Below, piece by piece: positions 1-35,555 of a stretch of 35,555 bases of DNA (its first letter is position 1; every line of letters starts with the position of its first letter). Location of the stretch: contig NZ_RYFD01000046.1 of the NCBI RefSeq assembly GCF_004138135.1, positions 1-35,555 on the forward strand, given 5' to 3'. A program made the translations under genes and the position numbers. Under the pieces are notes generated by a model, which saw only the letters and a list, made by a program, of their open reading frames with translations, ran no database searches and had not been told where the DNA came from. Source of the stretch: Candidatus Oscillochloris fontis. GTDB taxonomy: Bacteria > Chloroflexota > Chloroflexia > Chloroflexales > Chloroflexaceae.

Positions 1-74
1 GGTGAGGTGCTGTTTTTTCATGCCACCAGTCTAAGTGACGTGGCGATAGAACACAAGAGGTCTTAATTTACGGA

Positions 75-140
75 CTATTTAGTAATATCACCTTGTGCAA
101 TTGCATGTTCGGCTTGCTGTAGGAATTCCGTTTCATTCAT
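75..140 (-). CDS. possible 21-residue small protein or broken gene start
   Basis: The minus strand reads ATG at 140 to TAG at 75 and gives MNETEFLQQAEHAIAQGDITK. A weak purine-rich ribosome site (GAAAGG) lies about ten bases upstream, and the retropepsin-like gene ends 41 bases before it on the same strand. The peptide resembles the first helix of larger Chloroflexi proteins with TPR-like repeats (general impression, not an alignment), so it may be the surviving start of a gene cut by a stop codon. It may also be a genuine tiny ORF or chance. Nothing else is recognisable in positions 1-74. Confidence 0.25.
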   Translation of the reverse strand: MNETEFLQQAEHAIAQGDITK

Positions 141-181
141 TGTAGTTCGACCTTTCTTACCTAGAAGTTGAGATCCATAGT

Positions 182-1042
182 CTACCCTAATATACACAAA
201 CTACGTCGGTAGTCAAGGCTGACGCACCCAAAATGTGCTAACAATCGGTTACCGATATTCACCCGTCCTGATCGTCCAAGATCGCCAGGGCCAGCCATGG
301 GGGCATCAACCTCGATGTTATGGAGCATGAAGGGGCCAATTTGGAGATCGGCATGGGCACCAGTAAGGACGGAGGTGGCACTCGTAAAACTCTGGCCATT
401 ACGGGTGATGCTGGTTGCCGTATCGTGGTAGAGGCCGATGCAGGTGGCTACATCGCGGCCCAGGGTGAGTGCCCCGTTTGAGCCGGTGTCAATCGTGGCG
501 AGGGGTAATGCGTGGCGGCGCTCGGCGCAGATGAGTTCGAGGTTGGCGAGAGCCGGGAAGTGCTCGGCAAAATGGAGAGGTAGAATTGTCCCGTGTGGAC
601 CCGGTGCGGGTGGCTCAATATCTGGGTGGCCTAGGTTGATGCATGAATTGACATAATCAATGTATAACGTTAATTGAGAAAGGACATTATAGCCCAACAC
701 TAGATCAACCTTGAAGGGTGCCCGACTGAGATCCATCGCTACTGCATAGAGGTTGCGCAAGCTCAGATCGCCCAGACGCAGCCAGGGTAACACCGTCTCG
801 GTAAAGGGGACACTATCGCTGGCGGCGTCGCGGCCTAGCGCAAAATCACCCAGGCGCAGATCAAGGCGACGGGCCAAGCCGAGATCAATTGCCGAAGGAT
901 CAGTACCGGTATCGAGTAGTACGGTTAAGGGATGCCCGCCCGGCCCTGCGGCTATGCAGCGCAGAACCTGGGGCATCAGTAGGAGCGGCAGATTGGCCTC
1001 ACCACTGGCCGGGAAGATGATGCGGGTTGTGTCGTCGAGCAT
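182..1042 (-). CDS. retropepsin-like aspartic protease family protein with two DTG motifs
   Basis: This 286-residue protein belongs to the retroviral-type aspartyl protease superfamily (clan AA, Asp_protease_2-like). Residues 41-46 read VLLDTG (Asp44) and residues 182-187 read ATIDTG (Asp185). Each is followed about 70 residues later by the hydrophobic-glycine element of the fold (LVLGYNVL near 114-121, and VNIGNRLL in the C-terminal part). The chain therefore looks like two retropepsin units in tandem, a layout that could form a pepsin-like active site within one polypeptide. There is no signal peptide or membrane segment, so it is probably cytoplasmic. It starts at an ATG (1042) and is divergent from the flavin-binding gene at 1086, leaving only 43 bases for both promoters. 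The fold is fairly sure; protease activity and substrate are not known. Confidence 0.75.
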   Translation of the reverse strand: MLDDTTRIIFPASGEANLPLLLMPQVLRCIAAGPGGHPLTVLLDTGTDPSAIDLGLARRLDLRLGDFALGRDAASDSVPFTETVLPWLRLGDLSLRNLYAVAMDLSRAPFKVDLVLGYNVLSQLTLYIDYVNSCINLGHPDIEPPAPGPHGTILPLHFAEHFPALANLELICAERRHALPLATIDTGSNGALTLGRDVATCIGLYHDTATSITRNGQSFTSATSVLTGAHADLQIGPFMLHNIEVDAPMAGPGDLGRSGRVNIGNRLLAHFGCVSLDYRRSLCILG

Positions 1043-1085
1043 GTGATCATGATACCATAGAGAAGAGTTTTATACAGGAGTAACG

Positions 1086-1661
1086 ATGATGAGCCATGAT
1101 CCAGCGGGTTTACGCACAGCAGTCCGTCGCCAAGACCGAGCCGTACAGGATGATGCCTGGATTACTGCGATGTTGAGTCAGGCTCCGGTCGCGTATCTGG
1201 CGATGGCGAATGCCGAACAGCCCTTTATCAACAGTAATCTCTTTGTCTATGATCCAACCCGTTCGGCGATCTACTTCCACACTGCCCGCGATGGACGCAC
1301 ACGCACGACGATTGAGGCCAATCCACGCATATGCCTGAGTGTGGGTGAGATGGGGCGCTTACTTCCTGCTGCCACTGCGCTGGAGTTTAGTGTCGAGTAT
1401 GCCGGTGTCACGGTCTTTGGTACAGCGCATGTAGTGATTGATACCGAGGAAGCGGCCTATGCGCTGCAACTGCTGCTTGACAAATATTTTCCACACCTAC
1501 ATCCCGGCCACGATTACCGCCCAATCATGGCTCAGGAGTTGGAATACACGAGTGTCTACCGTATAGATATTGAAGAGTGGAGTGGAAAGCGCAAAACGGT
1601 GGCTGGTGATCCACAGGGAGCCTTCTTCTACCCCTATAATGGCGAAGAATCGATAACCTAG
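1086..1661 (+). CDS. pyridoxamine 5'-phosphate oxidase-like FMN-binding protein (NimA-type)
   Basis: A 191-residue protein of the split-barrel flavin-binding family, closest in style to Pyridox_ox_2 / 5-nitroimidazole reductase-like proteins. Recognisable elements are the opening strand APVAYLAMANAEQPFINSN, the segment SAIYFHTARDGRTRTTIEANPR that carries the phosphate/FMN-binding basic residues, the strand VTVFGTAHVV, and the closing YRIDIEEWSGK. Such proteins usually dimerise and bind FMN, and may reduce nitro compounds or act as general flavin oxidoreductases. True PdxH activity is unlikely because the PLP-specific C-terminal signature is not apparent. The ribosome site GGAG at 1077-1080 fits the first of two adjacent ATGs (1086 or 1089). 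A gap of about 80 bases containing a strong promoter separates it from ppdK, so it is probably transcribed alone. Confidence 0.8.
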   Translation: MMSHDPAGLRTAVRRQDRAVQDDAWITAMLSQAPVAYLAMANAEQPFINSNLFVYDPTRSAIYFHTARDGRTRTTIEANPRICLSVGEMGRLLPAATALEFSVEYAGVTVFGTAHVVIDTEEAAYALQLLLDKYFPHLHPGHDYRPIMAQELEYTSVYRIDIEEWSGKRKTVAGDPQGAFFYPYNGEESIT

Positions 1662-1666
1662 ATTCT

Positions 1667-1695
1667 TTGACATTTCGTTCTCAGCGCAGTATAGT
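1667..1695 (+). promoter_or_regulatory. sigma-70-type promoter for ppdK
   Basis: The perfect -35 hexamer TTGACA (1667-1672) and the -10 TATAGT (1690-1695) are separated by exactly 17 bases. The ppdK ribosome site AGGAGG (1728-1733) and ATG (1741) follow. It begins just after the stop codon of the preceding gene, so ppdK probably has its own strong housekeeping promoter. Confidence 0.75.
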
Positions 1696-1740
1696 TTCAA
1701 CGGTCTTTACAATCTGCCACGAGCTACAGGAGGCTTTCCG

Positions 1741-4371
1741 ATGGCGAAGAAGTGGGTCTACCTTTTCCGTGAGGGTGACGCGTCGATGCGTGATCTCCTT
1801 GGCGGGAAGGGCGCAGGCGTGGCCGAAATGACGCGTACTGGTGTACCGGTACCCCCTGGGTTTACGATTACCACCGAGGCGTGTAACGCCTACTACGAGA
1901 GCGATAAGCAGTTTCCTGAAGGGATGTGGGATCAGGTGCTGGTGGCGCTCAAAGAGGTTGAAAAACAGACCGGTAAGAATTTTGGTGATCCGAGCAATCC
2001 GCTCTTGGTGTCGGTACGTTCGGGAGCCAAGTTCTCCATGCCCGGCATGATGGACACGGTGCTCAACCTAGGCTTGAATCAGTCCACCCGCGAGGGGTTG
2101 GCGAAACTTACCGATAATCCACGCTTTGCCGCTGATGCCTATCGCCGCTTCATCCAACTCTTTGGCAAGATTGTGTTGGGAGTCGAGGGGGATCGTTTTG
2201 AGCATTTGATGGAAGTGGCGAAGGGCCATGGCGAGCGCCTCGATACTGATCTGAGCGCGGAAGAGTTGCTGGCGATTGCTGAGCAGTTCAAGCAGGTGAT
2301 CAAGGATGATGTGGGGATCGAGTTCCCCGAAGAGCCACTTGATCAGTTGCGCGCTGCGATTGGAGCGGTCTTTAGCTCCTGGAATGGCCGCCGTGCGATT
2401 GATTATCGCCGTATCAATAAGATTGCCGACAACTTGGGCACGGCAGTGAATGTCCAGTCCATGGTCTTCGGGAATATGGGTGATGATAGCGCCACTGGCG
2501 TGGCCTTCACCCGCAGCCCCAGCACCGGCGAGGCTGAGATCTTCGGTGAGTATCTGGTGAATGCCCAGGGCGAGGATGTGGTCGCGGGTGTGCGCACGCC
2601 TCAGCCGATCTCGAAACTCAAGGATACGATGCCAGAGGTCTATGAGCAGTTCCATACGATTGCCAAGCAGCTTGAGGCGCACTACAAGGATGTGCAGGAC
2701 GTTGAGTTCACCATCGAGCGCGGCAAGTTGTGGATGTTGCAGACCCGTAATGGCAAGCGGACGGCGGCCTCTGCGCTGAAGATTGCGGTTGATCTGGTGC
2801 GTGAGGGTGTGATTGACAAGGCAACGGCGGTGCAGCGTATCGAGCCACACACTCTTGACCAGTTGCTCCACCCCATGATTGACCCGGCGGCGCGTGTAAC
2901 GGCGACGGTGCTCACCACGGGTCTGCCCGCCTCGCCAGGTGCCGCGAGCGGCACGGCGGTCTTCGATCCCGATGAGGCCGAGCACATGGCCGCTGAGGGG
3001 CATAAGGTCATCCTGATCCGTGTCGAGACGGCCCCGGAGGACTTCCACGGCATGGTGGCAGCCCAGGCCATCCTGACCGCTCGTGGTGGCATGACCAGCC
3101 ACGCGGCGGTGGTGGCGCGTGGTATGGGTAAGCCGTGTGTGGCGGGTGCCGGTGATCTGCGCGTCAGCTATGCCGATCAGTCGGTCTCGGTGGGTGAGCA
3201 GAAGATCGCCAAGGGCGACTGGGTCACGCTGGATGGCAGTACCGGCGAGGTCTTCGTCGGCAAGATGCCCACGGTGGAGCCGGAGCTTTCGGGCGATTTT
3301 GCCGAGTTTATCGCCTGGGCCGATGAGTTCCGCACACTTGGGGTGCGCGCCAATGCCGACATCCCGCGTGACGCCAAGGTGGCGCGGGCCTTCGGTGCCG
3401 AGGGCATCGGGCTGTGCCGCACCGAGCACATGTTCTTCGAGGGTGATCGTATTGATGCTGTGCGCGAGATGATCCTCGCCGATACGCTCGAAGATCGCCG
3501 CGCCGCGCTGGCCAAGATCGAGCCGCTCCAGCAGGGCGACTTCGAGGGGCTTTTCCGTGAGATGGCCGGCCTGCCGGTGACCATTCGTACCCTCGACCCA
3601 CCGCTGCACGAGTTCCTGCCCCACGAGGATCACGAGATCGAGGCGCTGGCCGCCAAACTGGGGGTCGAGTTCGCCAAGGTCAAGTCGCGGGTCGAGAATC
3701 TGCGTGAGGCCAACCCGATGCTCGGTTTCCGTGGCTGCCGTTTGGGGATCATCTACCCAGAGATCACCGAGATGCAGGCCAACGCGATCTTCAAGGCGGC
3801 GGTGGCGGTCAAGGCCGAGGGGGTTGATGTCCATCCTGAGGTCATGATCCCGCTGGTGAGCAACATCACCGAGTTGAAGATCCAGGAAGAACTGGTACGC
3901 AAGGTGGCCGCCGAGGTCTTTGCGGCGGCGGGGGTCGAGATCCCCTACTTGGTCGGCACGATGATCGAGTTGCCGCGTGCGGCGCTCACCGCCGACGAGA
4001 TCGCCCAGACGGCAGAGTTCTTCAGCTTTGGCACCAACGACCTGACCCAGACCACGTTGGGGCTGAGCCGCGACGATGCGGGGCGCTTCTTGCCCGCGTA
4101 TGTCGAGAAGAAGCTGATGCCCGACGATCCTTTCCAGTCCATTGATCAGCGTGGTGTGGGCCAGTTGGTGCAGATTGGCACTGAGCGTGGCCGCAGCACC
4201 CGCCCCAACCTCAAGGTGGGCATCTGTGGTGAGCATGGTGGCGACCCGGCGAGTGTCGAGTTTTTCCACCGTGCGGGTCTGAGCTATGTCAGTTGCTCGC
4301 CCTACCGCGTGCCGATTGCGCGCCTCGCGGCTGCTCAGGCAGCCCTGGGGGATGGCAAGCGGGATAAATAA
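1741..4371 (+). CDS. ppdK: pyruvate, phosphate dikinase
   Basis: An 876-residue enzyme, the usual size of bacterial PPDK. It catalyses the reversible conversion of pyruvate, ATP and phosphate to PEP, AMP and pyrophosphate in the cytoplasm. Domain order is visible: the N-terminal ATP-grasp domain begins with KWVYLF and the glycine-rich DLLGGKGAGVAEM; the central phosphohistidine domain has GGMTSHAAVVARGMGKPCV with the carrier His454; the C-terminal PEP/pyruvate barrel ends with CGEHGGDP containing the acid/base Cys829. These match the Clostridium symbiosum His455/Cys831 spacing. The start is fixed by AGGAGG at 1728-1733. In phototrophic Chloroflexi this enzyme supplies PEP for carboxylation and gluconeogenesis; here it shares the window with PDH and citrate synthase. 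The middle and 3' parts are visibly richer in GC at third positions than the 5' part. The function is very sure. Confidence 0.97.
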   Translation: MAKKWVYLFREGDASMRDLLGGKGAGVAEMTRTGVPVPPGFTITTEACNAYYESDKQFPEGMWDQVLVALKEVEKQTGKNFGDPSNPLLVSVRSGAKFSMPGMMDTVLNLGLNQSTREGLAKLTDNPRFAADAYRRFIQLFGKIVLGVEGDRFEHLMEVAKGHGERLDTDLSAEELLAIAEQFKQVIKDDVGIEFPEEPLDQLRAAIGAVFSSWNGRRAIDYRRINKIADNLGTAVNVQSMVFGNMGDDSATGVAFTRSPSTGEAEIFGEYLVNAQGEDVVAGVRTPQPISKLKDTMPEVYEQFHTIAKQLEAHYKDVQDVEFTIERGKLWMLQTRNGKRTAASALKIAVDLVREGVIDKATAVQRIEPHTLDQLLHPMIDPAARVTATVLTTGLPASPGAASGTAVFDPDEAEHMAAEGHKVILIRVETAPEDFHGMVAAQAILTARGGMTSHAAVVARGMGKPCVAGAGDLRVSYADQSVSVGEQKIAKGDWVTLDGSTGEVFVGKMPTVEPELSGDFAEFIAWADEFRTLGVRANADIPRDAKVARAFGAEGIGLCRTEHMFFEGDRIDAVREMILADTLEDRRAALAKIEPLQQGDFEGLFREMAGLPVTIRTLDPPLHEFLPHEDHEIEALAAKLGVEFAKVKSRVENLREANPMLGFRGCRLGIIYPEITEMQANAIFKAAVAVKAEGVDVHPEVMIPLVSNITELKIQEELVRKVAAEVFAAAGVEIPYLVGTMIELPRAALTADEIAQTAEFFSFGTNDLTQTTLGLSRDDAGRFLPAYVEKKLMPDDPFQSIDQRGVGQLVQIGTERGRSTRPNLKVGICGEHGGDPASVEFFHRAGLSYVSCSPYRVPIARLAAAQAALGDGKRDK

Positions 4372-4381
4372 GGCTTGTTCC

Positions 4382-4516
4382 GTAACTGTTCACACTTGGG
4401 GTAAAAGAAACCTCGTGTTGACGCAAAGGCGCGAAGACGCAAAGGGTTGTTGCAGGCTTTGCGTCTCTGCGTCTTTGCGTCAAAACCTGGAGGCTAGGAG
4501 AAGTGTGAACAGTTAC
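4382..4516. repeat. 135-bp inverted-repeat element (MITE-like)
   Basis: The ends are perfect 16-bp inverted repeats: GTAACTGTTCACACTT at 4382-4397 and its complement at 4501-4516. Inside is a second, 27-bp inverted repeat (4418-4444 against 4457-4483, 24 of 27 paired) built from repeats of GACGCAAAG / CTTTGCGTC. The whole could fold into a long hairpin. No ORF and no clear target-site duplication was found. A related CTTTGCGTC motif occurs at 24508-24528. It starts 10 bases after the ppdK stop and may also terminate its transcript. Confidence 0.7.
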
Positions 4517-4531
4517 CTCGTTCCGTGCGCA

Positions 4532-4589
4532 GGGGCGCGTCGCGACGCGCCCCATGTTATGTTCGTGGGGGCGCGTCGCGACGCGCCCC
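4532..4589. repeat. two copies of a GC-rich perfect palindrome
   Basis: Two identical 22-bp perfect palindromes occupy 4532-4553 and 4568-4589. Their core is GCGCGTCGCGACGCGC flanked by GG/CC. They are 14 bases apart and lie just before the start codon of the acyl-CoA synthetase. A third, slightly shorter copy directly follows the TetR gene at 19301. They are self-complementary without a loop and so could be DNA-level sites or hairpin seeds. Confidence 0.75.
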
Positions 4590-4603
4590 TACATGTTCTA
4601 TCT

Positions 4604-6202
4604 ATGCACTCCATCCTTGCTGCCACACTTGCTCACGCCGCCCATACCCCGCAGCGCACCTGCCTGATCTGGCAGGGTCAGCCGATCAGCTATGCCGAGT
4701 TGGTGGCGGCGGCCCGCACGTGGGCCGTCTTCTACCGTGCTCTCGGTCTGGTGCCGGGGGATCGCGTGGGTCTCTATTTGGGCAACACACCCGCGTTTCT
4801 AGCCGCCTACCTCGGTACGCACATGGCTGGGGGTGCAGCGGTATTGATCAACACCCAGTACCGCCAGATCGAACTCGAACATATCCTTACTGATAGTGAA
4901 CCGCATATCGCCGTCGGTGATGCAACGACGGCCCCCGAACTGCGCATTATGCTGGGCAAACTGCGCCAAGCCGGGCAGGCGATCACCCAGATCACCAGCG
5001 ACGGTTCGCGTTTTGGCATGCCGGTGCAGGAGCGCGGGCCGCTCGATCTGCCATTGCCGCAACCCGACGATCTGGCTATTTTGGCCTATACCTCTGGCAC
5101 TACCGGGCGATCCAAGGGGGCGATGCTCACCCACGCCAACCTCGTGGCGAATAGTCGGGCGGTGCTGGACGCATGGCAGTGGACGGAGCGTGATCATCTG
5201 TTGCTCACATTGCCGCTCTTCCACATTCATGGTTTGGGGGTGGGCGTGCATGGCAGTTTGCTGGCCGGAGCTAGTTTTGATCTGCGGCCCCAGTTTGAGC
5301 CGGACGCGGTTCTATTTGCCCTGGCCAGTGGCACGGTGAGTATGTTCTTTGGTGTCCCGACCATGTATGGGCGTTTGCTTCAGGTGGCAAGTGGTGCCGA
5401 ATATGCCGCAGTCCGCAGCGCCATCAGGCAGCGCATGCGCCTCTTCGTCTCCGGCTCGGCGGCGCTACCGCCGCAGATCTTCCACACCTTCCGCGATCTC
5501 TTCGGCCATACCATCCTCGAACGCTACGGCATGACCGAGACGATCATGAATCTGACTAACCCCTACCAGGGCGAACGGCGGGCGGGCACGGTGGGGATGC
5601 CCTTCCCCGGCCAGGCGGCGCGCATCGTGGATGTGCGTAGCCGCGAGGTTCTTCCCGACGGCGAGGTGGGCGAGATCCAGGTACGCGGGCCACACGTCTG
5701 CGCGGGCTATTGGCGCAACCCCCATGCCACTGCCGAGGTCTTCGGGGCGGATGGCTGGTTCAGTACCGGCGACCTAGGGCGGCGCGAGGCCGATGGCTAC
5801 TTCGTGATTACTGGGCGCGCCAGGGAGTTGATCATCAGCGGCGGCTACAACATCTACCCGCGTGAGGTGGAAGAGCGCCTACTCAGCCACCCGGCGGTGC
5901 TGGAGTGTGCGGTGCGTGGCCTGCCCGACCCCGATTTTGGTGAGCAGGTGGCAGCGTGGATTGTGCCTAGTACCTTCCCGCTCGATGCTGTGGCGAGCGC
6001 CGCGCTGAGTAGCGAACTGATCACCTTCTGCCGAGCCGGATTGGCGGCCTACAAACGCCCGCGCCAGATCTTCTTTGTGGCCGCGCTGCCGCGTAATGCG
6101 CTGGGGAAGGTGCAGAAGCATCTGCTTACGAGAAGTCCTGGGAGCGAGGGCGTCCCGCCCTCAGCGGATACGAGGGCGAGACGCCCTCGCTCCCAGGCTT
6201 AA
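4604..6202 (+). CDS. AMP-forming acyl-CoA synthetase, malonyl-CoA synthetase (MatB)-like
   Basis: An adenylate-forming enzyme of 532 residues from the ATG at 4604. It activates a carboxylic acid with ATP and transfers the acyl group to CoA. Visible motifs are the phosphate-binding YTSGTTGRSKGAM, LFVSGSAALP, ERYGMTET, TGD in WFSTGDLG, GGYNIYPREVEE, and the C-terminal lysine K502 in LGKVQKH. SGSAALP, ERYGMTET and RRAGTVG together resemble malonyl-CoA synthetases, but a short-chain substrate is only inferred. A longer frame opens upstream at 4286, but it runs through palindromic repeats and overlaps ppdK, so it was not used. No good ribosome site precedes 4604. Residues 511-532 are encoded by a palindromic repeat (6137-6197) and are not part of the enzyme fold. 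It could equally be a general medium-chain acyl-CoA ligase. Confidence 0.85.
   Translation: MHSILAATLAHAAHTPQRTCLIWQGQPISYAELVAAARTWAVFYRALGLVPGDRVGLYLGNTPAFLAAYLGTHMAGGAAVLINTQYRQIELEHILTDSEPHIAVGDATTAPELRIMLGKLRQAGQAITQITSDGSRFGMPVQERGPLDLPLPQPDDLAILAYTSGTTGRSKGAMLTHANLVANSRAVLDAWQWTERDHLLLTLPLFHIHGLGVGVHGSLLAGASFDLRPQFEPDAVLFALASGTVSMFFGVPTMYGRLLQVASGAEYAAVRSAIRQRMRLFVSGSAALPPQIFHTFRDLFGHTILERYGMTETIMNLTNPYQGERRAGTVGMPFPGQAARIVDVRSREVLPDGEVGEIQVRGPHVCAGYWRNPHATAEVFGADGWFSTGDLGRREADGYFVITGRARELIISGGYNIYPREVEERLLSHPAVLECAVRGLPDPDFGEQVAAWIVPSTFPLDAVASAALSSELITFCRAGLAAYKRPRQIFFVAALPRNALGKVQKHLLTRSPGSEGVPPSADTRARRPRSQA
6137..6197. repeat. nested palindromic repeat fused to the synthetase 3' end
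   Basis: Outer arms of 18 bp (6137-6154 and 6180-6197, beginning CCTGGGAGCGAGGGCG) pair perfectly and enclose inner arms CGCCCTC / GAGGGCG. The repeat lies wholly inside the annotated coding sequence; the stop codon TAA (6200-6202) falls three bases after it. It could form a stable hairpin in the mRNA and act as terminator as well as coding the tail. Confidence 0.8.
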
Positions 6203-6232
6203 CAAAAGCCTGGGGAAAACTGCAATGTGGCA

Positions 6233-6314
6233 CGCTGGCTTCGACAAGTTCAGCTTCGGCAGGCTCAGCCAGCGCCAGCGACCGCGCCGCTGGCTTCGAC
6301 AAGCTCAGCCAGCG
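6233..6314. repeat. two REP-like palindromes
   Basis: Two imperfect palindromes share ends CGCTGGCT / AGCCAGCG, at 6233-6274 and 6288-6314, with the common core CTTCGACAAG.TCAG. The same core (GGCTTCGACAGGCTCAGCC) recurs at 29126-29144. Extragenic palindromes of this sequence type occur in many bacteria. The second copy ends 8 bases before the hepT ribosome site AGGAG (6322-6326). Confidence 0.75.
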
Positions 6315-6333
6315 GTGCGGTAGGAGATGTGCT

Positions 6334-6771
6334 ATGCTCGATCTGACGTCATTACGCAACGCGATAACCGCCCTCCGTGATAGCATTGAAGTTGTCACGA
6401 ACGCGGAATGGTTTGATCAACAATCAGCGAAGATCCAGCAGACCCTTATAAGTGGAGTGATTCAGAGCTTCGAGTTTGTCTATGAACTGAGTATCAAAAT
6501 GCTGAGACGACAGCTTGATCTCGAATCGGCTAGCCCCAACGAGGTGGATCAGAGTAGCTTCCGCGATCTGCTGCGCTTAGCGGCGAGTAGAGGCTTGATC
6601 ACTGATCCGCAAGCCTGGTTTGAGCATCGCTATATGCGCAACCTGACTGCCCACACCTACGATCAGGCCAAGGCGCAGCAGGTCTATCAGCATGCACTCG
6701 GCTTTCTTGCTGATGCACAAGCGTTGCTCACCCAATTGGAGTCGCGTCATGCTGCCGCAGATAGAGATTGA
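6334..6771 (+). CDS. hepT: HEPN-domain toxin, HepT / HI0074 family
   Basis: A 145-residue all-helical protein of the HI0074 nucleotidyltransferase-partner family. Residues 102-109 read RNLTAHTY, the exact Rx4HxY motif of HepT toxins (Arg102, His107, Tyr109), which form a dimeric RNase site. In characterised HepT-MntA pairs the partner nucleotidyltransferase modifies the tyrosine with AMP and silences the toxin. The partner is the next gene, overlapping by 23 bases, in the same toxin-first order. The start at 6334 has AGGAG at 6322-6326. The older label 'substrate-binding protein' refers to the same family. Family assignment is firm; toxicity in this host is inferred. Confidence 0.88.
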   Translation: MLDLTSLRNAITALRDSIEVVTNAEWFDQQSAKIQQTLISGVIQSFEFVYELSIKMLRRQLDLESASPNEVDQSSFRDLLRLAASRGLITDPQAWFEHRYMRNLTAHTYDQAKAQQVYQHALGFLADAQALLTQLESRHAAADRD

Positions 6772-7063
6772 ACCCCAGCACTGGGAGATCGTGCGCACGA
6801 TTCTGCATACCCATATTCCTCACTATGAGGTATGGGCATTTGGTTCACGGGCACGCAGGCAGGCCCAGCGCTTCTCTGATCTCGACTTGGCGATTATCAC
6901 TACAACCCCGCTCCCTTTACGGGTGTATGCCACTCTGGTCGAGGATTTTATCGATTCGGATCTGCCATGGCGTGTGGATGTACTCGACTGGGCGAGCATC
7001 ACCCCCGCATTTCAGGCGATCATTGTGCAGGATCATGTGGTGGTGCAGCAGGGGGGGAATTGA
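6749..7063 (+). CDS. mntA: minimal nucleotidyltransferase antitoxin, MntA family
   Basis: A 104-residue nucleotidyltransferase with the signature GSx10DxD: Gly32-Ser33, then Asp44 and Asp46 (FGSRARRQAQRFSDLDLAI). The third acidic residue is probably in WRVDVLDW. Known family members transfer AMP to the tyrosine of their HEPN toxin. The ATG at 6749 lies inside the end of hepT (23-base overlap), so the two are translationally coupled. The longer frame from 6692 would overlap hepT further and adds residues outside the family fold. It is an antitoxin by family and context. Confidence 0.88.
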   Translation: MLPQIEIEPQHWEIVRTILHTHIPHYEVWAFGSRARRQAQRFSDLDLAIITTTPLPLRVYATLVEDFIDSDLPWRVDVLDWASITPAFQAIIVQDHVVVQQGGN

Positions 7064-7088
7064 TCTTCAGAGTCTTGTATGCTATAAT
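7060..7088 (+). promoter_or_regulatory. promoter of the Phd/PIN module with repeated box
   Basis: TTGATC (7060-7065), a 17-base spacer and a perfect TATAAT (7083-7088) preceded by TG (extended -10) form a strong promoter that starts inside the end of mntA. Immediately after it, CTAGACAG is repeated directly (about 7089-7105), overlapping the start of transcription. This is where an autoregulating antitoxin would be expected to bind. The ribosome site AGGAGG is at 7104-7109. Confidence 0.7.
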
Positions 7089-7114
7089 CTAGACAGACTA
7101 GACAGGAGGACGTG

Positions 7115-7369
7115 ATGGCACGTACATGGCAACTCCAAGAAGCCAAAAACAAGTTCAGTGAAGTTGTGGATGCGGCGCTGATTCATGGCCCCCAAATCAT
7201 CACCAAGCATGGGGTTGAGACGGTGATCGTACTCTCCTATACCGAATATCGTTCAATGCTGCTGCGCCAAAAACCACTCGCGGCCTTTTTTCGCGAATCA
7301 CCACTTGTTGCGTATGATCTCGATCTTACTCGTGATACCAGTCCGTTGCGCACTGATATTTCGCTATGA
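7115..7369 (+). CDS. Phd/YefM-type antitoxin
   Basis: An 84-residue protein of the Phd/YefM family. It has the typical start TWQLQEAKNKFSEVVDAAL (DNA-binding and dimer region), then GPQIITKHG and VIVLSYTEYRSML, followed by a flexible acidic C-terminus that would neutralise the toxin. ATG 7115 sits five bases after AGGAGG; a GTG at 7112 is too close to it. The gene overlaps the toxin by four bases (ATGA). It probably represses its own promoter through the repeated CTAGACAG box. Confidence 0.88.
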   Translation: MARTWQLQEAKNKFSEVVDAALIHGPQIITKHGVETVIVLSYTEYRSMLLRQKPLAAFFRESPLVAYDLDLTRDTSPLRTDISL

Positions 7370-7791
7370 ACTATATTCTTGATACCAATATTATCTCGGA
7401 ACTGATCGCGAAACAACCCAATCCACATGTTATTGACTGGATTGATCAGTGTGATCCACAAACCGTATACTTGACCGTCATCACCATCGGGGAGCTACGC
7501 AAAGGGATCGAAAAGTTACCAGCCTCAACCCGGAAAGCAACCCTCACCGATTGGCTTGCAACAGATTTACTCCTTCGATTTGAGGGTCGTATTCTTGCCC
7601 TAACGACCGAGGTGATGTTGGTATGGGGGGAACTTACGGGTGCCTTAGAACTTCGGGGCACACCGATAGCCGCAATTGACTCGCTGATTGCGGCGATTGC
7701 TCTTCATGGAGGGTACACCTTGGTAACCCGTAATGAACGTGATTTCCGCTATACAGGTATTCCGGTCATTAATCCCTGGAACGCTGCATAA
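7366..7791 (+). CDS. PIN-domain ribonuclease toxin (VapC/FitB-like)
   Basis: A 141-residue PIN-domain protein. Acidic residues expected to bind the metal are Asp6 (YILDTNIISEL), Glu43 (TIGELRKGI), Asp105 (AAIDSLIAA) and Asp126 (TRNERDF). Length and motifs match VapC/FitB toxins, Mg-dependent RNases that cut tRNA, rRNA or mRNA. It is translationally coupled to the antitoxin (overlap ATGA at 7366-7369). The pairing with a Phd-type rather than a VapB-type antitoxin is common. The target RNA cannot be told from the sequence. Confidence 0.9.
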   Translation: MNYILDTNIISELIAKQPNPHVIDWIDQCDPQTVYLTVITIGELRKGIEKLPASTRKATLTDWLATDLLLRFEGRILALTTEVMLVWGELTGALELRGTPIAAIDSLIAAIALHGGYTLVTRNERDFRYTGIPVINPWNAA

Positions 7792-7797
7792 CCCGCC

Positions 7798-8259
7798 TCA
7801 AACCGCCTCGCGTTCGGTAAAACAATCCCACACAAACTGCACCCCTAACCCCAGCACTGCCGTATCCACCAGCGCCTCGATCATCACCGGGCGCAGGCCG
7901 AAGACGGGCGTGGTGACAAAGGCGAGGCCGCTGGCGATCAGGAAGAGCAGGCAGATCAGCCCTTCTTGGAGGCGTTGGTTACGGCTGAGGGTGGCACTGA
8001 CAACCGCGTAGCCACTTACGGCGGCACCGAGCACCCCACCAAGTGCCGCGCCCAAACGCCAGATCTGCGATTCCTCGCCGGAGAGCACCGCGATCAGTGC
8101 GATCAGCCCCGGCGCGACGAAGTGCATCGAGGCCGCATAGGCGACCCGTCGCCGCGCCGGGGTGGACATCCATAGCTCATACTTCATCTGCACCACGACC
8201 CACCAGAGGCCCAGCAGGGTGAAGGCGATTCCGGCAAGGGTGGCGTAGAAGTCGGCCAT
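7798..8259 (-). CDS. small four-helix membrane protein of unknown function
   Basis: A 153-residue hydrophobic protein with about four membrane segments (FYATLAGIAFTLLGLWWVVV, VAPGLIALIAVL, a Gly/Ala-rich helix LGGVLGAAVSGYAVV, and LICLLFLIASGLAFV) and a basic loop STPARRRVAY between the first two. I do not recognise the family. It lies 9 bases after the acyl-CoA synthetase stop on the same strand, with a ribosome site AGGAG before its ATG, so the two are one transcript. A role in handling the synthetase's lipid substrate is only a guess. Confidence 0.7.
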   Translation of the reverse strand: MADFYATLAGIAFTLLGLWWVVVQMKYELWMSTPARRRVAYAASMHFVAPGLIALIAVLSGEESQIWRLGAALGGVLGAAVSGYAVVSATLSRNQRLQEGLICLLFLIASGLAFVTTPVFGLRPVMIEALVDTAVLGLGVQFVWDCFTEREAV

Positions 8260-8268
8260 GGAGTACTC

Positions 8269-9882
8269 CTATTCCCAGTTCCAATCCTTAAACTTATCGC
8301 GCAGTTGGGTCTTGAGGAACTTGCCGGTAGAGGTACGCGGGATCTCCGCGACAAAGACAAAGGCATCGGGAATCCAGAACTTGGCGACCTTCGGCTCCAA
8401 GAAGGCGTGTAACTCTTCGGAGGTGACACTGGCCCCCTCTTTGAGCACGATAGCCGCCAGGGGGCGTTCGTCCCAGCGCGGATGGGCCACGGCAATCACC
8501 GCCGCCTCGCGCACCGCCGGGTGGCCCATGAGGGTATTTTCCAGATCGAGTGAACTGATCCACTCACCGCCCGACTTGATCAGATCCTTGGTGCGATCCG
8601 TGATCTTGACATACCCATCCGGGTCAATCGTTACCACATCGCCGGTACGGAACCAGCCGTCGCGGCTCCAGCGATCCTTCTCGCTCTCCAGCTTGAAGTA
8701 GCTTTCGGCAACCCACGGCCCGCGCACTTCAAGTTCTCCCATCGTCTTGCCATCCCACGGTGCTGCGCCGCCCTCGTGGGCTGCGCGTACCTCAACAAAG
8801 GGTACCGAAACCCCCTGGGTGGCGCGTAGCGCGTAGAGGGTATCCGCGTCGGCGCTGGTGGCCTCTTGCAGCTTGGGGCGCGAGACCGTGCCAAGCGGGC
8901 TGATTTCGGTCATGCCCCAGGCATGCACCACCTTCAGGTTGTGTTGATCGAAGGCACGGATCATCGCCTCGGGTGCGGCGGCCCCACCCACCACCATCTC
9001 CATGGGTTGCAGATTCCAGCGCTGCGGTTCCTTTTGCAGCGCCTGAAGCACCCCCATCCAGATCGTGGGTACCCCGGCGGTCTTGGTCACCTGTTCTGAT
9101 TCATAGAGATCGAGCAGACTGACCGGATCGAGGAAGGGGCCGGGCATAGCGATCTTGCAGCCGATTATCACCCCGGTAAAGGGCAGACCCCATGCGTTGA
9201 CGTGGAACATCGGTACGACCGGGGTCAGGGTATCATGTTGATTAAGATTAAGCGCATCGGGTAGCGCCGAGCAGAGCGAGTGGAGGATGGTGGAGCGGTG
9301 CGAATAGACCACACCCTTGGGCTTGCCGGTCGTACCTGAGGTATAGCACATCCCCAAGGGGGTGTTCTCATCAAGATCGAGGTACTGGAACTTGCCCTCG
9401 GCAGTAGCCAGGAAATCCTCGTAGCTCGTCAGCCCCTCAGGGACGGGCTGGCCACTCAGCGGCACCACCAGCACCTTCTCGACCTTGATATGATCCTTGA
9501 TCGCCTCATAGAGCTTGAGCAATACATCATCAACGATCAGGAAACGATCTTCGGCGTGGTTGATGATATAGATAATATCGCTCGGATGCAGGCGCAGATT
9601 GAGCGTATGCAGCACACCACCTGCCACGGGGACGCCAAAATAGGCTTCGAGGTGGGCATAGGTATTCCAACTCAGGGTTGCGACGCGATCACCCGGTTGC
9701 AAGCCTGCCTTTTGGAGCGCCTCGGCAAGCGCCCGTGAGCGGCGGTAGAAATCGGCGTAGGTGTAGCGGTGCAGCGACTTGTCGGGCATACGGGTAACGA
9801 TTTCGCTCTTAGGGAAGAGCGTACCAGCCCGTTCCAGCAGATGGTTCAGGGTCAGGGGGAAGCCCATCATCGTTGATCGCAT
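8269..9882 (-). CDS. medium/long-chain fatty acyl-CoA synthetase
   Basis: A 537-residue AMP-binding enzyme that activates fatty acids to acyl-CoA. Motifs in order: YTSGTTGKPKGVVYSHRST (phosphate loop), VPMFHVNAWGLP, VVHAWGMTEISPLG, WFRTGDV, KDLIKSGGEWISSLDLEN, and the catalytic lysine in RTSTGKFLK. The NAWG and GGEWIS motifs and overall length are those of AlkK-type medium-chain synthetases and their long-chain relatives. The ATG at 9882 is preferred because GGAG lies six bases before it; a GTG at 9894 would add four residues and has a poorer site. It is cotranscribed with the small membrane protein and divergent from the B12 sensor gene. Confidence 0.92.
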   Translation of the reverse strand: MRSTMMGFPLTLNHLLERAGTLFPKSEIVTRMPDKSLHRYTYADFYRRSRALAEALQKAGLQPGDRVATLSWNTYAHLEAYFGVPVAGGVLHTLNLRLHPSDIIYIINHAEDRFLIVDDVLLKLYEAIKDHIKVEKVLVVPLSGQPVPEGLTSYEDFLATAEGKFQYLDLDENTPLGMCYTSGTTGKPKGVVYSHRSTILHSLCSALPDALNLNQHDTLTPVVPMFHVNAWGLPFTGVIIGCKIAMPGPFLDPVSLLDLYESEQVTKTAGVPTIWMGVLQALQKEPQRWNLQPMEMVVGGAAAPEAMIRAFDQHNLKVVHAWGMTEISPLGTVSRPKLQEATSADADTLYALRATQGVSVPFVEVRAAHEGGAAPWDGKTMGELEVRGPWVAESYFKLESEKDRWSRDGWFRTGDVVTIDPDGYVKITDRTKDLIKSGGEWISSLDLENTLMGHPAVREAAVIAVAHPRWDERPLAAIVLKEGASVTSEELHAFLEPKVAKFWIPDAFVFVAEIPRTSTGKFLKTQLRDKFKDWNWE

Positions 9883-9934
9883 GAAGTTCTCCACTATTCC
9901 GCAGCAGCGCGGGTCTTCTCACTTCTCCACTCCA

Positions 9935-10042
9935 GTGGGGGTTCGGGGGCGGCGCAGCCGCCTCCGAAGATCTTTTTTGTTGATGTTTGGCGGCATAGCC
10001 GCCAAACATCAACAAACATTAGGGTTTGGGGCGCAGCCCCAC
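9935..10042. repeat. modular palindromic repeat element, copy A
   Basis: The element begins GTGGGGGTTCGGGGGCGGC with a short GGCGGC-GCA-GCCGCC hairpin, continues with a perfect 19-bp stem and 3-base loop (9976-9994 / 9998-10016, core TTTGGCGGC), and ends with GGGGCGCAGCCCC. The same modules recur at 13631, 21604, 25698 and 29152. It fills most of the 315-base gap between the acyl-CoA synthetase and the B12 sensor. Confidence 0.75.
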
Positions 10043-10151
10043 AGATTATGCACCAGCCGAAAGGATATAGGTATCATAGCAAGAGTAGTGTGGGGGAGTC
10101 AAATCTATATAGTATAGTAGAGGAATTGATTCACCAAACCAGTGCTGCGCT

Positions 10152-10160
10152 TGGTACAAT
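10152..10160 (+). promoter_or_regulatory. possible extended -10 promoter of the B12 sensor gene
   Basis: TGGTACAAT fits the extended -10 form (TG-N-TACAAT) and lies 38 bases before the chosen ATG. No good -35 occurs at 17 bases; TTGATT at 10126 is too far. Moderate guess only. Confidence 0.35.
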
Positions 10161-10197
10161 ATCTCTAACTATTTCTCTACGTTCTAGGAGCGCCGCT

Positions 10198-11241
10198 ATG
10201 AGCGAACACATCCACCAACCAATAGGAGAACTTCAATCCTCCTATTTGCATGCACTCGTCGCCGGTAGCGGACGTGAGGCGGATCGGGTGGTGACCGCAG
10301 CACTTGATCTTGCCGTGACACCGCAGCAGATCTACCTCGATATTTTCCAGCCCACGGCCTACCAGATCGGGCAACTCTGGCAGCGTAACAAGGTGAGTGT
10401 GGCCCAGGAGCACCTAGCCACCGCGATTGTTGAGCGTCAGATGGGCGAAATGCACCCAATGTTTCGGCCCAAACAGCCGCGTTCGCACACGATGGTGCTG
10501 GGGTGTGTCCCCGATGAGTGGCACCGGGTCGGTTTGCGGATGGTGGCGGACTTCTTCGAGGCTGATGGCTGGGACGTACACTATCTGGGGGCGAATGTAC
10601 CGGTGAAGGATTTGGTCGGATTGGCGCGCGAGAGTCATGCTGATCTGGTTGGTCTTTCGGCGGAGATGATCTTCAATGTGCCGAGGGTCTCCGAATTTGT
10701 CCAGGCGCTCGATCAGGCTGGGCTGAGTGGTATTCCGATTATTGCTGGGGGCATGCCGTTCATTGTGCAGCACGATCTTGCGCAAGCGCTGAATCTGCGT
10801 GGGAGTGCGCCAAATGCGGAGCAAGCGGTGCGTTTGGCCCACGAGATTGTGGGCACGAGATCAAGCCCGCCGAGCCCCTTGATGTTGGCGGCAACCGTGC
10901 TGGCACTACGGGCCAATAGTGAGAAGATCTTGGCCGAGGCGTTGGAACGTTCGCAGGTTGCCGGGGATACCGAGATCGCGCTGATCCACGCCGGGTACCA
11001 GTATGTGTTACGGATGCTCGATGCAGCCTTGGTGGCGGGCAGCCCGGAACTTCTGGATGGCCAGATTTCGTGGGCCAACGACCGCCAGCCCCATGATGGC
11101 ATTGCGCCAGAGCAACTGTTTGAGCGCTTGATTCGGATGGCTGACACGTTGCGCGAGACCTTGCCTAGCCCGCACGGTGCGATTGCGGCCAGTTATGTGG
11201 ATCGCTTGGTTGCGCAGCAGCAGGTGTATTTGGCGGGGTAG
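10198..11241 (+). CDS. CarH-like cobalamin-binding sensor lacking a DNA-binding domain
   Basis: A 347-residue protein from ATG 10198, which has TAGGAG at 10185-10190; the frame is open further upstream but has no ribosome site there. Residues 1-95 form a helical cap with the motif W61-x9-E71-H72 (WQRNKVSVAQEH), the signature of adenosylcobalamin-binding CarH photoreceptors. Residues about 97-230 are the Rossmann-like B12 domain with E107-W-H109-RVG (ExHxxG), His109 being the expected lower ligand, followed by YLGANVP and IIAGGMPF. The W-to-His spacing of 48 is close to CarH. Unlike CarH there is no MerR-type HTH; instead about 110 helical residues follow, ending at the stop. It therefore probably signals by protein contact, most likely with the convergent kinase/regulator pair. 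It could instead bind methylcobalamin or act as a redox sensor. Confidence 0.85.
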   Translation: MSEHIHQPIGELQSSYLHALVAGSGREADRVVTAALDLAVTPQQIYLDIFQPTAYQIGQLWQRNKVSVAQEHLATAIVERQMGEMHPMFRPKQPRSHTMVLGCVPDEWHRVGLRMVADFFEADGWDVHYLGANVPVKDLVGLARESHADLVGLSAEMIFNVPRVSEFVQALDQAGLSGIPIIAGGMPFIVQHDLAQALNLRGSAPNAEQAVRLAHEIVGTRSSPPSPLMLAATVLALRANSEKILAEALERSQVAGDTEIALIHAGYQYVLRMLDAALVAGSPELLDGQISWANDRQPHDGIAPEQLFERLIRMADTLRETLPSPHGAIAASYVDRLVAQQQVYLAG

Positions 11242-11312
11242 GGGCGAAGCATTGCCCCCCAATGTATTATGGGTTTAGCCAGTGATTCTGAGGGGGCAAT
11301 GCTTCGCCCCTA
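11239..11312. terminator. bidirectional terminator containing both stop codons
   Basis: Perfect 21-bp arms (11239-11259 and 11292-11312; TAGGGGCGAAGCATTGCCCC and complement) enclose a 32-base loop. The first TAG is the stop of the B12 sensor gene and the last three bases are the stop of the histidine kinase on the other strand. It is a symmetric structure suited to end both converging transcripts. There is no long T-run. Confidence 0.65.
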
Positions 11313-12539
11313 CAGTTCAACCGGCAACACGATCCGTGCTCGCGTCCCTTGACCGGGGCTACTCTGAAACTCCAGCTTCCCGCCGTGGCGCTCGATGATT
11401 CCTCGGCTGATCGCGATGCCTAGGCCGGTTCCCGAACCGACTGGGCGGGTGGTGAAGAATGGTTCACCGAGGTGCGCCAGTGTGGCGGCGTCCATGCCCA
11501 CACCTGTATCCACCACACAGATCTCGACCTGCTGATCCAAAAGCCGACTGCTGATCTGCACCTCGCCGCTATGCTGAATAGCCTGGATGGCGTTGGTGAG
11601 CAGGTTGAGTACCACCTGGTTGATCTGGCTGGGGTTGCAGACCACCTGCGGCAACTGACCATACTCCTCGTGAATCTTGATCCCCACCGGGGCGCTCGAA
11701 CGAGCAATGCGTACCGTACTCATCAGCCCGCTATTCAGATCGGCAGCGAGGGTGCCCGTCTCGTCGGGGCGGGCGAAGCTGCGCAGCGCTTTGACAATCG
11801 TGGCAATGCGCGTGACCCCCTCGCGGCTTTCGGGGAGGATGTCGTCTAGGTCGGCCCAGATCTGTTCGGCTTCGGCGTGCATGTCGAGATCGTGCTGCTG
11901 ATGAGCCAGATCGGGGTGGTTGGCGAGGAGATCATGGTAGGCTTGGTGAAGTTGACGTAATGTATTAAGACTACTATCGAGAAACTCCAGATTATTGGCC
12001 ACAAACGCCAGCGGGGTATTCACCTCATGGGCCACCCCAGCCACCAGTTGGCCGAGGGCACGCATCTTCTCCGAGCGCACCAATTGCACCTGGGTCTCTT
12101 TGAGCGCAGCGTGGGTTCGTTCAAGTTGGAGCAGGGCACCTTCGAGTTGTTGGTTTGTTGCGGACAACTGACTCGCGAGCGAGAGCGCGGCATCGAGGGG
12201 CCGCCCGATCAGCGCGACACCGGGCGATGATTCGGGGCTAGAACGCCAAGCCCAGGCCGTATAGGTCACCAGGATAGGTGCAGCACCGGGGTTGGGGTGG
12301 TTGAGCTCCCAATCATAGGTGATGCCCTCAAGTAGCGTCTCTTGTACGAGGAGCGTGGCCTTCTCTTGGCTAAAGGCATCCACGACACTCGCAAAGGGCT
12401 GGTTGATTAACGCCGTAGCTGGGCGGGCAAAGAGTGCTTCGGCGGCTGGATTGAGGTGGACAAAACAGCCCTCGGTATCGAGCAGGAGGAAGGGCAGGCG
12501 AGTTTGGGCAAGTGCGCTATCAATCAGTGCTGTACTCAT
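11310..12539 (-). CDS. PAS-domain sensor histidine kinase
   Basis: A 409-residue soluble kinase. An N-terminal PAS-like domain (residues about 8-100, with FLLLDTEGCFVHLNPAAEALF) is followed by a coiled coil (about 115-160, SATNQQLEGALLQLERTHAA). Next is the phosphoacceptor helix with His171 in GVAHEVNTPLAF, and then an ATPase domain with the N box (NLLTNAIQA), G1 (DTGVGMD), F (EPFFTT) and G2 (GSGTGLGI) boxes. No membrane segment or signal peptide is seen, so it senses an internal cue. It overlaps the response regulator gene by four bases (ATGA), which marks a cognate pair. The 'NTPL' box is typical of cyanobacterial and Chloroflexi kinases. Convergence with the B12 sensor suggests, but does not prove, that the latter provides the input. 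Confidence 0.92.
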   Translation of the reverse strand: MSTALIDSALAQTRLPFLLLDTEGCFVHLNPAAEALFARPATALINQPFASVVDAFSQEKATLLVQETLLEGITYDWELNHPNPGAAPILVTYTAWAWRSSPESSPGVALIGRPLDAALSLASQLSATNQQLEGALLQLERTHAALKETQVQLVRSEKMRALGQLVAGVAHEVNTPLAFVANNLEFLDSSLNTLRQLHQAYHDLLANHPDLAHQQHDLDMHAEAEQIWADLDDILPESREGVTRIATIVKALRSFARPDETGTLAADLNSGLMSTVRIARSSAPVGIKIHEEYGQLPQVVCNPSQINQVVLNLLTNAIQAIQHSGEVQISSRLLDQQVEICVVDTGVGMDAATLAHLGEPFFTTRPVGSGTGLGIAISRGIIERHGGKLEFQSSPGQGTRARIVLPVEL

Positions 12540-13522
12540 AGTTCCGCAGGTGGTGAGGGCGTTCGGGTTGGGGTGAGACGCGGACCCAAGCGCATCGCCG
12601 CCAACCAGCCACGATAGAAGAGCACCAGATCGCCCATCAACTCGGGCAGCAGCATGCGGGCTTCTTCGCTATAGGCAGCCGCCCGGACAACTGGTGCATC
12701 GGTGGTGCAGCGGTTCAATCCAGAGAGGTGAATCTCAACCACATCACGTGGCGTAGCCCAGACTGAACCAAGATGCTCACTCAGGGTATGTAACTGATCT
12801 GAGACATGCGACACGCTGCCGTGGGCACGCACATTGAGCGCATCCTCCAGAATTGTGGCATAGGTTGTGACCATCTCAGCGAAGCGGGTGGGCATACGTT
12901 GGGCGAGGCGCTGATTATCGGCGGGTGGCCCGGCAAAGAACGAGAGTTGTGAGGCGGTTGGGCTTGGTTCAGAGCGAATCCGTTCCCATTCGGCAAAGAG
13001 CGTGTCGGTGTTGCCTTCAACTAGGGCATCAAGGGTGCGCTGAATCTCGCTGATCTGATCGCGGGCTTCGGTAGCCGCATTGGCCGCCCGGTGCAGCACC
13101 GACGGATCAAGGAAGCCTACCTGATAGCTATGCACCGCTTCATCAAGCTGGTGGCGCAACTGCTGAATATCCCACGGTTTGGGGATAAAACCACGTACAT
13201 TACCAAGATTGAGCGCATCAACCAACGCTGAGACATCCGTATAGCCAGAGATCAGGATGCCAACGGCTTGCGGGCGCAGATCGCGCGCCTTCTCTAAGAG
13301 TTGCACCCCCGACAGATCGGGCATGCGTTGATCGGTCAGAATAACTGCAATTGGCTCACGCGCAATGACCTCCAACGCCTCCTCAGCCGTCGTCGCCGTA
13401 AAGACGGTGAAGCGGTCGCGCAGGCTGCGTACTAAGCTCCGGGTGATCGCTGGTTCGTCATCAACCACAAGAATCGCAGGGCGTCCCTGCGTCGTTGGTT
13501 CGCCGGATTTGAGAGTTGTCAT
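12536..13522 (-). CDS. response regulator with KaiA/RsbU_N-like helical output domain
   Basis: A 328-residue protein. Residues 15-135 are an intact receiver: acidic pair DD21-22, phosphoacceptor Asp64 in LTDQRMPDLSG, Ser/Thr in ISGYTD, and Lys115 in PKPW. A helical linker (about 140-185) follows. Residues about 210-310 form a helical domain with VVEIHL (261-266) and a C-terminal helix with EEARMLL...LVLFYRG (286-305). This pattern recalls the KaiA C-terminal domain and the related RsbU N-terminal domain (from memory of those families, not an alignment). There is no DNA-binding or enzymatic output domain, so it must act through protein contact. It is transcribed first in the pair, ahead of the kinase. 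No convincing ribosome site is seen; a TATAAT (minus strand, 13607-13612) lies about 85 bases upstream. Confidence 0.85.
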   Translation of the reverse strand: MTTLKSGEPTTQGRPAILVVDDEPAITRSLVRSLRDRFTVFTATTAEEALEVIAREPIAVILTDQRMPDLSGVQLLEKARDLRPQAVGILISGYTDVSALVDALNLGNVRGFIPKPWDIQQLRHQLDEAVHSYQVGFLDPSVLHRAANAATEARDQISEIQRTLDALVEGNTDTLFAEWERIRSEPSPTASQLSFFAGPPADNQRLAQRMPTRFAEMVTTYATILEDALNVRAHGSVSHVSDQLHTLSEHLGSVWATPRDVVEIHLSGLNRCTTDAPVVRAAAYSEEARMLLPELMGDLVLFYRGWLAAMRLGPRLTPTRTPSPPAEL

Positions 13523-13606
13523 GACAAACTGCTACTTTCTATGTACCCGAAAGTACGCGCTACAAATTCCTGCCACGACCTGCCCCAGGTTGAGGAATCA
13601 AACATC

Positions 13607-13612
13607 ATTATA
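13607..13612 (-). promoter_or_regulatory. possible -10 box for the regulator/kinase operon
   Basis: A perfect TATAAT on the minus strand, without a recognisable -35 at the usual distance; it would give a leader of about 80 bases before the response-regulator ATG at 13522. Suggestive only. Confidence 0.3.
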
Positions 13613-13630
13613 GCGCATACTCTTTGAGTA

Positions 13631-13659
13631 GGGGCGCAGCCCCAAGGACTTTGCCCATG
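13631..13659. repeat. partial copy of the modular repeat element
   Basis: GGGGCGCAGCCCCAAGGAC followed by CTTTGCCCATG matches the right end of the element at 29152-29252 base for base. Only this end is present, lying between the divergent regulator and RND genes. Confidence 0.65.
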
Positions 13660-13683
13660 CCCTGGTTACATGCTGCCCCCTAC

Positions 13684-13712
13684 TTGCGCGTTAGTTTATT
13701 TTACGCTATAGT
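13684..13712 (+). promoter_or_regulatory. promoter of the RND pump operon
   Basis: TTGCGC (13684-13689), a 17-base spacer and TATAGT (13707-13712) lie 58 bases before the RND start codon, in an AT-rich stretch. The TetR protein encoded at the end of the operon would be expected to act here, although no clear operator palindrome was found. Confidence 0.5.
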
Positions 13713-13770
13713 AAAAATTGGATCAGTGCAAAGTCTGAGCAATGGTTACAAGCCTCTTGAGGAGGATGGC

Positions 13771-16700
13771 ATGGCATCACGCCGGCGCGAAAAGCTGCAC
13801 GGCCTAGCGATCTCGGATGTGGCGATCAACCAGCCGGTCTTCATTACCATGATCATGCTGGCGATCATCACCTTTGGTGTCCTGGCCTTTCGCACGACCC
13901 CTGTTAATCTGTTGCCCGATATTGATGTTCCGATTGTCGCTGTAACGGTTACTTACCCTGGCGCTGGCCCGGAGAGTGTGGCCGATCAGGTGGTTATTCC
14001 GCTTGAGGACGCCCTGAACACGCTCGAAGGGCTTGATCATATCACCTCGCAATCTAACGATGGGTTCGGGGTGATTATTCTGGAGTTTGCGAGTGGCATC
14101 AACACTGAACGCGCCGAGCAGGATGTGCGCGAGAAGGTGAATGGGGTGATGCCTTCGCTGCCGCAGGATGTGCGTGATCCAGTTTTCCAACGCTATGATC
14201 CTAATTCGGCCCCGATCATGCAGGTGGCGGTTTCGGGTCTAGCGGGGCAAAGTTCGCTCGAACTGCGCCAGATGTTGGAGAATGAGATTGTACCGTTGCT
14301 CCAACGCGCCGGTGGGGTGGGTAATATTGTCATCCGTGGTGGTGATACGCGCCAGATCAATGTCCTGATGGATCTGAGTAAGTTGCAGGCGTATGGCATT
14401 CTGCCCTCGCAGATCACCCGCGCTCTTCAGCAGGCCAACGCCAACCTCGGTCTTGGTACGATCACCCAGGGCAACCAGGAGATCAGCCTGCGTGCTCCGA
14501 GCCTCCTTCAGACCCCCGAAGATATTGGGCGCATCCTGATCACTGGTACGAGCTACCGGGTTGCGGATGTGGCGACGATAGAGGATGGGGTGGCCGATAC
14601 GATCAGCTTCTCGCGCCTGAATGGCAGTGATGCGATCATTCTCTCGATTCTGAAGCAGTCGGGTACCAATACGGTACAGGTGGCCGATAATGTGCATGAG
14701 GTGCTAGAGCGAACCTTCGCTACGCATCCCGATCTGACCTATACCATCCCGCGTGATGAGTCGCTCACAGTGCGCGATTCGGTCAATAGCTCGATTGAGG
14801 AGTTGGTGCTGGCCTCGGTCGCAGCCTTCTTGGTGGTGTGGGCCTTCTTCGGCAATCTACGCAGTACGGTGATCACCATGATTGGTCTGCCGATCATTCT
14901 GATCGGAACCTTCATCTTTATGCCCTTCTTCGGCATCACGATCAACATGATCAGCTTGCTGGCACTCTCGCTATGTGTCGGTCTGGTGATTGATGATGCG
15001 ATTGTGGTGCGTGAAAATATCTTCCGCCATCTGGAACGGGGTGACAGTGCGCGGGTGGCGGCATCCAAAGGTACGTGGGAGGTCGGTCTTTCGGTGTTGG
15101 CTATGACCCTGACGATTGTGGCGGTCTTTGTTCCAGTCACATTTGCCGAGGGTACCGCCGGGATTGTTTTCCGCTCCTTCGGTCTGATCGTGGCGATTGC
15201 GATTATGCTTTCGCTGGCCGAAGCCTTTACCTTCGCCCCGATGATGTCGGCGAACCTCTTCCCGAACATGAAGGCGAAGGCGAAGAAGCACAAGGGGCCA
15301 CACCACGATGTCGTGCCTGACCTGACATTTGTTGAGGCCGACGCCGAATTGAGCGAGCGCGATGCGGGCCTGATCGAGGAAGCCCACGAAGATCCGGGTC
15401 GTATGGGGCTGATCTATGGCAATATGCTGGACTGGAGCCTCAAGTCGCTCACCAACCGCTTGATCGTGATCGGGATTGCGGTTGGGGTTCTGGTGCTGAG
15501 CGCCTGGATTGCGAGTGGCCTGAAGTTCTCCTTCTTCCCCGAACAGGATACCCACGAGTTTCTGGTGGGTTTTGAGTTGCCAGCGGGTACGGCGCTTGAT
15601 GAGACCAATCGCTTGGCGCTTCAGGCTGAAGAGATCATGCGTGCTGATCCTTCAATTAAGACAGTGATTAGCACGGTGGGTTTTAGCGGTAATCCCGAAC
15701 GTGCCGAGTTTGCGGTCAAACTGACTAAGGACGATCCTACTTTGGTGGTGCAGGAGCGGTTGCGCGAGCAACTCACCTTCTTGCCGCGTATTGCCTTCAG
15801 CGTCCCTAGTTTCCAGCCGACTAGCACCGGTATTACTGGGCGTGAATTGCAGGTTAGTTTGCAGACCACGCGCCCGCTGCATGAATTGGCTCCGGTGGTT
15901 GCTGCGGTGCAGGGCGCAATGGAGTCAGTCGAGGGCTTGGTTGATGTTGATTCCAACTACACGACCGGCAAGCCCGAACTTCAGTTCATTGCTGATCCGG
16001 CACGAATTGGTAATATCGGCATTACGAACGATGACATTGCAACCTCGGTGCGTGCCTTGATCAACGGGAGCCGTGCCACGGTGCTGCGCCAGAATGGGGT
16101 GGATACCGATATTGTGGTGCGCCTGCGCCCCGATGACCGCGATAGTGTGCAGGATCTGAGCGCGATTACCATTCCGACCCGCTCCGGCTCGGTACCGCTC
16201 AGTTCGTTGGGGACGGTCAATCTGGACTCTAGCCCGACGACGATCCGCCGTTACGACCGGCTGAATCAGTTGTTGGTGGGAGCCAATCTGGAGGGAACCA
16301 ATCTGACCGATGCCTCAAATGATCTTGAGCAGAGGATTGTTGCCCTGGGCATTCCGGCGGACATTGTGGTCAGTTATCAGGGAACACTTCAGCAGACGAC
16401 CGAGGGTTTCGATTCGCTGATCCTGGCGATGCTGCTCTCGGTGCTCTTCGTCTATATGGTGCTGGCCTCGCAGTTCGGTTCGTTTACCCAGCCACTGGTG
16501 ATCATGATGGCGATGCCCTTCAGCTTCATCGGAGCCTTTCTGGCGCTGCGGATTGCCAATATTGACCTCGACATCACCGGGATGATCGGTCTGATTATGC
16601 TCCTCGGTGTGGTGGTGAAGAACTCGATCCTGTTGGTGGACTTCACCAACCGTCTGCGCCGGGTGGGGATCGAACGCCACCAAGCGCTGCGTTTGGCGGG

Positions 16701-17058
16701 GGCGATCCGGTTGCGCCCGATCATTATGACCTCAGCCTCGTTGGTGGCGGGGGCGATTCCCACTGCGATGGGCCTGCACATCTTTGGGGGTGGCGAGGGT
16801 AGCGAGTTCCGACGCGGTTTGGCCTGGGTGATCATTGGTGGGATTACCACCTCCACCCTGCTGACTCTGCTGGTGGTGCCGACGGTCTATAGTTTGCTTG
16901 ACTCGGCGGTGGGCCGCTTTATGGGTCTGTTTACGCGCAATCAGTCGGTAGCCCCGACACCGGTTTCAACCCCCGCACCGGCTCCCGAGCCAGAAGTGGC
17001 GGAAGAGGAACCAGTAGCCAAGCCTGATCCAGCGACACCAGTTGGCGCGGATGCGTAG
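13771..17058 (+). CDS. RND-family efflux transporter (AcrB/HAE1-like)
   Basis: A 1095-residue inner-membrane pump, typical of hydrophobe/amphiphile exporters driven by proton entry. The N-terminus (INQPVFITMIMLAIITFGVLAFR) is the first membrane helix; NLLPDIDVPIVAVTVTYPGA is the usual start of the first porter domain. The proton-relay pair is in GLVIDDAIVVREN; the second half repeats the plan with the segment QFGSFTQPLVIMMAMPFSF and GVVVKNSILLVDF. A charged cytoplasmic insert (KAKAKKHKGPHHD to EEAHEDPGR) between the halves and a Pro/Glu-rich C-terminal tail are extra. ATG 13771 has GAGGAGG at 13759-13765; the earlier GTG at 13624 reads through a repeat. It is followed by its adaptor and a TetR gene. 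Drug, lipid or other substrate cannot be inferred. Confidence 0.93.
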   Translation: MASRRREKLHGLAISDVAINQPVFITMIMLAIITFGVLAFRTTPVNLLPDIDVPIVAVTVTYPGAGPESVADQVVIPLEDALNTLEGLDHITSQSNDGFGVIILEFASGINTERAEQDVREKVNGVMPSLPQDVRDPVFQRYDPNSAPIMQVAVSGLAGQSSLELRQMLENEIVPLLQRAGGVGNIVIRGGDTRQINVLMDLSKLQAYGILPSQITRALQQANANLGLGTITQGNQEISLRAPSLLQTPEDIGRILITGTSYRVADVATIEDGVADTISFSRLNGSDAIILSILKQSGTNTVQVADNVHEVLERTFATHPDLTYTIPRDESLTVRDSVNSSIEELVLASVAAFLVVWAFFGNLRSTVITMIGLPIILIGTFIFMPFFGITINMISLLALSLCVGLVIDDAIVVRENIFRHLERGDSARVAASKGTWEVGLSVLAMTLTIVAVFVPVTFAEGTAGIVFRSFGLIVAIAIMLSLAEAFTFAPMMSANLFPNMKAKAKKHKGPHHDVVPDLTFVEADAELSERDAGLIEEAHEDPGRMGLIYGNMLDWSLKSLTNRLIVIGIAVGVLVLSAWIASGLKFSFFPEQDTHEFLVGFELPAGTALDETNRLALQAEEIMRADPSIKTVISTVGFSGNPERAEFAVKLTKDDPTLVVQERLREQLTFLPRIAFSVPSFQPTSTGITGRELQVSLQTTRPLHELAPVVAAVQGAMESVEGLVDVDSNYTTGKPELQFIADPARIGNIGITNDDIATSVRALINGSRATVLRQNGVDTDIVVRLRPDDRDSVQDLSAITIPTRSGSVPLSSLGTVNLDSSPTTIRRYDRLNQLLVGANLEGTNLTDASNDLEQRIVALGIPADIVVSYQGTLQQTTEGFDSLILAMLLSVLFVYMVLASQFGSFTQPLVIMMAMPFSFIGAFLALRIANIDLDITGMIGLIMLLGVVVKNSILLVDFTNRLRRVGIERHQALRLAGAIRLRPIIMTSASLVAGAIPTAMGLHIFGGGEGSEFRRGLAWVIIGGITTSTLLTLLVVPTVYSLLDSAVGRFMGLFTRNQSVAPTPVSTPAPAPEPEVAEEEPVAKPDPATPVGADA

Positions 17059-17095
17059 TTGAACGATGAACATATCAGGTATCAAAGGAATATCT

Positions 17096-18652
17096 ATGCG
17101 TAAGAAGAATATCCTCGCCACCGCCACGCTTATCCTCGTGCTGAGTGGCTGTGCGGCCAACGAAACGCCTGCGGCTGTTCCGACCACTTTGGTGCCGACG
17201 ATGGTATTGGCTGGAGGTAGTAGCGATCAGTCACCGACATCATCTGTCGAGGCGAGTGGCCCAGTGGCGGCACCCACCAGTGCGGCCCCTGCAATTAGTG
17301 CGGGGGTGAGCGCAACTGGTGAGGTGGCGGCGCGGCAGATTGCCGATCTCGGCTTCCGCGTTCCGGGCACGGTTGATCAGGTCTTGGTCGAAGAGGGTTC
17401 GGTGGTGACCGAAGGCCAAGAGTTGGCGCGTCTTGACACCCGCGAACTCGATCTGCAAGTGGCGCAGGCCGAGGCGCAACTGGCTTCAGCGCAGGCCAAC
17501 TACCAGCGCGTGATTGACGGTGCGACCCCGCAGCAGATCGCGGCGGCGCGGGCACAGGTAGCCCAGGCATCGGCGGGGTTGCGTCAGACTCAGGGCGCGG
17601 TGACGGATGACGACATTGCGGCTGCCGAGGCCAACTTGCAGCAGGCGGTGGCGCGGCAGGCCGATATTCTCGCCGGGCCGAAGGCGACCGACATGCAGCA
17701 GGCGCAAGCGGCGGTGCAGCAGGCGCAGGCCAACCTCGACATTCAGCGCACCAACCTCTCGGCGGGTAAGGAGCGCGCTCGTTTGCAGATGGAGTCGGCG
17801 GCGAATGTGCTGCGTAACGCCCAGGATGCCTACTCGCGCATCTACTGGAGCAACCGCGAACTTGAGGACAAGGGGCGTGATGTGCCTCAGGCGCTGAAGG
17901 ATCAGGAGGCCCAGGCGCAGCGCGGTGTGGAGGATGCTGGAATCGGTTTTGAGAATGCGCGGTTGGCCTATGAGCAGTCCATCCAGAACGAGATGGACGG
18001 GATCTTGGCGGCAGAGGGCCAACTCGCCCAGGCACAAGCCTCGCTCCAGAAGTTGCTTGATGGGGCGACCACCGATCAGCGGGCGGCGGCGGCAGCAGCA
18101 GTGGCACAAGCCCAAGCTACCCTCAACAAACTGAAGGGCGACCAGCGGGCAGGTCAGCTTGCTCAGGCCCAGGCTGGACTTGCGGCGGCGCAGGCGAACC
18201 TGAACCAGATCACCGCTGACCCCACCGAGGCGACGGTGGCCGGTGCGCTCGCGCAGGTGCGCGCTGCCGAAGCAAGCCGCGATGCGGCCAAACTCAACCG
18301 CGATAAGGCATCGCTCCTTGCTCCCTTTGCCGGTATTGTCTCGATTGTTAATATTGATCCCGGCGACCTCGCGAGTGGTGCGGGTATGATGGTCATTCAG
18401 GTGGTGGATGTCAGCGAATTGCGCATTGAGGTCAACATTAGCGACACCGATGTAGCCAAGGTGCATGAGGGCCAGACGGCTACGATTGAAGTAGATGCCA
18501 TCCCTGGGCGCAGCTTCACCGGCACGGTAGACTATGTGGCTCCGACGGCGACGCTGAGCGGTACGATTCGTACCTACGCGGTACGAATTGTGCTGGATAG
18601 CCAAGAGGGATTGCGGGCGGGGATGAGTGCGCGGGTGACGATAAAGGTCTAA
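17096..18652 (+). CDS. RND/HlyD-family periplasmic adaptor, lipoprotein
   Basis: A 518-residue membrane fusion protein. MRKKNILATATLILVLSGC is a lipoprotein signal with lipobox LSGC. A Thr/Ser/Pro-rich linker follows, then a half lipoyl domain (VDQVLVEEGSVVTEGQELARLD). Next is a very long Ala/Gln-rich helical hairpin (about residues 120-420), in which the unit DGAT-x-Q-x-AAA-x-A-x-VAQA occurs twice. The second lipoyl half is LLAPFAGIVSIVNIDPGD, and last a beta-barrel domain (LRIEVNISDTDVAKVHEGQ). It should link the RND pump to the outside or cell wall. ATG 17096 is chosen because AAAGGAA lies 6 bases before and it begins the signal peptide exactly; ATG 17066 would spoil the signal. No outer-membrane TolC gene is nearby. 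Confidence 0.9.
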   Translation: MRKKNILATATLILVLSGCAANETPAAVPTTLVPTMVLAGGSSDQSPTSSVEASGPVAAPTSAAPAISAGVSATGEVAARQIADLGFRVPGTVDQVLVEEGSVVTEGQELARLDTRELDLQVAQAEAQLASAQANYQRVIDGATPQQIAAARAQVAQASAGLRQTQGAVTDDDIAAAEANLQQAVARQADILAGPKATDMQQAQAAVQQAQANLDIQRTNLSAGKERARLQMESAANVLRNAQDAYSRIYWSNRELEDKGRDVPQALKDQEAQAQRGVEDAGIGFENARLAYEQSIQNEMDGILAAEGQLAQAQASLQKLLDGATTDQRAAAAAAVAQAQATLNKLKGDQRAGQLAQAQAGLAAAQANLNQITADPTEATVAGALAQVRAAEASRDAAKLNRDKASLLAPFAGIVSIVNIDPGDLASGAGMMVIQVVDVSELRIEVNISDTDVAKVHEGQTATIEVDAIPGRSFTGTVDYVAPTATLSGTIRTYAVRIVLDSQEGLRAGMSARVTIKV

Positions 18653-18686
18653 CGCGGGGGTTTGGAGTAGAAAGGTAGGTAGCCTG

Positions 18687-19298
18687 ATGACGAGCAGTTT
18701 GCGCGAACGCCGTCGCCAACGTCTATGTGACGAGATCTTGGAGGCGGCTCAAAGCCTGATTGCCGAACGGGGCTATGCCGCCATGTCTATGGAGGATTTA
18801 GCCGCACAGGTCGGCATCTCCAAACCAACGCTCTATAGCCACTTCTCAACCAAAGAGGATCTCGTCGTTGCGATGGCGACCTTAGCGATGGAACGGCTCT
18901 TCTCGGCGGTGGACGATGGAGATCCGCCCCGTCGCTCGCCATTAGCGCGGCTGACCGATCTACTCCGCACGGGGGTGCAAGTTCAACTGGATCGCCAAGT
19001 AACGGCGATGCACCTCTGGATGCCAGAGATTGTGCAGATGATGAAGAGTCGCGAGGAGTCGCTTGCTCAACTATGCCGGATTGATGCGGTTGTCGTTGAT
19101 CTGGTGCGGCAAGCTCAGGCCCATGGTGAGATTGCCGATGGCTTAGATGAACCGAGTGTGGTGCGCATCTTCTATGCGCTCTTCATGTCACCCAACGTCG
19201 CCCGCCTCAGTCTGGTTGATACGCCCGATCCGGATACGATGCCAGAGGCGGTCGCACGCTTCTTCCTCCGTGGGGTAGCTTCGGGGAAGAACATGTAG
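18687..19298 (+). CDS. TetR/AcrR-family transcriptional regulator
   Basis: A 203-residue regulator with the classic N-terminal TetR helix-turn-helix: LAAQVGISKPTLYSHFSTKEDL (about residues 41-62; recognition helix around KPTLYSHF). The C-terminal ligand domain is variable and not assignable. It lies 34 bases after the adaptor gene with a ribosome site AAAGGTAGG upstream, so it is the last gene of the pump operon and most likely represses it in the absence of a pump substrate. A GC-rich palindrome directly follows its stop codon. Confidence 0.92.
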   Translation: MTSSLRERRRQRLCDEILEAAQSLIAERGYAAMSMEDLAAQVGISKPTLYSHFSTKEDLVVAMATLAMERLFSAVDDGDPPRRSPLARLTDLLRTGVQVQLDRQVTAMHLWMPEIVQMMKSREESLAQLCRIDAVVVDLVRQAQAHGEIADGLDEPSVVRIFYALFMSPNVARLSLVDTPDPDTMPEAVARFFLRGVASGKNM

Positions 19299-19300
19299 GA

Positions 19301-19320
19301 GGCGCGTCGCGACGCGCCCC
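19301..19320. repeat. third copy of the GC-rich palindrome
   Basis: GGCGCGTCGCGACGCGCC (19301-19318) is the same palindrome as at 4532 and 4568, here two bases after the TetR stop codon. It may end the operon transcript by forming a hairpin, though no T-run follows. Confidence 0.7.
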
Positions 19321-19381
19321 TACGGACGCCATCGTGTGGTATCATAGGCACCTCATTCGCCCGCTGATGTTTGGTAGGATC

Positions 19382-19948
19382 ATGGCTCTACGTTTCCGCG
19401 ATCATCTCGCTACGAGTGTCGCGCTTCTTCATGCAATGGCCGCCCACGCCGAGGCGGTTGATGCGATCACCGATCAGATTGTTGCTGCGCTCTTGGCGGG
19501 GCAGACGCTCTTTACCTGTGGCAATGGGGGCAGTGCCACCGATGCCATGCACCTTGCCGAAGAGTTGGTGGGGCGTTACCGTGTCTCGCGGCGGCCTTTT
19601 CCGGCGATCTGCTTGAATAGCGATGTTGGTGCGATTACCTGTATCGCCAATGACTTCGGCTATGAGCAGGTCTTTGCGCGTCAACTTCAGGCGCTCGCCC
19701 GCCCCGGTGATCTGTTGATCATCTTCAGCACCAGTGGTAACTCGCCCAATATCCTAGCTGCCCTCCACACCGCCCGCACCTGTGGCGTAACCAGCATTGC
19801 TATGCTAGGAAAAGGTGGTGGTCATGCAAGCCAACTTGCGGATCATACGCTGGTGGTGCCGAGCAATGAGAGTGCGCGCATCCAAGAGGTGCATACGCTC
19901 CTGCTGCACACCATCTGTGAAGCGTTGGAACAGCAAGTGGTTGGTTGA
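19382..19948 (+). CDS. gmhA: SIS-domain phosphosugar isomerase, GmhA-like
   Basis: A 188-residue protein matching sedoheptulose 7-phosphate isomerase in length and motifs: FTCGNGGSATDAMHLAEELVGRY (phosphate binding and catalytic Glu), LNSDVGAITCIANDFGYEQVF, and the second phosphate loop IIFSTSGNSPNILAAL, ending with ESARIQEVHTLLLHTICEALE containing the catalytic histidine region. GmhA makes D-glycero-manno-heptose 7-phosphate for surface glycans. No other heptose gene is in the window, and the related DiaA regulators are hard to exclude. ATG 19382 is used; ATG 19367 adds five residues. serA begins 59 bases downstream on the same strand. Confidence 0.85.
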   Translation: MALRFRDHLATSVALLHAMAAHAEAVDAITDQIVAALLAGQTLFTCGNGGSATDAMHLAEELVGRYRVSRRPFPAICLNSDVGAITCIANDFGYEQVFARQLQALARPGDLLIIFSTSGNSPNILAALHTARTCGVTSIAMLGKGGGHASQLADHTLVVPSNESARIQEVHTLLLHTICEALEQQVVG

Positions 19949-20007
19949 AGTAGTCCGCCACCCGTTCATGTCCTTTGGTCACCTGATCGTTTGTGAGGAG
20001 CATACCT

Positions 20008-21585
20008 GTGGATCGTATTCTTGTGACGGAAAAGATCGCTGAAGAGGGTCTGGATGTCCTGCGGCGCAATGCCCAAGTAGATGTCAACCTGACGCTGGAC
20101 AAGGCTGGCCTACTGGCCGTCATTGGGGAGTATGACGCGCTGGTGGTGCGTTCTGCGACCAAGGTAACGGCGGAGGTGATCGCGGCGGGCAGCAAACTGC
20201 GGGTGATTGGTCGTGCTGGTACCGGGGTGGATAATATTGATGTCGAGGCTGCGACCCAGCGCGGGATTATCGTGGTCAATGCGCCGGCCTCGAACAATAT
20301 CGCGGTGGCTGAGTTGACGATTGGTCTCATCCTCAGCATGGCGCGCAGTATTCCCCAGGCGCATGCCTCGCTCCAGGCGGGCAAGTGGGAGCGCACCAAG
20401 TTTTCGGGTTGGGAAGTGCGGGGCAAGACGCTGGGCCTCGTCGGCTTGGGCCGTATCGGCTCCGAAGTTGCCCACCGCGCTCGCGCCATGGAGATGAGCA
20501 TCCTCGCCTTCGATCCGGTGGTCTCCTTCGACCGCGCCGAGCAGATGGGGGTGGAGTTGGTGACGATGGATGAGTTGGTGCAGCGCGCTGACATCATTTC
20601 GATCCACGTTCCGTTGACCGATGGCACACGCAATCTCTTCAGTGCCGCCCGCATCGCCCAGATGAAGGCCGGGTCGTTCCTGATCAATGCCTCACGCGGT
20701 GGGATTGTTGATGAGGCTGCGCTGGTTGAGGCGATCAATGCCGGGCGCATGGGTGGTGCCGCACTGGATGTCTTCAATACAGAGCCGCCCGCCGCTGATA
20801 ACCCGGTGATTGGTCATCCCAAGATTATTACTGTACCCCACATTGGGGCCTCGACCGCCGAAGCGCAGACCTCAGCGGGCACCGAGGTCTCCGAGGGAGT
20901 GGCCACCGCGCTCAGTGGGGCAACGCCGCGCTACGCCGTCAATGCGCCCTTCGTCGCCCCCGAGTCGTGGGCGGTGCTTCAGCCCTACCTCAGCTTGGCG
21001 CGCAACATGGGGTCGCTGATCATGCAGATGATCCAGGAGCCGGTGCGCAGCTACGAGTTGGAGTATTGTGGCGAATTGGCCGATGTGGATACCCAGCCGG
21101 TGCGTTTGGCGGTTCTCGAAGGGCTGCTCTCGGCCAATAGCTCCGAGCGTGTCACCCCGGTCAATGCCCCGGTGATCGCCCGCAACCGTGGGATGCGCAT
21201 CAGCGAGCGCACCATGCCCGATGCTGAGAACTATGCGGGTCTGCTGGTGATCAAAGTCCAGACCGCCAATAACTCGCATACCTTCAGCGGCAGTGTGCTG
21301 CGTGGTGAACCGCACATCGTTCAGGCCGACGGCTACTTCGTGGACTTCGTGCCCCAGGGCTCGTTGCTCATCACCTACCACCGCGACCGCCCCGGCATGA
21401 TTGGGCGTGTCGGTACGCTGTTGGGTGAGAACGATGTCAACATTTCGGGTATGTATGTGGGGCGACTCTCGCCGCGTGATCGTGCTATGATGGTCTTAAC
21501 GCTCGACGAGCCAGCCTCGGACGCAGTGCTGGATCTGGTGCGGGCGCTCGATGATATTGATCAAGCCTACTGTGTCACACTCTAG
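20008..21585 (+). CDS. serA: D-3-phosphoglycerate dehydrogenase, long form
   Basis: A 525-residue enzyme that oxidises 3-phosphoglycerate to 3-phosphohydroxypyruvate, the first step of serine synthesis. It begins with VDRILVTEKIAEEGLDVL; GRAGTGVDNID is the substrate loop; LGLVGLGRIGSEVA is the NAD-binding glycine motif; NASRGGIVDE and PHIGAST contain the remaining active-site elements, with catalytic His278. The long form adds an allosteric substrate-binding domain (about 310-450) and a C-terminal ACT domain (YHRDRPGMIGRVGTLLGEN), which usually gives serine feedback. The start is GTG 20008: the GTGAGGAG at 19993-20000 serves as ribosome site seven bases upstream, so the in-frame GTG at 19993 is unlikely. 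A modular repeat follows the stop. Confidence 0.96.
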   Translation: MDRILVTEKIAEEGLDVLRRNAQVDVNLTLDKAGLLAVIGEYDALVVRSATKVTAEVIAAGSKLRVIGRAGTGVDNIDVEAATQRGIIVVNAPASNNIAVAELTIGLILSMARSIPQAHASLQAGKWERTKFSGWEVRGKTLGLVGLGRIGSEVAHRARAMEMSILAFDPVVSFDRAEQMGVELVTMDELVQRADIISIHVPLTDGTRNLFSAARIAQMKAGSFLINASRGGIVDEAALVEAINAGRMGGAALDVFNTEPPAADNPVIGHPKIITVPHIGASTAEAQTSAGTEVSEGVATALSGATPRYAVNAPFVAPESWAVLQPYLSLARNMGSLIMQMIQEPVRSYELEYCGELADVDTQPVRLAVLEGLLSANSSERVTPVNAPVIARNRGMRISERTMPDAENYAGLLVIKVQTANNSHTFSGSVLRGEPHIVQADGYFVDFVPQGSLLITYHRDRPGMIGRVGTLLGENDVNISGMYVGRLSPRDRAMMVLTLDEPASDAVLDLVRALDDIDQAYCVTL

Positions 21586-21603
21586 TGTGTAAACTCACCT
21601 CCG

Positions 21604-21766
21604 GTGGGGGTTCGGGGGCGGCGTAGCCGCCCATTGACGCTACCGCTAGGGCTACCGCTGGGGCTGCGCCCCAGACCCGTTTTTTTCTCTTCTTTTGGCG
21701 GCGAAGCCGCCAAAAGAAGAGAAAAAAAGTTCTTCGGGGGAAACTTTTCCTCCCCCGAACCCCCAC
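21604..21766. repeat. modular palindromic repeat element, copy B, with terminal inverted repeats
   Basis: A 163-bp element with perfect 15-bp ends (GTGGGGGTTCGGGGG at 21604-21618 and its complement at 21752-21766). Inside are GGCGGC-GTA-GCCGCC, GGGGCTGCGCCCC and a perfect 23-bp stem with loop GAA (21680-21702 / 21706-21728, arm CTCTTCTTTTGGCGGC). It fills almost all of the space between the serA stop and the VanZ start and keeps an open frame into the latter. Confidence 0.8.
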
Positions 21767-21774
21767 TACCGCCT

Positions 21775-23280
21775 ATGCCACGCGATACACTCTTCGTCCG
21801 CCTCGCTAATTATTGGGCCGTTCCCCTCGTTGTCGCTAGTCTGCTGGTCGTTCTGTTGGGGACACTCTATCCCTTCACGATGCAGTGGGAATTGATCTCC
21901 AACGCCGACAAATCAGAAGTTCTGCGTACCTTTCTCTTTCGGCGTAGCGGCGGCGGGGATATCGTTGATAATGTGCTCCTCTTTATTCCGCTGGGTTTTG
22001 GCTTGGCGAGTGCCAAACTGGTTCGGCGCATCCCGGCATGGCCGCTACTGGTGATGCTTGCCTGCACCGGTCTCTCCACGAGTGTCGAGTTCTTGCAGAT
22101 CGCGTTGCCCTCGCGTGCGCCAACTGCGATGGACGTGCTCACCAATACCCTCGGTGGTGGGTTGGGTGTGTTCGCCTTCCTCGTCGCGCAACTGCTCTGC
22201 TTCCAGCGGCTCAGCTTCGCCTTTGTGGTGAGTGTCGCAACGGTGGGGCTGTTTGCTCTGACTATCCCGCTCCAGCGAACGGCGCGCTTGACCAACTGGG
22301 AATATCCCTTCACGCTCAATCTGGGCAGCCAAGAGCAGAAGTGGCGTGCGTGGACGGGCACTATCCGCACGTTGGCCTTCAGCCCGGTGGCAGCCAGCCC
22401 TGAAGAATTGCAGGTGCTGACGAGTCAGCCCACTGCTGATCCGAGTTATCCCTGGAACGCGCATTATGATCTGGCGGCTAGTAATCCGCTAGAGGATCAG
22501 ACCGGGACGCAGGCGAGTTTTAGTCCGCTGCGCATGGCAGCGATCAATGCGGGGCCAGAGGGCGTACAGTTCGGGGTGGGGCAGGCGCTGACGATCAATT
22601 CGGATGGCTTGGCTCCCATTATCTCCCCGATCCAGGTTGCCGACCAGATCACCATGGTGATCGCGCTCACCCCTGGCAAACGCGATCAATACGGCCAGAT
22701 CATGCGCATCGGTGATGCCGAAAACTACCTCAACCTGATGCTGACCCAGCGCGGGGGCGATCTGATCGTGCAACTGCGTACCCCAGCCACCGGCGAGCAT
22801 ACGGATCGCATGATCTCGCTGGTCTTGGATCATGTCTTTGATCAACCTGGAGCGCAGGTTATTGGTCTGAGGTACCAACGTGGTGTGCTTCAGGCCGCCA
22901 TCAACGGCACGTTGCGTCCGGAGCGGCTCGACATCACTCCGGCTATGGCCTTCTTCTCACTCATGCTGCCCTTTAAGGCCAACAACGTGCTGACTCGTTA
23001 CGACTGGTTCCCGACCCTGTACGCTCTGCTCTACGCGACGATGTTGTTTGTGCCAGTGGGCCTCGCCAGCGCGCTGTGGGCATCACCACGCTGGCACCTG
23101 TCCCTGCGGCGCTTGTTGGAACTCAGCTTAGCACTGTTGGCGGTTGGTGCCTATGCATGGCTCACCAACTACGCCGGGGGCCACTGGTCCTCGCCGGAGT
23201 TGGCATTGTTCCAGGTTGGGGTGGCCCTAACGACAGCAGGGATCAGCGGCGTTATGATCGGGCGTGATCCGCCCGCATAA
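21775..23280 (+). CDS. VanZ-family membrane protein with large LamG-like extracellular insert
   Basis: A 501-residue protein. Residues 1-150 are a VanZ-like unit: helix VPLVVASLLVVLLGTLYPF, then DIVDNVLLFIPLGFGLA, STSVEFLQIALPSRAPTAMDVLTNTLGG and a further helix. After another helix (near 155-175), residues about 190-400 form a soluble domain with beta-rich segments resembling concanavalin/LamG folds (QITMVIALTPGKRDQYGQIMRIGD, GLRYQRGVLQAAINGTLR). The C-terminus has about three more membrane helices. The family is poorly characterised; VanZ itself confers low-level teicoplanin resistance, but that role is not implied here. ATG 21775 has no ribosome site because repeat copy B ends eight bases before it; the frame from 21604 is judged to be repeat sequence. 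Its last 29 bases overlap the end of the convergent MFS gene. Confidence 0.8.
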   Translation: MPRDTLFVRLANYWAVPLVVASLLVVLLGTLYPFTMQWELISNADKSEVLRTFLFRRSGGGDIVDNVLLFIPLGFGLASAKLVRRIPAWPLLVMLACTGLSTSVEFLQIALPSRAPTAMDVLTNTLGGGLGVFAFLVAQLLCFQRLSFAFVVSVATVGLFALTIPLQRTARLTNWEYPFTLNLGSQEQKWRAWTGTIRTLAFSPVAASPEELQVLTSQPTADPSYPWNAHYDLAASNPLEDQTGTQASFSPLRMAAINAGPEGVQFGVGQALTINSDGLAPIISPIQVADQITMVIALTPGKRDQYGQIMRIGDAENYLNLMLTQRGGDLIVQLRTPATGEHTDRMISLVLDHVFDQPGAQVIGLRYQRGVLQAAINGTLRPERLDITPAMAFFSLMLPFKANNVLTRYDWFPTLYALLYATMLFVPVGLASALWASPRWHLSLRRLLELSLALLAVGAYAWLTNYAGGHWSSPELALFQVGVALTTAGISGVMIGRDPPA

Positions 23281-24439
23281 CCACCACCCCGCCTAATCCC
23301 AACATCACCAGCGTACAGGTGAGCATTGCTGCCACCATAAACGGTGGCCCGTAGCTGGTGAGGAGCAGGCCAATTAGGGCAGGGAGTACCATCCCGCCAC
23401 TGTTGCCGAGACCCATGGACATCCCCGCGAGGCCACTGTTGCCTTGCGAGAGCCGGTTGATCAGCGCGATGGTCGTGGGGAAGACCGGGCCACAGGCTAA
23501 CCCGAAGAGCAACGCGCCAGCAAAGGAGCCTGCGGGGGTACCTACACTCAGCATGAGGAGTCCGGCACCAGCGACCAAGCCGCTCAAGGCCATCAGCAAG
23601 AGGTGATGCGCACTCAGCCGCATGCCCAAGCCCGCCGCGAGTAGACGCCCGCCACTCAAGGCTAACCAGAAGGCCGAAGCCACCAGCGTGGCTTCGCTGA
23701 GCGCCATCCCCGTACTCTTCTGCATATAGAACGTCACCCAGCCACTAAAACCAACCTCCGTTCCGGTGTAGATCATCAATACGAGGCCCAATAGCCATAC
23801 CGGCCAGGCTTTGCCCGCATGCTGCGGGCCAGTTCTCTGATTCTGGGTCGCTGCCGCCCCGCTGTGTTGCGCAACACGTGGGATAAAAGGGGCCAACCCG
23901 ATCAAGATGACACCCCCGATCCAGATCGCGGCTTGCGGGCGATCAAGGCGTGCCCCGATCTGCCCAACGATCAACGGGCCGAGGATAGCGCCCAAGCCAA
24001 AAAAGAGGTTGACTCCGTTGAGTGCGGTGGCGCTGTGCTGTTGGAAGATCCGTGCAATCAGGATGTTGCCCGCGCCGATAATCCCACCAAAGCCAATTCC
24101 ACTCAGTCCAGAGGCGATCAGTAAGAGGGCCAGATTGGGTGCCACGGTGATCCCCAACATGCCTACGCCCATCAAGCCCATCCCCAGCGCCTGGACTCCG
24201 GCAAGGCCAAAGCGGCTACTCAGTGGGCCTAGTTGGGCTTGCATGAGGACGACTCCCGCCGAGAAGCAGGTAAAGATCCAACTCAGTAGTGCTAACTCGG
24301 TGCCGGTTCGTTCGGCTAACCAACCGAGATTTGGCCCTAAACTGGCTAGGGCGATCCCGGCACCTAAAAAAGCTGCGCAGGAGAGGATAAGGGTGGTGGT
24401 GTGTTGGTTTTTCTCGCTGCGCATTCCTGCGATGGCCAT
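23252..24439 (-). CDS. major facilitator superfamily transporter
   Basis: A 395-residue protein with about twelve hydrophobic helices, e.g. LILSCAAFLGAGIALASLGP, LLLIASGLSGIGFGGIIGAGN, VWLLGLVLMIYTGTEVGFSG and LAGMSMGLGNSGGMVLPALIGLL. The order of helices and SGGRLLAAGLGMRLS between the halves fit an MFS transporter of the sugar/drug type (the FucP/YfmO-like style is only an impression). ATG 24439 has GGAG five bases before it; the longer frame to 24631 runs through a GACGCAAAG-type repeat and lacks hydrophobic character. It overlaps the VanZ-like gene tail-to-tail. Substrate unknown. Confidence 0.88.
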   Translation of the reverse strand: MAIAGMRSEKNQHTTTLILSCAAFLGAGIALASLGPNLGWLAERTGTELALLSWIFTCFSAGVVLMQAQLGPLSSRFGLAGVQALGMGLMGVGMLGITVAPNLALLLIASGLSGIGFGGIIGAGNILIARIFQQHSATALNGVNLFFGLGAILGPLIVGQIGARLDRPQAAIWIGGVILIGLAPFIPRVAQHSGAAATQNQRTGPQHAGKAWPVWLLGLVLMIYTGTEVGFSGWVTFYMQKSTGMALSEATLVASAFWLALSGGRLLAAGLGMRLSAHHLLLMALSGLVAGAGLLMLSVGTPAGSFAGALLFGLACGPVFPTTIALINRLSQGNSGLAGMSMGLGNSGGMVLPALIGLLLTSYGPPFMVAAMLTCTLVMLGLGGVVVMRADHARS

Positions 24440-24507
24440 GATTACTCCATTCTTCGCATTTCGATGTTGACAGGCGCAAAGACTTCTTGTGCATGTGTCA
24501 TCAGAAT

Positions 24508-24528
24508 CTTTGCGTCTTTGCGTCAAAG
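24508..24528. repeat. GACGCAAAG-type repeat fragment
   Basis: CTTTGCGTCTTTGCGTCAAA matches the right inner arm of the element at 4418-4483 (GCGTCTTTGCGTCAAA shared). An imperfect left counterpart (TTGACAGGCGCAAAGAC, from 24467) makes it partly palindromic. It lies between the divergent MFS and zinc-ribbon genes. Confidence 0.5.
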
Positions 24529-24592
24529 AAAGACAACCACATGGTATCATCTCCGCAAGAAGAGATCGCACGGCTATATGAAGGTGATCCCT

Positions 24593-25696
24593 ATGTCTGA
24601 TGTACGCTATTGTCCTGCATGTGGTGCGCAAGTTAGCGCAAATGAACGCTTCTGTGGTGTCTGTGGCTCACGAATGGAGGTACCGCCAGCAGCCCCAACG
24701 GTACCCGTCGGAGGTGGACCGACACAGGTGTTGCCGCCTGAACCGGCGGGGACAGCATTTGGTGTTCCGCCAAGCTCAACGGTGCTGCCTGCTAAACGCG
24801 GGCTGCCGGTATGGGCAATCGTGCTGGCCGTGGTGGGTGGATTGGTGGTGGTGGGCTGTATGGCGATCTTTGGCCTAGTCTCGATCTTCGGTGATCAGAT
24901 CAGCAGTACGCCAACCACGCGGCCTACAAGTGGCAGTGGAGCCGGTGGGATTGTACCGCCTCCGCTGCGCCCAAGTAGCGAACCTACAGATCTCCCGACT
25001 GCCACAGCAGCTAATATCACCGGTGGCATTGTGGGTGTGATCAGTGCTGATGCCTCGGTGGTGCGTACCGCTGAGGCCGCTACAGCCCAAGCTGCCAGCG
25101 CAGCGGCGCAGGTTGAAGCTGAAGTCGCCACCCTGATTGCCTCGGCCAAGCTGATCTTTAGCGATGCGTTTGTGGATAACCGCAATGCATGGTTCACCGG
25201 CGTCTTTGAGGAGATCGAGACCGACAAGATTGAGGATGGGGTCTTTAAAGTACAGTGGTCGGCACGCGGCACCTCCTACGAACTGTATGAGGTACGCAAG
25301 TTCACCAACTTTATTGTCGAGGTGGACTGTCTGGTCTATCAGGGTGGTGGCGACGGTAGTTGTAGCCTCGTCTTTGATCAGGAGAACGACGTGGGCTTCT
25401 ATAAGTATGAGGTCTTCGATGACTACTACCGGCTCTTTGTGGTTGGATCGAGTGGCGATCCGATCATGCTCAGTGAGGGCGATCCGGTTGGGATTGTTAA
25501 GGCCGGTGATGTTAACCGCCTGCGTGTGATCCGCCAAGGTGCCCAGATCCGTATCTTCCTTAACGGGACACTCCTCGATACTCTGAGTGATAGTACCTAC
25601 CAGGGCGGCAAGATTGGAGTCTCGACCAACTGCTACAACGATGCTGGTGGGGTTGAGATCTGGTTTGATAACTTCTCGATCTGGGAGTTGCCATAA
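24593..25696 (+). CDS. zinc-ribbon membrane protein with LamG-like C-terminal domain
   Basis: A 367-residue protein with an N-terminal zinc ribbon (YCPACGAQVSANERFCGVCG, four cysteines), a Pro/Val-rich linker, and one membrane helix (VWAIVLAVVGGLVVVGCMAIFGLVSIF, near 75-100). A Ser/Thr/Pro/Ala-rich spacer, partly helical, follows to about 180. The C-terminal beta-rich domain contains FSDAFVDNRNAWFTG, RVIRQGAQIRIFLNGTLL and GGVEIWFDNFSIWE, typical of concanavalin/LamG-like or DUF1080-like folds. The C-terminal part is presumably outside, the ribbon inside. Such proteins are common in Chloroflexi, with unknown role, perhaps carbohydrate binding. ATG 24593 is preceded by AAGGTGA; ATG 24578 is the alternative. 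Confidence 0.8.
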   Translation: MSDVRYCPACGAQVSANERFCGVCGSRMEVPPAAPTVPVGGGPTQVLPPEPAGTAFGVPPSSTVLPAKRGLPVWAIVLAVVGGLVVVGCMAIFGLVSIFGDQISSTPTTRPTSGSGAGGIVPPPLRPSSEPTDLPTATAANITGGIVGVISADASVVRTAEAATAQAASAAAQVEAEVATLIASAKLIFSDAFVDNRNAWFTGVFEEIETDKIEDGVFKVQWSARGTSYELYEVRKFTNFIVEVDCLVYQGGGDGSCSLVFDQENDVGFYKYEVFDDYYRLFVVGSSGDPIMLSEGDPVGIVKAGDVNRLRVIRQGAQIRIFLNGTLLDTLSDSTYQGGKIGVSTNCYNDAGGVEIWFDNFSIWELP

Positions 25697-25697
25697 T

Positions 25698-25746
25698 CTT
25701 GTTTGTTATTGTTTGGCGGCTTCGCCGCCAAACAATAACAAACAAG
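25698..25746. terminator. perfect-hairpin bidirectional terminator of the modular repeat family, copy C
   Basis: A perfect 23-bp stem with the three-base loop TTC: arms 25698-25720 and 25724-25746, core TTTGGCGGC, outer part CTTGTTTGTTATTG. It starts just after the stop of the zinc-ribbon gene and precedes the end of the convergent pdhC, and the AT-rich outer arms give T-rich tracts on both strands. It is the bare hairpin module of the repeat seen at 9935 and 21604. Confidence 0.8.
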
Positions 25747-25764
25747 GGTGACAAACGCTCCTAA

Positions 25765-26952
25765 TTAGGAAACCAACACGCTTAACGGTGCTTCGAGCAG
25801 CCGCTTCAACTCCTTCAGGAAGGTTGCCGCCACTACCCCATCCACCACGCGATGATCGGCACTTAACGTAACGCTCATCACCTGTCCGATCACGATCTGG
25901 TCGTTGCGCACCACTGGCACTTTGCGCACCGCTGCTACCGCCAACGATGCCGCTTGGGGTGGGGTAATGATCGAGCCAAATTCGCTGATCCCATACATCC
26001 CCAGGCTCGTTACTTGGAAGGTCGCGCCTTCAAGCTCGTGCTGCTTGATCTTGCCCTCGCGGGCGCGATGGGCCATCGTGTGGATCTCGTGGCTCACCAC
26101 GCTCAGCGGCTTGCTGTCGGCCTCGCGTACCACCGGGGCCACCAGCCCATCAGCGAGGGCCACCGCCACCCCGATGTTGATTGTCGGGTGGGTGAGGATG
26201 TGTGGCTGGCCGTTCGCGTCGCTCTGGTAACTGGTGTTGAGTGCCGGAACAGCCCGTAGTGCGAGGGCGGCGGCCTTCACCACCATGTCGTTGAGCGAGA
26301 CCTTCACGCCACTGGCGCGAATCTCTTCGCGTAGCGCAACTGCCGCGTCCATGGCGATCTCCATGGTGAGGTACATGTGCGGTACCCCCGGCTTGCTCGT
26401 GCTCATCGTGCGCGCAATCGCCTGACGCATGCGGGACATCGGAACACCCGCGTTGTTCACTGCACTCTGGGGCGGATCATCTGGGGCGGTGAATGGTTCC
26501 ACATCGCGTTTAACGATCCGTCCATCCGGGCCACTGCCGCTCATTTGGTGCAGATCAATCCCCTTCTGCTGGGCGATCTGGCGGGCGACGGGTGAGGCTT
26601 TGATACGTTCGTGGTTCACGCCGTTGGGCGGTGGGGTAGACGGGGGCCCTGGTGTAGGTGGTGTAGCCACGACAAGTGCCGGTGTTGCTGGTGCAGGTGA
26701 CGCGGGCTGCACAAACTCGCCCTCGCCAATATAGGCGATCACCGTCCCGATGGGCACCGTCTGGCCCACGGGCACCACAATCTGCTGGAGTTTCCCCGCA
26801 TCAAATGACTCAAGCTCCATCGTCGCTTTGTCGGTCTCGATCTCGGCGATAATTTCGCCCACCGCGACTAGCTCCCCGATCTGTTTCAGCCAGCGCCCCA
26901 CGGTTCCCTCAGACATGGTATCGGAGAGGCGGGGCATGGTTACTTCAGGCAT
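25765..26952 (-). CDS. pdhC: pyruvate dehydrogenase E2, dihydrolipoamide acetyltransferase
   Basis: A 395-residue acyltransferase with one lipoyl domain (residues 1-78, Lys42 in ETDKATME), a Pro/Ala/Thr-rich linker, a peripheral-subunit-binding domain (about 118-152, ASPVARQIAQQKGIDLHQM), a second linker and the catalytic domain. The catalytic domain ends in SADHRVVDG with His367 and Asp371. It transfers acetyl groups from lipoate to CoA and forms the core of the complex. AAGGAG lies before ATG 26952, ten bases after the pdhB stop. It is the last of three cotranscribed genes; the third partner E3 is not here. A branched-chain or acetoin dehydrogenase E2 is possible but the context of E1 subunits favours pyruvate. 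Confidence 0.93.
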   Translation of the reverse strand: MPEVTMPRLSDTMSEGTVGRWLKQIGELVAVGEIIAEIETDKATMELESFDAGKLQQIVVPVGQTVPIGTVIAYIGEGEFVQPASPAPATPALVVATPPTPGPPSTPPPNGVNHERIKASPVARQIAQQKGIDLHQMSGSGPDGRIVKRDVEPFTAPDDPPQSAVNNAGVPMSRMRQAIARTMSTSKPGVPHMYLTMEIAMDAAVALREEIRASGVKVSLNDMVVKAAALALRAVPALNTSYQSDANGQPHILTHPTINIGVAVALADGLVAPVVREADSKPLSVVSHEIHTMAHRAREGKIKQHELEGATFQVTSLGMYGISEFGSIITPPQAASLAVAAVRKVPVVRNDQIVIGQVMSVTLSADHRVVDGVVAATFLKELKRLLEAPLSVLVS

Positions 26953-26962
26953 ACCAGACTCC

Positions 26963-27937
26963 TTATTTCAGAATGCTCCGTATCGCATGCACGAGGCTAT
27001 GGGCGCTCGGCTTGGCTGCGGCGGAGAGATCTTTTGCATACGGCAGTGGCACTTCCAAGCCGGCCACGCGCTTGACAGGTGCATCGAGATAATCGAACGC
27101 CTCCTCCTGGATGGTCGCGGCAATTTCAGCCGTCACCCCGTAGGAGTACCAATCTTCGGCGATGACCACAGCGTGGTTGGTGCGCTTGACCGACTCGATG
27201 ATCGTGGGGCGGTCGAGCGGGCGTAGCGAGCGCAGATCCACCACCTCGACACTGATTCCTTCGGCGTCTAACTGTTGCGCCACCTGAAGCGCCACGGCGG
27301 TCATGCGCGAGTAGGAGATGACCGTCACATCACGCCCGTGGCGTTTAACCTCGGCCTTGCCAATCGGGATGACATAATCGTCGTCGGGAACCTCGCCCTT
27401 GGTATCGTAGAGCGCGAGGCTCTCAATAAAGATCACTGGGTCATCATCGCGGATGGCGGCGCGCAGGAGGCCACGCGCATCATAAGGGTTGGCGGGAGCC
27501 ACCACTTTGAGACCGGGGCAGTAGGCGAACCAGTTCTCGAAGCTCTGCGAGTGGGTAGCGGCGAGCTGGCCGGTGCCGCCCGATGGAGTACGGATCACCA
27601 TGGGTACGCGGGCCTGACCGCCGAACATATAGTGGATCTTCGAGGCGTGGTTGACCACCTGATCAATTGCCACTAGCATAAAGTTGATCGTCATAATCTC
27701 GACAACTGGACGCATGCCGAGCATCGCCGCGCCAATCGCCACACCCACAAAACCCTCTTCGGCGATGGGGGTGTCAACCACCCGACGCGGGCCAAACTGA
27801 TCGAGCAAGCCCTCGGTAATACGGTAGGAACCTTGGAAGAGACCGATCTCTTCACCCATCAGCACGACCTGTTCATCACGCGCAAGTTCTTGACCCAGGG
27901 TGCGATTGAGCGCTTGGCGATAGGTTAGAATTGACAT
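26963..27937 (-). CDS. pdhB: pyruvate dehydrogenase E1 component, beta subunit
   Basis: A 324-residue protein of the transketolase pyrimidine-binding family, half of the thiamine-dependent E1. It begins LTYRQALNRTLGQELARDEQVVLMGEEIG, with the conserved glutamate region (VDTPIAEEGFVGVAIGAAMLG) that activates ThDP. The C-terminal domain contains VVDLRSLRPLDRPTI and HAVVIAEDWYSYG. It lies two bases after pdhA and ten before pdhC, so translation is coupled. Sequence style is that of the alpha2beta2 E1 of Gram-positive and Chloroflexi bacteria. Confidence 0.94.
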   Translation of the reverse strand: MSILTYRQALNRTLGQELARDEQVVLMGEEIGLFQGSYRITEGLLDQFGPRRVVDTPIAEEGFVGVAIGAAMLGMRPVVEIMTINFMLVAIDQVVNHASKIHYMFGGQARVPMVIRTPSGGTGQLAATHSQSFENWFAYCPGLKVVAPANPYDARGLLRAAIRDDDPVIFIESLALYDTKGEVPDDDYVIPIGKAEVKRHGRDVTVISYSRMTAVALQVAQQLDAEGISVEVVDLRSLRPLDRPTIIESVKRTNHAVVIAEDWYSYGVTAEIAATIQEEAFDYLDAPVKRVAGLEVPLPYAKDLSAAAKPSAHSLVHAIRSILK

Positions 27938-27939
27938 AA

Positions 27940-29016
27940 CTACTCCTCACCCCGATTAATCCGCACCGCCCGTAGCGCATCGTCGGCAGCGGGCGTATTG
28001 GCAACCGGGGTGGCATACATAAAGGTATAGAGGTCAGCAGCTTGCGGATCGGGGCTAGTCGTAGCGAAGTCTATCGCCGCCTGCACCTCGGCATCAATCT
28101 GCTGGGCGGTGGTATCGAGAAAAGCTTGATCGGCAATCTGCTGATCGAGCAGACGGGTCGCAAAGCTGGTGATCGGATCAAACTTCTCGCGACCCCGCCG
28201 GACGGCCCCCGCATCGCGGTAGCGGTCGGCATCAATCACCGAATGGCCACGAAAGCGGAACGAGACCACATCAAGGATCGCGGGTTCGTGATCCTGCTCG
28301 GCCTTCTGGCGCAGACGGCGCACCGCATCGCGCACGGCAATCACATCGGTGCCATCCACCCGTTCACCGTGGATACGGAACGAGGCTCCCTTCTTGGCCA
28401 GATTTGGCTCGGAGGAACCGCGCTCAACGGCGGTACCCATACCATAGCCATTATTCACGATAAAGAAGATCACCGGCAACTGCCACAACTTAGCCAAGTT
28501 GAGTGACTCATAGAACGCGCCGATATTCGTCGTTGCGTCGCCCATTTGGGCGATCACCACCCCCGGACGGCCCTGGTACTTGAGCGCATAGGCCGCACCG
28601 ACTGCGAGGGGTACTTGGCCACCCACAATCGCATAGCCACCCATAAAGTGGCGCTCGGCATCAAAGAGGTGCATCGAGCCACCGCGCCCACCAGAAACCC
28701 CAGTCTCCTTACCGAAGAGCTCAGCCATCACGCGCTTGGGATCAGCACCACGGGCCAGGATATACCCATGCTCGCGGTAATTGGTGAAGACATAATCATC
28801 GGGCGTAAGCGCCGCATTCAGACCCACAATCGTGGCCTCTTCACCCAGATTGAGGTGGCAATAGCCACCGATCTTGGCCTTGACATACATCTCGCTAGTA
28901 CGTTCCTCAAAGCGGCGCAACAGGAGCATCTGAGCGTAGTAGTGGCGCAGATCGCTAGGAGCCTCGTGCTCCAGACTGATCATGTGGCTACGCGGCTTAT
29001 TGACCGTTGTACGCAT
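27940..29016 (-). CDS. pdhA: pyruvate dehydrogenase E1 component, alpha subunit
   Basis: A 358-residue thiamine-diphosphate-binding subunit that decarboxylates pyruvate. The ThDP motif is GDATTNIGAFYESLNLAKLW to FIVNNGYGMG (GDG variant GDA...NN). SGGRGGSMHLF and the phosphorylation-loop equivalent RFRGHSVIDADRYRD are visible. The start codon at 29016 has AGGAGAAAGG upstream, about seven bases away; a later methionine (MISLEHEAPSDLRHYYAQML) is possible. It is first in pdhA-pdhB-pdhC. Its upstream region contains AT-rich DNA with an extended -10 element. Confidence 0.94.
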   Translation of the reverse strand: MRTTVNKPRSHMISLEHEAPSDLRHYYAQMLLLRRFEERTSEMYVKAKIGGYCHLNLGEEATIVGLNAALTPDDYVFTNYREHGYILARGADPKRVMAELFGKETGVSGGRGGSMHLFDAERHFMGGYAIVGGQVPLAVGAAYALKYQGRPGVVIAQMGDATTNIGAFYESLNLAKLWQLPVIFFIVNNGYGMGTAVERGSSEPNLAKKGASFRIHGERVDGTDVIAVRDAVRRLRQKAEQDHEPAILDVVSFRFRGHSVIDADRYRDAGAVRRGREKFDPITSFATRLLDQQIADQAFLDTTAQQIDAEVQAAIDFATTSPDPQAADLYTFMYATPVANTPAADDALRAVRINRGEE

Positions 29017-29051
29017 TGGTATGCCTTTCTCCTGAAATATACATCGTGAAT

Positions 29052-29060
29052 ATTATCACA
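29052..29060 (-). promoter_or_regulatory. possible extended -10 promoter of pdhABC
   Basis: On the minus strand TGTGATAAT fits TG-N-GATAAT and lies 36 bases before the pdhA ATG, in a strongly AT-rich stretch (29050-29090). No -35 hexamer is obvious. Confidence 0.4.
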
Positions 29061-29125
29061 AATAATTAAAAACAATAAAAAAGAACCACTCGGAGACAGT
29101 ATACCAGAAAGGTATTGCCAATGGG

Positions 29126-29144
29126 GGCTTCGACAGGCTCAGCC
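29126..29144. repeat. REP-like repeat
   Basis: GGCTTCGACAGGCTCAGCC is the core of the palindromes at 6233-6314, with weak ends here. It sits next to the modular element beginning at 29152. Confidence 0.6.
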
Positions 29145-29151
29145 AGCAGGG

Positions 29152-29252
29152 CATGGGCAAAGCCACCTCCGGTGGGGGTTCGGGGTCGGCGTAGCCGCCA
29201 AAACACAACAAAAATGAGAGTTTAGGGCGCAGCCCCAAGGACTTTGCCCATG
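29152..29252. repeat. modular palindromic repeat element, copy D
   Basis: A 101-bp element with perfect 11-bp ends CATGGGCAAAG (29152-29162) and CTTTGCCCATG (29242-29252). It contains the modules GGTGGGGGTTCGGGG, GGCG-GTAGCCGCC and GGGCGCAGCCCC. Only the right arm (GCCGCCAAAACACAAC) of the long hairpin is present. The right end is identical to the piece at 13631-13659. Confidence 0.7.
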
Positions 29253-29360
29253 TCCTAGCTCAGCTAGTGTAAAGGATTTTACTATGTGCAACATATCGGA
29301 TGCTATGTTTCACAAAAGATTGATCGGTACAAATGTTCTATATAGATCGGGTATTCTACA
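29253..29360. other. AT-rich intergenic stretch, nothing recognised
   Basis: This stretch completes the 344-base gap between pdhA and the EamA gene. It is AT-rich, holds only short frames with stop codons and no clear RNA fold. No feature is claimed. Confidence 0.4.
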
Positions 29361-30278
29361 TTACAAATGGGGTTGTTTCTCGATCTGTACGATAAAAACC
29401 GCCAAAATGATGATCAGACTGCCAACGATCTGGATCACGCTCATACGTTCGTCTAGGAAAATATACGCCTGTACCGCCGTCATGGCCGGTTCGAGCGTTG
29501 CCAGTAGGTTGGCGATACTGGCTGAGAGGTAGTTCATGGAAGTGTTGTAGAGACCAAAGCCGAGCAGTGTGGGGATGATCGCCAACATAAGCAGGATCAA
29601 CCAGCCATTTAGGGGCAGATCGGGCCACAGCCGGGCATAGGAACCAGTGCTGCCTGGCATTCCGGGCCAGAGATTGAAGATTGTGATCCAGATTGCGCCT
29701 AGTGCGAATGAGTAGAAGAGCGCGTTCCAGGTGTTGATCTGGCGCTTGGCACTCTCTTTCCCCATAAGAGTGTAGATTGCAAAGATTACCCCGGAGAGAA
29801 TGCCGGTGATCACGCCTAGGGGGTTAAGGTGCCAGATCGTCCCGTTGTAGGCGTTGGAGACCATCACACAGCCCGCGAGGCTGAGCAGAATGGCGATCCC
29901 CTTGATGATTCCCAGGCGCTCTTTGAAGATCCAGATCGCAAAGATCGCGGTGAATCCGGCTGAACTGTAGACCAGGACAGTAGCAACCGCTGCACCGTTG
30001 GCCTGTACCGAGAGTGCCCAAAGTGTGTTAAGTAGCGCAAGCACAAATCCGTACCAACCATAGAAACTGAGGTTAATAGGCTTGATCCGCAATAATGTTC
30101 TATTAACGAACAGGAGTACGGGAAGTAGTGCCACGCAAACCAACAGGTTGCGCCAGAGTGCTAGTACAAATGCGGGGATATGGTAGGTGACGATTAGATG
30201 GCTCATAAAGACACCGGTTGTAGACCAGACGGTAATCCCTATCAGTGCGGTGAGGTAGCCTTTTGCCTGGGGTGACAC
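29361..30278 (-). CDS. EamA/DMT-family transporter
   Basis: A 305-residue protein with about ten hydrophobic helices arranged as two EamA repeats. The first covers roughly residues 8-140 (GVFMSHLIVTYHIPAFVLALWRNLL is the typical start) and the second about 150-295, closing with LDERMSVIQIVGSLIIILAVF. The family exports metabolites, amino acids or nucleotide sugars; the substrate is unknown here. The start is a GTG at 30278 with a weak AGAAAG upstream. The gene is divergent from the ABC exporter, and the promoter region is shared (30279-30375). Confidence 0.88.
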   Translation of the reverse strand: MSPQAKGYLTALIGITVWSTTGVFMSHLIVTYHIPAFVLALWRNLLVCVALLPVLLFVNRTLLRIKPINLSFYGWYGFVLALLNTLWALSVQANGAAVATVLVYSSAGFTAIFAIWIFKERLGIIKGIAILLSLAGCVMVSNAYNGTIWHLNPLGVITGILSGVIFAIYTLMGKESAKRQINTWNALFYSFALGAIWITIFNLWPGMPGSTGSYARLWPDLPLNGWLILLMLAIIPTLLGFGLYNTSMNYLSASIANLLATLEPAMTAVQAYIFLDERMSVIQIVGSLIIILAVFIVQIEKQPHL

Positions 30279-30323
30279 GAGTGTGGTTCTTTCTAATTTG
30301 CTCTATCCTTCAGAAGTTGCCCA

Positions 30324-30332
30324 TGCTATAAT
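30324..30332 (+). promoter_or_regulatory. extended -10 promoter of the ABC exporter operon
   Basis: TGCTATAAT is a perfect TG-N-TATAAT extended -10, 44 bases before the ATP-binding gene start. The same string occurs before the Phd antitoxin gene. No good -35 at 17 bases was found. Confidence 0.5.
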
Positions 30333-30375
30333 TGACGCAGTGCGGCACAGCCTTGACTATTCCTCACACGCAGTT

Positions 30376-31281
30376 ATGACAGCAGCCATTGTAACCGAGA
30401 GCCTGAGTAAACAGTATGGTTCACGCATAGCCGTGAATGACCTGAGTATGCAGGTGGAACGCGGTACGGTTTTTGGTTTGCTAGGGCCAAATGGGGCGGG
30501 TAAGACGACGACCATTGCGATGTTGCTGGGCTTGGTGCGGCCCACCTCCGGCCACGCCACGTTGCTCGGTACGCCACTTGTTGGCCCACAATTCGCCACC
30601 GTATTACGTAAAGTTGGTGCGATGATCGAGACTCCTGCGATCTACCCGTACCTGAGCGGTGCAGAGAACCTGTTGGTGATTGCCCGCGCCGGAGGGATTG
30701 ATCGCAAGCGAGTGGCAGCAGTGCTGCAAATCGTGGGGCTGCATGAACGCGCCAACGATGCTGCACGTACCTACTCACAGGGGATGCGCCAGCGGCTCGC
30801 AATCGGGGCGGCCTTGCTACCTGATCCAGAACTGATCATCCTAGATGAGCCAACCAACGGCCTCGATCCCTCCGGGATGGTCGAAATTCGCGAACTGATC
30901 CGCAGCTTGGCCGCCGAGGGGCGCACGATCCTGCTGTGTAGCCACCTGCTCCACGAGGTTGAACATCTCTGCCAGCAGGTCGCTATTCTGAAGGAGGGCC
31001 GTTTGATCGCCCAGGGTACGGTGGCGGAACTCTTACAGCGTGAGCAGGGTATTCGGCTGCGCGTCGAAGGCGACCCCGCCCCAGCCATCGGACTGCTACA
31101 CGCGCTCCCCTGGGTCGCGGGCGTTACGCAGGAGGATACGGTCATCTATGTAGATGCTCCTAGCCAGCGGGTGGGCGAACTGAATAGCTACTTGACTCGT
31201 CATGACATCGCGGTAGTTGAAATCGGGCTGCGCGAACGCTCACTTGAAGCCTTCTTCCTTGAGGTGACTGGTGATCACTGA
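30376..31281 (+). CDS. ABC-type exporter, ATP-binding protein
   Basis: A 301-residue ATPase with Walker A LLGPNGAGKTTTIAML, Q-loop in the ETPAIYPYLSG region, signature YSQGMRQRLAIGAALL, and Walker B LIILDEPTNGLDPSG with the H-switch in LCSHLLHEVEHL. It matches the ABC-2 type exporters (BcrA/CcmA-like, NatA style). The ATG at 30376 fits the family's start, SLSKQYGSRIAV following closely; the frame upstream of it overlaps the promoter. It overlaps the permease gene by 11 bases. It energises the permease; the substrate is unknown, and self-resistance or lantibiotic immunity is only one possibility. Confidence 0.93.
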   Translation: MTAAIVTESLSKQYGSRIAVNDLSMQVERGTVFGLLGPNGAGKTTTIAMLLGLVRPTSGHATLLGTPLVGPQFATVLRKVGAMIETPAIYPYLSGAENLLVIARAGGIDRKRVAAVLQIVGLHERANDAARTYSQGMRQRLAIGAALLPDPELIILDEPTNGLDPSGMVEIRELIRSLAAEGRTILLCSHLLHEVEHLCQQVAILKEGRLIAQGTVAELLQREQGIRLRVEGDPAPAIGLLHALPWVAGVTQEDTVIYVDAPSQRVGELNSYLTRHDIAVVEIGLRERSLEAFFLEVTGDH

Positions 31282-32182
31282 GCTTGGCAATCTGATCGCG
31301 GCGGAGTGGCTCAAGCTGCGCCGCCGCCCAATGGCATGGATTTTGTTGGCCACCTTCCTTGGCTTGCTGCTGTTTTACCTCGCAACCTGGGCTATGGTTG
31401 TGGCACTCCACGAAGGAACGCTGAGTGGAGGAACGACCCGCATCATGCTGCTTAGCGAACCGCAGATTGATGAACTCAAGCGCCAATTGAGCTTCCCTGG
31501 TATCTTCGGGGCGGTGCTGGGGCAGGTGAATAGTACCGGCGGGATCTGCGCGATCATTCTGGCAGCCGGCTTTGTCGGTAGTGAGTATGGCTGGGGAACC
31601 TTCCGCCTGCTCCTCACCCGTGCGCCCCACCGTGGCTTCTATCTAGTCGCCAAGCTCCTGACGCTGTTGCTGGGGCTGCTAGGGGCGATTCTCGTGGCCC
31701 TACTCCTGGGCAGCCTAATCGCTATGGTCTGTCAGGCCAGCCTCGGTCTCTCCAGTACCTTACACTTCCGTGCTCTGCTGCTGCTCCCCCTGGGGGTAGC
31801 TCGTTCACTCTTAGTTATTCTGCCTTATGTCATGTTGACCATCACCAGTTCCATCTTCGGGCGCTCGGTGCTGGCCGGAGTCGGCGGCGGCCTGATGTTT
31901 CTGGCGCTCGATATGAGTGCTGGATCGATCAACACGCTGGCCGGGGTTGATCCACTGGTGCAGATGCTAGTTAATCTGCTGCTTCAGCCCAACATTAACA
32001 CCCTGATCGTCATGAACAGCCAACTCTTTGGGTTGGATCAAAGCCTCCTCGTCGGTGGCCTCGACCTCAGCCACTTGCCCTCGCCGCTGCATGCCACCCT
32101 CGTTATCCTCGTCTACTCCGGCGGCTTCTTCTGGACCGCCTACCGTCTACTGCTCCGCCGCGATGTCGCCGGAGCGTTGTGA
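31271..32182 (+). CDS. ABC-2 type exporter permease
   Basis: A 303-residue membrane protein with about six helices (WILLATFLGLLLFYLATWAMV, AIILAAGFVGSEYGWGTFRLLLTR, LLTLLLGLLGAILVALLLGSLIAM and others). EYGWGTFRLLLTRAPHR is the typical conserved loop of ABC-2/NatB-like permeases. It uses GTG 31271 with GAGGTG just before, and overlaps the end of the ATPase gene by 11 bases, a sign of translational coupling. With the ATPase it forms a complete exporter. Confidence 0.88.
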   Translation: MITELGNLIAAEWLKLRRRPMAWILLATFLGLLLFYLATWAMVVALHEGTLSGGTTRIMLLSEPQIDELKRQLSFPGIFGAVLGQVNSTGGICAIILAAGFVGSEYGWGTFRLLLTRAPHRGFYLVAKLLTLLLGLLGAILVALLLGSLIAMVCQASLGLSSTLHFRALLLLPLGVARSLLVILPYVMLTITSSIFGRSVLAGVGGGLMFLALDMSAGSINTLAGVDPLVQMLVNLLLQPNINTLIVMNSQLFGLDQSLLVGGLDLSHLPSPLHATLVILVYSGGFFWTAYRLLLRRDVAGAL

Positions 32183-32238
32183 AGGCGTTGGAGCGCTGAT
32201 CTGCGCTGTGGCGCTCGGATTTATTGAAGGGAAACATT

Positions 32239-33954
32239 ATGACAAGCAGCGTTGCTTTCGATACGGTTGCCCTCGACCGTGCCCTGCGCACACTTCAACA
32301 GCAGAAGCAGATTTGGGAAGTGCTGGCGGTTGATAAGAAGATCGAGATGCTGTTGGAGACGCGCTACCTCCTGGGCCACTACGCGGCAGAATGGGTGCGG
32401 CGCTCGATTGAAGCTAAGGGGCTAGAAGCGAATTCACCCTGGATCGGCGAGGAGTGGGTCACTGGCCCATGGGCGATTGCCGAGGTCATCAACGGCTATA
32501 TCGAGACCCTCAAGGCGATTGCTGAGGGTCGTCTGCCGCACCTGCCGCGCATCCGTACCCGCCCCGATGGGCAGGTGATGGTACAGGTCTTCCCACGTAC
32601 CATCTACGATCATCTGATCCTCAACGGGATTACGGCGGATGTCTGGATGCAACCCGATGTCACCGAAGAGACACTCTACAACGAGATCGGCACGCTCTAC
32701 CGCAAAGCAACTCACGAGGGAGTGGTGGTGCTGGTGCTGGGTGCGGGGAATCTGAACAGTATCCCGCCGTTAGACGTGCTCTACCACATGATTGTGCGTG
32801 GCCATGTAGTCATGCTGAAGATGAACCCGGTCAACGACTACCTTGATCCGCTGATCGAGGCAATCTTTGCGCCCTTCATCCGGACTGGATTCTTGCGCGT
32901 GGTGTCGGGGGGAGCCGAGATTGGCGAATACCTGACCCAGCACCCCGATGTGGACGAGATCCACCTGACGGGGAGCGCACGTACCCATGACGCGATTGTT
33001 TATGGGACGGGGCCAGAGGGAGAGACGCGGCGGCGGCGCAACGAGCCGCTGATCACCAAACCGATGACGAGCGAGTTGGGGGGCGTCGGGCCACTGATTG
33101 TGCTACCGGGGCGTTGGAGTGCAGCGGACATTCGCTACCACGCTGAGCATGCGGTGACGATGAAGCTACACAACAATGGCTTTAACTGTGTGGCCAGCCA
33201 GTTGATCGTACTAGCAGACTGTTGGGAACAAAAAGACGAGTTTATGGCGGCGGTGCGCCAAGTAATGCGCGAACTGCCCCAGCGCCCCGCCTACTACCCC
33301 GGTGCCGCCGAGCGCCAACGCGCCGCCGTCGCGGCCCACCCACATGCCGAGACCTTCGGTGGTGCGGTGCCGCGCACCCTGATCGCCAACATCGACCCGA
33401 CCCAGGATGACTACTGCTTCCAGAACGAACTCTTTGGCCCCGTCTTTGCCCAAACCAGCTTGCCGGGGCATGATGCGGCTACGTTCCTGCGCAACGCGGT
33501 CGAGTTCTGTAACACACGACTGATGGGCACCCTGGGGGCTTCCATTATTGGACATCCAAATACATTACGCAAACTTAGCTCGGTACTTGATCAAGCCATC
33601 GCCGATCTTCACTACGGAGCAATTGGGGTGAACATCTGGGCTGCCGCCGCCTTCCTGATTGCCGAGGGCACCTGGGGTGCTTTCCCCGGCCACACCGAAG
33701 ACGATATCCAGAGCGGGGTCGGCGTAGTACGCAACGCGCTCATGCTAGATCGGCCCCAAAAGACTGTCGTGCGCGGCTCGTTCTACCCCTTCCCACGCAG
33801 TTGGCAGCATGGCGACCTCAGCATCTCGCCCAAGCCGCCCTGGTTTGTGACGAACCGTACCGCATGCCGTACCGCCCGGCTTGTCACGGCCTTAGCCGTT
33901 GACCCCCACCTGCTACGGTTGCCGCCGATCTTTGCGCTGGCACTGCGGGGGTGA
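32239..33954 (+). CDS. aldehyde dehydrogenase-fold protein of unusual length
   Basis: A 571-residue protein of the aldehyde dehydrogenase superfamily. It has the active-site pair of that family: Glu279 in SELGGVGPLIVLPG and Cys317 in NNGFNCVASQL, in the expected order. Cofactor-binding elements are less standard: VVLVLGAGNLNSIPPLDVLY and VVMLKMNPVNDYLDP correspond to the fold's nucleotide-binding region, and IHLTGSARTHDAIVYG to the usual GSTxxG loop. It is about 80 residues longer than a common ALDH, with an N-terminal helical part and a C-terminal extension (LRLPPIFALALRG). The ATG at 32239 has GAAGGGA upstream. It might oxidise an aldehyde or reduce an acyl-CoA, but the substrate is unknown. 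It lies 56 bases after the ABC permease and 147 before gltA. Confidence 0.85.
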   Translation: MTSSVAFDTVALDRALRTLQQQKQIWEVLAVDKKIEMLLETRYLLGHYAAEWVRRSIEAKGLEANSPWIGEEWVTGPWAIAEVINGYIETLKAIAEGRLPHLPRIRTRPDGQVMVQVFPRTIYDHLILNGITADVWMQPDVTEETLYNEIGTLYRKATHEGVVVLVLGAGNLNSIPPLDVLYHMIVRGHVVMLKMNPVNDYLDPLIEAIFAPFIRTGFLRVVSGGAEIGEYLTQHPDVDEIHLTGSARTHDAIVYGTGPEGETRRRRNEPLITKPMTSELGGVGPLIVLPGRWSAADIRYHAEHAVTMKLHNNGFNCVASQLIVLADCWEQKDEFMAAVRQVMRELPQRPAYYPGAAERQRAAVAAHPHAETFGGAVPRTLIANIDPTQDDYCFQNELFGPVFAQTSLPGHDAATFLRNAVEFCNTRLMGTLGASIIGHPNTLRKLSSVLDQAIADLHYGAIGVNIWAAAAFLIAEGTWGAFPGHTEDDIQSGVGVVRNALMLDRPQKTVVRGSFYPFPRSWQHGDLSISPKPPWFVTNRTACRTARLVTALAVDPHLLRLPPIFALALRG

Positions 33955-33958
33955 AGAA

Positions 33959-33982
33959 GGAGAGACGCTGCTTCGCCTCTCC
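33959..33982 (+). terminator. weak terminator-like hairpin
   Basis: GGAGAGACG (33959-33967) and CGCCTCTCC (33974-33982) pair with one mismatch around the loop CTGCTT, five bases after the stop of the aldehyde dehydrogenase-fold gene. The following ATTTGTTG is only weakly T-rich. Confidence 0.4.
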
Positions 33983-34101
33983 ATTTGTTGATCCGCCTAT
34001 CACAGAGTAACTGACTTCGGGTATACTACCGACATCACCCGAGACCATCTCCAATCCGCATCGTTCGGGATCGTGTAGCATACTTTAAGGAGCAAGGCCT
34101 T

Positions 34102-35388
34102 ATGGGGAAAGAGACCCTGACCGTCACCGATAACCGTACCGGTAAAATCTATGAGTTGCCAATCGAGCACGGGACAATCCGTGCAACTGATTTGCGCCAG
34201 ATCAAGGCCGAAACTGACGACTTTGGGCTGATGTCATACGACCCAGCCTACATGAATACCGCCGAATGCAAGAGCACTATTACCTATATTGATGGCGATA
34301 AGGGCATCTTGGAGTATCGAGGCTACCCGATTGAGCAGTTGGCTGAGCATAGCAACTACCTAGAGGTCGCCTACCTGTTGATCTATGGTGATCTGCCCAA
34401 CCAAGAGCGTCTGGCTTGGTGGCGCAACCGGATTAGCCGCCACACCTTCATCCACAACAACCTCGTCGAGTTGATCCAAGCATTCCGCTACGACGCCCAC
34501 CCGATGGGCATTCTGATCAGTTGTGTGTCGGCGATGTCCACTCTCTTCCCTGATGCAAAGAATGTGGATGATCCGGCAGTACGCGAGAAGCAGATCTGGC
34601 GCATCATTGGCCAAGTACCCACGATTGCCGCCTACGCCTACCGCAACCGCATTGGTCGCCCCTTCAACCAGCCCGACAACTCGCTCAGCTACACCGCGAA
34701 CCTGCTCTACATGATGGACTACATGAACCAGCGGGACTACGAGGTCAATCCGGTGCTGGCCAAGGCGCTCGATGTGCTCTTCATCCTGCATGCCGACCAC
34801 GAGCAGAACTGTTCGACTGCGACCATGCGCGGGGTAGGATCGAGCCGGGTTGATCCCTACTCGGCCCTCTCGGCGGCAACGGCAGCGCTCTATGGGCCAC
34901 TGCACGGCGGAGCCAACGAGGCGGTGCTGCGTATGCTCCAGCAGATCGGCAACGTCAAGAATGTCCCCGACTTTATTGATCGGGTCAAGAAGGGCGAAGG
35001 CCGCCTGATGGGCTTCGGGCATCGCGTTTATAAGAACTACGATCCACGTGCGAAGATCATCCGCAAGGTGGCCTACGAGGTCTTTGAGGCAACCGATAGC
35101 AACCCGCTGTTGGAGATCGCGGTTGAGCTTGAGCGCATCGCCTTACAGGACGAGTACTTCATTGCACGCAAGCTCTACCCGAACGTAGACTTCTACAGCG
35201 GTCTGATTTACCAAGCACTCGGCTTCCCCATGGAGTACTTCCCGTTCCTGTTCGCCATTCCGCGTGCAGCGGGCTGGCTCACGCAGTGGCTTGAGATGCT
35301 CGATGACCCAGAGCAGAAGATCATGCGCCCGCGCCAGGTCTACCTCGGTGCAAGCCAGCGGGATTATGTACCGCTAGAGCAACGTTAG
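34102..35388 (+). CDS. gltA: citrate synthase
   Basis: A 428-residue type II (hexameric, long) citrate synthase that condenses acetyl-CoA and oxaloacetate to citrate at the head of the TCA cycle. The N-terminal small beta domain (LTVTDNRTGKIYELP) and its AETDDFGLMSYDPA region are present. The catalytic residues are His268 (GPLHGGANEAV), His307 (GFGHRVYKNYDPR) and Asp363 (DFYSGLIYQALG), close to E. coli His264/His305/Asp362. The start has AAGGAG at 34087-34092, nine bases upstream. A possible -10 (TATACT at 34022-34027) lacks a -35. Immediately after the stop comes the tandem repeat. Confidence 0.97.
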   Translation: MGKETLTVTDNRTGKIYELPIEHGTIRATDLRQIKAETDDFGLMSYDPAYMNTAECKSTITYIDGDKGILEYRGYPIEQLAEHSNYLEVAYLLIYGDLPNQERLAWWRNRISRHTFIHNNLVELIQAFRYDAHPMGILISCVSAMSTLFPDAKNVDDPAVREKQIWRIIGQVPTIAAYAYRNRIGRPFNQPDNSLSYTANLLYMMDYMNQRDYEVNPVLAKALDVLFILHADHEQNCSTATMRGVGSSRVDPYSALSAATAALYGPLHGGANEAVLRMLQQIGNVKNVPDFIDRVKKGEGRLMGFGHRVYKNYDPRAKIIRKVAYEVFEATDSNPLLEIAVELERIALQDEYFIARKLYPNVDFYSGLIYQALGFPMEYFPFLFAIPRAAGWLTQWLEMLDDPEQKIMRPRQVYLGASQRDYVPLEQR

Positions 35389-35400
35389 GTTATGTAAAGT

Positions 35401-35555
35401 AGAGACGCAAAATCTTGCGTCTCTACAGATGCAAAATCTTGCGCCTCTACAGATGCAAAATCTTGCGCCTCTACAGATGCAAAATCTTGCGCCTCTACAG
35501 ATGCAAAATCTTGCGCCTCTACAGATGCAAAATCTTGCGCCTCTACAGATGCAAA
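35401..35555. repeat. 24-bp tandem repeat array with a founder hairpin
   Basis: The array begins with an exact palindrome (35401-35424, AGAGACGCAA - AATC - TTGCGTCTCT). Five identical 24-bp units (AGATGCAAAATCTTGCGCCT + CTAC) follow at 35427, 35451, 35475, 35499 and 35523, then a partial unit at 35547 that runs off the window. Units have no spacers, so this is not a CRISPR. The later units are slightly decayed copies of the first hairpin. Confidence 0.85.

Follow-up and report, generated by a model that had tools for sequence, protein, structure and literature searches.

Gene layout of the locus

The window, a 35,555-nt stretch of DNA from a green photosynthetic bacterium, carries a gene for a protein with B12-binding domains, which runs convergently towards the coupled genes of a PAS kinase and a REC regulator (Table 1). 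An ORF check returned the positions and the convergent arrangement given in a preliminary description of this DNA. The kinase and regulator ORFs overlap by 4 bp. Pfam assigned PAS, HisKA and HATPase domains to the kinase and a REC domain to the regulator. A further in-frame ATG lies upstream of the B12 gene at 10048. The start at 10198 was favoured because several orthologs (G002, G026, G027, G028 and G031) start nearby. Chloroflexus islandicus also has an ortholog (L082). The gap between the convergent genes holds a long hairpin with 17-base arms that are unique in the genome (RNA fold z = -7.0), which our terminator scan could not list because it accepts loops of 3-8 bases only. The shared terminator of the preliminary description is therefore confirmed only in part, since no T-run was seen in the sequence behind the hairpin.

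Table 1. Features of the candidate B12 sensor, kinase and regulator locus (window positions)
Feature	Position	Strand	Details and basis
B12-photoglobin (photocobilin-like) protein	10198..11241	+	347 aa; Pfam, PDB sequence search, structure model, fold search
Four-helix B12 cap domain, residues 15-82, G58xxW61 and E71-H72	10240..10443	+	Pfam B12-binding_2 and alignment
B12-binding Rossmann domain, residues 99-194, D106xxH109 and G131xxxP135	10492..10779	+	Pfam B12-binding and alignment
C-terminal photoglobin domain, residues 226-347	10873..11238	+	PDB profile search, alignment
Inverted repeat, possible two-way terminator between convergent genes	11242..11309	.	68-bp gap
Soluble PAS histidine kinase	11310..12539	-	409 aa; putative phospho-acceptor H171 (AHEVNTP)
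Response regulator	12536..13522	-	328 aa; REC (D21, D22, D64, S92, K115) and KaiA-like C-terminal domain
KaiA-like four-helix domain, residues 205-315	12578..12910	-	Domain HMM and predicted four helices

The B12 core and its photoglobin domain

The B12 protein shares the core motifs of the AdoCbl photoreceptors CarH and LitR. The W-x9-EH motif and the ExH lower ligand (W61, E71, H72, E107 and H109) are invariant in 15 of 15 aligned sequences, the window protein included, as are G58 and P135. Four of these residues (W61, E71, H72 and H109) had been singled out in the preliminary description, which also rightly reported no DNA-binding domain: Pfam gives B12-binding_2 and B12-binding and no N-terminal MerR-type HTH. 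The protein thus differs from CarH/LitR in lacking this HTH and in carrying an extra globin, and it scored 65.9 bits against the NCBIfam CarH equivalog model, for which the cut-off is 400. The light signature excerpted from PMC11796333 includes a GxxH, the Gly of which works via its main chain in CtMerR; this element is incomplete in the B12 protein, which has D106-E-W-H109 (DxxH) instead.

The C-terminal helical domain noted earlier exists and is conserved, but its identity had been missed. Sequence, structure model and fold search all identify it as a photoglobin, fused to the B12 module as in photocobilins. SasPcob (8J2W/8J2X) and AbDPcob (8J2Y) likewise have a B12 cap and Rossmann domain, with the counterparts of W61, E71-H72 and the lower His, and a globin at the C-terminus; the B12 protein matches them across nearly its whole length. 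Photocobilins were its top PDB sequence matches (8j2w, E 1.8e-25; profile E 7e-39 over residues 14-323) and the top fold matches of its structure model (8j2x, Z 24.1, rmsd 15.7, 322 aligned). In the comparison with SCHIC/AerR, 4heh (Z 20.2, rmsd 2.6, 208 aligned) and 7te2 (Z 19.1, rmsd 3.2, 204 aligned) ranked below 8j2x. With a photoglobin at its C-terminus, the B12 protein has its closest known counterparts in the photocobilins rather than in CarH; of the earlier CarH-type reading, the core motifs and the missing HTH stand. These comparisons point to a probable B12 light sensor, predicted to bind AdoCbl and to respond to light.

The biliverdin-holding Asp of SasPcob, D270, is replaced by G266 in the window protein, while SasPcob W296 corresponds to W292. 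This column is Gly in 17/17 sequences of the subfamily compared with Asp in 61/61 N-terminal photoglobins. The photoglobin CXQD motif (PMC10151467) is accordingly broken at its Asp column, and none of the 17 subfamily sequences has a Cys within three columns of it. W292, R296 and D300 are kept in all 12 sequences aligned over the globin stretch. Heme oxygenase was found in four of the 16 genomes that carry the B12 gene, which makes biliverdin binding doubtful for most carriers; the source genome itself has a heme-oxygenase match. We conclude that the subfamily is a photocobilin variant, probably without biliverdin, and it raises the question of what role a bilin-type globin plays after losing its bilin-holding Asp. 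In the excerpt of PMC10151467 on the BBAG-2 globins of Myxococcales, the globin gene adjoins a separate B12-protein gene, an arrangement also seen in the loci L088, L089, L105 and L137. The window globin differs in being fused to the B12 module and in having no Cys near the Asp column.

The KaiA-like regulator and its co-inheritance with the B12 gene

The REC phospho-acceptor D64 of the regulator is invariant in 19/19 sequences. An HMM of its C-terminal domain matched proteins beside kaiB in six of the nine kaiB loci fetched (E 1e-27 to 1e-40) and missed the other three; among its matches is a REC protein upstream of kaiB in genome G064 (E 7.8e-40). Across the order, the domain occurs in 40/82 genomes, all 40 with KaiB, and in 0/40 of the KaiB-less genomes; G030 and G059 have KaiB without it. 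Of its 60 copies, 39 are no more than 1.5 kb away from a kaiB match. The window contig gave no KaiB match, the kaiB matches of the same genome being on contigs C57 and C121. Within the family, the fused B12 protein and KaiB co-occur weakly (Fisher 0.03), and this does not form part of our main evidence. In Pfam, the domain matched KaiA and RsbU_N weakly, below the cut-off wherever bits were given. PDB searches with the domain gave only weak and seemingly unrelated matches (best E 0.0024, to SHERP), the profile search finding neither KaiA nor RsbU, and HHalign/HMM comparison with two RsbU_N proteins gave scores like those of controls. A fold search with the whole regulator model listed mainly REC-containing chains and bears on the REC part only, so that the lack of KaiA and RsbU among the rows shown carries no weight. 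A tree of the domain leaves 12 of 20 inner branches open and does not settle whether the window type arose from the kai-locus type. We assign the domain as a KaiA-like bundle by homology to kaiB-adjacent proteins, and contact with KaiC is predicted. Pfam bDLD3 matches were also seen in 3/16 domain rows (5.5e-5), scoring equally well in some rows.

Co-occurrence in related genomes, which the preliminary description had proposed as a check on a linked system, holds imperfectly: the regulator is present in 15 of the 16 genomes of the order with the B12 gene. Among 41 genomes of the family, 15 have both genes, one the B12 gene only, three (G010, G024 and G039) the regulator only and 22 neither (Fisher 1.8e-7). 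Within-genus shuffles attained the observed overlap in 387/20000 cases for the regulator and in 120/20000 for regulator or kinase. Absences in these counts are provisional, since in most rows the best 26 first-look candidates were scored for the regulator and the best 22 for the kinase, with the best 10 in another genome search. The kinase cut-off missed the kinases of the genus Chloroflexus (g4), which neighbourhood ORFs revealed, and the regulator count leaves out G070 (E 3.8e-39) and G063 (E 5.1e-21), which match in the REC part only. The B12 gene was seen adjoining the pair in only 4/16 genomes, tail-to-tail in G000, G001 and G002 and head-to-head in G031. In one relative, L088, the genes for B12, globin, REC and kinase proteins follow one another, the kinase being 47% identical to that of the window; in L089 the row comprises the B12, globin and REC genes, after which the contig ends. 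The domain HMM found no KaiA-like domain in the L088 or L089 regulators, that of L088 ending in PAS-GAF-GGDEF. Collectively, the gene distribution supports an evolutionary link between the B12 protein and the kinase/regulator pair. Searches for KaiB and for reaction-centre proteins gave matches in every one of the 16 carrier genomes. The conserved neighbours of unlinked B12 genes are a tyrosyl-tRNA synthetase and a giant SdrD_B protein, which are uninformative on function.

Related loci and a proposed light-input pathway

We examined 61 photoglobin-B12 loci elsewhere; they belong to the top 80 of 357 when ranked by similarity to the window protein and do not form a random sample. A kinase gene lies directly behind the photoglobin-B12 gene in 53/61, a count that leans towards itself because six of the 15 sequences in the kinase HMM are kinases of those same loci. 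Coupling of a B12 sensor to a kinase is thus a widespread arrangement. Eight of the 61 loci contain kaiB, six of these with a strong kaiC, and four have the KaiA-like domain. The KaiC HMM was built from ORFs beside kaiB, and Pfam confirms KaiC in two loci (L176 and L127). A weaker KaiC-like match in L149 (2e-54) was left uncounted. One kai-linked locus, L138, is from Adhaeribacter terrigena, of which a cultured strain exists. Among 49 genomes searched, 13 bear KaiB, and 6/14 of their KaiB copies fall in the fetched locus, compared with 0.05 expected by random placement; this control left out 11/61 loci and L094.

A probable B12 light sensor beside a pair whose regulator is like the circadian-clock protein KaiA suggests a possible route for light to a bacterial clock. 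Domain make-up, conserved residues, the Asp-to-Gly change, co-occurrence and like genes beside kaiB/kaiC in other bacteria can be read from the sequences directly. We tentatively favour, at somewhat under even confidence, the reading that the locus is a B12-based light-input module feeding a KaiA-like regulator, with the binding of AdoCbl, the response to light and the contact with KaiC as predicted steps. By analogy with CarH and SasPcob, AdoCbl would in the dark sit base-off on H109, beneath a cap that carries W61 and E71-H72, and would keep the protein in a head-to-tail dimer; green light would break the Co-C bond and open the dimer. The photoglobin domain would cover the corrin edge; without the biliverdin-holding Asp it is probably structural or signalling, or may hold another tetrapyrrole. 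The light or dark form would then act on the soluble PAS kinase by protein contact, on the model of stand-alone photocobilins, which have such an effect on a partner enzyme in vitro. The kinase would, as in its family, phosphorylate D64 of the regulator, and the KaiA-like domain would then change KaiC, encoded elsewhere in the genome, so as to set or gate the Kai timer. We came across no experiment in which these proteins were studied with light, B12 or KaiC.

Other readings of the sensor were weighed. Instead of light, the B12 protein may sense the level of AdoCbl or the state of the corrinoid and report B12 supply to the kinase pair, as its closeness in fold and sequence to corrinoid methyltransferase proteins and the D106 in place of the signature Gly would allow. 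We consider this rather unlikely, since the residues by which light-sensing proteins hold the adenosyl group, W61 and E71-H72, do not vary among the aligned sequences, the nearest solved relatives are photoreceptors and every carrier has reaction-centre matches. Alternatively, the globin may bind biliverdin or another bilin through other residues, making a full two-colour photocobilin. The globin relation, the retained W292 and the heme-oxygenase match of the source genome are consistent with this. According to an excerpt of PMC10979010, the named photocobilin AbPcob also lacks this Asp, having His, and yet binds some biliverdin; BBAG-2 globins bind it with an RGMC motif (PMC10151467, in excerpt), which perhaps puts a Gly in the same column. 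The uniform Gly, the absence of a nearby Cys and the scarcity of heme oxygenase among carriers argue against it, as does G001, where the globin is missing (the B12 match spans residues 9-222 only) and the kinase still adjoins the B12 gene. The chance of a two-colour sensor therefore appears small.

The link to the pair and its target can also be read differently. The kinase pair may be unconnected with the B12 protein, their adjacency due to chance and their co-occurrence to shared ancestry; the genes are not adjacent in most genomes, and the adjacent layout varies. This is unlikely given the within-genus shuffles, the rows of L088 and L089, the occurrence of two distinct adjacent layouts within one family and the kinases behind most photoglobin-B12 genes elsewhere. 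If the link from sensor to kinase is right, the KaiA-like domain might still act on a partner other than KaiC, as RsbU does on an RsbT-type kinase in a stress switch. RsbU_N matches occur in 4/16 domain rows (Pfam, best 0.0023), and according to an excerpt of PMC11372060 this fold is common to RsbU and KaiA. The restriction of the domain to KaiB genomes within the order and the closeness of most copies to kaiB make a different partner quite improbable.

Beyond the window, our favoured light-input reading extends to a wider proposal, which we regard as possible but doubtful. A dedicated light input to the prokaryotic Kai clock would run from a photoglobin-B12 AdoCbl photoreceptor through its own histidine kinase and a KaiA-like response regulator to a reset of KaiC. 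Its genes would share one row with kaiB and kaiC in some Bacteroidota and Anaerolineae, whereas in Chloroflexales they would be dispersed yet inherited together. For the Synechococcus clock, an excerpt of PMC5520375 states that no input-path photoreceptor had been detected as of 2017 and that light is sensed via redox and energy state. In some myxobacteria, bacteriophytochrome genes are in tandem with kaiC and were proposed as a possible light link to the clock (PMC12288465), so that placing a photoreceptor gene next to kai genes has some precedent. Those tandems involve a phytochrome rather than a photoglobin-B12 protein, and the passage describing them mentions neither a regulator like KaiA nor a cognate kinase. 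The photoglobin-B12 sensors that occur with kinases of their own in kai rows, and are tied here to a KaiA-like regulator, provide concrete genes with which direct Kai photoreception could be tested, also in non-phototrophs.

Unlike SasPcob and AbDPcob, the B12 protein has a genetic tie to a kinase and to a regulator with a KaiA-like domain. The regulator resembles KaiA3 (Sll0485; PMC11372060), which has a REC domain with the phospho-acceptor Asp and a KaiA-like C-terminal bundle. In contrast to KaiA3, its gene adjoins those of the kinase and B12 sensor rather than kaiB/kaiC (kaiB3-kaiC3). PMC11372060 reports one exception in which the KaiA3 gene lies away from kaiB3-kaiC3, in C. aggregans.

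The B12 protein and its C-terminal globin

The positions of the three genes in the preliminary description were confirmed, as was the absence of an HTH domain from the 347-aa B12 protein, in which Pfam identifies B12-binding_2 and B12-binding.

Coordinates of the features in the window
Feature	Position	Strand
AMP-binding (acyl-CoA synthetase-like) gene	4286-6202	
Nucleotidyltransferase/substrate-binding pair and PIN-domain gene, between the two AMP-binding genes	6334-7791	
AMP-binding (acyl-CoA synthetase-like) gene	8269-9894	
B12 protein	10198-11241	+
B12-binding_2 domain (Pfam)	residues 15-82	
B12-binding domain (Pfam)	residues 99-194	
Gap between B12 gene and kinase gene, single long hairpin	11242-11309	
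PAS kinase	11310-12539	-
REC and KaiA-like regulator	12536-13522	-

A PDB sequence search with the B12 protein returned photocobilins, the solved B12-globin photoreceptors, as the best matches (8j2w, E 1.8e-25, aligned 17-307). A profile of 15 sequences matched photocobilins with E 7e-39 over 14-323 and CarH with 2e-9. Photocobilins were also the top fold matches of a structure model of the protein (mean pLDDT 87.7, pTM 0.61) over ~340 columns (8j2x: Z 24.1, rmsd 15.7, 322 aligned). Since the rmsd of these matches was ~16 Å, the position of the globin relative to the B12 part should be taken as tentative. In Pfam, two stand-alone globin relatives matched Phycobilisome with scores under the cut-off.

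According to PMC10979010, the photocobilin SasPcob binds AdoCbl and biliverdin, and its Co-C bond is broken by green or red light; Asp270 holds three pyrrole rings, Trp296 contacts ring D, and photocobilins of the stand-alone type can act in vitro as switches of a partner enzyme. In an alignment of 80 globins, the Asp270 column was Asp in SasPcob and in all 61 N-terminal photoglobins, His in the photocobilin AbPcob, and Gly in 13/13 fused and 4/4 separate globins of the window's subfamily. The Trp296 column was Trp in 80/80 globins, and W292, R296 and D300 were retained in 12/12 aligned subfamily members. In PMC10151467, photoglobins are assigned the motif CXQD and BBAG-2 globins the motif RGMC. 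In our reading, RGMC may place Gly in the Asp270 column. Heme oxygenase (PF01126) was found in 27/82 genomes of the order, but among the 16 B12-gene carriers in just four (the window's own genome G000, G001, G002 and G040). Biliverdin is probably not the partner of the B12-globin protein in most carriers. The globin is naturally absent from the G001 protein (contig C277; L045, L080), whose ORF is only 228 aa long, with 33 bp separating it from the end of the tail-to-tail kinase gene.

Orthologs of the B12 protein (E <= 1e-95) were detected in 16/82 genomes of the order, all in the window's family. Carriers with a name include Chloroflexus islandicus, Candidatus Viridilinea mediisalina and an uncultured Oscillochloris MAG. 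The next-best B12 match in the order (E 1e-47) ended at residue 212. A sample of 400 genomes from the phylum yielded the subfamily globin in 12, again all in this family. All 16 carriers had photosynthetic reaction-centre matches.

On contig C63 of the window's genome, a heme-oxygenase match (29266-29757) lies within a 433-aa open frame, 4-5 kb from a B12-binding ORF; G034 and G036 have a similar pair 4-7 kb apart. On a contig titled Methanobacteriaceae archaeon (L105, 8965-10051), a B12 protein gene overlaps a separate globin of the Asp-less subfamily, which may be a transfer or a binning error.

Co-inheritance with the kinase/regulator pair

The kinase and regulator genes overlap by 4 bp, which suggests that they are translationally coupled. 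The terminator that the B12 and kinase genes were proposed to share can be recognised in part: the hairpin is there, the T-run is absent. A two-way terminator is thus plausible, although it would be an atypical one. The 17-base arm of the hairpin has no second occurrence in the genome.

The preliminary description had tied the linked system to co-occurrence in other Chloroflexales, and this was found. Regulator orthologs (E < 1e-60) were present in 18/82 genomes, 15 of which are among the 16 B12 carriers; the remaining carrier, G026, has a kinase fragment. The kinase adjoins 17 of the 20 regulator copies; one further copy is at a contig end, and G039 and G040 each contain a copy that lacks the neighbouring kinase. 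Among the 41 family genomes, 15 had both B12 gene and regulator, 1 the B12 gene only, 3 the regulator only and 22 neither (Fisher 1.8e-7). When the B12 label was shuffled inside genera, the overlap with the regulator was reached in 387/20000 runs, and that with regulator or kinase in 120/20000. The B12 gene and the pair are linked on the DNA in 4/16 carriers, tail-to-tail in G000, G001 (regulator at the end of contig C209, kinase at the start of C277) and G002, and head-to-head in G031. In the remaining 12 carriers, the genes are separated from each other or the contigs are too short to tell.

The strongest support for the link comes from an uncultured bacterium (L088), in which genes for a B12 protein, a separate globin, a REC protein and a kinase follow one another in a row, the kinase being 47% identical to that of the window over nearly its length. 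The L088 regulator ends in PAS-GAF-GGDEF, unlike the C-terminal domain of the window regulator. Locus L089 has B12, globin and REC genes before the contig ends. The window B12 protein looks as if the B12 and globin genes at the head of the L088 row had been fused.

In five Chloroflexus-genus (g4) loci (L046-L049, L052), the B12 gene is followed by a same-strand gene for a giant protein (~2100 aa), with SdrD_B repeats in L052, the one scanned. In L070, L071 and L074 of the same genus, the gene head-to-head with the regulator belongs in each case to a single cluster; its L070 member encodes a REC-HD (HD_5) protein, which may indicate a link to c-di-GMP.

The regulator and its KaiA-like domain

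The REC domain of the window regulator is complete (D21, D22, D64, S92, K115), and these residues are invariant in 19/19 regulators. The C-terminal part is predicted to form four helices (211-311, most blocks pLDDT >= 90). Its HMM was run on nine kaiB loci. In G064 (E 7.8e-40), G065 (6.7e-40) and G005 (1.3e-40), the matching protein is the one encoded upstream of kaiB. Proteins of the kai locus also matched in G006, in G007 and, on contig C121, in the window's own genome (9.5e-28), whereas each of these three genomes (G000 being that of the window) has a second kaiB locus without a significant match. The C121 row (L176, 4083-9878) comprises PAS-PAS-KaiA-like, KaiB, KaiC and PAS/GGDEF-EAL proteins. 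The domain occurs in 40/82 genomes of the order, all 40 with KaiB; KaiB occurs in 42, two of which (G030, G059) lack the domain. A KaiB match lies <=1.5 kb from 39 of the 60 domain copies, and of the remaining 21 copies, 20 belong to the regulators of the window's family and one sits at a contig end.

According to PMC11372060, KaiA3 combines REC with a KaiA-like bundle, a fold common to RsbU; Roseiflexus and Chloroflexus are listed among its holders, and kaiA3-kaiB3-kaiC3 are syntenic, with C. aggregans as exception. Pfam matches to the domain were weak for both KaiA (best 5.9e-4, 1/16 rows) and RsbU_N (best 0.0023, 4/16 rows), a PDB profile search found neither KaiA nor RsbU, and a tree of KaiA-like domains gave no settled branching.

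In the pathway we propose, the B12 protein would bind AdoCbl, which light would cleave, and would contact the kinase; phosphotransfer from the kinase would reach the regulator, which would act on KaiC. KaiB matches were located at two sites of the window genome and a KaiC at C121, so a candidate KaiC target exists in the same genome.

Photoglobin-B12 sensors with kinases and kai genes elsewhere

A light- or B12-dependent input into a two-component pathway had been expected to be a new arrangement. An N-terminal photoglobin-like part on the B12 domain was found in 61 of the best 80 of 357 loci, and a kinase ORF, detected with an HMM partly built from such kinases, directly follows in 53 of the 61. 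Photoglobin-B12 sensors coupled to kinases are therefore a widespread kind, of which the window protein is a variant with its domains in reverse order. A 2022 photoglobin paper reportedly predicts that photoglobin-B12 bundles are light sensors in signalling systems.

A literature search, judged by titles and abstract openings, showed among the papers listed none joining B12 photoreceptors with Kai genes; passages of PMC12288465 treat CarH and KaiC separately but mention phytochrome genes in tandem with kaiC. B12 motifs were the criterion by which the photoglobin-B12 loci had been selected; kai genes did not enter into it. Among the same 61 loci, KaiB was present in eight (L102, L121, L123, L125, L127, L138, L148, L150), six of which also have a strong KaiC (E < 1e-200; L121, L123, L125, L127, L138, L150). 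A KaiA-like domain was found in four (L123, L125, L127 and L148, the last as a 95-aa ORF only). The L127 row reads photoglobin-B12, kinase, REC-KaiA-like, KaiB, KaiC, kinase, its KaiB and KaiC being confirmed by Pfam, and L123 has this order preceded by another kinase. In a placement control (50 loci submitted, 49 genomes searched), KaiB occurred in 13/49 genomes as 14 copies, of which 6 lay inside the fetched locus, where random placement would give 0.051 (Poisson 2.4e-11).
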